This document shows positions 1-64,000 of a stretch of 64,000 nt of DNA, piece after piece. Origin of the DNA: Oscillospiraceae bacterium (lineage in GTDB: Bacteria > Bacillota > Clostridia > Oscillospirales > CAG-382); assembly GCA_015064485.1 (NCBI GenBank), contig SVSD01000004.1, forward strand, positions 1 through 64,000, given 5' to 3'. Position 1 is the stretch's first letter. Every line of letters begins with the position of its first letter. The notes beneath the pieces are model-generated. The model made no database searches. It saw only the letters and a list, made by a program, of their open reading frames with translations, and was not told the origin of the DNA. Both the position numbers and the translations under genes were made by a program.

Positions 1-110
1 TCTCAAAAAAAGAAAAGTTTCTTCGTGATTTTATATACGTTTATTGGGAGGAAATATTGCCACAGGACACTTTTTCTCAATTCACAATGAAACTTATCTC
101 TGAAAATAAA

Positions 111-150
111 TGCACCGCTTTTGACTTTAAATTTCGTCAAAGCGGTGCAT
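111..150. repeat. Inverted repeat (tgcaccgctttTgac / gtcaaagcggtgca), possible terminator
   Basis: Near-perfect 14-bp arms around a short AT-rich loop; no strong T-tract. Confidence 0.5.
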
Positions 151-461
151 TATTAGTTGATTCCAATATATCTCTGTTATTTACTCTCAATCTCTAATCT
201 TTCTTCAAATGTAATATATCCTGACATAAATATCACATTCCTTTCCAATACGATCTTGGTGGATACATTTATACAACACACAAAAATACAGGCAGGTGGG
301 ACCCATATTTTCTGTTGTAAGCAAATTTGGGTTTATAAAAAAACAAACGGAAACGAGTTTGAAATCATTCAACTTCATTTCCGTTTAATTTAATTATCTC
401 TACTGTATTGCAATTTAGGTAAGTTATTTCTTGCTATCATCATATCGTCAGATACACCAAA

Positions 462-503
462 GGGACTGTCTCACTAAAAAGTGAGTCAGTCCTGATTTTT
501 TTG
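462..503 (+). terminator. Rho-independent terminator-like hairpin
   Basis: gggactgtctcact-aaaa-agtgagtcagtcc followed by tgattttttt. Confidence 0.6.
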
Positions 504-515
504 CACAATAAAATA

Positions 516-1181
516 CTATTTACTAAAAGAAGGTGCTACCGTTTCATTATTTGCAAAAACATTTGGACCGGGATCAGACATTGAAAAATACATTCGAGCA
601 GCTTTCGTTGTTCCAAAATCCCTGTTGGAGCCGCTATTTTGTACTTTATTAAAGGCATCACGGAACATTTGATTGTGTGCTTCTTCACGGTTTAAGAGAA
701 AATCTATGGTTTCTCTTACTTTTTTATCATCAATCTGGCGATACAAATATTCATATACTACCTTTGCACGCTGTTCGGATGCAATGTTGCTTAAAAGGTC
801 AGCACACAAATCTCCTGTTACAGTAACATAATCTCCTGTCCAAGAGTAGCCAGATGAATTTATAAGACCTGGATTCAGTCCCATAAGAACATGAGATTGT
901 ATTTCTCCTGCTTGTACCTTTGTCGCATCCACATCATGTCCGTTGAGCAAATTGATGGTTTGTGCAACCATTTCCATATGTCCAAGCTCTTCAGCAGCAA
1001 TATCTAAAAATAAATCCTTAATTTCGGGATTCTTGATACGAAAACTCTGCGACATATATTGCATAGCTGCTTTCAGTTCTCCATTTCCTCCGCCGAGCTG
1101 TTCCTGAAGCAGTACGGCATACTGTGGATTTGGTCTTTCAACTTCTACCGGATGAAAAATCATTTTTTCATGTTTAAACAT
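516..1181 (-). CDS. Manganese catalase family protein (CotJC-like)
   Basis: 221 aa; ferritin-like di-metal helices with motifs EELGHMEMVAQTINLL and NREEAHNQMFRDAF; ends in FSMSDPGPNVF, typical of Mn catalases. Confidence 0.85.
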   Translation of the reverse strand: MFKHEKMIFHPVEVERPNPQYAVLLQEQLGGGNGELKAAMQYMSQSFRIKNPEIKDLFLDIAAEELGHMEMVAQTINLLNGHDVDATKVQAGEIQSHVLMGLNPGLINSSGYSWTGDYVTVTGDLCADLLSNIASEQRAKVVYEYLYRQIDDKKVRETIDFLLNREEAHNQMFRDAFNKVQNSGSNRDFGTTKAARMYFSMSDPGPNVFANNETVAPSFSK

Positions 1182-1462
1182 ATTATTCCCTCCAATTGCA
1201 ATATTTTATCTTTATTTTTAGCAAATAAAAATATATTATTCGTAATAACCGTCTTTTCTTTGGTTAATGTACATTAAATTTTGATATGTTAATTTTTTGA
1301 TAAACTTCTGCAAAAAGTTTATTTGTGACCTACTGCGGAAGAGTTTTTGAACACATGTTATCCCACAATTAGATTTAGACTATATGGAAACAGTGGATAT
1401 AAGATGTCCAAAGAGTATGTTGAATGTAGCGGCAAGGGCTAAAAAAAGCAAAAAACGCTATA

Positions 1463-1526
1463 TATCAGGCTTTAGAGCGCGTTCGTGACGAAGAGGCCGC
1501 AGGTTCAAATCCTGTATTCCCGACCA
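1463..1526 (+). pseudogene. Truncated tRNA 3' portion (T-arm, acceptor 3' strand, CCA)
   Basis: GCAGG-TTCAAAT-CCTGT T-arm followed by ATTCCCG-A-CCA; no complementary 5' acceptor strand (CGGGAAT) found at the expected distance upstream. Confidence 0.6.
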
Positions 1527-1677
1527 TATTACAACCCTAACTTTGATAAAAAGTTAGGGTTGTTTGTTTTTGACTTAAAATAAGGCTTTTTTCGCACTTT
1601 GCATTCCAAATTTCACCGATTCAAAGATGAGTTCAAGTATCTTTTCCTTGTTTTTATGATTTTTTAGAAATGTAAAA

Positions 1678-1727
1678 GGGTTCGGATGCCTTAAACAGGG
1701 TTCAGATGACATGAAAAGGGTTCAGAT
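1678..1727. repeat. Three direct repeats gggttcRgat(g) at 20-bp period
   Basis: Copies start at 1678, 1698 and 1718. Confidence 0.85.
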
Positions 1728-1815
1728 AGTTAACAAAATTTCAAACATCTTTATTTTTTAATATTTATATGATATGATTAAAATACAATTAATGTGTAGC
1801 AAAGGAGACTATGCG

Positions 1816-3108
1816 ATGGGAATAATGGATATATTTAATGCTTCAAAAATAAAAAAAGAAAATGAAAGACTATTGGCAGAATTAGAGAGTGCAAAAAAAC
1901 TGTTGACTCCAGAAATGATGGATGCGTGTAATTTAGAAAAACACATTCAGGAGTTACAGGATAAAGAAACCGCAGTAAATAACAACATAAATAAAGCGAA
2001 CACAACGCTCAATCAAATACAAGCAACGATTGTCAACAAACAGAAAATGCTTGTTGATGTTGATGAGCAGATATTATATCAGGACTTTGCCCTATATAAA
2101 CCAAAATACGATATGGTAAATTCTGATGCATATAAAGATAGACTAAATAAAATTCGTGAAACGCAAAAGGAATTGATAAAAAAAGATCAAGCCGTTACAG
2201 GAAATATGAATTGGACTGTAAATGGTAGCAAATCCGAAGGCAAAAAAATGGTTAAGGATATGCAAAAACTTCTGTTGCGTGCATTTAACAGTGAATGTGA
2301 TGAAGTTATTAACCGTGTTACATATGCCAATATTGAACTTTCGGAAAAAAGATTACACTCCTCCTTTGAAGCAATTTCAAAACTTGGAAGAATTATGAGC
2401 GTTGCAATTACACATCAATATTTAAAAGCAAAAATTGAAGAATTATATTTAGCCTTTGAATATAAGCAGAAAAAGCAAGAAGAAAAGGAAGAACAGAAAG
2501 AACTTCGTGCACAAATGCGAGAAGAGGCAAAACTTCAAAAAGAGATAGAAGAAGCAAGAAAAAAGATACAGAAAGAACAAAAGCACTATCAAAACGCTTT
2601 GGATTCTATAAATAAGCAATTACTCAATGCCACTGATGAACAAAAAGCAGACTTGGAACAGAAAAAAGCCGAAATCGAGGCTCAACTGAATGAAATTGAT
2701 AAAAACATTAAAGATATAGATTATAGAGAATCTAACGCAAAGGCTGGATATGTTTATATTATTTCAAATATCGGAGCGTTTGGAGAGAACATATATAAAA
2801 TCGGTATGACAAGAAGATTAGACCCACAAGAGCGAATTTATGAACTTAGCGATGCATCTGTGCCTTTCAATTTTGATATTCACGCAATGATATTTTCGGA
2901 TAATGCTCCTGCATTGGAGACAGCACTTCATAGAGCGTTTGAAAACAAAAAACTTAATATGGTTAATCAGCGTAGAGAGTTCTTTAATGTAACGCTTGAT
3001 GAAATTAAAGAAGTTGTTATGAAGAATTTTGATAAATCTGTTGAGTTTATTGAAATTCCAGAGGCAGAACAATATAGAACTTCTTTGAAGATGAAAGAAA
3101 ATAAATAA
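1816..3108 (+). CDS. Coiled-coil protein with C-terminal GIY-YIG (T5orf172/Mug113-like) domain, DUF4041-like architecture
   Basis: aaaggag RBS 8 nt before ATG 1816; long KE-rich coiled coil; C-terminal AGYVYIISNIGAFGENIYKIGMTRRLDPQERIYELSDASVPF...ALETALHRAF. Confidence 0.8.
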   Translation: MGIMDIFNASKIKKENERLLAELESAKKLLTPEMMDACNLEKHIQELQDKETAVNNNINKANTTLNQIQATIVNKQKMLVDVDEQILYQDFALYKPKYDMVNSDAYKDRLNKIRETQKELIKKDQAVTGNMNWTVNGSKSEGKKMVKDMQKLLLRAFNSECDEVINRVTYANIELSEKRLHSSFEAISKLGRIMSVAITHQYLKAKIEELYLAFEYKQKKQEEKEEQKELRAQMREEAKLQKEIEEARKKIQKEQKHYQNALDSINKQLLNATDEQKADLEQKKAEIEAQLNEIDKNIKDIDYRESNAKAGYVYIISNIGAFGENIYKIGMTRRLDPQERIYELSDASVPFNFDIHAMIFSDNAPALETALHRAFENKKLNMVNQRREFFNVTLDEIKEVVMKNFDKSVEFIEIPEAEQYRTSLKMKENK

Positions 3109-3130
3109 TAGCTGTTTGAGGTTTAAAAAA

Positions 3131-3181
3131 GGGGGTGCATTTTCGCTACAAGGGGGTGCAAAATTTCTTGTAGGGGGTGCA
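3131..3181. repeat. Three direct repeats gggggtgca at 21-bp period
   Basis: Copies start at 3131, 3152 and 3173. Confidence 0.85.
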
Positions 3182-3238
3182 TTTTATCAAAATTAGAGTT
3201 ATTTCCCATTCAAATTCACAAAGATGATATATGGCAAA

Positions 3239-3272
3239 AGAACCCAATCCTTTTCGGATTGGGTTCTTTTAT
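3239..3272. terminator. Bidirectional terminator hairpin
   Basis: agaacccaatcc-ttttc-ggattgggttct with flanking A/T runs. Confidence 0.75.
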
Positions 3273-3283
3273 GTAAATTCAAA

Positions 3284-4393
3284 TTACCAATTATAGATAA
3301 ATTCCATAATGAACACACAGCTCCAGCTGAACTGATCATTACAAAGTCCTTTTCCTGTTACGGAATCGTAGTTTTCAAAAATACCGCCTTTTTCGTTATA
3401 GCACATATCAAGAATATTTTCTTTTATTGTGTCAGCAACTTCAAAACCGTAATTCTTAAGTCCCTTTGCCGCAAAATATGCAACATTAAGCCATGTCGGG
3501 CCTCTCCAATAATCGTTGGAATATTCGGGGTTATCAAAGGATACTGTGGGCATTTTGCCTTTAAATCTTGTTTCCGCAACATCCTTCATACATTCCGCCT
3601 GATAATCGGATGCAATACCGATATAAAGAGGCATAAAGGATGCAGGAGTCAAAACATCAGAAACTTCGCCTGTGTGCTTATTTGCATCAGCGTAATATTT
3701 ATTTTCGTCATCCCACATTTTTTTGTTTATATTATCAGAAAGCTCCTTTTCTTTCCTGTCCCATTCAGCTGTGTCGCCGTCAAGACCGAGAAGCTTTGCC
3801 ATAAAGCCCAAAGAACGATAATACATAACAACAAAACAGTTAAGGTCGATTGCAAAGTAATCAAGAATTCCCTTATCCCATCTTACGGAATTATCCCAGC
3901 CGGATTCCCATTTTACATGGAGGAGGTAATCTTCTGTTCCCTCACCTTCCGCATCATAATAGTAAAGTCCGTCAAGTTTGCGATGTTCTTCCATATATGC
4001 TATGTTTTTCTTGAGCATAGGATAGAGTGTCTTTATAAACTCAATATCGCCGTCTGTTTCATAAATTCGCTGTGCTGCCCAGGCAAACACGGGGGGCTTT
4101 GAATAGCCGCCTGCAATAGTTCCGTCTTCCATTATCGCATCGGGCAAAAGTCCGTCTTCACGCTGGAATTTGAAAAAACCGAGTATGCAATCCTTTGCAA
4201 GGGCTGTATCCCATCTTGCCACACCAACTGCGTGGAAAGCCGAATCCCAATTCCAGATACCGTGAAAACGGTTTCTTGCAGGGCTTATACATATATAAGG
4301 ACTCCAGAGGTATCCTTCCTTTTCGTACACATTTGACATAAGCGTTTCTTTTGCGCGGGATATAAGTTCTTCGTTTCTTTTATTGGTACTCAT
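3284..4393 (-). CDS. MGH1-like / trehalase-like glycoside hydrolase (six-hairpin fold)
   Basis: 369 aa; GIWNWDSAFHAVGVARWD, DGLLPD, WESGWDNSVRWD, YWRGPTWLNVAYFAAKGL motifs. Confidence 0.8.
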   Translation of the reverse strand: MSTNKRNEELISRAKETLMSNVYEKEGYLWSPYICISPARNRFHGIWNWDSAFHAVGVARWDTALAKDCILGFFKFQREDGLLPDAIMEDGTIAGGYSKPPVFAWAAQRIYETDGDIEFIKTLYPMLKKNIAYMEEHRKLDGLYYYDAEGEGTEDYLLHVKWESGWDNSVRWDKGILDYFAIDLNCFVVMYYRSLGFMAKLLGLDGDTAEWDRKEKELSDNINKKMWDDENKYYADANKHTGEVSDVLTPASFMPLYIGIASDYQAECMKDVAETRFKGKMPTVSFDNPEYSNDYWRGPTWLNVAYFAAKGLKNYGFEVADTIKENILDMCYNEKGGIFENYDSVTGKGLCNDQFSWSCVFIMEFIYNW

Positions 4394-4612
4394 ATTATTC
4401 CTTTCCTCAACAAAGTTTACTAAAAAGCATTATGTTAAATTGCAATTTGTATCGCATAAATGCGATTTGTGATTAAGTTTGATTATATCACAAAAACACG
4501 CTTTTGTAAAGGCTTTTTAATATCAAATAATAGAATTTGGTTCCGATTAAAAATTGCCGTTAAAACCTTATTTGACACGGTTTCAGATTGTTTTAAAACA
4601 CAAGCCTCAAAA

Positions 4613-7129
4613 TCAGTCGGTTATCAAAAGAACATCACCGTCTTTAAATTCTTCATTTTTCAGGAATGTTCTGTAGTTTTTCGAGATACTGTCATACAAA
4701 AGATCAAGTTTTCGATCATTAAGGAAGATTTCGCGGTTACCCGAATTATTGTTTTCATAAGATACGCGAATATTTTTGCCCTTTAAAGTAAAGTCAACGG
4801 AAGCTTTTTCCGAGGGCATATATGACGCAGGACAAAGTACCAGTCCGTCCATTGTGGGATTTATACCGAATCCGCACTTTATAATATCCTTAATAAGAAC
4901 GGTTCCGCTACCCGTATACCAATCGCCCATAGAATCTCCGTCTGCTGAATACTTTTCTGTATAGCAGTATGAGTTTGGCATAACAAAGGTGGTTCTTGTA
5001 GCGTTTTTGTTTGTAATAACCATCGCTTTTTCAAGAAAATTCCAAGCTTCTTTCGGGCGTCCCATAAGAAAAAGTGCCATAACTCCGAAGGTACTTGCGT
5101 GAACATATGCACAGTTGTTTTCATATGTTCCGGGAGTAATTGTAGAAAGTCTTCCTATCTTTTCGGAATACTCCGAGAAAGGTTTATCAAAGGTCAAAAG
5201 TCCGTATTTGGAATCCATTGATATTATATTTTCGCAAATGTCATCACACATCTCTGGAAATTTTCTGTAAAGTCCCGATATTGCAAAGAATGAGTTTGAT
5301 GTAAGGCTCTTGCGATCCTTGCCGTCATAATCGTTGTAGCTTCCGACAAAGTAGGAACGGTTTTCGCCCCAGCCGTGTATCACACGCTTTTTGCCGTCTT
5401 TTTCGGCTATAGCATATGTCCGGACGCCGTCTGCCACAATTTCACGCAGAGCTTCATATTTTTTGATAAGTTCGCTATGCTGCCCCGCGTACTTCAGAAT
5501 ATCACACATTTGTCCGAGGGCAAGGTAAAGCTGCTGTGTCGCCATAACACTGACGCCGTCGCCGTATTCCTTATTCTTATCTTTAGTTTTACCAAGTGCA
5601 TCAAGCGCATCGTTCCAGTCGCCGAAAAGGGTATGTATACAGTGAGTAGTTTCATCAACATTTGAAACAAGAAACTCGGAAATTTTTATTAGATGGCAAA
5701 GAATACTATCCCTTTCGCTGCTTCTTGAAAGAGGACCGAATGTCTTTTCGGCTGTATAATATCCGCAAATCTCATCAAGCAAAGATTTATCATCGGTAAA
5801 TGCAAGATAATTATGAATCGCACCGATTATCCAGAAGCCCTGATCGATAAACGGACGAAGATCCATCTCGGGAATCGGTTTTTCTTTTGTAACAAAAGAG
5901 ATCTGTCTCGGAGCTCTTCCCGAATCAAGCATATAATCCATTACTTTTACTATCTGTCTTCTCGAATCCTCAGGTTGCCACATAAGAGCGTTTTCAAGTT
6001 GCTGGAAAACATCTCGTATTCCAAGAAAAGGTTCTGCATAGTTCTTTCCGAGAGCACAGAAACTTACCTGCTTGCGTACACAAGTAAGGAATTTATTAAG
6101 TACATTTGCATTTATCTTTTCATTATGCCAATCTTCAAAACTTATCTTCATACGGTTAAGAGTCGAGATTTCAGATTCAAGGGCAAGTTTTAACTGTTCT
6201 TCTTCGTTTTCGTAAAGTTTTGGGGCAGCAAGAAATTCTTCCGCCTTATTTTTGTCATCTGTAACAAAAATATCGTAATCTATACCGACAAATCCGCTTT
6301 CTTCAAAGCTGAAATGATAAATATCGGAAACACAGGCAAGATCTGTTGTATTTGTTGCAGGTATCTGAGCATCAAAAAAGCCGTTTTTAAAGGCATATGC
6401 GTTTGTAAGATTTCCGCCTTTGTGGCCGAGAACAGTCTTTTTTGCAGTTGTTGAATGTTTCTCCAAAACCTCGCCCGTATACGAAACCTTTACCGCCATA
6501 CAGTCAAGCACTTTATTTCTTGTATACATCAAATAGTTTCCGTTGTCATAATGCTCGGAAAATTTTGTCATACGGAAATAAAAACCTTCGTGGTCTTCGT
6601 ATCTCAATATCGGCTCAAAGAAGCTTGAAAGATAAATTTCACGCTTTTCCGCCTTATTTACCGCACCAACGCTGAAGCGCAGATGCTTTCTTGAATCAAC
6701 ATATATTCTTGCGGCAAATACAGCCTTGTCTGTTTCTGTAAAATAATAAACACAAGCAGGAGTATAAACCGTATAGCGAACTGTGTCTTCCGATTCGAAA
6801 AGCTGACAGTCAGCACCCGTTACGGAATAAGGAAAAAAACCGTCCTTATATTTTTCACCGGCAAAAAAACAAATGGGAGAGTCCTCGCTGTAATCCTGTT
6901 TCTTAAATATATTAAACATACCTTCAACGCAGTCAACTCTGCCGTCAGCATGGGCAAAAAGCACCAATCCGTCGTTTTGATAAGGATAACGGGTATCTCC
7001 GTATTTTCTGCGGTAACATAAGATTTTTGCTTCATCCAAAAAATATGAATTGTCCGGAAGTTCGCAATTTGCATCCTTTTTTAAAGAATTAACTTGCTCG
7101 GAAATACTTAAAATTTCATCTCTTGTCAT
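4613..7129 (-). CDS. GH94-like glycoside phosphorylase family protein
   Basis: GDWNDALDALG motif, GH36/GH94-like N-terminal beta domain, C-terminal GFGINPTMDGLVLCP; start set at MTRDEIL with aaggag RBS. Confidence 0.75.
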   Translation of the reverse strand: MTRDEILSISEQVNSLKKDANCELPDNSYFLDEAKILCYRRKYGDTRYPYQNDGLVLFAHADGRVDCVEGMFNIFKKQDYSEDSPICFFAGEKYKDGFFPYSVTGADCQLFESEDTVRYTVYTPACVYYFTETDKAVFAARIYVDSRKHLRFSVGAVNKAEKREIYLSSFFEPILRYEDHEGFYFRMTKFSEHYDNGNYLMYTRNKVLDCMAVKVSYTGEVLEKHSTTAKKTVLGHKGGNLTNAYAFKNGFFDAQIPATNTTDLACVSDIYHFSFEESGFVGIDYDIFVTDDKNKAEEFLAAPKLYENEEEQLKLALESEISTLNRMKISFEDWHNEKINANVLNKFLTCVRKQVSFCALGKNYAEPFLGIRDVFQQLENALMWQPEDSRRQIVKVMDYMLDSGRAPRQISFVTKEKPIPEMDLRPFIDQGFWIIGAIHNYLAFTDDKSLLDEICGYYTAEKTFGPLSRSSERDSILCHLIKISEFLVSNVDETTHCIHTLFGDWNDALDALGKTKDKNKEYGDGVSVMATQQLYLALGQMCDILKYAGQHSELIKKYEALREIVADGVRTYAIAEKDGKKRVIHGWGENRSYFVGSYNDYDGKDRKSLTSNSFFAISGLYRKFPEMCDDICENIISMDSKYGLLTFDKPFSEYSEKIGRLSTITPGTYENNCAYVHASTFGVMALFLMGRPKEAWNFLEKAMVITNKNATRTTFVMPNSYCYTEKYSADGDSMGDWYTGSGTVLIKDIIKCGFGINPTMDGLVLCPASYMPSEKASVDFTLKGKNIRVSYENNNSGNREIFLNDRKLDLLYDSISKNYRTFLKNEEFKDGDVLLITD

Positions 7130-7295
7130 AACCTGACTCCTTATTTCTGCTTTAGTAATATTATAACATTGCAAAAAAACTTTGTAAACAATCTTTCTAA
7201 CACAATAGCGCATTTTTCTTGCACTTTAACACATTTTTAATCTCACCAAAATTTAAAAAGTTTTTGTATAATTTGCACAAAATACATAAATATCA

Positions 7296-7324
7296 TTGAC
7301 ATACTATGTGATATATGTTAAAAT
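7296..7324 (+). promoter_or_regulatory. SigA-type promoter for the deoR-family gene
   Basis: TTGACA, 17-bp spacer, TAAAAT. Confidence 0.65.
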
Positions 7325-7403
7325 GAAATAGAAAAATGATAATCTTTAACATTGTTAAATTTATCATACGGCATATACAGAAGTCCAAGGAGGAACTTTT
7401 CTG

Positions 7404-8216
7404 ATGAAGGCAACAAGAAGACAGCAGATCCACGAGCTTTTACAGACAAAACCTTTCGTTTCGCTGAAAGAACTTGCGGAAATGTTTCCCGATGTTACAA
7501 CTATGACATTAAGACGAGATATAGAACATTTTGAAAAACAGGGTGAGCTTATAAAAGTCCGCAACGGCGCCCGCTCTATGAAATTTATAACGGCTACCGC
7601 GGATGAAACCTACCGCCGCCGCGAAAAGGAAAATGAGGCATCAAAGCGCACAATAGCATCGGCGGCTCTCCCCTATCTTGAAAGCGGAAAATGTGTCTTT
7701 CTGGACTCCGGTTCAACAATTATGCAGCTTGCGGCATTAATGCCCGACGAAGTTATGAATATTGTAACTCCCGGACCCAATGTATCTTTGAAGCTGATTG
7801 AAAAACGAAATCCCATAGTCACTCTTATCGGCGGGATATTAAACCGCGACAGTATTTCCGTAACAGGTGACATAAGTATAGAATCACTTAAAGCGATTGA
7901 TATCGATACTGCGTTTATAGTTCCGTCCGGCTATTCCGAAAAAAACGGTTTTTCCTGCGGAAATTACAGCGAATGTGAACTGAAAAGCTATGTTGTAAAA
8001 AACGCCAAAAAAGTAATTATGCTAATAGACTCATCAAAGTTCGAAAAGGAATTCCCCTACTCCTTCTGTACAATGTCAGACATCGATATCCTTATTACCG
8101 ATGCGGATTTTAAAAAGTATACTGAAAACGCCGAAAAATCCGGAGTTAAGATAGTATCTACAGGAACAGCGGTTTACAAAGGACATATATCAAAATGTAT
8201 TCCTGTTGAAATTTGA
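7404..8216 (+). CDS. DeoR/GlpR family transcriptional regulator
   Basis: N-terminal HTH (RRQQIHELLQTKPFVSLKELAEMFPDVTTMTLRRDIEHFEKQGELIKVRNGA) and DeoR C-terminal sugar-phosphate sensor domain. Confidence 0.92.
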   Translation: MKATRRQQIHELLQTKPFVSLKELAEMFPDVTTMTLRRDIEHFEKQGELIKVRNGARSMKFITATADETYRRREKENEASKRTIASAALPYLESGKCVFLDSGSTIMQLAALMPDEVMNIVTPGPNVSLKLIEKRNPIVTLIGGILNRDSISVTGDISIESLKAIDIDTAFIVPSGYSEKNGFSCGNYSECELKSYVVKNAKKVIMLIDSSKFEKEFPYSFCTMSDIDILITDADFKKYTENAEKSGVKIVSTGTAVYKGHISKCIPVEI

Positions 8217-8287
8217 GATATCTATATGATATTTTTGTAAAAAAATCGTATTTTCTATTTACTTATTGAAGTTTTTGTAGTAAAATA

Positions 8288-8313
8288 AAAGCGGTGCATT
8301 GCGCCGCTTTTTT
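8288..8313 (+). terminator. Rho-independent terminator
   Basis: aaagcggtgcattgcgccgctttttt. Confidence 0.7.
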
Positions 8314-8341
8314 GCTTTTATTTTTAATTTAAGGAGTTGCT

Positions 8342-9100
8342 ATGAACACCAAACAGTACGGATATGCTATGGCAGGTGCGTATGATTTGCTCAACGACGG
8401 TATAGACCACGCAAAATGGGCTGATTTTATCGAAGAATGTATCAGGCGTTTTTCTGATATTCCCGTTAAAAATATATGCGAAACAGCATGCGGTACGGGT
8501 AGTATGGCGTGCGAACTTGCAAAAAGAGGCTATAATATAACCGCAAGCGATATATCCGAAGATATGCTTACTTCTGCTGAAATGAAAGCAAGGCAAATGG
8601 GTCTTTCTATACTTTTTGTCCTTCAGGATATGAGATATACAAAGATGTTTTCGCAAAAAGATCTTGTGCTTTGTCTTCTTGACAGTATGAATTATCTTAC
8701 AAAGCGGGAAGATATTGTTTCTGCTTTCGAGAGTGTGCATACCAGTCTTAAAGACGGCGGTCTTTTTATTTTTGATATGAATTCAAAATTCAAATTTGAA
8801 AATATTTATGCCGATAATTCTTATATCCTCGAATCCGAAAACATATATTGCGGTTGGGAAAATTTTTACAACCCCAAAACTAAGATTTGTGATTTTTATC
8901 TTTCCATCTTCTCACAGGATAAGGATTTGAATTATGTCCGCTGTGATGAGCATCAGAGAGAAAAAATGTATACGGTAAAGCAGATGAAATCTATAATAAA
9001 AGAAACCGGATTTACGCTTTGCGGTATTTACAGCGGTTTTGATTTTTCAAGCGGCGATGAGAATTGCGATGAAAGACTTTATTACATTCTGAAAAAATGA
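8342..9100 (+). CDS. Class I SAM-dependent methyltransferase
   Basis: 252 aa; ICETACGTGSMACELAKRGYNITASDISEDML motif I/II. Confidence 0.88.
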   Translation: MNTKQYGYAMAGAYDLLNDGIDHAKWADFIEECIRRFSDIPVKNICETACGTGSMACELAKRGYNITASDISEDMLTSAEMKARQMGLSILFVLQDMRYTKMFSQKDLVLCLLDSMNYLTKREDIVSAFESVHTSLKDGGLFIFDMNSKFKFENIYADNSYILESENIYCGWENFYNPKTKICDFYLSIFSQDKDLNYVRCDEHQREKMYTVKQMKSIIKETGFTLCGIYSGFDFSSGDENCDERLYYILKK

Positions 9101-9107
9101 GGAAAAT

Positions 9108-9992
9108 ATGAAAAAAGATATTATAACCCGTGCTATGACTTGCGACGGCAACGCAAGAATAATTGTCGTAAATACAACCGATATAACAAATTCTGCAATT
9201 AAATATCACAAGCTCTCCCCGACGGCGTCTGCCGCTCTCGGAAGAACTCTTGCCGCAGTTTCGATGATAGGTGTTATGCTTAAGAATAAAAATGACTCCG
9301 CCACACTTACTTTTGCAGGTGACGGTGTTTGCGGAAAGATCATCGGCGTTTCCGACTATATCGGAAATGTAAAGGGATATATCGAAGTTCCCGAGGCTGA
9401 CCTTCCCTCGAATTCTTTAGGAAAGCTTGATGTTGCAGGGGCTGTCGGCCGCGGTATGATGTATCTTGTAAGAGATGTGGGAGAAAAAGAGCCTTATGTC
9501 GGCGTTACCCCCATTGTATCGGGCGAGATTGCCGAGGACATAACAAATTATTTTGTTACAAGCGAACAGATTCCGACAGTATGCGGTCTTGGTGTCCTTA
9601 TCGAAAAGGATCATTCCTGCCGTGCTTCGGGCGGTTTTATGATACAGCTTTTGCCAGGTGCGGATGACGCCTTTATTACAGAGCTTGAAAAGCGTCTTAC
9701 ACTTGTATATTCCGTTTCCGCATATTTTGACAGAGGTCTTTCAAACGAGCAGATCATAAAAGAAATCCTCGGCGACAACATTCCGTTTGACCTTTTTGAT
9801 GAAAACGATATAGGCTATGAATGTGACTGCACCAGAGAAAGAACAAGAAAAGCTCTTTTAAGCCTTCCCGAAAAAGACATTCAGGAAATGATCGACGACG
9901 GAAAAGAGATTGAAATGACCTGCCGTTTCTGCGACAGCATTTATAAATTTTCCGTTGATGAACTTATAGAAATCAGAGACAGCAGAAAATGA
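9108..9992 (+). CDS. hslO: Redox-regulated chaperone Hsp33
   Basis: 294 aa; C-terminal CDC...CRFC zinc-binding motif and conserved N-terminal domain. Confidence 0.95.
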   Translation: MKKDIITRAMTCDGNARIIVVNTTDITNSAIKYHKLSPTASAALGRTLAAVSMIGVMLKNKNDSATLTFAGDGVCGKIIGVSDYIGNVKGYIEVPEADLPSNSLGKLDVAGAVGRGMMYLVRDVGEKEPYVGVTPIVSGEIAEDITNYFVTSEQIPTVCGLGVLIEKDHSCRASGGFMIQLLPGADDAFITELEKRLTLVYSVSAYFDRGLSNEQIIKEILGDNIPFDLFDENDIGYECDCTRERTRKALLSLPEKDIQEMIDDGKEIEMTCRFCDSIYKFSVDELIEIRDSRK

Positions 9993-11413
9993 ACGATATC
10001 AAAAATTGCGGAATATCTCTTTCCGAACAGGAAAAGTATGCCGAAAAAGTAAGAAGCTTAATAAAAGAAAAACAGGAAAAATCAGGCAGAAAGCTTTTAT
10101 GCTATATTACAACTTTCGGCTGTCAGCAAAACGAAGCAGACAGCGAAAGACTTATGGGACAGGCAGTTTCCTTAGGCTACGAAAAGACAGACGATCCCGA
10201 ATCTGCCGACCTTATAATCTACAACACTTGTGCTGTGCGTGAGCACGCAGAGCTCAGAGCTCTTTCAAGAACAGGAGCTCTCAAGCATCTTAAAGAAAAA
10301 AACAAAGATCTCATTATCGGTCTTTGGGGATGTATGGTAACTCAAAATCACAGAATGAACGATGTCAAGATGAGCTATCCTTATGTTGATTTTGTTGCGG
10401 GAACAAATATGCTCCCAAGACTTGCCGAAATTCTTTGCGATGTTATGGTAAACGACAGGCGGAGATATTATGTAACAGAGGATGTTACATCAGAAATTAC
10501 AGAAGGCGTTCCCGTTTTAAGAGAAAACGATATAAAGGCGTATGTTTCTATTATGTACGGCTGTAACAATTTCTGTACATACTGCGTTGTTCCGTATGTT
10601 AGAGGCAGAGAAAGAAGCAGAAAAAAGGAATTTATAATAGAAGAAGTCAAAGAGCTTGTAAATTCAGGCTACAGGGAGATCACCCTGCTCGGACAGAATG
10701 TAAACTCCTACGGAGATAAAGAGTACGGCTTTGTTGATCTTTTAAAGGATCTTTGCGCCATCAACGGGGATTTTACATTAAGATTTATGACATCCCATCC
10801 GAAGGATGCATCAGACGAACTTATCGACCTTATCGCAGAAAACAAAAAACTCGCAAAGCAGTTTCATCTTCCCATGCAGTCGGGAAGCACGGAAATTCTT
10901 CGAAGAATGAACCGAAAATATACTGCTGAAAAATATATTGCCCTTGCAGAAAAAATAAAAGAAAAAATCCCCGGAGTATCGCTTACCACAGACATTATCG
11001 TAGGTTTTCCGGGTGAGACCGAGGAAGATTTTCTTGAAACATATAAGGCTGTTGAGAAGCTTCGCTTCGACTCTATTTTCTCGTTTATCTATTCCCCGAG
11101 AAAAGGAACTCCCGCAGCTCAAATGGAAGATCCGGCGACAAAAGAAGAAAAGACTGACAGAATGTCAAGACTTATTGCTCTGCAAACAGAAATCTCCGCC
11201 GAAATCAACAAATGCTTTGTCGGAAAGACAGTGTCTGCTCTTTGTGATACAAGAAAAAGGCTTGAAAACGGCTTATATGCAGCAAAGACTACCGGCAACA
11301 AAACAGTATTTTTTGACTTTAACGGTGATATAAATTCTGTTTACGGAAAAAATATAGATATCAAAATAACACGCTCAACAGCGGCGCAGCTGTACGGCGA
11401 ATACGAAAAATAA
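9989..11413 (+). CDS. miaB: tRNA-2-methylthio-N6-dimethylallyladenosine synthase MiaB
   Basis: 474 aa; TTFGCQQNEADSERLMG, radical SAM CNNFCTYCVVPYVRGRERSR, C-terminal TRAM-like domain. Confidence 0.95.
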   Translation: MNDIKNCGISLSEQEKYAEKVRSLIKEKQEKSGRKLLCYITTFGCQQNEADSERLMGQAVSLGYEKTDDPESADLIIYNTCAVREHAELRALSRTGALKHLKEKNKDLIIGLWGCMVTQNHRMNDVKMSYPYVDFVAGTNMLPRLAEILCDVMVNDRRRYYVTEDVTSEITEGVPVLRENDIKAYVSIMYGCNNFCTYCVVPYVRGRERSRKKEFIIEEVKELVNSGYREITLLGQNVNSYGDKEYGFVDLLKDLCAINGDFTLRFMTSHPKDASDELIDLIAENKKLAKQFHLPMQSGSTEILRRMNRKYTAEKYIALAEKIKEKIPGVSLTTDIIVGFPGETEEDFLETYKAVEKLRFDSIFSFIYSPRKGTPAAQMEDPATKEEKTDRMSRLIALQTEISAEINKCFVGKTVSALCDTRKRLENGLYAAKTTGNKTVFFDFNGDINSVYGKNIDIKITRSTAAQLYGEYEK

Positions 11414-11433
11414 AAAAGGACAGGTATTATAAT

Positions 11434-11829
11434 ATGAAATTACTCGAACTCTCAAGACAGCTCGGTGAGGAATTAAGAAACAGCGAAGAATTCAAAAAAT
11501 ACCAGGAGCTTCGCGAAAAATGCCGTGAAAATCACGAACTCGAAGAAAAAATAAATGAATTCAAAATCCAGAAAAAAGTTTACGACACAGAATTTGCCCG
11601 CGAAGGTCATGACGAGGAAATGCTTTCTGTAATAAAGCTGAGACTCGACACTCTTTACGAGGAAATTTATGCAACAGACCTTATGAAGGAGTTTACCGTT
11701 GCGGAAGACAATTTCAATATTCTTTTAAACGCAGTCAATATGACGATCACTTCTTACATTTCCGAACAGCCTGCAACGGCGCAAGGCGGCTGCACCCACG
11801 ACTGCAGCACCTGCAGCGGATGCCACTGA
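11434..11829 (+). CDS. YlbF/YmcA (RicA/RicF) family protein with cysteine-rich C-terminal tail
   Basis: 131 aa helical protein, position between miaB and mutS as for ymcA in Bacillus; tail GGCTHDCSTCSGCH. Confidence 0.8.
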   Translation: MKLLELSRQLGEELRNSEEFKKYQELREKCRENHELEEKINEFKIQKKVYDTEFAREGHDEEMLSVIKLRLDTLYEEIYATDLMKEFTVAEDNFNILLNAVNMTITSYISEQPATAQGGCTHDCSTCSGCH

Positions 11830-11859
11830 TTAAAAGCAATTCAGCAAAGAGGTAATAAA

Positions 11860-14457
11860 ATGGGCTATACTCCTATGATGCGGCAGTATCTTGAAACAAA
11901 AGAAAATTATAAAGACCATATACTTTTCTACCGTCTCGGGGACTTTTACGAAATGTTTTTCGACGATGCGATAACAACATCCCGTGTGCTTGAGCTCACT
12001 CTTACGGGTAAAGACTGCGGGATGGAAGAGCGTGCGCCTATGTGCGGAATTCCATATCATGCGGCGGACCAGTATATCGCAAGACTTGTAAAAAAAGGTT
12101 ATAAAGTCGCAATATGCGAGCAGACCGAGGACCCTGCAACCGCAAAAGGGCTTGTAAAGCGAGAGGTTGTCCGCATAATAACACCAGGTACGGTTACCGA
12201 GGGAAGTTTACTTGTCGACGGAAAAAACAACTATCTTTGTGCCGTATATATAGACGGACTTCGCGCAGGAATTGCCCTTTGCGATATTTCCACCGCAGAT
12301 GTTTATGCCACAGATTTTGCCGACGGCAATATCGATGTAAAAGTTTTAAACGAACTTGGAATATATACCCCCAGCGAGGTTATACTCAATATTCCCGCAG
12401 ATAACTGCGAAACGATTAGGGACTTTGTAAATATCCGCCTTGGTGCAAGCCTTTCATCCGGCGAAAAGGCAAGATTTAAATTCGACATTGCCGTACTTTC
12501 AAATCAGTTTGGAGAAGGATTTATGCATCATACCGGAATTTCCGAAGATTCGGCGGCGCTTCCGGCACTTTGTGCACTTCTTTCATACATAACAGAAACT
12601 CAGAAGACCGATATTTCTTTTATCAACAAGCTCAATTATTACAGCAACGAGCAATTTCTTGAAATCGACATAAATACAAGAAGAAATCTTGAGCTTTGCG
12701 AAACTATGCGTTCAAAGGAAAAGAAGGGTTCTCTTTTGTGGGTGCTTGACAAAACAAAAACTGCCATGGGTGCAAGACTTTTGCGTAAATGGATAGAACA
12801 GCCCCTTGTTTCGAGAAATCTTATCGAACGCCGTCAGTCGGCAGTTTCGGAGCTTTTCAACGATATGATTACAAAGGATACCCTTGCCGAAAGACTTTCA
12901 AAGGTCAGCGACCTTGAGCGTCTTATGACAAAAATAGTCTATAACACTGCAAACGGCAGAGATCTTAAATCTCTTGAAAATACTGCAAAACAGCTTCCCG
13001 TTATCAAAACTATGCTTTCAGCCTTTTCAAGCACCGAAATGTGCGATCTTTATAATTCTATCGACACTCTTTCGGATATAGAAAAAACTATAAGCGAAGC
13101 TGTCGTTGACGAACCTCCTTTTTCGGTTCGTGAAGGCGGTATCTTCAGATCAGGCTATAATGCGGCGATAGATGAGCTTCGTTCCATGATGGGCGAGGGC
13201 GAAAGCTGGCTTGTAAAGATAGAACAGCAGGAAAGAGAAGCTACAGGTATTAAAAATCTTAAGATCGGCTACAACCGTGTTTTCGGTTACTACCTTGAAG
13301 TCACAAATTCCTACAAGGACCTCGTTCCCGACCGCTACATAAGAAAGCAGACTCTTACAGGGGCTGAAAGATATATAACAGAAGAACTTAAGGAAATGGA
13401 ATCCCGTGTTCTCGGTGCAAAGGACAAGGTTACCGCCCTTGAATACGAGCTTTTCCAAAAAATAAGAGAATATATAGCAGAAAACATTTCAAGAATACGC
13501 TCAACCGCAGCGGCTCTTTCCCGTCTTGATGTTTTTGCATCTCTTGCGGATGTTGCCAAGAAAAACAACTTCGTATGTCCTGAGGTTGATTATTCCGACA
13601 AGATCTATATAAAAGACGGAAGACATCCGATCGTTGAAACTTTTTTACCCGAGGGAATGTTTATTCCTAATGATGTGGAGCTTGATAACAATTCCCGCCT
13701 TATGCTCATAACAGGCCCTAATATGGCCGGTAAATCCACATACATGCGTCAGTCGGCACTTATCGTCGTTATGGCTCAGATGGGCTCTTTTGTACCCGCA
13801 AGAGAAGCCCGGATCGGAATTGTTGATAAGCTTTTTACACGCGTCGGGGCATCCGACGATCTTGCTTCAGGTCAATCAACATTTATGCTTGAAATGACAG
13901 AAGTAGCTTACATTTTAAAAAATGCAACAAACAAGAGCTTTATCATCTACGACGAAATCGGCAGAGGTACTTCCACCTTTGACGGTATGAGTATAGCAAG
14001 AGCTGTTGCCGAATATACCGCAGGAAAAAAACTTGCGGCAAAAACTATGTTTGCAACCCATTATCATGAGCTTTGCGAACTTGAGGAAACATGCCAAGGT
14101 GTTATAAACTACAATATCGCCGCAAAAAAGCGCGGGGATGAGCTCATATTCCTGCGTAAAATCATAAAAGGTGCGGCGGACGACAGCTATGGTATTGAAG
14201 TTGCAAAGCTTGCAGGAATTCCAAAGGAAGTAACAAAAAGAGCGCAGGTAATTCTCGACAGCCTCAATGATGGCAAAAACATTCCCGAATCAAAGCTTTC
14301 TGTAAAAAAGAAGGATAACGATGACGGATTCAGAGAAATATCCATTGATGATCTCGGGAAATTCGAGGTTGCAGATAAACTCCAAAAACTCGACCTTAAT
14401 ACCCTAACTCCCATCGAAGCACTAACTAAGCTTTACGAACTTAAAAATCTTCTTTAA
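11860..14457 (+). CDS. mutS: DNA mismatch repair protein MutS
   Basis: 865 aa; N-terminal GDFYEMFFDDA, Walker A TGPNMAGKSTYMRQ, FATHYHEL. Confidence 0.97.
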   Translation: MGYTPMMRQYLETKENYKDHILFYRLGDFYEMFFDDAITTSRVLELTLTGKDCGMEERAPMCGIPYHAADQYIARLVKKGYKVAICEQTEDPATAKGLVKREVVRIITPGTVTEGSLLVDGKNNYLCAVYIDGLRAGIALCDISTADVYATDFADGNIDVKVLNELGIYTPSEVILNIPADNCETIRDFVNIRLGASLSSGEKARFKFDIAVLSNQFGEGFMHHTGISEDSAALPALCALLSYITETQKTDISFINKLNYYSNEQFLEIDINTRRNLELCETMRSKEKKGSLLWVLDKTKTAMGARLLRKWIEQPLVSRNLIERRQSAVSELFNDMITKDTLAERLSKVSDLERLMTKIVYNTANGRDLKSLENTAKQLPVIKTMLSAFSSTEMCDLYNSIDTLSDIEKTISEAVVDEPPFSVREGGIFRSGYNAAIDELRSMMGEGESWLVKIEQQEREATGIKNLKIGYNRVFGYYLEVTNSYKDLVPDRYIRKQTLTGAERYITEELKEMESRVLGAKDKVTALEYELFQKIREYIAENISRIRSTAAALSRLDVFASLADVAKKNNFVCPEVDYSDKIYIKDGRHPIVETFLPEGMFIPNDVELDNNSRLMLITGPNMAGKSTYMRQSALIVVMAQMGSFVPAREARIGIVDKLFTRVGASDDLASGQSTFMLEMTEVAYILKNATNKSFIIYDEIGRGTSTFDGMSIARAVAEYTAGKKLAAKTMFATHYHELCELEETCQGVINYNIAAKKRGDELIFLRKIIKGAADDSYGIEVAKLAGIPKEVTKRAQVILDSLNDGKNIPESKLSVKKKDNDDGFREISIDDLGKFEVADKLQKLDLNTLTPIEALTKLYELKNLL

Positions 14458-14480
14458 ACCATCCGAAAGGCGGTGAAAAA

Positions 14481-16508
14481 ATGGCAATAAATATACTTGA
14501 CAAGCATACGGCAAATCTTATTGCCGCAGGCGAAGTTGTTGAACGGCCCGCTTCTGCCATCAAGGAAATGCTCGAAAACTCGGCCGATGCAGGCGCGACA
14601 AGAGTAACTGTCGAAATCAAAAACGGCGGCACTTCGTATTTTCGTGTAACCGACAATGGCACAGGTATGTCAAAGGAAGATCTTCCGAAAGCGGTCCTTC
14701 GCCACGCAACAAGCAAAATCGCCACCTCCGCCGACCTTTCTTCTATTGGTACATACGGCTTCCGAGGAGAGGCACTTGCTGCCATTGCCGCAGTTTGCGA
14801 CCTTAAGATTCTCACAAAAAGACGCGAGGACGAATTCGGGAATGTGCTTCATATAAACTCAGGTGAAATAATCGAAAACGGACAAGCCGGCTGTCCCGAC
14901 GGCACAACTATTGCCGCTTCAAATATTTTTATGAACATTCCTGCAAGACGAAAATTCTTGAAAAAAGATGTTTCGGAAGCGAATGCCTGTCTTGCCGTTA
15001 CAGAAAAATTTGCTCTTTCCCGCCCCGATATTGCAGTAACCTTCATTTCCGACGGAAATATTAAGCTTCGTACCGCAGGCGACGGGATACTCAAAAACGC
15101 AATATATTCCTGCCTTGGCAAGGAATTTTCCGCAAAACTTATTCCGCTTGAATATACATACGAAGGTATCACAATTTCAGGATATATCGGAAAACCCGAA
15201 ACAGCACGCCCTTCAAGAAGTATGCAGAACTTCTTTATAAACGGAAGATACATCCGCTCCGGTACGATATGTGCCGCACTGGAGGAGGGCTTCAGGGCTT
15301 TTTGTCCGACAGGAAAATTTCCCGCGGCCGTAATTTTCTGTACCCTTGATTTTTCAAGAGTTGATGTAAATATACATCCGGCAAAAACAGAAGTCAAATT
15401 TTCAGAAGAAAAGCTTGTGTTTGAAGCTGTTCTTTTTGCTGTAAGAACTGCATTAAATAAAGGCTCGTCCTATCAAGCTCCCCCAGCACAAAATACAGTC
15501 ACAAATAATATTGTAACCCCTCCCCCTCAAAGCATAAATACACAAAATTTCGAAAAACCGAAGGTTTCTCCTCTCGAAATGTCAAAAGCAATAGGAATAA
15601 CTCCCGAAGCTTTACCAAAGACCTCAACAGAAACCTTCAAAACAGAAGACAGAAAAAAAGAAGTACAAAACGATGTCCCATTCGGAAAAGTTCAAACGGC
15701 AGCGGAAACTGTAAAGGAAAAATCCGTTCCCGATTTTAAAAATGCTTTTTTGGGCGACAGCGAGGGACTTACAGAAAGTTCGTCTGCGAAATTCTCCGAG
15801 GAAATGTTTGTAAAAGCATCTATACCTGTCGAGAATATGGATATCTTTGCTCCTCCGAAAAAGGAAGAAGTAAAAAATGAAGCAGAAAAAGAGCTTTCGG
15901 AAGAACAGGTATCCTTCGAGCTCCCCGAAGAAAAACAAGATAAAATCTCTTTCCGTGTTATAGGCGAATGTTTTGATTCGTTCATTCTTGTCGAAAAGGA
16001 TGATGTTCTTTATATCATCGACAAGCACGCCGCCCATGAAAGAATTATTTATGAAGAGATTAAAAATGCGGATGTTTCGGGTTCTCAAACGCTTCTTGAA
16101 CCTGTACGAATTCCGCTGACCACTGAAGAATTTTCTGTTATAACCGAGAATTCCGATTATTTTAAAAATACCGGTTTCTCTTTTGACTCTTTCGGAACAA
16201 GCACACTTCTTGTTAGAGCATATCCTATGATGCTTGACAAAAAAGACCTCCCGGACATATTCTCTGCCCTTGCCGCAAAGCTTTCGGAAGGAAACGGCAA
16301 TGCCGCAGGAGATCTCTTTGACAGAGCCTTGTTTTCGGCGGCATGCAAAGCGGCAGTCAAGGCGGGACAGCGAAACTCTCATCTGCAGGATGAATATATT
16401 GCTCAAAAGATATTTTCTTCCGAAGCAATTTTATATTGTCCGCACGGAAGACCGGTCATTACAGAATTTACTAAAGAAAAAATGTACCGCACTTTTAAGC
16501 GTACATAA
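14481..16508 (+). CDS. mutL: DNA mismatch repair protein MutL
   Basis: 675 aa; GHKL motifs IAAGEVVERPASAIKEMLENSADAGAT, TYGFRGEALAAI; C-terminal DKHAAHERI. Confidence 0.97.
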   Translation: MAINILDKHTANLIAAGEVVERPASAIKEMLENSADAGATRVTVEIKNGGTSYFRVTDNGTGMSKEDLPKAVLRHATSKIATSADLSSIGTYGFRGEALAAIAAVCDLKILTKRREDEFGNVLHINSGEIIENGQAGCPDGTTIAASNIFMNIPARRKFLKKDVSEANACLAVTEKFALSRPDIAVTFISDGNIKLRTAGDGILKNAIYSCLGKEFSAKLIPLEYTYEGITISGYIGKPETARPSRSMQNFFINGRYIRSGTICAALEEGFRAFCPTGKFPAAVIFCTLDFSRVDVNIHPAKTEVKFSEEKLVFEAVLFAVRTALNKGSSYQAPPAQNTVTNNIVTPPPQSINTQNFEKPKVSPLEMSKAIGITPEALPKTSTETFKTEDRKKEVQNDVPFGKVQTAAETVKEKSVPDFKNAFLGDSEGLTESSSAKFSEEMFVKASIPVENMDIFAPPKKEEVKNEAEKELSEEQVSFELPEEKQDKISFRVIGECFDSFILVEKDDVLYIIDKHAAHERIIYEEIKNADVSGSQTLLEPVRIPLTTEEFSVITENSDYFKNTGFSFDSFGTSTLLVRAYPMMLDKKDLPDIFSALAAKLSEGNGNAAGDLFDRALFSAACKAAVKAGQRNSHLQDEYIAQKIFSSEAILYCPHGRPVITEFTKEKMYRTFKRT

Positions 16509-16519
16509 ATATATACTGA

Positions 16520-17668
<1,149 letters not shown>

Positions 17669-17764
17669 TAAGTCTTAAAGTTTTTGAGTTTTTTGTTCAT
17701 CATCAATTCACAATTAAATGATATTATAAAGCTTGTTTATTATTTTAACTATCGGAGGACTAAT

Positions 17765-18181
17765 ATGAATTATCTCAATTTTATTCTTGACGGAACAACA
17801 CCTGCACCCGAGGCAGCTTCAGGCGGTCTTATGGCTACAATTATGAGCTTTCTCCCTTTCCTTCTTCTTATTCCTGTTTTCTATTTCTTTATGTACAGAC
17901 CTCAGAAGAAGCAGGAAAAAGAAACTGCTGAAATGCGCAACAACCTTATGATCGGCGATGAAATCACTACAATCGGCGGTATTATGGGAAAGATCGTAAA
18001 AGTAAAGGACGAATATATCGTTATCGAAACAGGCGCTGACAGAACAAAGATAAAGTTCAAAAAGACAGCTATTGCAACAGTTGACAAGAAAGCAAACAGC
18101 GATGAAAAGAAAGGCTCATCCTTTAAAGTTTCTGCTGCAAAGGCAAAAGAAGAAACAAAACCCGAAGAAAAAGCTGAATAA
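17765..18181 (+). CDS. yajC: Preprotein translocase subunit YajC
   Basis: Single TM, FMYRPQKKQEKE, GDEITTIGGIMGKIVKVKD; start at ATG 17765 after cggagg RBS. Confidence 0.93.
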   Translation: MNYLNFILDGTTPAPEAASGGLMATIMSFLPFLLLIPVFYFFMYRPQKKQEKETAEMRNNLMIGDEITTIGGIMGKIVKVKDEYIVIETGADRTKIKFKKTAIATVDKKANSDEKKGSSFKVSAAKAKEETKPEEKAE

Positions 18182-18200
18182 TTATTCTAAAACAAAAATT

Positions 18201-18245
18201 TCCGAATATGTTATATCAAAAGATATTTCATATTCGGAGTTTTTT
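18201..18245 (+). promoter_or_regulatory. Terminator-like hairpin overlapping the SD of the downstream gene
   Basis: Perfect 10-bp arms tccgaatatg (18201-18210) / catattcgga (18229-18238); GGAG SD at 18236-18239; ATG at 18246. Confidence 0.7.
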
Positions 18246-18698
18246 ATGCCAAAATCTAAAAATGTACCATCTCTTTCTTCAAACAAGCGTAAAAAATCAA
18301 AAGGCGAACAGCTAAATGTATTTCAGGCAATTATTCCGTCTGTTGCAATCGGAGTTGCTGTTTTCTTTTTGACGGCGCTTGTTTTTTCCTTCATTCTTTC
18401 AAAGCTTTCGGATCCCGACAGCCTGATGGGAATCTCGGCAATACTTCTGAGCGTTATTTGCGGTATGAGCTGCGGTATAACATCTTGCAGGCTCACAAAA
18501 AGACCTATGCCCTACAGTATCGTTTGCGGACTTATAATGGTTCTTATATATCTTATCATCTCTTTATTTTTTACCCCTGGCGATTTTCCTCAAGGTATGG
18601 TTTTTAAAACAATATCTGTCGCAGCACTTCCGTTATCTTCTTTTATTGGAGCTTTTACCGTCAGAAACGATAGAAAAGACCGCCGTAGAAACAAATAA
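18246..18698 (+). CDS. Small integral membrane protein (TIGR04086-like, typically next to yajC)
   Basis: ~150 aa, about four predicted TM segments, GGAG SD 6 nt upstream of ATG 18246. Confidence 0.7.
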   Translation: MPKSKNVPSLSSNKRKKSKGEQLNVFQAIIPSVAIGVAVFFLTALVFSFILSKLSDPDSLMGISAILLSVICGMSCGITSCRLTKRPMPYSIVCGLIMVLIYLIISLFFTPGDFPQGMVFKTISVAALPLSSFIGAFTVRNDRKDRRRNK

Positions 18699-18726
18699 AT
18701 CATCCGCTTATAAACGGATGATTTAA
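18698..18726. terminator. Terminator hairpin between convergent genes
   Basis: aatcatccgcttataaacggatgattt. Confidence 0.55.
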
Positions 18727-18728
18727 GT

Positions 18729-19748
18729 TTAATCATATTGCGGAAATTTAACACTTACGCTTTTTTGAGGAGTAAATTTATCTAAAATTGCGTCGGTTAC
18801 ATAAACGAATCCGTCTGTTTTACAGAATATTGCTTCAAACTGATATATCCCGGATGAATAGAATTCCAAAGCCTTTTCATACCCCATAACAAAAAGAGCA
18901 GTTGAAAGAGCGTCTGCCAAAGCTCCGTCCTCAGATATCACAGCAACCGAAGAAAGATCTGAATCCGACGGATATCCGGTTCTTCTGTCGAAAATGTGAT
19001 GGTATTTAACACCGTCTTTTTCAAAGAATCTTTCGTAACTTCCCGAAACCGAAACCGTTTTATCCGAAACAAAAACCTTTCCGATAATTTCGGATGAGTC
19101 ATCAAAGGGATTTTTTATTCCCACATCCCATCCACCGTCAGTTTCTTTTGAAGTGCCGATAACGGTAACATTTCCACCAAGCGACACTGCGGCATTTTCA
19201 ATTCCCCTGCTTTTCAGCATTTCGCAGACTTTTTGTCCCGCATAGCCTTTTGCGATTGCACCAAGGTCGATAAGGATATCTGGGTTTTGAGAAACTATTC
19301 CGTCATCAGAAAAAGTTATATTTTCATATCCGCAATTCGAAAGCTCCTTGATGATTTTTTCATTATCGGGAACTTTCTGTTTTTCTCCGTTGACATCCCA
19401 CAGTTTTATAATACTGCCGAGGGTATAATCGAAAAACCCGCCGGTGTTTTGTGAAATGGCGTCTGCTTTTTCAAGAAGGTTTTTTGTTTCGTCTGAGATT
19501 TTTTTATTTTCGGAAAAAAGATTTTGAATTTCCGAGCCCTCGTAAGTTGCAGAAAATATTTTTTCGATACGAAGAACTTCGTTTTTTAAATCCGATAAGA
19601 TCTTCTCGTCATTGCAATCCGCAATAACAAAAGCGTATGTGTCCATAACAAAAAAATCACTTCTCTTATATCCCGCTTTGGAACACGCACACAGCAAAAA
19701 CGAAAAAGCCAAGAGCAATAAACAACCTGTTTTTCTCATAAATATCAT
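18729..19748 (-). CDS. apbE: FAD:protein FMN transferase (ApbE family lipoprotein)
   Basis: 339 aa; lipobox LLCAC, DLGAIAKGYAGQKV, VSLGGNVTVIG, HHIFDRRTGYPSDSDL. Confidence 0.92.
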   Translation of the reverse strand: MIFMRKTGCLLLLAFSFLLCACSKAGYKRSDFFVMDTYAFVIADCNDEKILSDLKNEVLRIEKIFSATYEGSEIQNLFSENKKISDETKNLLEKADAISQNTGGFFDYTLGSIIKLWDVNGEKQKVPDNEKIIKELSNCGYENITFSDDGIVSQNPDILIDLGAIAKGYAGQKVCEMLKSRGIENAAVSLGGNVTVIGTSKETDGGWDVGIKNPFDDSSEIIGKVFVSDKTVSVSGSYERFFEKDGVKYHHIFDRRTGYPSDSDLSSVAVISEDGALADALSTALFVMGYEKALEFYSSGIYQFEAIFCKTDGFVYVTDAILDKFTPQKSVSVKFPQYD

Positions 19749-20374
19749 CCTTTGCGATAATACGGATTATTGCTTTTTTCGTTTTTTACCGTTGTCGAAG
19801 GTCCGTGACCGGGGTAAAGAGCATAGTTTTCGGGGTAATCCAAAATTCTGTTGAGCGAGGTTAATATAGAATTATACGAGCCACCCGGAAAATCACATCT
19901 TCCTATGCCTTCCGCAAAAACCGTATCTCCCGTAAAAATACATTCTTCTTTTTCAGAGATATAGCAAACTCCGCCGGGAGTATGACCGGGTACTTCTATA
20001 ACATTTAGGGAAACATTTCCGAAAGTTATCCTGCTGCCTTCAGAAACCTCTTCCGACTCACCTGAAAAGATAAATATGTCCCCCATATATCCCGAAAGAT
20101 TTAAAGCCGGGTCTTTGAGCGCTTTTTTATCGTGGCAGCCGATATAAACCTTTGCACCCGTTTTTTTATAAAGTTCATTAAGTGCGAGCATATGGTCAAA
20201 ATGTGCGTGTGTTATAAGAATACAAGAAACCTCAAGCCCAAGACTTTCAGTTTCTTGCAAAATCCTGCCGACATTGTCGGCAGGATCAATAACTGCACAC
20301 TTTTTGTTTTCTGCATCTTCGAGAATATAACAATTAGTCCCGAGAGCACCCAAATTAAGTGTTTTTATATTCAT
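19745..20374 (-). CDS. MBL-fold metallohydrolase (glyoxalase II-like)
   Basis: 209 aa; THAHFDHMLAL, PGHTPGGVCY, FTGDTVF, LYPGHGPST. Confidence 0.92.
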   Translation of the reverse strand: MNIKTLNLGALGTNCYILEDAENKKCAVIDPADNVGRILQETESLGLEVSCILITHAHFDHMLALNELYKKTGAKVYIGCHDKKALKDPALNLSGYMGDIFIFSGESEEVSEGSRITFGNVSLNVIEVPGHTPGGVCYISEKEECIFTGDTVFAEGIGRCDFPGGSYNSILTSLNRILDYPENYALYPGHGPSTTVKNEKSNNPYYRKG

Positions 20375-20375
20375 A

Positions 20376-23000
20376 TCATTTCAAAAGCTTTGCGATTGCT
20401 TCTTCGATGTTTGCAAGCATTTGTGTATACTTTTCAAGCTTCGCCTTTTCGCCGTCAATAACAGCCGCTGGCGCCTTTGCAACAAACTCGTTGTTGGAAA
20501 GCTTTTTGTTTACACGCTCGATTTCGGATATGGTTGTTGACTTTTCCTTTTCAAGTCTTGCCTTTTCTTTTTCGATATCAATAATTTCAGCCATAGGAAT
20601 AAAGAGCTTTGCGGAGTCTGTAACTATAGATACCGCTGTATCGTCATCGCATCCGTCTGCAAGGACAACCTCAGAAGCACCTGCAAGTTTTTCAAAGAAC
20701 ACTGCAGTTGAAGTATTAAAGCTTTCCTTGTAATCGGAAACGATTATAAGCTTCGCCTTCTTTGAGGGGGGAACATTCATTTCCGCTCTGCGAAGTCTTA
20801 TTGCACCGATAGCATCGATCACCTTATCAAGATTTGCCGCATCTGATGCAAAGTCAAACTTTTCATCATACAAAGGCCAATCCGCAATGATAAGGGGATT
20901 TTCGGAAATTGCAAGAGTCTGCCATATTTCTTCGGAAATATAAGGCATATAAGGATGGAGAAGCTTGAGAGTGTTGGAGAGCACATATGTGATAACCTGC
21001 TGTGCGGTTTTGTTTGTTTCTGTGCCCTTTGCGAAAAGTCTGGGCTTTACAAGTTCAATATACCAGTCGCAGAAGTAATCCCAGATGAAGTCATAAAGCT
21101 TCTTTGCCGCAACGCCGAGTTCAAATTTATCAAGATTGGATGTCATTTCCTTTATTGTTGTATTAAGATGGGAAAGTATCCATTTATCTTCGAGCTCAAG
21201 CTTTTCGGGTATTTCCGCTTTTGTATCGTCGTCAAGATTGAGAAGTACAAATCTTGCCGCATTCCAGATCTTGTTTGCAAACGCACGGGATGCTTCAACC
21301 TTCTTATCGGAGTATCTCATATCGTTTCCGGGGGAGTTACCTGTAATAAGAGTAAATCTCAAAGCGTCCGCACCGTATTTGTCGATAACTTCGAGGGGAT
21401 CTACGCCGTTGCCGAGAGATTTTGACATCTTTCTTCCGAGCTCATCTCTTACAAGACCGTGAATAAGAACCGTATCAAAGGGTTCTTTACCTGTGTGTTC
21501 AACGCCGGAGAATATCATTCTCGATACCCAGAATGTGATAATATCATAACCTGTTACAAGAGTTGATGTGGGATAATACTTCTCAAGATCTTCTGTTTGC
21601 TCAGGCCAGCCGAGAGTAGAGAAAGGCCAAAGAGCCGAGGAGAACCATGTATCAAGCACATCCTCATCCTGACGCATAGGCTTTCCGCATTTGGGACAAA
21701 CCTCAACATCGGTTTTTGATACTTCCATATATCCGCAGGTGTCGCAGTAATATGCAGGAATTCTATGTCCCCACCAAAGCTGGCGGGAGATACACCAGTC
21801 ATGGATATTTTCCATCCAGTTGAAATATTTCTTTGACTGATTTTCGGGAATGAATTTTATTGTTCCGTCACGAACGATATCGATCGCAGGCTTTGCAAGG
21901 GGTTCCATCTTTACGAACCACTGGTCGGAAATAAGGGGTTCAACGGTAGTTCCGCATCTGTAACATTCGCCGACATTATGAACTGTAGGCTCAACCTTTA
22001 CAAGAACTCCCATTTCTTCAAGTTCTTCAACTATCTTCTTTCTTGCCTCATATCTGTCCATACCGCAGAAGTGAACTGCGATTTCGTTCAATGTGGCATC
22101 ATCATTCATAACATTGATCTGTTCAAGATCGTGTCTTTGACCAACAAGGAAGTCGTTGGGGTCATGAGCGGGAGTAATCTTAACACAGCCCGTACCCTTT
22201 TCAATATCAGCATATTCATCTGTGATAATCGGGATCTCTCTGTTCACAAAGGGAACCACAACGCACTTTCCTACAAGAGCTTTGTATCTGTCATCCTCGG
22301 GGTTGACCGCGACTGCAGTATCACCGAAAAGTGTTTCGGGTCTTGTTGTGGCAACAACAACATATTCGTCAGAATCTTTGACAAAATACTTGATGTGCCA
22401 GTAAAAACCGTTCTGTTCGGGATTGTCAACTTCAGCATCAGAAAGCGCTGTCTTACATCTGGGGCACCAGTTTGCAATTCTGTGGCCTCTGTATATAAGC
22501 CCTTTGTCGTAAAGGTTTACAAAAACCTCTTTAACTGCCTTTGAACAACCTTCGTCCATCGTAAATCTTTCTCTTGTCCAGTCGCAGGAGCAACCAAGCT
22601 TTTTAAGCTGGTTTATAATACGGTTACCGTACATTTCCTTCCACGCCCAGACTCTTTCAAGGAACTTTTCTCTACCGAGATCGTATCTCGTAAGGTTTTC
22701 TTCCTTGCGAAGCATTTCTTCGACTTTGATCTGTGTTGCAATACCCGCATGGTCAGTACCGGGCACCCAAAGTGCGTCAAAGCCGTTCATTCTCTTGTAA
22801 CGGATAAGGATATCCTGAAGTGTATCATCAAGAGCATGACCCATATGAAGCTGACCTGTTACATTAGGCGGGGGTATAACGATAGAATAGGGCTTTCCTT
22901 TCTTACCCGAAGGTGTAAAATAGCCTCCATTTTCCCACATTTCATAGATTCTGTCTTCTGTGCCATGGGGATTATACTGTTTTTCAAGTTCTTTTGCCAT
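20376..23000 (-). CDS. valS: Valyl-tRNA synthetase
   Basis: 874 aa; [27 protein letters not shown]-terminal coiled coil. Confidence 0.97.
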
Positions 23001-23112
23001 GATTTTCTCCTGTATATTTATTTCATATTAAACTTTTTACAATATATTATTATAACATTACAATTTATCAAAGTCAATAAGAAACTGCCATTATTTCCCC
23101 TTTATTTTGCTG

Positions 23113-23141
23113 TTGACAAATGGCAAAAATACGGATATAGT
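23113..23141 (+). promoter_or_regulatory. SigA-type promoter upstream of lipoprotein gene
   Basis: TTGACA near 23113 and a TATAGT-like -10 ~17 bp downstream. Confidence 0.5.
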
Positions 23142-23240
23142 ATATTTAGAAAAATGATGATGGAATTTTTTTCAAAAAGGCGGAACTTTTTTGAAAAACC
23201 GTCGTCTAAACACTTAATTCGAATAAAAAGGAGACAAAAA

Positions 23241-23840
23241 ATGAAAAAACTTTTACTCTGCCTCATCGCAGGCGCAATGGTGCTGACTATGGCAGCTTGT
23301 ACTACACCCGTAGTTGAAAACGAAGGCGAAAATGAAGCCGAAAACAACACAGACAACGAATTCGTATATGATGCTGAAGGCGAAGACGAAACAGGAAACG
23401 AAGCTGAAACCGACGGTGAAACTCTCGGCGCAAAGCTTGCTGGAATCTTTAAGGCAAATGCGGCTGACGCTGAAAGCGCAGAAGCTCTTGCAAATAAGAT
23501 CGTTGAAGAAGCAGCTCTTCCCTTCGGTCCTATGGTAATGCCTATGGAAGAAGGCTATCTCGCAGGCTTTGACAACTTCGAAGTTCGTGGCTTTACAGAA
23601 TGTGCAGCTTTTGCTCCTATGATCGGCTCTATCCCCTTCGTAGGTTATGTTTTCGAACTTCCTGAAGACGCTGATGTTGAAGCTTTCAAGAAGGATCTTT
23701 CCGACAATGCAAATCTCAGATGGAACATCTGTGTAACAGCTGATGAAATGGTTGTTGAAAACGAAGGCAATACCGTATTCTTCGTAATGTGCCCCGCTTC
23801 TGTTGAAGAAGCTCCCGCTGACGAAGGAATGGCTCTTTAA
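23241..23840 (+). CDS. Putative lipoprotein with acidic linker, unknown function
   Basis: MKKLLLCLIAGAMVLTMAAC lipobox; E/N/D-rich linker; aaaaaggag RBS. Confidence 0.75.
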   Translation: MKKLLLCLIAGAMVLTMAACTTPVVENEGENEAENNTDNEFVYDAEGEDETGNEAETDGETLGAKLAGIFKANAADAESAEALANKIVEEAALPFGPMVMPMEEGYLAGFDNFEVRGFTECAAFAPMIGSIPFVGYVFELPEDADVEAFKKDLSDNANLRWNICVTADEMVVENEGNTVFFVMCPASVEEAPADEGMAL

Positions 23841-23855
23841 TCGGAGGACATAAAT

Positions 23856-25256
23856 TTGTTATTTTCCGGAATACCGTTTCTGTTCTTCTTTTTCCCTTGT
23901 GTTCTGATACTGTATTATCTTGCACCGAAAAGCCTTAAAAACTCTGTGCTTCTTATATCCAGTCTATTCTTTTATGCATGGGGAGAACAGAAATATGTGA
24001 TATTGTTTGCAATATCTATTTTATGCGGATATGTTTTCGGATTGCTTATTGAAAACACACGGGGAAAGGCCTTAAAAAGGCTTTTCCTCGTTCTTTCTGT
24101 AACGCAAAACCTTGCATTTCTGTGTTATTTCAAATACGCCGATTTCTTTATTTCGAATTTTAATGCGGCAACAGGTCTTTCTGTTCCTCTTTTAAGAACA
24201 GTTCTTCCCATCGGCATAAGCTTTTACACCTTCCAGATTCTCAGCTATACTGTCGATGTATATAGAGGCGATGTAAAAGCTCAAAGAAACCCTGTTGACC
24301 TCGGCGCATACATTTCGATGTTTCCCCAGCTTATTGCAGGACCCATCGTCCGTTATTCTGATGTTGAAAAACAGCTTAAGGACCGCACTCACAGTATGGC
24401 AAAAACATCCCTTGGTGTAAGACGCTTTACGATCGGTCTTGCTAAAAAAGTTCTTCTGGCAAACCGTCTGGGCGAGCTTTGCGATATGTTCAGAGCAAGC
24501 GGCGAGCAGTCGGTTGTATTTTACTGGGTTTATGCTGTAAGCTATTGTTTGCACATCTATTTCGACTTTTCGGGATACAGCGATATGGCAATCGGTCTTG
24601 GGCATATGTTCGGTTTTGATTTTATTGAGAATTTTAACTACCCTTTCATCTCAAAAAGTGTTACCGAGTTCTGGAGAAGATGGCATATGTCGCTCGGATC
24701 ATGGTTCAGAGATTATGTATATATTCCGATGGGCGGAAACCGTGTTCCCAAATGGCGTCAGATCATAAACATTTCAACCGTATGGATGCTGACAGGCTTC
24801 TGGCACGGCGCAAACTGGAATTTTATTTTGTGGGGAGTATATTTCGCAATACTTCTTATGATAGAAAAATTCTTCCTGATGAAATACCTGAAAAAATCAA
24901 AAATCATCAGCAGAATATATCTTCTTATTGTCGTTATCATAAGCTTCTTGATATTCAACGCTACAGATGTAAAGCAGGCATGGGTGGATACTGTTTCGAT
25001 GTTCGGATTCGGAAATTTGCCCGTCTTTTCGGCAGAAACTCTTTATTATATCAGAAGCTACGGCATAACTTTGATTATAGCAATATTCGGTGCTACCCCC
25101 GCAGCTAAGATACTTGCGGAAAAAGCTGATAAAAACGAGGGTATTCTTAAAGTTAAAAACGCCCTTGAATGTGTTGTGATACCCGCAATTCTGGTTATTT
25201 GTACCGCTTTTCTTGTTGACGGTTCATTTAATCCGTTCCTTTATTTCAGATTTTAA
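23856..25256 (+). CDS. MBOAT family O-acyltransferase (AlgI/DltB-like)
   Basis: 466 aa; TTG start after cggagga; FFYAWGEQKY, GYSDMAIGLGHMFGF, WRRWHMSLGSWFRDYVYIPMGGNR, FWHGANWNFILWG. Confidence 0.94.
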   Translation: MLFSGIPFLFFFFPCVLILYYLAPKSLKNSVLLISSLFFYAWGEQKYVILFAISILCGYVFGLLIENTRGKALKRLFLVLSVTQNLAFLCYFKYADFFISNFNAATGLSVPLLRTVLPIGISFYTFQILSYTVDVYRGDVKAQRNPVDLGAYISMFPQLIAGPIVRYSDVEKQLKDRTHSMAKTSLGVRRFTIGLAKKVLLANRLGELCDMFRASGEQSVVFYWVYAVSYCLHIYFDFSGYSDMAIGLGHMFGFDFIENFNYPFISKSVTEFWRRWHMSLGSWFRDYVYIPMGGNRVPKWRQIINISTVWMLTGFWHGANWNFILWGVYFAILLMIEKFFLMKYLKKSKIISRIYLLIVVIISFLIFNATDVKQAWVDTVSMFGFGNLPVFSAETLYYIRSYGITLIIAIFGATPAAKILAEKADKNEGILKVKNALECVVIPAILVICTAFLVDGSFNPFLYFRF

Positions 25257-25268
25257 GGAGATAAGAGT

Positions 25269-26387
25269 ATGAATAACAACATAAAAAACATTATACTTCC
25301 CTTGATCTGTGCTTTATTTATCGGCTTCTTTTCCGCCGCATTCTTGCTGAAAGGAGAAACCGAATATTCAAATTCCGAACGCAGATATCTTGCGAAATTC
25401 CCTGAACTTACATTCGAAACGATAAGTAAACAGGATGACAATTTTATGGATCATTTCGAAACCTACAGCCTTGATCAGTTTCCTCTCCGCGACGGAATGA
25501 GAACTATAAAGGCCCTTTCGGAATATTTCATTTTCGGAAAGCTTGACAACAACGGGTATTATATGCAAAATGGACATATTTCAAAAAAAGAATACCCGCA
25601 GAATGACAAGATGCTTGACTATGCTGCAGGAAAAATCAATTCTGCTGTCGAAAAATATATGAAGGACAAAGGCTGTAATGTCTATTTCTCGCTTATTCCC
25701 GACAAGAATGTTTTTCTTGCCGATAAACGCGGCGTACTTTCGCTTGATTATGCGAAATTCGAAAGCGATATTTTAGGCAGACTTGATAATGTCAAATATA
25801 TTGATGTGTTTGATATGCTCAGTGCCGACGATTTTTATTATACCGACCAGCACTGGAAACAGGAAAATATTATACCTATAGCTTCTGCTATCTCTCAAGG
25901 TATGGGGAATACTTTAAAAGACGCTTACGAAACCGTAAAATTGGATGTTCCGTTTTACGGCACATATTACAGCCAGGCGGCAATCCCCTCAAAGCCCGAT
26001 GAGATAAAATATCTTACAAACGAAACTATAAAAAGCTGTACTGTAAAGCGTATGAACGACCTTGGTGCTATGGTAGATATGGATATGTATGTTCTTGAAA
26101 AAACAAAAGGACTCGATCCGTATGAAATGTACCTCGGCGGCACTCAGGCTTTTATTACCATTGAAAATCCGAATTCCGCAACCGACAAGGAGCTTGTTAT
26201 TTTCCGAGACTCCTTCGGAAGCAGTCTTGCTCCTTTACTTGCCGAAAGCTACAAAAAGATAACTGTTGTTGATTTCAGATATATCGTTGGCGATATTGCC
26301 TGTTCTCTTATCGATTGGGACAGCACTGACGATGTGCTTTTTATGTACAGTACAATAATTTTAAACAACAGCACTTCAATGAAATAA
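25269..26387 (+). CDS. DHHW/AlgX-AlgJ-like SGNH-type protein
   Basis: 372 aa; N-terminal TM; YTDQHWKQE, ELVIFRDSFGSSLAPLL; adjacent to MBOAT gene. Confidence 0.85.
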   Translation: MNNNIKNIILPLICALFIGFFSAAFLLKGETEYSNSERRYLAKFPELTFETISKQDDNFMDHFETYSLDQFPLRDGMRTIKALSEYFIFGKLDNNGYYMQNGHISKKEYPQNDKMLDYAAGKINSAVEKYMKDKGCNVYFSLIPDKNVFLADKRGVLSLDYAKFESDILGRLDNVKYIDVFDMLSADDFYYTDQHWKQENIIPIASAISQGMGNTLKDAYETVKLDVPFYGTYYSQAAIPSKPDEIKYLTNETIKSCTVKRMNDLGAMVDMDMYVLEKTKGLDPYEMYLGGTQAFITIENPNSATDKELVIFRDSFGSSLAPLLAESYKKITVVDFRYIVGDIACSLIDWDSTDDVLFMYSTIILNNSTSMK

Positions 26388-26400
26388 AAAAATAACGGAA

Positions 26401-26424
26401 AAGACCTTTTTAAGGTCTTTTTTC
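26401..26424 (+). terminator. Rho-independent terminator
   Basis: aagacctttttaaggtctttttt. Confidence 0.75.
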
Positions 26425-26527
26425 GTTTTAAAAGTTCTTATTGCTCTTGTATTTTTTTGAAATTATGGTAAAATAATTTATTATCGGTCGTTTTACGGCA
26501 TATCCCTTAGAAAAGAGGTTTTTAAAA

Positions 26528-28429
26528 GTGAGATTAAAACAGTTTAAAGCAGAATCTAAAAAGCTCCTTGATTTGATGATAAATTCAATTTATACAAACA
26601 AGGAAATATTTCTCCGTGAGCTTATAAGCAATTCAAGCGATGCTATTGATAAGCTCCGTTTCAAGAGTCTGACCGACGAGTCTGTTAAAATTTCGGCGTC
26701 AGAGCTTCGTATTCTTCTTACTATCGACAAGGATGCAAGAACAATCACAATCTCCGACAACGGTATCGGTATGACAAAGGAAGAACTCGAAAACAATTTG
26801 GGAACCATCGCAAAAAGCGGAAGTCTTGATTTCAAAAAGGAAAACAAGGATGAGTCGATTGACATTATAGGTCAGTTCGGCGTAGGCTTTTATTCGGCAT
26901 TTATGATTGCTTCGAAAGTATCGGTTACAAGCCGTGCATTTGGCGAAGACAAGGCGTATGTATGGCAAAGCGAAGGAGCTTTGGGTTATACTATTGAAGA
27001 AGCGTCAAAAGATACCGTCGGAACAGATATCGTACTTACAGTTAAAGAAGACACAGAAAACGAAAACTATTCCCGTTTTCTTGAAGAATACGGTATCGTT
27101 GAAATCGTTAAAAAATACAGTGATTATGTACGGTATCCTATAATGATGGAACGCACAAAAAGCCGTATGAAAGACCGTCCGGAGGATGCTGACGAGAATT
27201 ATAAAAACGAATATGAAACATACAGGGAACTTGAAACATTAAACAGTATGATTCCTTTGTGGAAACGCAAAAAATCCGATGTTTCGGATGATGAATATAC
27301 GCAATTTTATAAGGACACCTTCTATGACTACGAAGCACCTGCAAAGGTTATAAAAACCGAATCCGAAGGTCTTGTAAGCTATACATCGCTTCTTTTTATT
27401 CCCTCCCACGCGCCCTTTGATTTTTACAGCAAAGAGTATAAAAAAGGGCTTGCACTTTATACTTCCGGCGTTATGATAATGGAAAAATGTGCCGATCTTC
27501 TTCCTGACTATTTCAGCTTTGTAAGAGGTGTTGTAGACAGCGCAGATTTAAGCCTTAATATCAGCCGCGAAATACTCCAAAAAGACCATCAGCTTAAAAC
27601 CATAAGCAAAAACATAGAGAAAAAGATAAAAAATGAGCTGTCTTTGATGCTTGTAAATGAAAGAGAAAAATACGAGGAATTTTTCAAAGCCTTCGGCAGA
27701 ATGTTAAAATTCGGAGTTTATTCCGATTACGGTATGAACAGAGAAAAGCTTCAGGATCTTCTGATTTTCTATTCTGCCAAACAGGAGAAAATGATTACTC
27801 TTGATGAATATGTTTCTTCGATGCCCGAAGGACAGAAATATATCTATTTTGCCGCAGGCGACAGTGCTGAAAGACTTGCAAAGCTCCCGAGTGCCGAGGC
27901 TGTTACCGATCACGGATATGATCTTCTTTTATGTACCGAGGATATCGACGAATTCTGTTTGCAGATGTTGAGAAACTATAAGGAAAAGGACTTTAAAAAC
28001 ATCGGAACCGGCGATCTCGGACTCGAAACAGACGAAGAAAAAGAAGAACTCAAAAACGCATCCGAAGAAGCAAAGTCCCTCTTCGACCTTATGAAAAACA
28101 CTCTTAAAGACAAGGTTTGCGACATCCGTCTCTCGTCAAAGCTCAAAGAGCATCCGGTGAGTCTTTCATCCGACGGCCCCGTTTCAATAGAAATGGAAAA
28201 AGTGCTTAAAAATATGCCCGGAAGCGAAGGAATGATAAGTGCAAAAGTGCTTGAGCTCAACGCCAACCATAAGATTTTTGAAACACTCAAAAACGCAAAT
28301 GAAAGCGGTGATTTCGAAAAGGTTGAAAAATACACAAAGCTTTTGTATAACCAGGCTCTTCTCATTGAAGGCCTCAAGATCGACGATCCTATAGAATACG
28401 CAAAGGCTGTTTGCGAACTTATGAACTGA
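26528..28429 (+). CDS. htpG: Molecular chaperone HtpG (Hsp90)
   Basis: 633 aa from GTG; IFLRELISNSSDAIDKLR, GQFGVGFYSAFMIA, RGVVDSADLSLNISREILQ. Confidence 0.97.
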   Translation: MRLKQFKAESKKLLDLMINSIYTNKEIFLRELISNSSDAIDKLRFKSLTDESVKISASELRILLTIDKDARTITISDNGIGMTKEELENNLGTIAKSGSLDFKKENKDESIDIIGQFGVGFYSAFMIASKVSVTSRAFGEDKAYVWQSEGALGYTIEEASKDTVGTDIVLTVKEDTENENYSRFLEEYGIVEIVKKYSDYVRYPIMMERTKSRMKDRPEDADENYKNEYETYRELETLNSMIPLWKRKKSDVSDDEYTQFYKDTFYDYEAPAKVIKTESEGLVSYTSLLFIPSHAPFDFYSKEYKKGLALYTSGVMIMEKCADLLPDYFSFVRGVVDSADLSLNISREILQKDHQLKTISKNIEKKIKNELSLMLVNEREKYEEFFKAFGRMLKFGVYSDYGMNREKLQDLLIFYSAKQEKMITLDEYVSSMPEGQKYIYFAAGDSAERLAKLPSAEAVTDHGYDLLLCTEDIDEFCLQMLRNYKEKDFKNIGTGDLGLETDEEKEELKNASEEAKSLFDLMKNTLKDKVCDIRLSSKLKEHPVSLSSDGPVSIEMEKVLKNMPGSEGMISAKVLELNANHKIFETLKNANESGDFEKVEKYTKLLYNQALLIEGLKIDDPIEYAKAVCELMN

Positions 28430-28457
28430 AAAAAGGGAGCCGAGGCTCCCTTTTTTA
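28430..28457. terminator. Bidirectional terminator between convergent genes
   Basis: aaaaagggagccgaggctcccttttt. Confidence 0.8.
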
Positions 28458-30050
28458 TTTTGCAAGGCTTTCTGCCACTTCTTTAAATATAAGGGACGGA
28501 TGCAAATTCCTTTCCCCGTTCCCGTCACAAAGAACAGTTACCGCATACTTTGGCTCGTCTGCGGGAAAATATCCCGAAAACCAAGAATGTATAACCTCTT
28601 TACCATCCTTTATTTGTCCGCTTTGGGCAGTTGCGGTTTTCCCGCCGCAAGGCACATTTTCATTTTTCACTCTGTAACCCGTACCGTTATTTACACACGA
28701 TTCAAGCATACTGCGAAGAGCCGCAACCGTATTCGGAGAAAGAATTCTTTCTTTTTTTTCTGTTTCGCTATACTGTTCTTCCCCCTCCGAAACAAGCTTT
28801 TGGACAAGCACCGGCTCTTTAAAATATCCCGTTGCCGCACACATCATAACCGTATTCATTTCAATGGGACTTAAAAGAATTTTCCCCTGCCCAACCGCCG
28901 TATTTGCCGCATCCGTAAGGCTTATTTCTCCTTCAGGCAAAACACCCTTTGATACAGGAACTTTGTCTATATATGAGCTTTTTGAAACACCCATCTTTTT
29001 TGCCATATCAATAACTTCCTCAACCCCGTATTCAAGAACAAGAGAAATAAAATACGGATTGCATGACTGCGAAAATGCTTCACGCATTTTTATTTTTCCA
29101 TGACCGTCTTTCTTATGACAGCTTATTTTATTTCCTTGAACTTCTATATAACCGGTACATTCGTATTCCCTATCAACAAGCGAAATATCCTTTTCAAGAA
29201 AAGCTGCCGCCACAACTGTTTTAAAAACAGACCCCGGCGTATAACCTAAAAAAGCACGATTTAAAAATTCCCCTTTGTCAGAAGTTAAAAACGGTACAAC
29301 ATCAGAGATATTGTATGTGGGTTTTGAAACACTTGCAAGTATCTCCCCGCTTCTGATATTCTGAACCACTACCGCTCCCATTTCAAGTTCTGTTTCACAT
29401 ATTTTTTCTACCGTTTTTTGCATCTCCGAATCTATCGTAAGGTAAATGCCGTTTTCTTCACAATATCCGTCATCATATATCTCTGTTTTGAAATCACCCA
29501 GTTCTGCGCCTTTTGCATTTGCTGTATATCTTGCAAAAACATCCTTTTTTTCATTCTGCAAGAACTCGTCATACACTTTTCTTATGCCGCTGACGCCTAC
29601 TCCGTCAGAATTCGAGTAGCCTGTAATATGGCACAAAAAATCAGTATCGGGAACACTATACAATTTATAACATCTTATCCCCTCTCCCTCGCAGGGCTTT
29701 TTTGTAACCGTTACAAAAGGTACAGATGAAAACATTTTTTCGAAATAGTATGATGCTTCGTTTTGGGAAATTTTTGATAACATTTCCGAACATTCTTCAT
29801 AGTTTTTCTGCGGCATTTCCGAAGGATCTATAAAAACAGCGTATAAATCATTCTCAAGGTCGGTAAGATCGCCGTTTCTGTCGAAAATAAAACCGCATCT
29901 TTTTGCTATATCTATTTTTCTAGAATACTGGCCGGAAAGAACTGTCTGGGCAAAAGAACCGTGTGTTGATATTGTGTAAAGTCTGGCACTCATCAAAAGC
30001 ATAGCAGAAAGAAACAAAAAATAAAGCAGGCAAAGTCTTTTTTTGTGCAT
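28455..30050 (-). CDS. Penicillin-binding protein, class B transpeptidase (PBP2/FtsI/SpoVD-like)
   Basis: GYTPGSVFKTVVAAAFLE (SxxK), SQSCNPYF (SxN), GGKTATAQSG (KTG-like); start at MHKKRL after aaggggg. Confidence 0.88.
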   Translation of the reverse strand: MHKKRLCLLYFLFLSAMLLMSARLYTISTHGSFAQTVLSGQYSRKIDIAKRCGFIFDRNGDLTDLENDLYAVFIDPSEMPQKNYEECSEMLSKISQNEASYYFEKMFSSVPFVTVTKKPCEGEGIRCYKLYSVPDTDFLCHITGYSNSDGVGVSGIRKVYDEFLQNEKKDVFARYTANAKGAELGDFKTEIYDDGYCEENGIYLTIDSEMQKTVEKICETELEMGAVVVQNIRSGEILASVSKPTYNISDVVPFLTSDKGEFLNRAFLGYTPGSVFKTVVAAAFLEKDISLVDREYECTGYIEVQGNKISCHKKDGHGKIKMREAFSQSCNPYFISLVLEYGVEEVIDMAKKMGVSKSSYIDKVPVSKGVLPEGEISLTDAANTAVGQGKILLSPIEMNTVMMCAATGYFKEPVLVQKLVSEGEEQYSETEKKERILSPNTVAALRSMLESCVNNGTGYRVKNENVPCGGKTATAQSGQIKDGKEVIHSWFSGYFPADEPKYAVTVLCDGNGERNLHPSLIFKEVAESLAK

Positions 30051-30127
30051 ATTAACCCCCTTCAAAATACTGTCATTCTTATTATTTACTTTTTTGCGGT
30101 TTTTAATAATTTTTTGCCTTTTTTCTC

Positions 30128-30156
30128 TTGACGAAAACCATCATTTTATGTATAAT
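30128..30156 (+). promoter_or_regulatory. SigA-type promoter of the purine operon
   Basis: TTGACG, 17-bp spacer, TATAAT. Confidence 0.8.
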
Positions 30157-30171
30157 ATATTTGTATTTTAA

Positions 30172-30291
30172 TTGCAGCTGCTACTGACGGAAATAAGCGG
30201 TTTAACGCTATGGAACAGCTTGCAAACAAATGCCGACCGTCTGGGCAGTTCTATCATCCTTTTTTCTACGGATAGAACTGCCCTTTTTTGT
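30172..30291 (+). ncRNA. ZTP (pfl-type) riboswitch with overlapping intrinsic terminator
   Basis: P1 ttgcagctg/cagcttgcaa; P2 agcg/cgct; CTGACGG...CCGTCTGGGCAG hallmark with GACGG/CCGTC pseudoknot; gggcagttctatc/gatagaactgccc 13-bp terminator with T6. Confidence 0.88.
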
Positions 30292-30317
30292 TTGTAATTT
30301 GCAAATTGGAGGTTTTT

Positions 30318-30806
30318 ATGAAAAAAATCGGTATTATTATGGGAAGCGACAGCGATCTCCCTATAGTTACAAAAGCTGTTGATGTATTAAAGGAACTTGA
30401 TATTCCTTTTGAAGTTCATGTTTATTCAGCTCACAGAACACCCGTTGAAGCCCGTGATTTTGCCGTAAATGCAAGGCAAAACGGTTTTGGTGCAATCATC
30501 GCCGCAGCAGGAATGGCAGCTCACCTTGCAGGCGCTATCGCCGCAAATACAACTCTTCCTGTTATCGGCATTCCCTGCAAATCCTCCAATCTTGAAGGAA
30601 TGGATGCACTTTTATCTACAGTTCAGATGCCTACAGGTATTCCTGTTGCAACCGTTGCGATCAACGGCGGTGCAAACGCCGCACTTTTGTGTGCGCAGAT
30701 ACTTGCACTTGAAGATAAGGCTCTCGCCGAAAAGCTCGATGCAAAAAGAGCCTCTGATGCTAAAAAAGTTCTTGAAAAAGATCTTTTGATCTCTTCTCAA
30801 TTTTAA
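30318..30806 (+). CDS. purE: N5-carboxyaminoimidazole ribonucleotide mutase (class I PurE)
   Basis: GIIMGSDSDLPI, SAHRTP, AAGMAAHLAGAIAANTTLPVIGIP. Confidence 0.97.
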   Translation: MKKIGIIMGSDSDLPIVTKAVDVLKELDIPFEVHVYSAHRTPVEARDFAVNARQNGFGAIIAAAGMAAHLAGAIAANTTLPVIGIPCKSSNLEGMDALLSTVQMPTGIPVATVAINGGANAALLCAQILALEDKALAEKLDAKRASDAKKVLEKDLLISSQF

Positions 30807-30839
30807 AATAATTTTTAACACATAAAGGAGAACATAATC

Positions 30840-31526
30840 ATGGAAAAGAAACTTGTTTACACAGGCAAAACCAAGGATGTTTACGCTCTTGACAACGGCA
30901 ACTACCTTCTCAAATTCAAAGATGACTGTACAGGCAAAGACGGCGTTTTTGATCCCGGAGAAAACTCTGTAGGCCTTACAATCGAAGGTGTTGGCGATGT
31001 TAATCTTCGTATGTCCATATATTTCTTCGAAAAGGTCAATGCTGCAGGAATTCTCACTCACTATGTAAGTGCAGATCTTGCAAACACAACAATGGAAGTT
31101 CTTCCCGCAAAGGTTTTCGGCAAAGGTCTTGAAGTTATCTGCCGTCACAAGGCAGTCGGAAGCTTCTACCGCCGTTACAGCGATTATATCGAAGAAGGCG
31201 CAGATCTTCCCGCTTATGTTGAAATGACATTCAAGAATGACGAAAAGGGCGATCCCCTCGTTACAAAAGACGGTCTTGTAGACCTTGGCGTTATGACTGA
31301 AAAGCAGTATGACGATATGAAAGCTATGACTCAGAAAATCACTCAGATCGTAGCTGATGACCTCAAGGAAAAAGGACTTATCCTTTACGATATCAAATTC
31401 GAATTCGGTTATGACAAAGACGGCAATGTAATGCTCATCGATGAAATCGCCTCCGGCAATATGCGCGTATATAAAAACGGCGAATATATCGATCCTATGA
31501 CACTTTCTGAACTCTTCTTTGCATAA
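30840..31526 (+). CDS. purC: SAICAR synthetase
   Basis: 228 aa; [29 protein letters not shown]. Confidence 0.96.
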
Positions 31527-31558
31527 ACAGAAACTGTAACCCTAAAGAGGAGGAAAAT

Positions 31559-32989
31559 ATGGGAGGATTTTTTGGAATCACATCAAAGCAGGAATGTCTT
31601 GCAGATGTGTTTTTCGGCGTGGACTATCATTCCCACCTCGGCACACGCAGAGGCGGACTTGCGGCCTACGATAAAAAAATCGGTCTTCAAAGAAAGATCC
31701 ATAACATCGAGAACTCTCCGTTCCGTACAAAATTCGAGCATATCTTCGAGGAAATGAAAGGTACTTCCGCCATCGGCTGTATCAGCGATTCTGATCCCCA
31801 ACCGATGCTCATCCGTTCCCATCTCGGAACATTTGCTATCTGTATCGTCGGAGCGATCACAAATTCGGAAAAGCTTATCGACACATATCTTTCCGCATCT
31901 TTCGGTCATTTTGATGCGATGACAGGCGGAGCTGTAAATTCAACAGAGCTTACAGCCGCTCTTATCACACAAAAAACCGATTTTATGGAAGGAATCAAAT
32001 TTGTTCAGGAATCTATCGAAGGAAGCATTTCGCTTCTCATTCTGAAACAAGACGGAAGTATTATAGCCGCCCGCGACAAATACGGAAGAACTCCGGTTCT
32101 TATAGGAAAAAACGATGACGGATTTTGCGTTTCATTTGAATCGTTTGCTTATAAGAAACTCGGTTATGATGATTTTAAAGAGCTCGGTCCCGGCGAAATA
32201 GTCGAACTTACACCGGAAAGTATAACTCAGCTTGCACAGCCCGGAGAGGATATGCGAATATGTGCATTTCTTTGGTCATATTACGGATATCCCAATTCGA
32301 ATTACGAAGGCAGAAATGTTGAGTGTATGCGATACAAAAACGGTGCCATTATGGCTGAAGCCGATATGGCAAACAATATGACCGACGGTATTGATTATAT
32401 ATGCGGTGTTCCCGATTCAGGTACACCTCACGCCATCGGTTATTCGGGTAAAAGCGGAATTCCTTTTGCAAGACCGTTTATAAAATATACACCCACATGG
32501 CCCAGAAGCTTTATGCCAAAAAACCAGCTCGACAGAAATAAAGTCGCAAAGATGAAGCAGATTCCCGTACACGAACTTATACAGGACAAAAAGCTCCTTT
32601 TTGTTGATGACTCGATAGTTCGTGGAACTCAGCTTCAGGAAACGGTTGAATTTCTTTATAACAACGGTGCAAAGGAAGTACATATGCGTTCAGCTTGTCC
32701 TCCTATTATGCACAATTGCAAGTATCTGAATTTCTCAAACAGCAAAAGTGAAAAGGAACTTATTGCCCGCAGAATCATACTCGAACTTGAAGGTGAAGAG
32801 GGCGAAAAGTATATGGACGAATATATCGATCCCACAACCGAGCGCGGAAAAGCTTTGAGAAAGGCTTTGTGCGAAAAGTTCAATTTTGATTCTGTAGAGT
32901 ATCAATCGCTCGACGGTCTTATTGAAGCTATCGGGCTTCCGAAATGCAAGCTTTGCACATATTGCTGGAACGGCAAGGAATCAAACTGA
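31559..32989 (+). CDS. purF: Amidophosphoribosyltransferase
   Basis: 476 aa; Gln amidotransferase and PRPP-binding LLFVDDSIVRGTQ motifs. Confidence 0.95.
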   Translation: MGGFFGITSKQECLADVFFGVDYHSHLGTRRGGLAAYDKKIGLQRKIHNIENSPFRTKFEHIFEEMKGTSAIGCISDSDPQPMLIRSHLGTFAICIVGAITNSEKLIDTYLSASFGHFDAMTGGAVNSTELTAALITQKTDFMEGIKFVQESIEGSISLLILKQDGSIIAARDKYGRTPVLIGKNDDGFCVSFESFAYKKLGYDDFKELGPGEIVELTPESITQLAQPGEDMRICAFLWSYYGYPNSNYEGRNVECMRYKNGAIMAEADMANNMTDGIDYICGVPDSGTPHAIGYSGKSGIPFARPFIKYTPTWPRSFMPKNQLDRNKVAKMKQIPVHELIQDKKLLFVDDSIVRGTQLQETVEFLYNNGAKEVHMRSACPPIMHNCKYLNFSNSKSEKELIARRIILELEGEEGEKYMDEYIDPTTERGKALRKALCEKFNFDSVEYQSLDGLIEAIGLPKCKLCTYCWNGKESN

Positions 32990-33095
32990 TCTAAACATCG
33001 CAAAGAGGGACTCTGTCCTTCTTTTGTGGGTTTTATAAGAATTTTTTTCAAACCCGATTTCTATCGGAATAAGAGTATTGAAAGGAAAAATTATT

Positions 33096-34139
33096 ATGCA
33101 TAACAATTCTAAATCCGACAGCTACGCAGCAGCGGGCGTTGATATTACAGCAGGCTACCGTGCGGTAGAACTTATGAAGCAGCATATCGCAAGAACAACA
33201 ACTTCCGCTTGCATTTCCGGCATCGGAGGTTTCGGCGGTCTCTTCGAACTTGATCTTAAAGGCATCGAAAATCCTGTTCTTGTAAGCGGCACAGACGGCG
33301 TTGGCACAAAGCTCAAGCTCGCTTTCCTTATGGACAAGCACGATACTGTTGGTATCGACTGTGTTGCTATGTGTGTAAACGATATCATCTGCGCAGGTGC
33401 AAGACCCCTCTTTTTCCTTGACTACATCGCTTGCGGCAAGAATGTCCCTGAAAAGATAGCTGCTATCGTATCGGGCGTTGCAGAGGGCTGTGTTCAGTCG
33501 GGCGCTTCTCTTATCGGCGGCGAAACTGCGGAAATGCCCGGTTTCTATCCTGTTGACGAATACGACCTTGCAGGTTTTTCTGTAGGTGTTGTTGATAAAT
33601 CAAAGATTCTTGATAACTCCAAAATCACAGCGGGAGATGTTATCATAGCACTTCCTTCGAGCGGTGTTCATTCAAACGGCTTTTCTCTTGTAAGAAAGGT
33701 TTTTGATGTTGAAAATGCAGATATCAAAAAGCCTGTTGCAGAACTTGGCGGCAAATCTGTGGGCGAAACACTTCTCACACCCACAAAGATATATGTAAAG
33801 CCTATGCTTGCACTCTTTGATGAAATCACAGTTAAGGGTGTTTCCCACATCACAGGCGGAGGATTCTTTGAAAATATTCCCAGAAGCCTTCCCGCAGGAT
33901 TCGGTGCAAACATCTGCAAGAACGACATCAAAGTTCTCCCCATCTTCGACCTTATTGCAAAAGCCGGAAATGTTCCCGAGCGCGATATGTTCAACACATA
34001 CAATATGGGCGTTGGTATGAGCATCACAGTTGACAAGAATGATGCAGACAAAGCTCTTGAAATACTCAAAGCAAACGGAGAAGACGCTTATATCGTCGGC
34101 GAAGTTATAAAATCCGACGATGCTTGTATCATCAAGTAA
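33096..34139 (+). CDS. purM: Phosphoribosylformylglycinamidine cyclo-ligase
   Basis: [47 protein letters not shown] 33096 after aaagga. Confidence 0.96.
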
Positions 34140-34156
34140 TAAGGGCGGTGTTTTCA

Positions 34157-34762
34157 TTGAAAACAGCAAATATAGCTGTCCTTGTGTCGGGCGGCGGAAC
34201 AAACCTTCAGGCACTTATTGATGCACAAAATGACGGCATCATTAAAAGCGGAAAAATAAATCTTGTCATATCCTCAAATCCTTCAGCCTTTGCACTTGAA
34301 AGAGCGAAAAATGCAGGTATAGATACTTTTGTTGTATCAAAGAAAGAATGTGCAACGAAAGAAGAATTTGAAGAAAAAATAATAACCGCTCTTGAAAACG
34401 CTAAAACCGATATAATTGTCCTTGCAGGCTTTATGTGTATTTTGAGCGAAAATTTTACAAAAAAATACGCAGACAGAATAATAAATGTTCACCCTTCCCT
34501 TATTCCCTCTTTCTGCGGAGAAGGTTTTTACGGACTCCGTGTACATGAAGCAGCGCTTTCTTACGGAGTTAAAGTAACGGGTGCAACAGTACATTTTGTA
34601 AATGAAATTCCCGACGGCGGAAAGATCATTTTACAAAAAGCTGTGGAAATCAAAGACGGCGATACAGCCGAAATTTTACAGAAGCGGGTTATGGAAGAAG
34701 CGGAATGGAAGATTCTTCCCGCCGCCTGTGAAAAGGTCTGCAGCGAAATTATAAACAAATAA
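34157..34762 (+). CDS. purN: Phosphoribosylglycinamide formyltransferase
   Basis: IAVLVSGGGTNLQALIDA, INVHPSLIPSFCG, GATVHFVNE; likely TTG start after gggcggtg. Confidence 0.93.
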   Translation: MKTANIAVLVSGGGTNLQALIDAQNDGIIKSGKINLVISSNPSAFALERAKNAGIDTFVVSKKECATKEEFEEKIITALENAKTDIIVLAGFMCILSENFTKKYADRIINVHPSLIPSFCGEGFYGLRVHEAALSYGVKVTGATVHFVNEIPDGGKIILQKAVEIKDGDTAEILQKRVMEEAEWKILPAACEKVCSEIINK

Positions 34763-34774
34763 CGGAGGATCATT

Positions 34775-35491
34775 ATGGCTTTATACGATATTAAGGAATT
34801 GCTCTCAAACAATACTTACCCCGGCAGAGGAATTGTAATCGGCACATCTGCCGACGGTAAAAAGGCAATGATCGCATATTTCATTATGGGAAGAAGCGAA
34901 AACAGCCGCAACCGTATTTTCGAAAGCTTTGAAGGCGGTATGAGAACAAAGGCTTTTGATGAATCAAAGCTTTCCGACCCCAGCCTTATAATCTATAACC
35001 CTTACCTTGAGCTTGCCGGTTGCGATATAATCACAAACGGCGATCAGACAAATACGATCTACGATCATATGCTTGAAGGCAAAAGCTTCGAGGAAGCACT
35101 TTTTACCCGCGAATTCGAGCCCGACGCTCCCAATTATACCCCCAGAATTTCCGGTATCGCTTATTATGACACCGAAAACAAGACTTTCGAATATGAACTT
35201 TCGATTTTAAAGAGTGCAAACGGCGATCCTTCTGTTTGCAACAGATTCTTCTATAATTATGAAAAGAGAAACGGAATCGGGCATTTCATCCATACATATA
35301 AATGCGACGGAGATCCCATCCCCTCATTCTACGGAGAACCCGAGGAAGTAAGTCTTCCCGATTCCGCAAAGGAACTTGCAGACATCGTATGGGCAAATCT
35401 TAACGAAGATAATAAAGTTTCTCTTTTTGTAAGAACAGTTGACCTTACAACAGGCGAAGCTGAAAACATCATAATCAACAAGAATAAATAA
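34775..35491 (+). CDS. purO: IMP cyclohydrolase, PurO-type (IMP_cyclohyd family)
   Basis: 238 aa; YPGRGIVIGTSADGKKAMIAYFIMGRSENSRNRIF; operon context next to AICAR transformylase. Confidence 0.85.
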   Translation: MALYDIKELLSNNTYPGRGIVIGTSADGKKAMIAYFIMGRSENSRNRIFESFEGGMRTKAFDESKLSDPSLIIYNPYLELAGCDIITNGDQTNTIYDHMLEGKSFEEALFTREFEPDAPNYTPRISGIAYYDTENKTFEYELSILKSANGDPSVCNRFFYNYEKRNGIGHFIHTYKCDGDPIPSFYGEPEEVSLPDSAKELADIVWANLNEDNKVSLFVRTVDLTTGEAENIIINKNK

Positions 35492-35505
35492 AGAGGTACA
35501 GAATA

Positions 35506-36690
35506 ATGAAAGAATTTGAACTCAAATACGGCTGTAACCCCAATCAGAAGCCTTCTAAAATATATATGGCTGACGGAAGCGAGCTTCCCATCGAAATTCT
35601 CAACGGAAGACCCGGCTATATAAACTTCCTTGATGCTTTCAATTCATATCAGCTTGTTGCTGAACTCAAAAAAGCCTTTGGAATTCCTGCCGCTGCATCC
35701 TTTAAGCATGTTTCTCCCGCCGGTGCGGCAATCGGACTTCCCCTTTCCGAAAGCCTTAAAAAAGCTGTCTTTGCCGACGACATCGAAGGTCTTGACGAAT
35801 CACCCCTTGCATGTGCTTATGCAAGAGCAAGAGGAACAGACAGAATGTGCTCTTTTGGTGACTGGGTTGCTCTTTCCGATATCTGCGACAAGACAACCGC
35901 TCTTCTTTTGAAGCGAGAAGTTTCCGACGGTGTTATCGCTCCCGGTTACACAGACGAGGCTCTTGAAATATTAAAAGGAAAGAAAAAAGGCGGTTATAAT
36001 ATCGTAAAGATCGATCCTTGTTATATACCCGCTTCGCAGGAAACAAAACAGGTTTACGGTATCACATTTGAACAAGGCAGAAACAATTTTGAAATCAACA
36101 AAGAACTTCTTTCAAATATAGTAACCGCAAACAAGGAAATTCCGGAGGAAGCAATCCGCGACCTTATAATTTCTCTTATCACACTCAAATATACTCAGTC
36201 AAACTCTGTTTGCTACGCATACGACGGTCAGGCAATCGGCGTCGGTGCAGGTCAGCAATCCAGAATCCACTGTACAAGACTTGCAGGAACAAAGGCTGAT
36301 ACATGGCTTCTCCGCCAGCACGAAAAAGTGCTTTCCCTTCCTTTCCTTCCCTCTCTCGGCAGAGCTGACAGAGATAATGTTATCGACGGCTACATCAACA
36401 AAAACGAAGAAGATGTGTGTGCAGAAGGCATCTGGCAGAAGTATTTCACAGAAAAGCCCGAAAAACTCACAGACGAAGAAGCAAAGAAGTATCTTTCTTC
36501 CTTTAAAAATGTATCCCTCGGTTCTGATGCTTTCTTCCCCTTCGGCGACAATGTTGAAAGAGCTCATATGAGCGGTGTCGGATATATCGCACAGCCCGGA
36601 GGCTCGATAAGAGACGATCTTGTAATCGAAGCTTGTGATAAATACGGAATTGCAATGGCATTTACCGGTATGCGTTTGTTCCACCACTGA
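35506..36690 (+). CDS. purH: AICAR formyltransferase, standalone (PurH C-terminal domain-like)
   Basis: 394 aa; ELKYGCNPNQKPS, ASFKHVSPAGAAIG, QSNSVCYAYDGQAIGVGAGQQSRIHCTRLAG; lacks the N-terminal MGS-like cyclohydrolase domain. Confidence 0.92.
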   Translation: MKEFELKYGCNPNQKPSKIYMADGSELPIEILNGRPGYINFLDAFNSYQLVAELKKAFGIPAAASFKHVSPAGAAIGLPLSESLKKAVFADDIEGLDESPLACAYARARGTDRMCSFGDWVALSDICDKTTALLLKREVSDGVIAPGYTDEALEILKGKKKGGYNIVKIDPCYIPASQETKQVYGITFEQGRNNFEINKELLSNIVTANKEIPEEAIRDLIISLITLKYTQSNSVCYAYDGQAIGVGAGQQSRIHCTRLAGTKADTWLLRQHEKVLSLPFLPSLGRADRDNVIDGYINKNEEDVCAEGIWQKYFTEKPEKLTDEEAKKYLSSFKNVSLGSDAFFPFGDNVERAHMSGVGYIAQPGGSIRDDLVIEACDKYGIAMAFTGMRLFHH

Positions 36691-36710
36691 AAAAACAAGG
36701 AGACCACCGA

Positions 36711-37991
36711 ATGAAAATAATGGTAGTCGGCGGTGGCGGCCGTGAACACGCCATAATTAAATCCCTTAAGAAAAATAAAGATGTCGAAGAAATCTTTGCT
36801 CTTCCCGGAAACGGCGGTATTGCAAAAGACGCAACTTGTGTTAATATCGGTGCTAAGGATATCGAAGGCATCGCAAGATTCGCAAAAGAAAACAATATTG
36901 ATTTTGCGGTCGTAGCACCCGATGATCCGCTTGTACTCGGAGCAGTAGACGAGCTCAAAAAGCTCGGCATCCCCTGTTTCGGTCCCGAAAAGAAAGCTGC
37001 AATCATCGAAGGCAGTAAGGTTTTCTCTAAAAACCTTATGAAGAAATACGGTATTCCCACAGCTCAGTACGAAGTGTTTGACAATGCCGCAGACGCTTTA
37101 AAATACCTTGAAACAGCTCCGATTCCCACAGTTATCAAAGCTGACGGACTTGCACTCGGCAAGGGTGTTATAATTGCTATGACACGCGAAGAAGCATATG
37201 ATGCTGTTCATTCTATGATGGAAGACAAGGTGTTCGGCGACAGCGGTAACAATATCGTTATCGAAGAATTCCTCGAAGGCCCCGAAGTTTCCGTCCTTTC
37301 TTTCACAGACGGAAAGACCGTCGTTCCTATGATCTCTTCTATGGACCACAAGCGGGCTTGTGATAACGACGAGGGTCTCAATACGGGCGGTATGGGAACA
37401 ATTGCTCCCAACCCCTATTACACAAAAGAAATCGCCGAAGAATGTATGGAAAAGATTTTCCTTCCTACAATTGATGCGATGAATAAAGAAGGAAGAACCT
37501 TCTCGGGATGCCTATATTTCGGTCTTATGCTGACAAAGGCAGGTCCCAAGGTTATCGAATACAACTGCCGTTTCGGAGATCCCGAAACTCAGGTCGTACT
37601 CCCTCTTCTCGAAAGCGATCTTTTTACAGTTATGAAGGCAGTATCAGAAGAAAAGCTTGCTGAAACCGAAGTTAAGTTTTCTGAAGGTGCGGCTTGCTGC
37701 GTAGTTATGGCATCAAACGGATACCCCGCAAAATACGAAACAGGCTTTGAAATAACTTTACCCGAAAAGTACGAAGAACACGAAGAAGTTTATGTTGCAG
37801 GTGCAAAGCTTTGCGACGGAAAGCTTCTTACCGCAGGCGGCCGAGTGCTTGGTGCGGTTGCAAAATCGGATGATCTTAAAACCGCTATCAAAAAGGCTTA
37901 CGCTCTTACGGAAAAAATAAATTATGCAAATGCATATTGCAGAAAAGATATCGGCAAGAAAGCCCTTGCCGTTTACAACAAGGAGAACTGA
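36711..37991 (+). CDS. purD: Phosphoribosylamine-glycine ligase
   Basis: 426 aa; KIMVVGGGGREHAI, ATP-grasp motifs. Confidence 0.97.
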   Translation: MKIMVVGGGGREHAIIKSLKKNKDVEEIFALPGNGGIAKDATCVNIGAKDIEGIARFAKENNIDFAVVAPDDPLVLGAVDELKKLGIPCFGPEKKAAIIEGSKVFSKNLMKKYGIPTAQYEVFDNAADALKYLETAPIPTVIKADGLALGKGVIIAMTREEAYDAVHSMMEDKVFGDSGNNIVIEEFLEGPEVSVLSFTDGKTVVPMISSMDHKRACDNDEGLNTGGMGTIAPNPYYTKEIAEECMEKIFLPTIDAMNKEGRTFSGCLYFGLMLTKAGPKVIEYNCRFGDPETQVVLPLLESDLFTVMKAVSEEKLAETEVKFSEGAACCVVMASNGYPAKYETGFEITLPEKYEEHEEVYVAGAKLCDGKLLTAGGRVLGAVAKSDDLKTAIKKAYALTEKINYANAYCRKDIGKKALAVYNKEN

Positions 37992-37993
37992 AA

Positions 37994-40900
37994 ATGGTTT
38001 ACAGAGTATATGTTGAAAAGAAGCCTCAGCTTGCAAACGATGCAAAATCGCTTCTTTCGGATATCAGACTTCTTCTCGGTATCGAAAATCTCAAAAACCT
38101 TCGCCTTATCAACAGATATGATGTTGAAAATATCGACGAAGAACTTTTTGACTACGCCGTAAAGACTGTTTTTTCCGAGCCTCAGCTCGACAACACATCG
38201 GCAAATCTTAAAATTTCCGACGGAGAGAAAGTTTTTGCTGTCGAATACCTGCCCGGTCAGTTTGACCAGAGAGCCGACTCTGCGGCTCAGTGTATTCAGA
38301 TTATTTCCTGCAAGGAAAGACCGACAGTAAGAAGTGCAAAGGTTTACATTCTTGAAGGAGATCTTTCTGATGAAGAAATTTTGAAAATCAAGAAATATGT
38401 TATAAACCCGGTTGAAAGCCGCGAAGCTTCTCTTGAAGAATACAAAACATTAAAAGCTGACTATGCTCTTCCCGAAACCGTTGAAGTTTTGAACGGTTTT
38501 GTTGAAATGGACGAAGCGGCGCTTGACGAATTTCTGAAGTCAAGAGGTCTTGCTATGGATCTTGACGACCTTAAATTCTGTCAGTCGTATTTCCGCTCGG
38601 AAAAGAGAGACCCCACTATCACCGAAATCAAGATGATAGATACATACTGGTCTGACCATTGCCGTCATACAACTTTCCTCACAACTATCGACAGTGTGGA
38701 ATTTGAAGACGAACTTTTGAAATCAGCATACGAAAGATATGTCAATACAAGAAAAGAACTCGGCAGAACAAAGCCCATAAATCTTATGGATATTGCAACT
38801 CTTGCCGTTCGTCATCTTAAAAAAGCAGGTCTTCTTGATAAACTTGACGAGTCGGAAGAAATCAATGCTTGTACAGTTAAGATGAAGGTCGAGATCGACG
38901 GTGTTGACGAAGACTGGCTCCTTCTTTTCAAGAACGAAACTCACAATCACCCAACTGAGATCGAGCCCTTCGGCGGTGCTGCTACCTGTATCGGCGGTGC
39001 TATACGAGATCCTCTTTCCGGCCGTGCATATGTTTATTCCGCAATGCGTGTAACAGGTGCGGCTGACCCGTTAAAGCCTGTTTCCGAAACAATCCCCGGA
39101 AAGCTTCCCCAAAGAAAGATCGTTACAACAGCAGCGGCAGGTTATTCATCCTACGGTAACCAGATCGGTCTTGCAACAGGCCTTGTTGACGAAATATACC
39201 ACGAAGGATATGCGGCAAAGCGTCTTGAAATAGGCGCAGTCGTAGCTGCGGCTCCGGCTAAAAATGTTCGCCGTGAAAGACCCGAACCCGGAGATATAAT
39301 TATCCTTCTCGGAGGAAGAACAGGAAGAGACGGTTGCGGCGGTGCGACAGGTTCTTCCAAATCTCACAGCGTATCTTCTCTTGAATCCTGCGGTGCAGAA
39401 GTACAGAAAGGTAATGCTCCTGAGGAGAGAAAGCTTCAAAGACTTTTCAGAAATGAAAAGGCTTCCCGTCTTATCAAGCGTTGTAATGACTTTGGTGCAG
39501 GCGGCGTATCTGTTGCGATCGGTGAGCTTGCCGACGGTCTTAAGGTTGACCTTAATGCAGTTCCCAAGAAATATGACGGCCTTGACGGTACTGAACTTGC
39601 AATAAGCGAATCCCAGGAAAGAATGGCTGTTGTTGTTGAAAAGGACGATGTTGAAACATTTAAAGCTCTTGCAGACAAAGAAAATCTTGAAGCTACAGTT
39701 GTATCGGAAGTTACAGAAGAAGCCCGTCTTGTTATGCATTGGAACGGCACTGTAATCGTTGATATCAGCCGTGAATTCTTAAATTCAAACGGCGCTGAAA
39801 AGCATATTAATATAGCTCCCGCAAAACCCGAGTGTTACGAAAAGAAAGTTGACGGTAGCTTTACGAAAAACTATCTTGAACTTGCCTCCGACCTTAACAT
39901 CTGCTCAAAGAGAGGTCTTTCCGAGCGTTTTGACTCCACAATCGGTGCAGGAACTGTTCTTGCTCCCTTCGGCGGCAAGAATCAGCTCACACCTTCTCAG
40001 GTTATGGCAAACAAGATATCTGTTGAAGACAGAGATGCTAAAGACTGTTCTGTTATGGCATACGGCTTCAACCCCTTCATTTCCGAAAAGAGCCCCTATC
40101 ACGGAGCCTATCTTGCAGTAGTCGAATCCGTATCGAAGCTTATTGCGTCGGGTATGGATTTTGAAGATGTATATCTTACATTCCAGGAATATTTTGAAAA
40201 GCCCTTAAAGGACGGCAAACGCTGGGGCAAACCCTTGGCGGCACTTCTCGGTGCATTCTCGGCACAGATGGATTTCGGTATCGGTTCCATCGGCGGTAAA
40301 GATTCTATGAGCGGAAGCTTTGAAAAGCTTGATGTTCCTCCTACACTTGTTTCTTTTGCAGTTACAACAGGCAAAATCGCCCGCGTTATTTCAAACGATT
40401 TCAAGGCAGCAGGACATAAAGTTGTTCTTATCGCCCCCGAATATACAAAAGACAATCTTCCCTGTCCGGAATCCCAGAAGAAAGTTTATGAAACCGTTGC
40501 TTCTCTTATTAAGGAAGGCAAAGCCGTTTCCGCATATACTCCCACAATCGGCGGTATTGCTGAGGGCGTTATGAAGATGTGCTTCGGTAATGATATCGGC
40601 TTTAAGTATGCTGACATTTCCGTTTCTGACATTTTCGCATATAATTACGGTGCATTCATTCTCGAACTTTCCGGCGATTTCGATATTGAAAATGCAAAAC
40701 TTATCGGTTACACAACCGATGACAATATGATTTCTTTTGCAGACGAAAAGATTGAGCTTTCAAAGCTTCTTACAGCTTACGAAGACAAGCTCGAACCTAT
40801 CTTCTCCTGCAATATTCCTTATGACGAAGCACCCATTGAAAAGCTTGATTATAAAGCACGCGAACGAGTTTCCGCAACAGTTAAATGTGCAAAGCCCAAA

Positions 40901-41689
40901 GTTCTTATTCCCGTATTCCCCGGTACAAACTGCGAATACGATACAGCAAAGGCTCTCGCATTTGCCGGTGCAGAACCCGAGATCTTCGTTATCCGCAACC
41001 TTACCTCTGAGGCAATTTCCGCATCTGTTGCAGAATTTGCAAAGAAAACAGCCGATTCTCAGATGATATTCATCCCCGGCGGTTTCTCCGGCGGTGACGA
41101 ACCGGACGGTTCGGGTAAGTTTATTACAGCATTCTTCCGCAACGCAGAAATCAAAGATGCTGTACACGATATGCTTGATAACCGAGGCGGACTTATGTGC
41201 GGTATCTGTAACGGATTCCAGGCTCTTATAAAGCTCGGTCTTGTTCCTTACGGAAAGATTATTGATACCGACGAAAACTGCCCCACACTTACTTATAACA
41301 TCATCGGACGCCATCAGTCGAGAATTGTAAGAACAAGAATTGCTTCTAACAAATCTCCCTGGCTTGCAGAAACTTCAGTCGGCGACATTTACTCTGTTCC
41401 GATCTCTCACGGTGAAGGCAGATTTATTGCTGATGAAGCTCTTATCAGGAAGCTTGCCGCCAACGGACAGATCGCAACACAGTATGTCGATATGAACGGT
41501 GAACCTACTGCCGACATCCGTTGCAATCCCAACGGCTCTGACTTTGCTATTGAAGGTATAACCTCTCCCGACGGAAGAGTGTTTGGCAAGATGGGTCATT
41601 CCGAGCGTGTCGGATGCGGCCTTTACAAGAATGTTCCCGGCAATTATGATATCGGTATGTTCCGTTCCGCTGTAAAATTCTTTAAATAA
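37994..41689 (+). CDS. purL: Phosphoribosylformylglycinamidine synthase, large single-chain form
   Basis: 1231 aa from ATG 37994; [34 protein letters not shown]-terminal GATase [11 protein letters not shown]...GICNGFQAL. Confidence 0.95.
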
Positions 41690-41702
41690 TAAGGAGTGCA
41701 CC

Positions 41703-43382
41703 ATGGCTTATTTGAGTGATATAGAAATTGCACAAAGTGTAGAAATGAAACCCATTTCCGAAATCGCAAAAAAAGCAGGAGTAGACGAAAAATACCTCGA
41801 ACACTACGGAAAATACAAGGCAAAGATCGATCTTTCACTTTTGAAGGATAAGGCTGATAAGCCCGACGGAAAGCTTGTTTTGGTTACTGCTATCACACCA
41901 ACTCCCGCAGGCGAAGGAAAGACAACTACAACAATCGGTCTTGCAGACGGTATGTCAAGACTCGGTAAAAATGTTACCGTTGCCCTTCGTGAACCCTCTC
42001 TTGGTCCTGTTTTCGGTATTAAGGGCGGTGCTGCCGGCGGCGGATATGCTCAGGTCGTCCCTATGGAAGATATCAATCTTCATTTCACAGGCGACTTCCA
42101 CGCAATAGGTGCTGCAAACAACCTTCTTGCGGCAATGCTTGATAATCACATCCAGCAAGGCAACCTTCTCGGAATCGATCCGAGAAAGATAACCTGGAAG
42201 CGTTGTGTCGATATGAACGACAGACAATTGAGAAATGTTATCGACGGTCTTGGCGGCAAGCCCAACGGTATGCCCCGTGAGGACGGATTTGATATAACTG
42301 TCGCATCCGAAATTATGGCTGTTTTGTGTCTTGCTTCCTCAATCACAGACCTCAAGGAAAGACTTTCCCGCATTATCGTCGGTTATACATACGACGACAA
42401 GCCCGTAACTTGTAAGGATATAAAGGCACAAGGTGCGATGACTGCTCTTTTGAAAGATGCGATCAAGCCAAACCTTGTTCAGACACTTGAAGGCACTCCT
42501 GCGTTTGTTCACGGCGGTCCTTTTGCAAATATTGCTCACGGATGCAATTCCGTAATCGCAACAAAAACCGCTCTTAAGATGGGTGATTATGCAATCACAG
42601 AAGCAGGCTTCGGTGCAGATCTCGGTGCTGAAAAGTTCCTTGATATAAAATGCCGTATGGCAGGTCTTACTCCGTCTGCTGTCGTTGTTGTTGCAACAGT
42701 CCGCGCCCTTAAGATGCACGGAGGTCTTGCAAAGACAGAACTTGCAGAAGAAAACCTTGAAGCACTTGAAAAAGGTATTCCCAATCTTCTCCGTCATGTT
42801 TCAAATATCAAGGATGTATATAAGCTTCCTTGTGTTGTAGCAGTAAACCGTTTCCCCACAGATACAGACAACGAAATTTCCTTCATAATTGAAAAATGCA
42901 AGGAACTCGGCGTTAATGTGGTTCTTTCCACAGTCTGGGCTGACGGCGGACGCGGCGGTGAAGAGCTTGCAAAAGAAGTTATCCGTCTTTGCGAAGAAGA
43001 AAAGGGCGATTTTACATACGCTTATGAACTTGACGGCACAATCGAAGAAAAGATCGAAGCAGTCGTTAAAAAGGTATACGGCGGCGACGGTATTTCTGTT
43101 CTTCCTGCCGCTAAAAAGCAGATTGCAACCCTTTCTTCTCTCGGTTTCGGAAACTGCCCCGTATGTATGGCAAAAACCCAGTATTCTTTCTCTGATGACC
43201 AGACAAAGCTGGGTGCTCCCGAAAACTTCACAGTTACAATCAAAAATGTTAAGATCTCGGCAGGTGCAGGATTTATCGTAGTCCTTACAGGCGATATTAT
43301 GACAATGCCCGGTCTTCCCAAGTCCCCTGCTGCAGAACGCATTGATGTGGATGAAAACGGAAAGATAACCGGTCTTTTCTGA
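41703..43382 (+). CDS. fhs: Formate-tetrahydrofolate ligase
   Basis: 559 aa; [38 protein letters not shown]. Confidence 0.97.
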
Positions 43383-43390
43383 TTAATACT

Positions 43391-43428
43391 AAAACAACCC
43401 GAATGAGTCATCTTTCGGGTTGTTTTCT
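43391..43428 (+). terminator. Rho-independent terminator after fhs
   Basis: aaaacaacccgaatgagtcatctttcgggttgtttt. Confidence 0.75.
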
Positions 43429-43480
43429 TTGTTCAACAATAAATATCCACCCGCTATGCGTGCGGGTTTCGTATTACAAA

Positions 43481-43513
43481 AAAAAGACGGATGAAAATTC
43501 ATCCGTCTTTTAA
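43481..43513 (-). terminator. Rho-independent terminator of the nhaC-like gene
   Basis: aaagacggatgaaaattcatccgtcttt, T-tract on minus strand. Confidence 0.75.
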
Positions 43514-43524
43514 ATTATACCAGC

Positions 43525-45501
43525 TTATGCTTTTTTCTTACCGAGAATAAGCTTCAAAACAAGGATTGTAGCAATCATAACAATAATGCTTACGGGAAGC
43601 ATAAGATACCATGTAGCAAACGAAGCGGACTGTGCCACAAAGCCTGCTGCGATATAGCATACAAACGAAACTGCGGCTGTTGTAAGCGCATAGGGAAGCT
43701 GTGTGGAAACATGGTTGATATGGTTAGACTGAGAGCCTGCCGACGCCATAATTGTAGTATCTGATATAGGCGAACAGTGGTCACCGCAAACCGCACCTGC
43801 CATACAAGCAGAAATTGCAATAATGCTGATTTCGTTGTCGATAGAACCGCCGAATACTGCAAGAACGATAGGGATAAGAATACCGAATGTACCCCAAGAT
43901 GTTCCTGTCGCAAAAGAAAGACCAACTGCGATAAGGAATACGATGGCGGGAATAAGCGGTATAAAGCTTACTGCGTAATTTCTTACGAATTCTGCGATAA
44001 ATATTTTAGCACCAAGGCTGTCTGTCATTGTCTTGAGTGTCCAAGCACAAGCAAGAATCATAATAGCGGGAACCATTGCCTTGAAGCCTTCGGGAATAGC
44101 TTCCATACATTTCTTGAATGTAAGAACTCTTCTGCAAAGGAAGTAGATCACAGAGAAAATAAGACCGCCGAATGAGCCGAGTACAAGACCGACAGAAGCG
44201 TCAGCGCTCGAGAACGCACCTATAAAGTCCATATTGGCATCTCCGCCAAAGAATCCGCCCGAGTAAAGAAGACCGAGTATACAGCCTGCAATAAGAACAA
44301 GAACGGGAGCGATAAGATCCCAAACGATGCCCTTCTTTTCTGTATCTGCTTCTTCGACAGCCTTGAACATTTCAGCATCGGCAGACGAGAAAAGATCTCC
44401 GTTTTCAGCATTGATCTCATGTTTTCTCATAGAACCGAAATCGAATTTTGTAGCAACAATCACAAACATCATAGTGATTGTCAAAAGCGCATAGAAATTA
44501 TAAGGAATTGCACGAAGGAAGAGTTCAAATCCACCGATCTGTTCTTCCGAAACAAAACCCGCAACTGCCGCCGCCCACGAAGAAACGGGAGCAATAATAC
44601 AGATAGGAGCCGCTGTAGAGTCGATTATGTAAGCAAGTTTAGCGCGGGAAACCTTGAATTTATCGGTTACAGGGCGCATAACCGAACCTACTGTAAGGCA
44701 GTTGAAATAGTCATCAACAAAGATAAGCATACCGAGAATAATTGTAGCAATCTGTGCACCTACCTTTGACTTGATATGGGTTGTTGCCCATCTTCCGAAT
44801 GCAGCAGAACCGCCCGACTGGTTCATAAGTACAACGATTGCACCGAGAACGATAAGGAAGATGATAATACCGATATTATAACTGTCTGCAACAGAAGCAA
44901 CAAAACCATTTGTGAATGCATGGTCAAGTGTTCCTGTAAAGTTAAAGTTGGAGTAAAGAAGAGCGCCCGAAATAATACCGATGAAAAGGGAAGAATAAAC
45001 TTCTTTTGTTATAAGTGCAAGACCTATCGCAATAACAGGAGGCAAAAGAGCAAACCATGTGTTAAAGTATTTTACATCCTGTCTTTTTACTGCTATTGCT
45101 TTTTCAAGATTTTCGTCGAACTGTTCGCTCTCCAAAAGATCTGTGTAGCTGTCAACATACCAAAGGCCGATTTCTTTATAGTTTTCGGCATATGCAGCAT
45201 TTTCATCATATTCGCCAACGGCTGCAAGAAAAGCATTTGCCACATCCGAAGCATTATCCGCATCGGGATCAAAAGCTTCTTCGCCCGAAAGATAAGGAGC
45301 CGCAATATTGTCGGCAGATACTTCGGTTTCAGCATTTACTGCTTCTTCTGTTGCCGCTTCGCTAACAACAAACTCGTTATCGCCGATTTCAAAGGCTTCG
45401 TCAGCAAAAGCGGGAATAAGAGCACTCATCAAAGCACAAATAAGGAATGATGCAAGTGCTATCGCCCACATTTTGCGCGAGCGTGTCTTGTTTGAAAACA
45501 T
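43525..45501 (-). CDS. NhaC-family Na+/H+ antiporter with N-terminal signal-like segment and extracytoplasmic region
   Basis: Start at MFSNKTRSRKM after ggagga; FIGIISGALLYSNFN, FVDDYFNCLTVGSVMRP, GDHCSPISDTTIMAS motifs. Confidence 0.88.
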   Translation of the reverse strand: MFSNKTRSRKMWAIALASFLICALMSALIPAFADEAFEIGDNEFVVSEAATEEAVNAETEVSADNIAAPYLSGEEAFDPDADNASDVANAFLAAVGEYDENAAYAENYKEIGLWYVDSYTDLLESEQFDENLEKAIAVKRQDVKYFNTWFALLPPVIAIGLALITKEVYSSLFIGIISGALLYSNFNFTGTLDHAFTNGFVASVADSYNIGIIIFLIVLGAIVVLMNQSGGSAAFGRWATTHIKSKVGAQIATIILGMLIFVDDYFNCLTVGSVMRPVTDKFKVSRAKLAYIIDSTAAPICIIAPVSSWAAAVAGFVSEEQIGGFELFLRAIPYNFYALLTITMMFVIVATKFDFGSMRKHEINAENGDLFSSADAEMFKAVEEADTEKKGIVWDLIAPVLVLIAGCILGLLYSGGFFGGDANMDFIGAFSSADASVGLVLGSFGGLIFSVIYFLCRRVLTFKKCMEAIPEGFKAMVPAIMILACAWTLKTMTDSLGAKIFIAEFVRNYAVSFIPLIPAIVFLIAVGLSFATGTSWGTFGILIPIVLAVFGGSIDNEISIIAISACMAGAVCGDHCSPISDTTIMASAGSQSNHINHVSTQLPYALTTAAVSFVCYIAAGFVAQSASFATWYLMLPVSIIVMIATILVLKLILGKKKA

Positions 45502-45710
45502 ATCTGTTCCTCCGTAAAATATATTTTGGAAAACAGAAACCGCACCATTGATATGATGCGTTTCCATTCATATAAATAATACCACATAAGCTATATATTG
45601 TCAAGAATTTTGTCGGTTTTACGCAAAAATATCTGCTATTTCCCAAAATATTTTATACAGTAAGTATAAATCCTTATATAATATATTATTATCTTGCATA
45701 AATATAACAA

Positions 45711-45737
45711 ATCCGGAAGATTAAACTTCCGGATTTT
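45711..45737 (-). terminator. Terminator hairpin downstream of GNAT gene
   Basis: atccggaagattaaacttccggat. Confidence 0.6.
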
Positions 45738-45753
45738 TAAATCAAAATAATAT

Positions 45754-46350
45754 TTATCTTTCTCTTATAATCTTTTCTGCCATTCTGAAAAGAGAGTTCA
45801 TTTCGTCTTTATCAAGCTCTGTTATGGGGATGATATCCTTGGGAGCTGATATATAGCTTTCAATAAGAGATTTTTCAAGTATCTTTACATCATGCCAGTC
45901 CCCGAGCTTATATCCTGCGTTATGAAGATGCCCCGCCTCAATAAATCCGAAGGCATTATGGAAAGCAAGAGATTTTTCATTCGGTACTGTAATTCTTGCA
46001 AAAGCCGTGCAAAAGCCCTGCTTTTTAAGAAGCTCTATAAGTGCATAATATAAAGCCGAGGCGATATTGCATCTCTGATAATCTTCCTTTATATACACGG
46101 AAACCTCTGCGGCCCAAATGTATGCTTCCCTTTTTGAAAACTCATGAGCATAAGCATACCCTGCTATCATCCCGTCTTTTTCACAAATAAGCCAGGGGTA
46201 TTTATTGATAACGGTATTTACCCTTCTTTTCATTTCGTAAGTTCTCGGAACTTCGCACTCAAATGTTACCGAAGAATGGGTTACATACGGGGTGTAGATT
46301 TCCAACATACCGAAAACATCATTTTCATTTGCAAGTCTTATATTAAACAT
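45754..46350 (-). CDS. GNAT family N-acetyltransferase (phosphinothricin acetyltransferase-like)
   Basis: 198 aa; IYTPYVTHSSVTFECEVP, SVYIKEDYQRCNIASALYYALIELLKKQGF, GFIEAGHLHNAGYKLGDWHDV. Confidence 0.88.
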   Translation of the reverse strand: MFNIRLANENDVFGMLEIYTPYVTHSSVTFECEVPRTYEMKRRVNTVINKYPWLICEKDGMIAGYAYAHEFSKREAYIWAAEVSVYIKEDYQRCNIASALYYALIELLKKQGFCTAFARITVPNEKSLAFHNAFGFIEAGHLHNAGYKLGDWHDVKILEKSLIESYISAPKDIIPITELDKDEMNSLFRMAEKIIRER

Positions 46351-46371
46351 TTTACCTTCCTATCTGATTTT

Positions 46372-47313
46372 TTATATATAAAAAAGTTTCGTAATATATA
46401 GCACAAAAGGTATTGTAGCAACAGAAAGAATTGTTGTTATACAAACTATCTTTGCAGCATTTACGGAATTCACTTCATAAAGCTCTGCAAAAATCGCACC
46501 GAAAGTAGCCGCCGGCATTCCCGACAGTATTATAAGTACCATTGCGGCGGTTTTCGGAACTCCGAATAAAACACAGCATATAAGTACAAGAAGCGGAATT
46601 ATAATAAGCTTTAAACTACAGCATATATAAAGCTTTATATCGCGGAATGCTTTTTTGAAATTCATTTCAAAAACAAGAGCACCGATTATTATCATTGCGA
46701 TCGGGAATGTGGAGTCCCCTACCATCTTAAGTCCGCCGAGAAGCGTTGCGGGAAGCTTTATTTTGCATACAAACAAGATAAATCCCAAAACCGTTCCGAC
46801 AATACCCGGATTAAATATAAACTTTTTGATATCTATCTTTTTACCCTCGCCTTTATGACGGGTAAGAATAACAATGCCGTAAGTCCATAAAAAAACATTA
46901 AACATCGTATTGTAAAAAGAGCCGTACATTATTCCAAGCTCATCTCCAAAAAGCGATTGGAGTATCGGGAAACCCATAAAAGCGCAGTTTGCAAATACTG
47001 TATTGAATTCATAAACCGCATTTTCACACGAACCCTTTTCAGGTTTAAAAACAAAATACGCAATAATGCATGAAACAAGATGTATTAAAAATGAGCCTGC
47101 GATAAGATATAGTCCCATCCCGAGAAGTTTACTGTCATAATCCCTTTGGAAAGAACAAAAAATAAGTATAGGGCTTGTTATATGAGAAAGAAGCTTTGAA
47201 AGATCAGTTACTGTCTGTCTTGTTATAAACTTTCGTTTTCTTGCATATATGCCTATAAGAAGAATTATAAGAAGCTGTACAGTTTTTGAAATTACCGAAC
47301 TTATATCGCCCAT
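46372..47313 (-). CDS. AEC-family (auxin efflux carrier-like) transporter
   Basis: ~313 aa from MGDISSV; multi-TM; NCAFMGFPILQSLFGDE, conserved AEC pattern. Confidence 0.85.
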   Translation of the reverse strand: MGDISSVISKTVQLLIILLIGIYARKRKFITRQTVTDLSKLLSHITSPILIFCSFQRDYDSKLLGMGLYLIAGSFLIHLVSCIIAYFVFKPEKGSCENAVYEFNTVFANCAFMGFPILQSLFGDELGIMYGSFYNTMFNVFLWTYGIVILTRHKGEGKKIDIKKFIFNPGIVGTVLGFILFVCKIKLPATLLGGLKMVGDSTFPIAMIIIGALVFEMNFKKAFRDIKLYICCSLKLIIIPLLVLICCVLFGVPKTAAMVLIILSGMPAATFGAIFAELYEVNSVNAAKIVCITTILSVATIPFVLYITKLFYI

Positions 47314-47519
47314 TTTTGCATCACCGCGTCTTTCACATAAATGTTCATACATAGTTATTATATAATATCCTGAAGGAATAATCAATATGTTTAAACAAAA
47401 AACTCCGCCTCTTTTATTTTTTAGAACATTATTATTAATACCGTCATAGAATGATAACAAGAGCGGGATGTACAAAAATGCATTTCCGCTTGTATTCAGT
47501 ATTTCAAGGAGGAACATCA

Positions 47520-48377
47520 ATGTCAGAAAAGAATTGTCAAGGTATGCGCGACAGCTCTTCGGTTTGCGGTACATTCGGTTTCGGACAAAACCAAAACAAC
47601 AAGCCTTCAAATTGCTCCACCTGCGTTGACTGCGACAAGATATATGATTCGGTAAGAGACAAAGATTGTCTTGAAGACATAAAAGTATTTCTCACCGAAT
47701 GCGGTCAGGACATAATCGACAGAGCAACAAACATCCGCTGCAAATGTGCAGAAGTTATCCACACAAGCATATCTGTGGATACCGTTCCTTTCAACAAAGG
47801 ATATTATTCGGTATATGTGCGCTTCTATTTCAAGCTTCTTTTTGAAGCCTGCGTTCCCGGCGGAAAGAGCCAGGAATTCTGCGGTATTGCCGTTTACGAC
47901 AAAAAATGCGTACTCTTCGGAAGCGAAGGCAATGTCAGCATCTTTACATCAGAACAGTACTGCAACGATTTTTGTCATAATATGTGCGATATCCCCGGCG
48001 ATTTTAAAACAAATATGCCCAAAGTAGTAGTTGAAGTCGCTCCCCCTATTTGCCTTGCGGTAAAACTTGTTGAAAAACAGTATAAATTCGGTTGCTGCTG
48101 CTGCACCTGCGATCAGATTCCTGAAAACATCTGCAGATGCCTGGGCGGCGGAATGACAGACGATTTCGGAACCAAGTGCCTTTATGTTTCGCTCGGTCTT
48201 TTCAGCGTTATACGCATAGAAAGACCTGTGGCACTTGTACTTTCCGCAACTGAATTTTGCATTCCCGACAAAGAAAGCACAGTTTGCTCCGATTCTTCAG
48301 ATCCCTGCGCTCTCTTTAAGAAAATGAACTTCCCTATGGATGACTTTTTCCCTCCCAATTCGTGTGAATGTAAGTAA
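47520..48377 (+). CDS. Cysteine-rich protein of unknown function
   Basis: 285 aa from ATG 47520 after caaggagg; 29 cysteines counted, including KFGCCCCTCDQIPENICRC. Confidence 0.8.
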   Translation: MSEKNCQGMRDSSSVCGTFGFGQNQNNKPSNCSTCVDCDKIYDSVRDKDCLEDIKVFLTECGQDIIDRATNIRCKCAEVIHTSISVDTVPFNKGYYSVYVRFYFKLLFEACVPGGKSQEFCGIAVYDKKCVLFGSEGNVSIFTSEQYCNDFCHNMCDIPGDFKTNMPKVVVEVAPPICLAVKLVEKQYKFGCCCCTCDQIPENICRCLGGGMTDDFGTKCLYVSLGLFSVIRIERPVALVLSATEFCIPDKESTVCSDSSDPCALFKKMNFPMDDFFPPNSCECK

Positions 48378-48420
48378 AAGTTCCGTTTATTCATAATGTA
48401 ATTTGAGTAAACAGCGGAAA

Positions 48421-48459
48421 AATCAAGGAGATTCTCAACAGAAAATCTCCTTGATTTTC
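48421..48459 (+). terminator. Terminator hairpin
   Basis: aatcaaggagattctcaacagaaaatctccttgatt ttc. Confidence 0.7.
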
Positions 48460-48558
48460 TTTGTATGCCAAAGCCTTTATATATGCCCTCTGATTTCCAT
48501 TGAAATGCATTTATCTGTTCTGTATAATTAATGCATAGAAAGAAAGGAGGTAATAAAA

Positions 48559-49332
48559 ATGAAAAAAGTTCTTTCTATACTTTTGGCATCTGCGATGATA
48601 TCCGCTCCCATGGCAATAAGTGCAAATGCCAAAGAATGCGGAATAAAAAATGCGCTCGAAAAGCTTATAGGTACTTACTCTTGTGAAAGTTTTGACTGTG
48701 AAAGCCTTGATCTTAATTCCCTTGCAGACAAGCTTAAAAATTTTTCGTGGATAACAAAAGGGTCGTGTGGTGCAAATAATGATAATTCCGGTTGTGCAAA
48801 CGGTTCGTGTAACGAAAATACAGGAAACTCCGATTGTACAGACGGTTCGTGCGGCAGCGAAAATGATTCATGGGAAAACATCTTTGTCGTTCCGCCGGAA
48901 ATTTTTGAAACACCTGAAATCGAGCAAGAAGAGATTCCAGATACTTCTCAGTCAGACGACAGCCTTGAACAGCAGGTAATTGATCTTGTAAACAAATACC
49001 GCGCTCAAAACGGGCTTTCTTCCCTTTCCTACGATAAGGGGGCCGCATGTGCTGCAAGTATCCGTGCAAAAGAAACCGAAACTTCTTTTTCACACACCCG
49101 TCCCGACGGATCAAGATGCTTTACTGCCCTTGATGAATGCGGAGTTTCGTATTCCGGTGCAGGCGAAAACATAGCTATGGGTCAGACAAGTGCCGAATCG
49201 GTTATGACAGACTGGATGAATTCCGAAGGACACAGAGAAAATATTCTCAATCCCAATTTCAAAAAGATCGGCGTCGGCGTACATAAAGGTTCCGACGGAA
49301 GATTGTACTGGGCTCAGATGTTTATTTATTGA
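48559..49332 (+). CDS. Secreted CAP/SCP-domain protein (YkwD-like) with Cys-rich linker
   Basis: 257 aa; signal peptide; LVNKYRAQNGLSSLSYD, FSHTRPDGSRCFTAL, GENIAMGQTSAESVMTDWMNSEGHRENILNPNFKKIGVG. Confidence 0.93.
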   Translation: MKKVLSILLASAMISAPMAISANAKECGIKNALEKLIGTYSCESFDCESLDLNSLADKLKNFSWITKGSCGANNDNSGCANGSCNENTGNSDCTDGSCGSENDSWENIFVVPPEIFETPEIEQEEIPDTSQSDDSLEQQVIDLVNKYRAQNGLSSLSYDKGAACAASIRAKETETSFSHTRPDGSRCFTALDECGVSYSGAGENIAMGQTSAESVMTDWMNSEGHRENILNPNFKKIGVGVHKGSDGRLYWAQMFIY

Positions 49333-49341
49333 TTTTAATGA

Positions 49342-49372
49342 GAAAAAGACACCTAAATCGGTGTCTTTTTCT
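49342..49372 (+). terminator. Terminator hairpin
   Basis: gaaaaagacacctaaatcggtgtctttttc. Confidence 0.75.
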
Positions 49373-49511
49373 TGTTTTATGCCTGCCATTTTCTCAAAAC
49401 TGTTGACTTTACGGGAATAAATTGGTATAATAATCAGTAAATGGGCATTTTGCACTTTTGGCTTAAAAAGTGTTGTCCCAAAGAAGTTAAATGCAGAAAG
49501 GATGCAAAACA

Positions 49512-50846
49512 ATGAAGAAAAGCGTAACTTCCTTTATTCTTCTGTTGCTTGTGATCGCATTGCTTGTGGTTACTGCAGTATACGGCGTTCGTATCGGAGA
49601 TAAAGGATTAAAGGGCATTTTTGATGAAGGCGCTGTAACTCTCGGTCTTGACCTTGTGGGCGGATCGTCAATTACACTTGAAGCCGTCATTCCCGAAACA
49701 GAAAACACAGACGGCACATCTGACGAACCGTCAGTTGCCACATCCGCAATGATGGATCAGGTAGTTGCTGTCCTCAGAAACCGTGTAACTGCCGCAGGCT
49801 ACACAGAAGCACAGGTTGCTCTTGTTTCCAGCCCCACAGGCGGTTCCAACCGTGTAAGAGTTGATATCCCCAATGTTGACGACCCTGAAGTTGCGGCTCG
49901 TTACCTTGGTACAACAGCACAGCTTATGTTTGCAACATTAAACGAAGAAGAGCAGATGTTTGACATCATCCTTACAGGAGAACAGGTTAAGGACGCTACT
50001 GCAACTCTTCAGGCAAACGAACTCGGCCAGCAGCAGTATGTTGTTGCTCTCCAGTTTGACAGCAGCGCAAGAGCAAGCTTTGCGGATGCAACCGAAAGAA
50101 CCTCAAAAACAGGTGAGCCCATATACATTCTTCTTGACGGTGCTGTTATCAGCGCGCCTGTCGCAAGTGAAAGAATCGACAGCACAGAATGTGTGATTTC
50201 CGGTAATTTTGATGCAGCTTCTGCATCTGAACTTGCAAATCTCATCTCCTCCGGTAATCTCCCCTGCGACCTTCAGGTCGTTGAAAAGAGAGCTGTCGGT
50301 GCATCTCTCGGTGCTGAAGCATTTGAAAGAGCAATGCTTGCAGGTTTAATCGGCATAATACTTGTAATGATCTTTATGATTGCGGTTTACCGCCTCCCCG
50401 GCCTTGTTGCATCTCTCGCACTTATTGCGTATATTGCAATAACAGCAATCTGTATAGTTCTTTTCAAAGTAAATCTTTCACTCCCCGGCATTGCAGGTAT
50501 ATTCCTCACAATCGGTATGGCGGTTGACGCGAATGTAGTAATATTTGAGCGTATTAAAGAAGAACTCAATTTCGGAAAGAGCTTAAAGGCCGCTGTTAAA
50601 TCCGGTTTCAACCGTGCCTTTACCGCTGTTATCGACTCCAACATTACAACTCTTATTGCTGCAGTTGTTCTTTGGATCTACGGTACAGGCGCGATCCAGG
50701 GCTTTGCAATCACCCTCTTCCTCGGTGTTGTAATTTCTCTTTTCACAGCACTTCTTCTCACAAAATCACTCCTCAACGCATTTGTTGGTTTAGGCGTTAG
50801 AAACATCAAACTCTTTGGCGCAAAAAGTGCCGATGAAAATCTTTAA
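49512..50846 (+). CDS. secD: Protein translocase subunit SecD
   Basis: GLDLVGGSSITLEA, GTTAQLMF, IGMAVDANVVIFERIKEEL. Confidence 0.95.
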   Translation: MKKSVTSFILLLLVIALLVVTAVYGVRIGDKGLKGIFDEGAVTLGLDLVGGSSITLEAVIPETENTDGTSDEPSVATSAMMDQVVAVLRNRVTAAGYTEAQVALVSSPTGGSNRVRVDIPNVDDPEVAARYLGTTAQLMFATLNEEEQMFDIILTGEQVKDATATLQANELGQQQYVVALQFDSSARASFADATERTSKTGEPIYILLDGAVISAPVASERIDSTECVISGNFDAASASELANLISSGNLPCDLQVVEKRAVGASLGAEAFERAMLAGLIGIILVMIFMIAVYRLPGLVASLALIAYIAITAICIVLFKVNLSLPGIAGIFLTIGMAVDANVVIFERIKEELNFGKSLKAAVKSGFNRAFTAVIDSNITTLIAAVVLWIYGTGAIQGFAITLFLGVVISLFTALLLTKSLLNAFVGLGVRNIKLFGAKSADENL

Positions 50847-50860
50847 GGAGGTAATGAATA

Positions 50861-52093
50861 ATGAATTTCAATTTTAAAATAGTTCAGAACAAAAAAATAT
50901 TCTTCATTATCTCAGCAGTTATTATCGTTCTCGGAATGATTTCTATGATAGTTCGTCCTTTCTACCTTGATGTAGACTTTGCGGGCGGTACTGAAATAAC
51001 CTACTCCATCAAAGCGGAAAGCTTTGATGCCGCAAAAGAATCGTCTGTTATAAACGGTCTTGCAAGAGAAGCTCTTTCAGCTATAGGCTCCGATTCCGAC
51101 CTTATTAACAACGCTATTGCATCCGACGGCGAAGTTATCATCCGTTCAAAGGAACTCAACGAATATGAAATTGATGCAATCGACGCTGTTTTGAAGGAAC
51201 ACTACGGCGATCCCGTAGCGCCTTTGAGAACAATCGAAGAAATCGTAGCTGCTCTTGAAACAGCGTCTGCTGAAGAAACAGCACCTGCTGAAGAAACAGC
51301 ACCTGCTGAAGAAACAGCACCTGCTGAAGAAACAGCACCCGTTGAAGAAACAGCTCCCGCTGAAGAAACAGCTCCTGCCGAAGAAACAGCTCCTGCTGAA
51401 GAAACAGCTCCTGCTGAAGAAACAGCTCCCGCTGAAGAAACAGCACCCGTTGAAGAAACAGCACCCGCTGAAGAAACAGCCCCCGTTGAAGAAACAGCTC
51501 CTGTTGAAGAAACACCCGAAGCTGAAGACCAGCCCGAAGAGCTCGTTACAAGAGTTGGTATGGACAGCGTCGGTGCTTCTGTGAGCAAAGACCTCAGAAA
51601 TGCTGCTGTTATTTCTACAACAATCGCTGTAATCCTTATGCTTGTTTATATCACAATAAGATTCCAGTTCAGTTCAGCTGTTGCTGCTGTTATCTGCTTG
51701 TGTCACGATATCTTCATCGTTCTTGCTGCTTACTCTATTCTCCAGATTCCTGTAAGCTCAAGCATTATTGCCGTTGTTCTTACAATTCTCGGTTACTCGA
51801 TCAATGCAACAATCATCATCTTTGACCGTGTAAGAGAAAATGTTAAGCGCAATCAGTCAAACACATTCGCAGAAAATGTTAACATCAGCATCAACCAGAC
51901 TCTTTCCCGCTCTATAAACACAACAATAACAACACTTCTTACAATCGGACTTATCTACATCCTCGGTGTACAGTCAATAAAGGAATTCGCACTTCCTCTT
52001 ATCGTGGGTATCATCTCGGGTCTTTACTCATCCGTATTCCTTGCAGGTTCTTTGTGGACAACCTTCAAGAAAAAGGGCAACAGAGTAAGATAA
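50861..52093 (+). CDS. secF: Protein translocase subunit SecF with hexapeptide-repeat insertion
   Basis: DVDFAGGTEITYSI, GYSINATIIIFDRVREN; 14 x (A/V)EETAP-type repeat between them. Confidence 0.95.
   Translation: MNFNFKIVQNKKIFFIISAVIIVLGMISMIVRPFYLDVDFAGGTEITYSIKAESFDAAKESSVINGLAREALSAIGSDSDLINNAIASDGEVIIRSKELNEYEIDAIDAVLKEHYGDPVAPLRTIEEIVAALETASAEETAPAEETAPAEETAPAEETAPVEETAPAEETAPAEETAPAEETAPAEETAPAEETAPVEETAPAEETAPVEETAPVEETPEAEDQPEELVTRVGMDSVGASVSKDLRNAAVISTTIAVILMLVYITIRFQFSSAVAAVICLCHDIFIVLAAYSILQIPVSSSIIAVVLTILGYSINATIIIFDRVRENVKRNQSNTFAENVNISINQTLSRSINTTITTLLTIGLIYILGVQSIKEFALPLIVGIISGLYSSVFLAGSLWTTFKKKGNRVR
51269..51514 (+). repeat. 18-bp in-frame minisatellite (gctgaagaaacagcacct), about 13.7 copies
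   Basis: Direct inspection: 14 EET units at 18-bp spacing with mostly synonymous or A/V differences. Confidence 0.97.
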
Positions 52094-52124
52094 GCTACTG
52101 ACTCAAGTTGTAAGTACAATCGCA

Positions 52125-52160
52125 AAAGCCCTCCGGCAAACGATTTGCCGGAGGGCTTCT
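52125..52160 (+). terminator. Terminator after secF
   Basis: aagccctccggcaaacgatttgccggagggctt. Confidence 0.75.
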
Positions 52161-52316
52161 TATATCCGTTTTAAAGTGTTTTTATGTTTGTTGAGCAAGT
52201 TTTACAGGTGTTGTGAACAAAGCTGATATATAAGCCTTATATAGCTTTATATAACTTCAAAACGGCACAAAGTTAAAGAATTACTAAAAAACACAGTATC
52301 GTGTATTTATACAAAT

Positions 52317-52348
52317 AAAAAAAGCTCCGTAAAACGGAGCCTTTTTTA
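52317..52348. terminator. Bidirectional terminator, serves the small ORF on the minus strand
   Basis: aaaaaaagctccgtaaaacggagcctttttt. Confidence 0.8.
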
Positions 52349-52357
52349 GAAATTAAG

Positions 52358-52495
52358 TTATACTGTCCACTTGTCAGAGAAATTGTTGTCATCTGCAGAG
52401 AGATTAGCGAGAGGTTCGTTAGCACTTGCTGTGATAACATCTTCTACTTCGTATTCAACAACTTCAATTACAGGACTTACGTACATTTCTTTCAT
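52358..52495 (-). CDS. 45-aa small ORF of unknown function (MKEMYVSPVIEVVEYEVEDVITASANEPLANLSADDNNFSDKWTV)
   Basis: Not in ORF track (under 60 aa); RBS ggaaggtgg upstream of ATG, dedicated promoter and terminator. Confidence 0.75.
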   Translation of the reverse strand: MKEMYVSPVIEVVEYEVEDVITASANEPLANLSADDNNFSDKWTV

Positions 52496-52531
52496 GAATA
52501 TACCACCTTCCTGAATAACTTATTTGTGATA

Positions 52532-52560
52532 ATTATACCACAAGGTTTTTCATTTGTAAA
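52532..52560 (-). promoter_or_regulatory. SigA-type promoter for the 45-aa ORF
   Basis: Minus strand TTTACA, 17-bp spacer, TATAAT. Confidence 0.75.
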
Positions 52561-52659
52561 GAGTTTTTTTGATTATTTTAACGAAAATTTTATTATTTAC
52601 ATTTTGTTCTTATTTTATTCTGCACATTTTTAACAAGTCAGCATAAAAACCATTAAAAA

Positions 52660-53244
52660 TCAAAAGAAACTTGTTATGAAAATTTCAAGCCCGATGAAAA
52701 TAAGTATTGAGCCGCCTAAAATTCCCGCCTTGCCCGAAAGCTTAGTACCGGCAGTCCTTCCGATAAACAAACCGCCAAGGCAGATAAAGAATGTAACAAT
52801 ACCGATTATAAGGCAGGATACTACAGCATTCAAAAGACCGTATTCGGAAATTGTAAAGCCTACAGAAAGAGCATCTATTGATGTTGCTATTCCCTGCACT
52901 ACGAGTGCACCGATACCGACTCCTTTATTCTCGCAACAGTCGCATTTGCAGTTTATTCCTTCATAAAGCATCTTGCCGCCTATAAACGATAAAAGAATAA
53001 ATGCTATCCAAGGTATAAACTTTTCAAAAGCTGCGAAGTACTGTAATACCGTATGTACACATATCCATCCGATCATAGGCATCGCAAACTGAAACAACGA
53101 AAAAATGCCTGCCACACATGCCATTTTTCTCTTCTTCATACACGGCTCATTTAGCCCGTTTGCAAGCGACACCGAAAAGGCATCCATCGCAAGACCTATT
53201 CCGAGAAGTATACTGTTGAAAAAGAATGTGAAATTAAAATCCAT
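52660..53244 (-). CDS. mntP: Putative manganese efflux pump MntP
   Basis: ~194 aa from MDFNFTF after cggagga; GLAMDAFSVSLANGL and second half SIDALSVGFTISEYG. Confidence 0.9.
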   Translation of the reverse strand: MDFNFTFFFNSILLGIGLAMDAFSVSLANGLNEPCMKKRKMACVAGIFSLFQFAMPMIGWICVHTVLQYFAAFEKFIPWIAFILLSFIGGKMLYEGINCKCDCCENKGVGIGALVVQGIATSIDALSVGFTISEYGLLNAVVSCLIIGIVTFFICLGGLFIGRTAGTKLSGKAGILGGSILIFIGLEIFITSFF

Positions 53245-53352
53245 CTGTTTCCTCCGAAAAGCATAAACGGGCACAATAAAAAGTGCCCGATAAAAAGCAA
53301 AGAAAACTGAATTTGCAATAAGTATTTCTATGCTTAAAATACTTTCTTAGTG
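53245..53352 (-). promoter_or_regulatory. Structured 5' leader of mntP
   Basis: Hairpins aagtattt/aaatactt and cgggcac/gtgcccg, plus long-range complement aagcata/tatgctt. Confidence 0.5.
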
Positions 53353-53358
53353 TTGGTT

Positions 53359-53387
53359 ATTATATCATTAAAAAGTCTCTTTGTCAA
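53359..53387 (-). promoter_or_regulatory. SigA-type promoter of mntP
   Basis: Minus strand TTGACA, 17-bp spacer, TATAAT. Confidence 0.8.
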
Positions 53388-53397
53388 CAGCACATCG

Positions 53398-53754
53398 CTA
53401 TTTTTTGTGCTTCCCTTTAAACACAAGGGATGCTATGAGAGAAAACAGTATAACAGCACAAATACCTGCCGATGCCCCCGAAAGCCCTCCTGTGAGAATT
53501 CCGAGCGCACCGTCGCGGTCTATAGCTTTTTCAACCCCTTGTGCCAAAAGATGTCCGAAGCCCATAATCGGCACACTTGCTCCTGCTCCTGCGAAATCAC
53601 AAAAGGGTTTATAAATGCCGACGGCCGAAAGAATAACCCCTACAATTACATACGATACAAGAATACGGGCAGGAGTAAGTTTCGTCTTGTTTATGAGAAT
53701 CTGAGCAATTACACAAAGTGCTCCTCCGCACAAAAAAGCATATAAATATGTCAT
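53398..53754 (-). CDS. spoVAE: Stage V sporulation protein AE (SpoVAE/SpoVAEB)
   Basis: ~118 aa; YLYAFLCGGALCVIAQILINKTKLTPARILVSYVIVGVIL, FAGAGASVPIMGFGHLLAQGV. Confidence 0.92.
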   Translation of the reverse strand: MTYLYAFLCGGALCVIAQILINKTKLTPARILVSYVIVGVILSAVGIYKPFCDFAGAGASVPIMGFGHLLAQGVEKAIDRDGALGILTGGLSGASAGICAVILFSLIASLVFKGKHKK

Positions 53755-53755
53755 C

Positions 53756-54817
53756 TCAAACAACACTCTCCAATCTTACAAGATGCGCCACTGCAGGTAT
53801 AGAATTCCCCTGCAAAAGACTTTGCGGGCTCATCATAGCTCCTGTACCTTCCACAAGGCATTTTTTAATTTCCCCCTTTTCAAGGCTGTTCAGGATATAC
53901 CCCGTACTCACAACAGCCGAACAGCCGCATCCGGAGCCTCCGCAGGACACATCCTGATTTTCGGTATCATATATCATAACCCCGCAGTCATCATACACAT
54001 TTACAATTCCGGGATATTTCTTTTGCATCATTTCAAGAGCCATGCTTTTTCCTTCTTTTCCAAGATCTCCTGTTACAATAAGATCAAAATCAAGAGGGTT
54101 TTCTTTTGTGTATGCAAAATATCTTTCAATAGTGTCTGCCGCAGCAGTACACATAGCAGCTCCCATATTCGAAGCATCTTTTATACCTCTGTCAAAAACA
54201 ATTCCCGGCATTGCACCAGTTACGAATACTCCCTTTTCATCCTTGCAAGACTCCGAAAGAATAACGCATCCGGCACCCGTGACCGTCCTTTGGGCGGTTG
54301 ATTCTGCAAACGCTCCGTATTCAAGCGGAAAACGGAACTGCCTTTGTGCAGTACAGAAATGCGAAGAAACGACAACTGCCGCCGTTTTTACAACCCCCGC
54401 CTCGATCATACAGGATGCCGTCATTATTGCCTCTGCAAAGGTAGAACACGCCCCGTAAAGTCCGATATACGGAATGTTAAACTCCGAAAGACCGTATCCC
54501 GAACCGGTACATTGGTTCATAAGGTCTCCAGCAAGGAGAATATCTATATTTTCATCCCTTAACTTCTTTTTTGACAAAGCCGTATTAAGTGCCAACCGGC
54601 ACATTTCATTTTCTGCGCCCTCCCAGGTATCGGCAGAAAGCTTTTCATCCTCACAGTATATATCAAGATATTTACCCAAAGGTCCTTTTTTCTCATATTC
54701 TCCGCCGACCGCAGCAGAAGATATCACCTTTATCTTCTTTTTAAAATTGAAAACAGCTCTTTTTGAAACATATTTTTCACACGACAAGACTTTCACCTTC
54801 GAGGCGGTTTTTTTCAA
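53756..54817 (-). CDS. spoVAD: Stage V sporulation protein AD
   Basis: 353 aa thiolase-like; LLAGDLMNQ, GLYGACSTFAEAIMTAS, SCGGSGCGCSAVV; TTG start after gaggtgg. Confidence 0.93.
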   Translation of the reverse strand: MKKTASKVKVLSCEKYVSKRAVFNFKKKIKVISSAAVGGEYEKKGPLGKYLDIYCEDEKLSADTWEGAENEMCRLALNTALSKKKLRDENIDILLAGDLMNQCTGSGYGLSEFNIPYIGLYGACSTFAEAIMTASCMIEAGVVKTAAVVVSSHFCTAQRQFRFPLEYGAFAESTAQRTVTGAGCVILSESCKDEKGVFVTGAMPGIVFDRGIKDASNMGAAMCTAAADTIERYFAYTKENPLDFDLIVTGDLGKEGKSMALEMMQKKYPGIVNVYDDCGVMIYDTENQDVSCGGSGCGCSAVVSTGYILNSLEKGEIKKCLVEGTGAMMSPQSLLQGNSIPAVAHLVRLESVV

Positions 54818-55205
54818 GTTTTACCACCTCGCCTTTCTTTATAAACTTTCCACTGTCATTTTTTATAACATATGTTTTTCCGTTACAGTAAACCCGCCCA
54901 TACGAAGCTTCATTTATATCGTCAAGACTTATGGTATCAAAAACAACCTCTCTTTTCTTTTGAAACAGCGACACAATATACGATGTACAATAAAAAAACG
55001 CAGAGGCAATTATAAACAAAACAGATTCGGTAAAAATATCCGTCAAGAAAAAAGAAAGAAAACAAACAACAAAAGCCGACATACAAATAGAAAGAAAAAC
55101 TCTTATTTTATACGGAACATAAAGTTCGCATATAAGTATGAGAAATCCCAATGTCAGCCATAAAAAATGAGAAATACCATTATACAAAAAAATCGCCTCC
55201 GACAA
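54777..55205 (-). CDS. NfeD-like membrane protein
   Basis: 142 aa; N-terminal TM segments plus C-terminal OB-like ASYGRVYCNGKTYVIKNDSGKFIKKGEVVKLEKNRLEGESLVV; overlaps spoVAD start. Confidence 0.7.
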   Translation of the reverse strand: MSEAIFLYNGISHFLWLTLGFLILICELYVPYKIRVFLSICMSAFVVCFLSFFLTDIFTESVLFIIASAFFYCTSYIVSLFQKKREVVFDTISLDDINEASYGRVYCNGKTYVIKNDSGKFIKKGEVVKLEKNRLEGESLVV

Positions 55206-55230
55206 TATTATTTGTCGGAGGCTTATTTTT
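55195..55230. terminator. Terminator hairpin
   Basis: gcctccgacaatattatttgtcggaggc. Confidence 0.7.
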
Positions 55231-58200
55231 TATTCAGTTGCTCTGTTTTCCAAAAACCTTAAAATAACCGTTGCGGATTCTGCTCTTGTGAGCTCACCCT
55301 CAGCTCTCAATGAACCGTCTTCATACCCCTCGAAAATGCCTGCAGACAAGGCGTTATTTATAAAGGAAATATTGTGTGATGAATAAAGCTCTTGCGTATC
55401 TGTAAAAGCTCCTACAAAATCCGCTTTTGCCTCATCGCATAATGCACCGAGAAGTGTAAGCACATCTTTTCTTGTTATTTTTTCATTCGGGTCGATAAAA
55501 GCGTTTGAAGTTTCATCCTTTGCCGCCACAAGTTCAAGAAGTCCGCTTGGCAGAATCGCTTCGTAATATTTTAAAGCCCAATCGGGTATATCCTGCCAGT
55601 CGTCAAATGTCGGAATTTCCTCAAATGCTATATGCTCGGATGTGTTCTCTTCTTCAAAAGTTTCTGCAACTTCTGTTTGAATTTCTTCTGTTTCTTTCTG
55701 TTCCTCTGTTTCCCCTGTTTGTTCCGGTTCTTCAGTGTCGGGGGTCTCATCATTTCCGTCATCCGACGGCAATTCGGGTTCTTCGGTTATTTCGGTATTC
55801 TGTACCGTTTCAACATCCTTGCCGTTTTCGGATTCGGGTATGACTTCCTCTTTTTCTTCATCTATATCAGGGTAGAGAATTCTTGCAAGAATAGTTATAA
55901 ACTCCGCTTTTGTAAGAGTTCTTTGAGGGAAAAATGCATAACCTTCCCCGTCGGCTTCTCCCTTCATAATACCAAAAGAATGTATATCGTAAAGGCTTTT
56001 TGCCGACCAATGAGAAAAGCTGTCGGTAAAAGGGAATTCCTTTATATTAAATTTTATTTCTTTTTCGACAGTTCCTATCTTTGCCTTTACGATAAGGGTC
56101 TGCCCCTGAACCTTCGGAGTTATTTCAAGTTCGGGTGACAGATGAAATTTTTCATTTTCAATTCCCTCATCGGAAAGAATAGGCAAATACTCTTTTCCTT
56201 CTTCGGGATAAACGATATCGGCAATATCTTTTTCCTGATCCTGTTGCTCAGAATTCTCAGCTTCGGTATTTTCTCCCCCGATATCTTCCGTATCTTGTGT
56301 TGCTTCGGATTCTTCCGATTTTTCAGCTTCATCGGGAAGCTGCCATCTCAACGAAGCTTTATCATAAACAATATCAGCGGTATGATATTCTGCATTAAAA
56401 TCAAACTTTACAGTTTCAAAGGGAGATATTGTATATTCTTCCTCCCCGAGAGAAAAATCCTCGGGACTTTCAAGAACGAATATATGTCCCGCCTTGAAAT
56501 GCTTTTCTGTTTCACCGTCGTAAACTTTTAAATATATACTGCATATTCCGCTTTTTTCACCTGACACAAATGTGTTTCCGTCAATAATAACAGAATCCGT
56601 TGCAACGGGAGATGTATAATATTCATATTCTATCTCTTCGGGAAGATCTACGGGGTAAAAATTCTTGTCAATGGGAATAGGCGCTGAAAGGGTATATTTC
56701 GATCCGCCCGCAAGAACATAAAGGTTTTCAGGGAAGATCGTATATCTCCATACCTCATCAAGCTTTTCTGTGGTATTGACGAAAATAAGCGAATTTGCAG
56801 TTCTTCTTTCGGGGCTGACAGACGGAGAGTTCACAAGACTTGAAAATTCATTTCCCGGCAGAGCTGCATATGCTGTTGTAGATCCGCCGCCGTCAAGATT
56901 CATTGCAATAACGCAGCCAAGCTCTTTCATCTCGTGGGAAAGCTGGTCTATTCTAAGACCTGCACTGTTTTGCTGTCTGCCGTCAACACAATAAAAGATC
57001 ACCCTTCCGTCGGCAGTAATGCCGGCGGCAGTTCTGGGATGGGCATAAGGATAATGATCTATCTCAACATCATCACAATACTCGCTGTCTTTTAAGATAA
57101 GACCGCCCGAATTGCCGATAGCGTTTACAGCACCGTACCAATCCTCGTTTGCAGTAACAGAAATCTCAAGCTCGCTTCCCAAAGAAAGCTCCTTTATTCT
57201 TTCATATTGAAGCTCATTTTCAGCACACAATACAAAGCATCCTTCGGGAATTTTTGAATTTATGCTGTCCTTTCTTATTTCGGTAACAACAACCTTTATC
57301 GAAGAACCTATTTTAAGCCTTTCATCGGCAAAAGCATATCGTTTTGCAAAATATGACGGCTGTTTTGCGGAAAGTACTTCTTCGTTTTCTGAATCCTCAG
57401 AAGCCCCTATATCCTCAACATTTTCCGTTTCTTCGGGTTCTTCCGGAGTTTCTGCTGCTTCGATTTCCTCTGTTTCTTCTGTTTCTTCTGTTTCTTCTGA
57501 TACTTCCGTTGCTTCCGACAATTCAGCTTCTACAGTTTCTTCGGTTTCCTCAGGGTTTTCGCTTTCTTCGGCTAAAGTTTCTTCTTCAAGCGGATAAACA
57601 TATACAAATTTTTCTTTTTTCTCTTGATCTGTTCCGTCGGCATCGGAGGTTTCTTCCTTGTTTTCTATGATTTCCTCATCTTTTTGCATTTCCTCTTCCG
57701 TAAGATAGGTTTTCGATTCGGAATAAGGCATAAGAACTATTTCCGCAGATGCTTTTGTTGTTTTTGTAGTAGGATAGAATTTATCCGTAAGAAGATAAAG
57801 GCTGTACTCAAGAGGATATTTATTTATATGCTCTATATTTATATCAATACCGTCGCCTAAAAGTTTTGTAACTATTCCGGGTTTTGAAATGAAGGCGTTT
57901 CCATTCTCATCAAAACCCATAGCGGTGCGGTCATTATCGGAGGTAATAATTTCACCGTCGATTATCATAGCACCTATCGGCACTCCCGTCGATGTACTGT
58001 AAAAATCGCCGTTTATACCGCCGACAACCCTTTTCCCTTCGTCCTCAAGCCGTTTTGTAAGTGTTCCGAGCGACTCTGTGCCGTAAACATAATCTCCGCA
58101 GGAGGGGATTATCTGAGTACCCATATTGGGTGTGTATTCGTATATATAGGCTCTTTCATATCCGTATTTCTCGTTTTTTGTAAGAGTCTCGGTATATGTA

Positions 58201-58340
58201 AGACCGGGCGAAATTTCATATGACGCACTCATATATTGCTCTCTTTCAGCCATATATTCGTCGTATTTTATTGCATATACGGGGATGCTTGAAAAAAGCA
58301 TTGCCGCACAAGTCAAAAAAGCTGCAATTTTCTTTGTCAT
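55230..58340 (-). CDS. Secreted phosphodiester glycosidase (NAGPA) family protein with acidic linkers and C-terminal SLH repeats
   Basis: 1036 aa; signal peptide; RTAAGITADGRVIFYCVDGRQ, IAMNLDGGGSTTAYA; SLH-like FTDTQELYSSHNISFINNALSAGIFEGYEDGSLRAEGELTRAESATVILRFL. Confidence 0.88.
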   Translation of the reverse strand: MTKKIAAFLTCAAMLFSSIPVYAIKYDEYMAEREQYMSASYEISPGLTYTETLTKNEKYGYERAYIYEYTPNMGTQIIPSCGDYVYGTESLGTLTKRLEDEGKRVVGGINGDFYSTSTGVPIGAMIIDGEIITSDNDRTAMGFDENGNAFISKPGIVTKLLGDGIDINIEHINKYPLEYSLYLLTDKFYPTTKTTKASAEIVLMPYSESKTYLTEEEMQKDEEIIENKEETSDADGTDQEKKEKFVYVYPLEEETLAEESENPEETEETVEAELSEATEVSEETEETEETEEIEAAETPEEPEETENVEDIGASEDSENEEVLSAKQPSYFAKRYAFADERLKIGSSIKVVVTEIRKDSINSKIPEGCFVLCAENELQYERIKELSLGSELEISVTANEDWYGAVNAIGNSGGLILKDSEYCDDVEIDHYPYAHPRTAAGITADGRVIFYCVDGRQQNSAGLRIDQLSHEMKELGCVIAMNLDGGGSTTAYAALPGNEFSSLVNSPSVSPERRTANSLIFVNTTEKLDEVWRYTIFPENLYVLAGGSKYTLSAPIPIDKNFYPVDLPEEIEYEYYTSPVATDSVIIDGNTFVSGEKSGICSIYLKVYDGETEKHFKAGHIFVLESPEDFSLGEEEYTISPFETVKFDFNAEYHTADIVYDKASLRWQLPDEAEKSEESEATQDTEDIGGENTEAENSEQQDQEKDIADIVYPEEGKEYLPILSDEGIENEKFHLSPELEITPKVQGQTLIVKAKIGTVEKEIKFNIKEFPFTDSFSHWSAKSLYDIHSFGIMKGEADGEGYAFFPQRTLTKAEFITILARILYPDIDEEKEEVIPESENGKDVETVQNTEITEEPELPSDDGNDETPDTEEPEQTGETEEQKETEEIQTEVAETFEEENTSEHIAFEEIPTFDDWQDIPDWALKYYEAILPSGLLELVAAKDETSNAFIDPNEKITRKDVLTLLGALCDEAKADFVGAFTDTQELYSSHNISFINNALSAGIFEGYEDGSLRAEGELTRAESATVILRFLENRATE

Positions 58341-58521
58341 CTGATTTTCCTTTCAATATTTCTGTTTATTATTTTATCATATATAGAGAATATATGCAAA
58401 CATTAATTTTACCCATACAAGTAAATTTTTATAAATTATAGGACTTTTAATATTTACATTTTGTTCCAAAAGTAGTAAAATAGGATCGTTAGAAATCATT
58501 TTTTGTCGGAGATTTTTATAA

Positions 58522-59619
58522 ATGAATTTTTTGGAATGTTTTAATGATATAAAATGCGATATGTGGCAAAATCTGTCGGATACAAAAGATCCGATAGTTT
58601 TATACGGGATGGGCGACGGTGCTGAAAAAATACTTGATGTTCTCGACGCAAAAAACATCCCGGTTGCAGGCATATTCGCAAGCGACGGATTTGTTCCGAA
58701 AAAGAAAAAACTTTTCAGAGACTTTGAGATCGAAAGCTATTCGGATATTAAAAGACGCCTTGGCAGGATGACTGTTCTTGTTTCATTCGGCACAAAGATT
58801 TCTGATGTTATTGAAAATATACTTGAAATTTCCAAGGAAAACACCCTTTTTGCTCCTGATGTCCCCGTATTCGGATCCGGAATTTTAGATTTGGAATACT
58901 TTAAAGAAAACCTTGTAAGATTTGAAAATGTTTATTCCAAACTATCTGATGATATCTCGAAAAAAGCATATATATGCTGTCTGAAATTCCGCTTGACCGG
59001 AGATATTTCATATCTCCGAGAATGTGAAACCGATGCGGATGAAAGCTACAGAAATATCATAAAACCTTATCCCGGCAGCACATATATAGATATCGGTGCG
59101 TATAACGGCGATACGATAAGAGAATTTTCTTCTTATTCAACAAATAAAATCACAGTCCACGCAATCGAACCCGATATCCGTAATTTCAAAAAGCTCAGCG
59201 CATACGCCGAAAACTGCGGTATAAAAAATTTGACTCTCCATAATGCGGCAGCGTGGGACAAAAACGAAACTATCACATTTTTCTCCCGCTCAGGCAGAAA
59301 CAGCGCAAACACTACATCTCATAAAAATGCAAAGGCAATTGAGGTTTTGGGAATAAATGCCGACAGTATAACGCAAAAAGCCGAGTTTATTAAAATAGAT
59401 GCAGAAGGAGCGGATATCAAGGCGCTTTCCGGATGCAGACGGTTAATATGCGAATGCTCCCCTACTTTATGTGTTGCGGCTTATCACAGAACCGAAGATT
59501 ATTTCGCCATTCCCGAATTTATTTTTTCTCAAAACGATTCGTATGAGCTTTATTTCCGTCATTTTCCTCACATTCCCTGTTGGGATACAAATTTTTATTT
59601 CAAGCCGAAATATGTCTGA
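58522..59619 (+). CDS. FkbM family methyltransferase
   Basis: 365 aa; TYIDIGAYNGDTIREF, HAIEPDIRNFKKL, FIKIDAEGADIKALSG. Confidence 0.85.
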   Translation: MNFLECFNDIKCDMWQNLSDTKDPIVLYGMGDGAEKILDVLDAKNIPVAGIFASDGFVPKKKKLFRDFEIESYSDIKRRLGRMTVLVSFGTKISDVIENILEISKENTLFAPDVPVFGSGILDLEYFKENLVRFENVYSKLSDDISKKAYICCLKFRLTGDISYLRECETDADESYRNIIKPYPGSTYIDIGAYNGDTIREFSSYSTNKITVHAIEPDIRNFKKLSAYAENCGIKNLTLHNAAAWDKNETITFFSRSGRNSANTTSHKNAKAIEVLGINADSITQKAEFIKIDAEGADIKALSGCRRLICECSPTLCVAAYHRTEDYFAIPEFIFSQNDSYELYFRHFPHIPCWDTNFYFKPKYV

Positions 59620-59691
59620 AAATGAATGATATTGACAAATCAGGAATTATAAACTAAAATATTTATATAACAAATTATAAGGAGTATAGGT

Positions 59692-61146
59692 ATGAAAAAC
59701 AAAAAAGACATTTCAAAATCTGAAAAGGTTGTTGGAATTATTGCCAAGATAATCGTTTTTATACTCATCTTTACCACTCTTGCAATGCTTGTAACAGGCT
59801 TTGTCAAAAGTAATGTTGTCCCCGCAATGAAATATAGAAGTGCTGAAAAGCTTCTTTCAAACGGTCAGTACGAAGAAGCAATAGAGGCTTTTTCCCAACT
59901 CAATTACAAGGACAGCTACAAAAGAATTTACGACTGTAAATTCGAACAGGCAAAATCCGCCATCCAAAACGAAGATTACTCGTCCGCCGAATATCTTTTC
60001 TCGAATGTAGCAAATGCTATAGAATACGAGGAAATAAATGTCTGCGGTTTTGACAATATCGAGCAGTTAAAGAATGAACATCTTTATTTAAGAGGTTTAA
60101 AGCATCTTGAACTCGGCGAAAATCTTGCGGCAGAAGGATGCTTCTACAACATTCCCGAAGACTATAAAGATGCATCCGACAAGCTGAACGAAGCCACCTA
60201 CAAAAGAGCTTGCGAGCTTCTCGAAAACGGTACGGAAAACTCTAACTTCTCGTCTGCGGCATCCGAAATTCTTTGGAATTACGACATAAGAGTTGTCGAT
60301 AAGGATGACGATTTCTCATATGAATATAGCGAATTTTCCGAGCTTTACGAGCACTGCATAAAAGCTCAGCACCTTTTCGAATCGCTCGGAGAATACGAAG
60401 ACGCTCCTCAAAAGGCAATTGAAGCCGCAAACAAAAAGAATGATGTTCTTTATAACAAAGCAAAAGAATATCTTGAAGAAAAGAATTACTTAAAAGCTAT
60501 GAACATTTGGGACAGCATCAAGGACTATAAAGATGTTGCAGGGCTTGTAGAATACTACGCTCCCGAGATCTCCTTCTATTCCCTTTCCGAGGGTGACAAA
60601 CTGAATTTCGGTCATTTTGAACAGGACGGACTTGGTGAAACTGTCGAAGAAAGTCTTGTATGGACAGTAACTGACATATCCGGTGACGGCGACAAGATTC
60701 TTCTTGTTTGCGACAATTCTGTTAAAGTTCTTCCTTATGAAGAATCGGGAGATGTCAAGGATTGGAAAGAAACAAGCCTTTATGCATGGCTTAACAATTC
60801 CTTTATCTATACAGCCTTCACAGAACCCGAAAGACTTGCCATCTGTGACTTTGAAATCAATATCCCCTCAAGAAACGATGTTTACTATAAAATGGACGAA
60901 TACCTTTCATACCTTACACCTGCCGCTATCATCTCCGCCGCCGATCTTTCCGACGCGGTTGATGAAATGATAACAGAAGTTGTTATGACTGCAAAATGGT
61001 GGGTAAGACCCGATTCGTCAAGCTATCCGAGATATGTTGAAGGCACTTCGCTTTATACATCATACTCCCCCGAAGAACATCTCGGCATAAGACCTGCTGT
61101 TTGGGTAAGCGCAGATGTTATGAGAGTTTGTCATATTGCAGAATAA
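59692..61146 (+). CDS. TPR-like membrane-anchored protein with DUF6273-like C-terminal domain
   Basis: 484 aa; N-terminal TM; repeated AxxLL/YKDSYK motifs; C-terminal SLYAWLNNSFIYTAFTEPERLAI...LGIRPAVWVSAD. Confidence 0.78.
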   Translation: MKNKKDISKSEKVVGIIAKIIVFILIFTTLAMLVTGFVKSNVVPAMKYRSAEKLLSNGQYEEAIEAFSQLNYKDSYKRIYDCKFEQAKSAIQNEDYSSAEYLFSNVANAIEYEEINVCGFDNIEQLKNEHLYLRGLKHLELGENLAAEGCFYNIPEDYKDASDKLNEATYKRACELLENGTENSNFSSAASEILWNYDIRVVDKDDDFSYEYSEFSELYEHCIKAQHLFESLGEYEDAPQKAIEAANKKNDVLYNKAKEYLEEKNYLKAMNIWDSIKDYKDVAGLVEYYAPEISFYSLSEGDKLNFGHFEQDGLGETVEESLVWTVTDISGDGDKILLVCDNSVKVLPYEESGDVKDWKETSLYAWLNNSFIYTAFTEPERLAICDFEINIPSRNDVYYKMDEYLSYLTPAAIISAADLSDAVDEMITEVVMTAKWWVRPDSSSYPRYVEGTSLYTSYSPEEHLGIRPAVWVSADVMRVCHIAE

Positions 61147-61155
61147 AATCAATAT

Positions 61156-61184
61156 AAAAAGCTCCGTTTGACGGAGCTTTTTTA
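61156..61184. terminator. Bidirectional terminator
   Basis: aaaaagctccgtttgacggagcttttt. Confidence 0.75.
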
Positions 61185-61187
61185 TTT

Positions 61188-62393
61188 TTATATAATATTT
61201 TGAAATTCCGAAAAAGGTTCAAGGCTTCTTTTTAAAATGCCGTTCATATGAGCTATTGCAATCCCGTAGTTTACTATCGGTACACCTGCGTCTTTACAAA
61301 GCTTCGTTCTGTTTTTCATCTCTGCTTCGTTTAACATACATCCGCCGCAATGAACTACGACTTTATATTCAGAAAGCTTTTCCTTATCGGGAAATTCTCC
61401 GCCGGATGTGAAGGCAAATTCGGGAGCATTTTTTGAAAAATTCTTTATCCAACCCGGCATTTTTACAGTACCTATGTCATTGCACTGCCTATGATGGGTA
61501 CAGCCCTCTGAAATCAGCACCTTGTCGCCGTTTTCAAGGCTTGATAGAACAGCCGCACCCTTTATAAGCTCTTCAAGATCGCCCTTAAAACGAGCCATAA
61601 GTATCGAAAATGATGTAAGCATAACGCCCTTGGGAGTGTCTTTTTCAACTTTTGCAAATACTTGAGAGTCGGTTATAACAAGTTTGGGTTTATCCGCAAG
61701 TGCCGATAAAACAGCCGTAAGCTCCTCGGGCTGACAGGTCACAAAGGCCGTATGTGCATCCAAAAGGTCGCGCATTACCATCTGCTGAGGAAGGATAAGT
61801 CTTCCCTTGGGCGCCGATTCGTCTATCGGCGTTACAAGTATACAGATCTCACCTTTTTTTACTATATCGGAAACTATGGGCTTTTTTACATTTTTGTCTT
61901 TTGCAAATGAAGCAATTTTTTCCTTGAGTTCATATATATTCTCGCCGTTTGCCGCACTTACATATATTTCATTTTCAAGTGTTTTTCTTTTTTCGGCGAC
62001 AAGGTCGCTTTTGTTAAGTGCTACGATATAAGGAGTTTTTTTATCCTCAAAGAGCTTTATCAGCTCTTTTTCATATTTTCCTATATCCTTTTCCGCATCG
62101 CAGACAATTACCGCAATATCTGTCTTTGCCATTACTTCTTTTGTCTTTTCGACACGCATAAGGCCAAGATTTCCTTCATCGTCAAGACCCGCCGTATCAA
62201 TTATCACAACCGGGCCTATAGGCAAAAGCTCCATCGCTTTTTTTACAGGGTCGGTCGTTGTGCCCAAAACATCAGACACAACCGAAAGCTTTTGACCGGT
62301 AACGGCATTTACAAGGCTTGATTTTCCCGCATTTCTGACACCGAAAAAGCCGATATGAACTCTTTCGGATGACGGTGTTTCATTAAGTCCCAT
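61188..62393 (-). CDS. hydF: [FeFe] hydrogenase H-cluster maturation GTPase HydF
   Basis: 401 aa; GVRNAGKSSLVNAVTGQ, CTHHRQCNDIGTVKMP, CGGCMLNEAEM. Confidence 0.94.
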   Translation of the reverse strand: MGLNETPSSERVHIGFFGVRNAGKSSLVNAVTGQKLSVVSDVLGTTTDPVKKAMELLPIGPVVIIDTAGLDDEGNLGLMRVEKTKEVMAKTDIAVIVCDAEKDIGKYEKELIKLFEDKKTPYIVALNKSDLVAEKRKTLENEIYVSAANGENIYELKEKIASFAKDKNVKKPIVSDIVKKGEICILVTPIDESAPKGRLILPQQMVMRDLLDAHTAFVTCQPEELTAVLSALADKPKLVITDSQVFAKVEKDTPKGVMLTSFSILMARFKGDLEELIKGAAVLSSLENGDKVLISEGCTHHRQCNDIGTVKMPGWIKNFSKNAPEFAFTSGGEFPDKEKLSEYKVVVHCGGCMLNEAEMKNRTKLCKDAGVPIVNYGIAIAHMNGILKRSLEPFSEFQNII

Positions 62394-62404
62394 ATGCCCT
62401 CCAT

Positions 62405-63862
62405 TTAAAATCTGAAATCACGACGGTTTGAATTTTTGATAGCAATAATATTTTCTTTTGCAATCCCCTTTACTTTTTCCTTCGGGATTTTTTCAAGCTC
62501 TTTTTCTATCATTCTGTATCCCACTTCTTTTGTTTCGGGGGATGCATAGTCTACAAGATATTCTGTAAGTGTCATCAAGGCGTTCGGATGACAGCAGTTT
62601 AATATCTGTCCGGATTTACAAAGGCTCATAAATCTGTCGCCCGTTCTTCCCTCTCTGTAACAAGCGGTACAGAAAGACGGAATATGTCCGTTTTCCATAA
62701 GCCATCTTACAACTTCGTCAAGGCTTCTCTGGTCAGAAACATCGAACTGTTCGGTATCATGCGGGCGCTCATCGGCAGAGTATCCTGCATAACCGCCGAC
62801 GGATGTTCTTGAACCGCCCGAAACCTGAGAAATACCGAGATGCAAAAGTCTTGATCTTACCTGTTCGTTTTCTCTTGTTGAGATTATCATTCCCGTATAC
62901 GGAACGGCAAGTCTGATACAAGCTGTAATCTTTGCAAAAGTATCATCATCAATACCGTTATCAAACTGCGATGGGTCGATATCATCTGCTCTTTTAAGTC
63001 TCGGAACGCTTATTGTGTGAGGTCCGACACCGTGCACTGCTTCAAGATGCTCTGCGTGCATTAAAAGCCCCGCAAATTCGTATTTGTAAAGTTCAAGCCC
63101 GAACAAAACTCCGAGTCCAACATCATCAATACCACCCTGCATTGCTCTGTCCATCGCCTCGGTATGGTATGCGTAATCGTGTTTCGGCCCTGTGGGATGA
63201 AGCTCAAGATAGCTTTCCTTATGATAGGTTTCCTGGAAAAGAATATATGTGCCGATACCTGCATCCTTTAGTTTTCGGTAATTTTCAACTGTAGTTGCGG
63301 CAATATTTACATTTACTCTTCTTATATCACCGTTTTTATGGTGAACGCTGTATATCGTCTTGATACAGTCAAGGATATATTCTATCGGGTTGTTTTTTGG
63401 ATCCTCGCCCGCCTCAATTGCAAGGCGCTTATGTCCCATATCCTGAAGTGCGATAACTTCCGCTTTTACTTCTTCCTGCGTAAGCTTCTTTCTCGGAATA
63501 CACTTGTTTTTAATGTGATACGGGCAGTAAACGCATCCGTTTACGCAATAATTTGAAAGGTAAAGGGGCGCAAATATAACTATACGGTTGCCGTAAAATG
63601 CAAGCTTTATTTCGTTTGCGATTTTATAGATTTCTTCAATTTTTTCAGGAATCTCGCAGGCGAGAAGAACAGACGCCTCTCTATGTGAAAGTCCTTTACA
63701 AACATACCCTGTTTCTGTCTTCTGCGGGCGGGCTTTATCTAATATCCGGTCGATAAGCTCAATGTTGTTTTTGTTTTCCTCGGCATATTTTATTGTATCA
63801 AGAATTTCTTCGTGGTTTATAAATTCTTCGGCTTTTAAAGATTTGGGGTCATAAATTGCCAT
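62405..63862 (-). CDS. hydG: [FeFe] hydrogenase H-cluster radical SAM maturase HydG
   Basis: ~485 aa from MAIYDPKS after aaaggag; YCVNGCVYCPYHIKN radical SAM cluster, C-terminal CTACYREGRTG. Confidence 0.94.
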   Translation of the reverse strand: MAIYDPKSLKAEEFINHEEILDTIKYAEENKNNIELIDRILDKARPQKTETGYVCKGLSHREASVLLACEIPEKIEEIYKIANEIKLAFYGNRIVIFAPLYLSNYCVNGCVYCPYHIKNKCIPRKKLTQEEVKAEVIALQDMGHKRLAIEAGEDPKNNPIEYILDCIKTIYSVHHKNGDIRRVNVNIAATTVENYRKLKDAGIGTYILFQETYHKESYLELHPTGPKHDYAYHTEAMDRAMQGGIDDVGLGVLFGLELYKYEFAGLLMHAEHLEAVHGVGPHTISVPRLKRADDIDPSQFDNGIDDDTFAKITACIRLAVPYTGMIISTRENEQVRSRLLHLGISQVSGGSRTSVGGYAGYSADERPHDTEQFDVSDQRSLDEVVRWLMENGHIPSFCTACYREGRTGDRFMSLCKSGQILNCCHPNALMTLTEYLVDYASPETKEVGYRMIEKELEKIPKEKVKGIAKENIIAIKNSNRRDFRF

Positions 63863-63875
63863 AATTTTATCTCCT

Positions 63876-64000
63876 TTATTTTTTGATATGTCCGACATCC
63901 GTTACAACCTCGTAACCGATATCCGACATCCTCTTTTTTAGTATTTCTATACTTTGCGCCGATTCAGCACCGTCGCAAAGCTTATTATCGTAAAGCGCAT
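63876..64000 (-). CDS. C-terminal fragment of a CDS running off the window, unknown product
   Basis: Open frame ...ALYDNKLCDGAESAQSIEILKKRMSDIGYEVVTDVGHIKK* directly upstream of hydG. Confidence 0.5.
   Translation of the reverse strand, partial: ALYDNKLCDGAESAQSIEILKKRMSDIGYEVVTDVGHIKK

Follow-up and report, generated by a model that had tools for sequence, protein, structure and literature searches.

A conserved 45-codon gene of an Oscillospiraceae bacterium probably encodes a precursor peptide of the LPP type that is modified in trans

We analyzed a small gene in a window of 64,000 nucleotides from the genome of an Oscillospiraceae bacterium (the window is this whole stretch, and all plain coordinates below refer to it), and we propose that the product of this gene is probably a precursor of the LPP type (LPPs, the Linear Polyphosphorylated Peptides, are RiPPs); the gene has its own promoter, and the peptide would be modified in trans. 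The gene is conserved, its product belongs to a peptide family that co-occurs and clusters with a PqqD-type machinery, and the enzymes of this machinery carry intact motifs. This reading extends the LPPs to the Clostridia, with a divergent leader. It also means that precursors are often encoded apart from their enzymes, so that cluster-based mining would miss such genes.

Architecture and neighborhood of the gene

The gene and its signals are arranged as follows.

52555-52560, minus strand: -35 hexamer TTTACA, read from the sequence
52532-52537, minus strand: -10 hexamer TATAAT, preceded by TG, with a 17-bp spacer to the -35 hexamer
52503-52512, minus strand: ribosome-binding site AGGAAGGTGG, conserved in the genus
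52358-52495 including the stop, minus strand: 45-codon gene of a putative LppA-like (LPP-type) precursor peptide, from the sequence, its orthologues and the family profile
52316-52348, minus strand: terminator of a hairpin and T-run, with the stem GGCTCCGT/ACGGAGC and similar stems in relatives

A preliminary description of this region had proposed the promoter, the ribosome-binding site, the 45-codon frame, the terminator and a strongly acidic product, and all of these are borne out. The two promoter hexamers match 11 of the 12 consensus positions, the ATG at 52495 is followed by 45 codons up to the stop at 52358-52360, and a hairpin with a T-run stands at 52348-52316, compared with a mean of 0.1 terminator-like sites in shuffled sequence. 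The peptide has the sequence that was quoted, with 10 acidic and 2 basic residues. Because its flanks are a convergent secF and an mntP-like gene that ends about 165 bp upstream, the 45-codon gene looks monocistronic. Its shortness alone would be enough for many annotators to omit such a gene.

Two other genes of the same neighborhood were noted. In the secF-like gene (50861-52093, plus strand), (A/V)EETAP repeats extend over 51150-51590; such a long run is unexpected in SecF, and the other frames are open there too. The gene at 48559-49332 encodes a secreted protein whose C-terminal region is similar to a CAP/SCP domain and which has an insert rich in Cys, Asn and Asp.

Conservation and selection

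Whole-genome searches detected an orthologue of the 45-residue gene in each of the five genus genomes, with the AGGAAGGTGG-type ribosome site kept and, in four of the five, a terminator stem of the CTCCGT..ACGGAG type. The relatives that could be named are metagenome-assembled genomes (MAGs) of Oscillospiraceae and other Clostridia, from ruminant gut and other sources. In its own genome (1.6 Mb) the peptide gene was found once, and neither whole-genome nor profile searches detected a paralogue there. Lack of conservation of the frame had been named beforehand as one outcome that would refute the gene, and the frame is conserved across these orthologues. The dN/dS comparison that had been called for at the same time gave, between the window and its relatives, a leader dN of only 0.11-0.23, whereas dS was about 0.9 or saturated. 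Because of this difference, we judge from the substitution rates that the 45-codon gene is real and that its protein is under strong purifying selection. The window copy has the most diverged tail in the genus (tail dN of 0.43-0.70 against relatives) and could be losing its role; nevertheless, the D-N..F.D.W pattern of the tail is kept among the genus orthologues despite the lower conservation of this part. Searches with the peptide gave one sub-threshold, chance-level match in Pfam and no match in NCBIfam.

A peptide family with a conserved leader and a variable tail

A profile built from nine sequences detected members of the family in 29 of the 63 genomes of the family-level sample, and a profile covering 25 N-terminal positions detected them in 59 of 247 order genomes and 24 of 216 class genomes. 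The family peptides have 35-75 residues; they share the N-terminal pattern Y..P[E].E...F..EDIIT.S but vary in their tails, which are acidic and poor in Cys. The median tail length is 19 residues, 97% of the tails are net acidic, and Cys is almost always absent from them. An LPP precursor is expected to have 35-200 residues, a conserved N-terminus and a highly variable C-terminus, and this is what we observed in the 45-residue peptide and the family alignments. The predicted parts of the window peptide are as follows.

52430-52495, minus strand: presumed leader, residues 1-22 (MKEMYVSPVIEVVEYEVEDVIT), the conserved block, compared with PMC13381572
52472-52483, minus strand: codons of Y5-V-S-P8, the YxxP motif and expected binder of the PqqD-type recognition element, from the alignment and PMC13381572
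52424-52426, minus strand: codon of Ser24, candidate phosphorylation site two residues past the conserved Thr, from conservation
52361-52429, minus strand: presumed core ASANEPLANLSADDNNFSDKWTV, the variable acidic tail with the conserved DN..F.D.W, from the alignments

The Tyr and Pro of the YxxP motif are almost invariant among 38 sequences, and residues 5-10 of the window peptide, YVSPVI, agree with the RRE-binding motif YxxPx[L/V/I/F/A]. A W/Y/LxxP/L/I motif is a widespread recognition sequence (PMC12710340). Ser occupies the position of Ser24 in 47 of 59 family members, and a Ser lies anywhere within T..T+4 in 58 of the 59. We infer that the leader is cleaved from the core near residue 22, with an uncertainty of 1-2 residues.

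In two paralogous precursors (L060:3001-3162 and L061:4001-4159), the tail contains about three copies of a D-N..(Y/W) unit (GDNDFDVGNAYWNDNNYNVGDSDWN), an arrangement that resembles tandem cores. The W and F of the tail also led us to consider a radical-SAM cyclophane or WGK crosslink. This candidate was rejected: WGK varies even among the sequences of the genus, and in the adjacent clusters we noted no precursor with a radical SAM enzyme immediately next to it.

Co-occurrence and clustering with the PqqD machinery

The starting clue to the modifying system was a single paralogue that adjoined genes for a PqqD-type protein, an HprK-like kinase and a signal-peptidase-like protein. With gene presence called by thresholds, in genomes that are mostly drafts and not independent where they are related, a discrete PqqD was found in 24 of 29 peptide-bearing genomes as against 13 of 34 others at the family level (p=7e-4), and in 54 of 59 as against 35 of 188 at the order level (p=1e-24). 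Kinship among the genomes is answered in part by collapsing the order sample to genera, in which 40 of 42 peptide-bearing genera had the protein (p=1e-15), and by replication at the class level, in which the genomes were mostly different and the counts were 24 of 24 as against 63 of 192 (p=4e-11).

The two genes also lie close together. Within a limit of 3.5 kb, the peptide gene was found 0.9-3.3 kb upstream of PqqD on the same strand in 12 order-level genomes, where 0.12 were expected by chance, and 10 of these 12 lay outside the search seed. Four further genomes at the class level had the peptide upstream of PqqD, giving 16 genomes in total. The operons comprise, in a varying layout, a gene for a large secreted protein, one or more peptides, HprK-like, PqqD and SpI-like genes, an ABC exporter and NTP_transf_5. 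Their gene order is not fixed, they often include an additional gene of the VanZ-like, SLH or lipoprotein type, and ABC permease-ATPase (MsbA-like) genes are often present in the clusters of relatives.

A different PqqD-domain protein of about 119 residues lies directly beside an OPT-type oligopeptide transporter at L100:8274-10572 (contig C15 of the window's own genome, G000) and at L108 and L163. No precursor was recognised beside these pairs.

The enzymes of the same genome and the proposed pathway

The window's own genome has a single precursor, on contig C21, and a single VanZ/HprK/PqqD/SpI operon, on contig C24 (locus L099), where it adjoins capsule-type genes. Given that these lie on different contigs, modification in trans is most likely. 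The distance between them is at least about 110 kb, so that in this genome the precursor stands outside the cluster; because it is not beside the enzymes, the link between precursor and enzymes rests on co-occurrence and homology. The preliminary description had guessed at a RiPP-like peptide and had remarked that no maturation enzyme was adjacent. The guess is supported by the YxxPx[I/L] leader and the PqqD co-occurrence. The remark is correct for the neighborhood, but it is no evidence against a RiPP, because the enzymes exist on contig C24.

The HprK-like kinase (L099:9531-10241) carries LHSS, CGTGKST and NDDKP, which make up the complete His-Lys-Asp-Asp set when compared with PMC13381572 and PMC9266682. 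In the SpI-like peptidase (L099:8764-9255), GTSM, VLHR and CGDN make up a complete Ser/His/Asp set; an SpI-like relative in L112 matched TIGR02228 below the cut-off. When the PqqD-type protein of C24 was compared by spacing with the published residue numbers of LppB, its N35, Y62, D72 and F76 corresponded, with a constant offset of 2, to Asn33, Tyr60, Asp70 and Phe74, by which LppB contacts the YxxP motif. Among relatives, the Asn is present in 19 of 19 and the Asp in most. An NTP transferase (PF14907, NTP_transf_5, E=2.8e-43) is encoded at G000:C13:46165-46884, inside a polysaccharide locus and unlinked to the operon.

The LPP family, reported in Nature Communications in May 2026, is defined by this gene set and a YxxP leader, and its type system is lppAKBSDN of Paenibacillus alginolyticus (PMC13381572). 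In that system the recognition element binds YxxP, the kinase adds several phosphates to Ser3 of the core, and the SpI-like peptidase cleaves the leader with the assistance of the recognition element (PMC13381572). By analogy with this characterised system, we infer that the leader of the window peptide (residues 1 to about 22) would bind the PqqD-type recognition element of C24 through Y5-x-x-P8-x-I10, that the neighboring HprK-like kinase would phosphorylate the conserved Ser just past the leader, probably Ser24, and that the leader would then be cut off by the SpI-like Ser/His/Asp peptidase that this operon also encodes. More speculatively, the NTP_transf_5 protein of C13 may decorate the phosphate, and the linear acidic core may be exported and act on the surface of the cell, where large secreted proteins would probably be its partners.

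Comparison with known systems

The present system resembles the LPPs in its small precursor with a YxxP leader and a variable tail, in its HprK-like kinase, discrete PqqD-type recognition element and archaeal-type signal peptidase, in the lack of a cyclase, in its NTP transferase and MsbA-like exporter (the latter in the clusters of relatives) and in its frequent siting in polysaccharide loci. However, the clostridial leader reads YxxPxIExxxFExEDIITxS, compared with YxxPxVLxHQxIxFETxxS in the Bacilli; the HQ and FET parts are absent, and the spacing from Tyr to Ser is one residue longer. The precursor is also encoded at a distance from the enzymes, a genome can contain as many as 17 scattered precursors, and precursors are paired with large secreted proteins, whereas the main text on the LPPs names no Clostridia and describes precursors inside clusters (PMC13381572). 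Judged by these features, most of which agree apart from the full leader motif of the Bacilli and a precursor within the cluster, membership of the LPPs is most likely.

The HPr-rel-A system of PEP-CTERM/exosortase organisms is also similar to the present one, with an HprK-like kinase and PqqD in polysaccharide-producing genomes. However, scores against its models (TIGR04352 and TIGR04353) were far under the curated cut-offs, and no link to PEP-CTERM was seen.

We also considered whether the gene encodes a lasso precursor, with a YxxP leader, a Thr near the cleavage site and a tail to be threaded by a lasso cyclase. Among lasso peptides, the phosphorylated ones (paeninodin, pseudomycoidin and the Bsf family) share a YxxP/WxxP leader, a discrete RRE (B1), an HprK-like kinase with His-Lys-Asp-Asp and an NTP transferase with our system; kinases and NTP transferases tailor lasso peptides too. 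The window leader carries YxxPx[LI] and also a Thr, which stands 17 residues after the Tyr, compared with 15 for the Thr at -2 in lasso numbering. The top curated matches of the PqqD protein are lasso chaperones, and its best solved relative is TbiB1, a lasso recognition element. However, the B2-type transglutaminase-like peptidase (PF13471, Transglut_core3) is absent in the genus and exceeded the cut-off in 0 of 63 family genomes, and none was recognised by eye among the open reading frames of the adjacent clusters, in which the SpI-like peptidase takes its place. Lasso membership fails because this B2 peptidase is missing. The tails also lack a conserved ring-forming Gly1/Asp-Glu8 spacing. 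A lasso precursor is thus very improbable. A chance open reading frame, or a leader peptide of the attenuator type, would agree with the shortness of the gene and with a stop followed by a terminator. This reading, however, is already refuted by the conserved frame and saturated synonymous change and has practically no likelihood: the family is spread through the order and class, there is no downstream gene to attenuate, and Rfam gave sub-threshold matches only, with no leader RNA at the gathering score.

Pairing with secreted proteins

The final product and biological role of the LPPs are stated as unknown (PMC13381572). The positions of the clostridial precursors give a concrete, testable hint at this role. 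Using simple ORF calling, we found that 16 of 22 independent (non-seed) order-level members were preceded by a gene of 400 aa or more whose end lay under 220 bp upstream, which was true of 28 of 201 genes in the background (p=1e-8). One class-level genome (G458, L226-L242) has 17 YxxP peptide genes at dispersed sites, almost every one of them directly after the gene of a secreted protein; its kinase-PqqD-SpI-NTP operon is elsewhere in the genome, which has two PqqD loci. This suggests that the LPPs of Clostridia may serve surface proteins. Literature searches yielded no paper linking PqqD with exopolysaccharide or surface proteins.

The large secreted proteins that are paired with peptides have common C-terminal domains that are not in Pfam. 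A type-1 pattern, GLRF ... A.PYI...dG...YG....Sv.d.A, has 10-20 matches per genome in the window's genus and was located as follows.

L042, L043, L044, L050, L051, L055, L056, L067, L068, L166, L172: type-1 C-terminal domain proteins
G000:C10, C13, C7, C24, C22, C17: type-1 C-terminal domain proteins of the window's own genome

Of the 247 order genomes, 25 carry the type-1 domain; every one of these has PqqD, and 20 have the peptide. The window's own genome has ten matches; none is beside the peptide, and seven lie no more than 43 residues from the C-terminus of their protein. One peptide per C-terminal-domain protein is ruled out in this genus, in which the 10-20 domain matches stand against 1-4 peptides per genome.

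Tentatively, the clostridial LPP machinery could be a central system for dispersed precursors, each paired with a secreted client that is marked by a C-terminal domain. The phosphorylated and perhaps glycan-decorated peptide might then anchor or link these clients to surface polysaccharide, with a logic analogous to that of sortases or exosortases, and the window gene might be the lone stand-alone peptide for about ten clients. We regard this as possible but doubtful. The same pairing, including the 17 dispersed peptides of one genome, would also be expected if the peptide were an unmodified small companion of secreted surface proteins, such as a chaperone or assembly factor, with an indirect link to PqqD. 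This is unlikely: it leaves the near-obligate co-occurrence with PqqD and the clustering with kinase, PqqD and peptidase unexplained, the peptide has no signal peptide of its own, and the conserved part is the recognition motif while the tail varies, whereas a working domain would show the reverse. A signalling or regulatory peptide from the same or another modifying system, which is a question of function rather than of biosynthesis, would suit a small, acidic, monocistronic gene with its own promoter and terminator, and mature LPPs have no known function. However, no receptor, regulator or exporter adjoins the window gene, and most relatives come straight after a surface-protein gene, in an arrangement that suggests co-transcription, so that we consider such a role quite unlikely.

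For the LPP-type precursor that we prefer, the divergent clostridial leader, the dispersed orphan precursors and the pairing with secreted proteins bearing non-Pfam C-terminal domains look new. A second C-terminal domain, ending in LVKALYrYsAasDAY, was observed in secreted proteins directly upstream of YxxP peptides at L047, L048, L159, L162 and L168.
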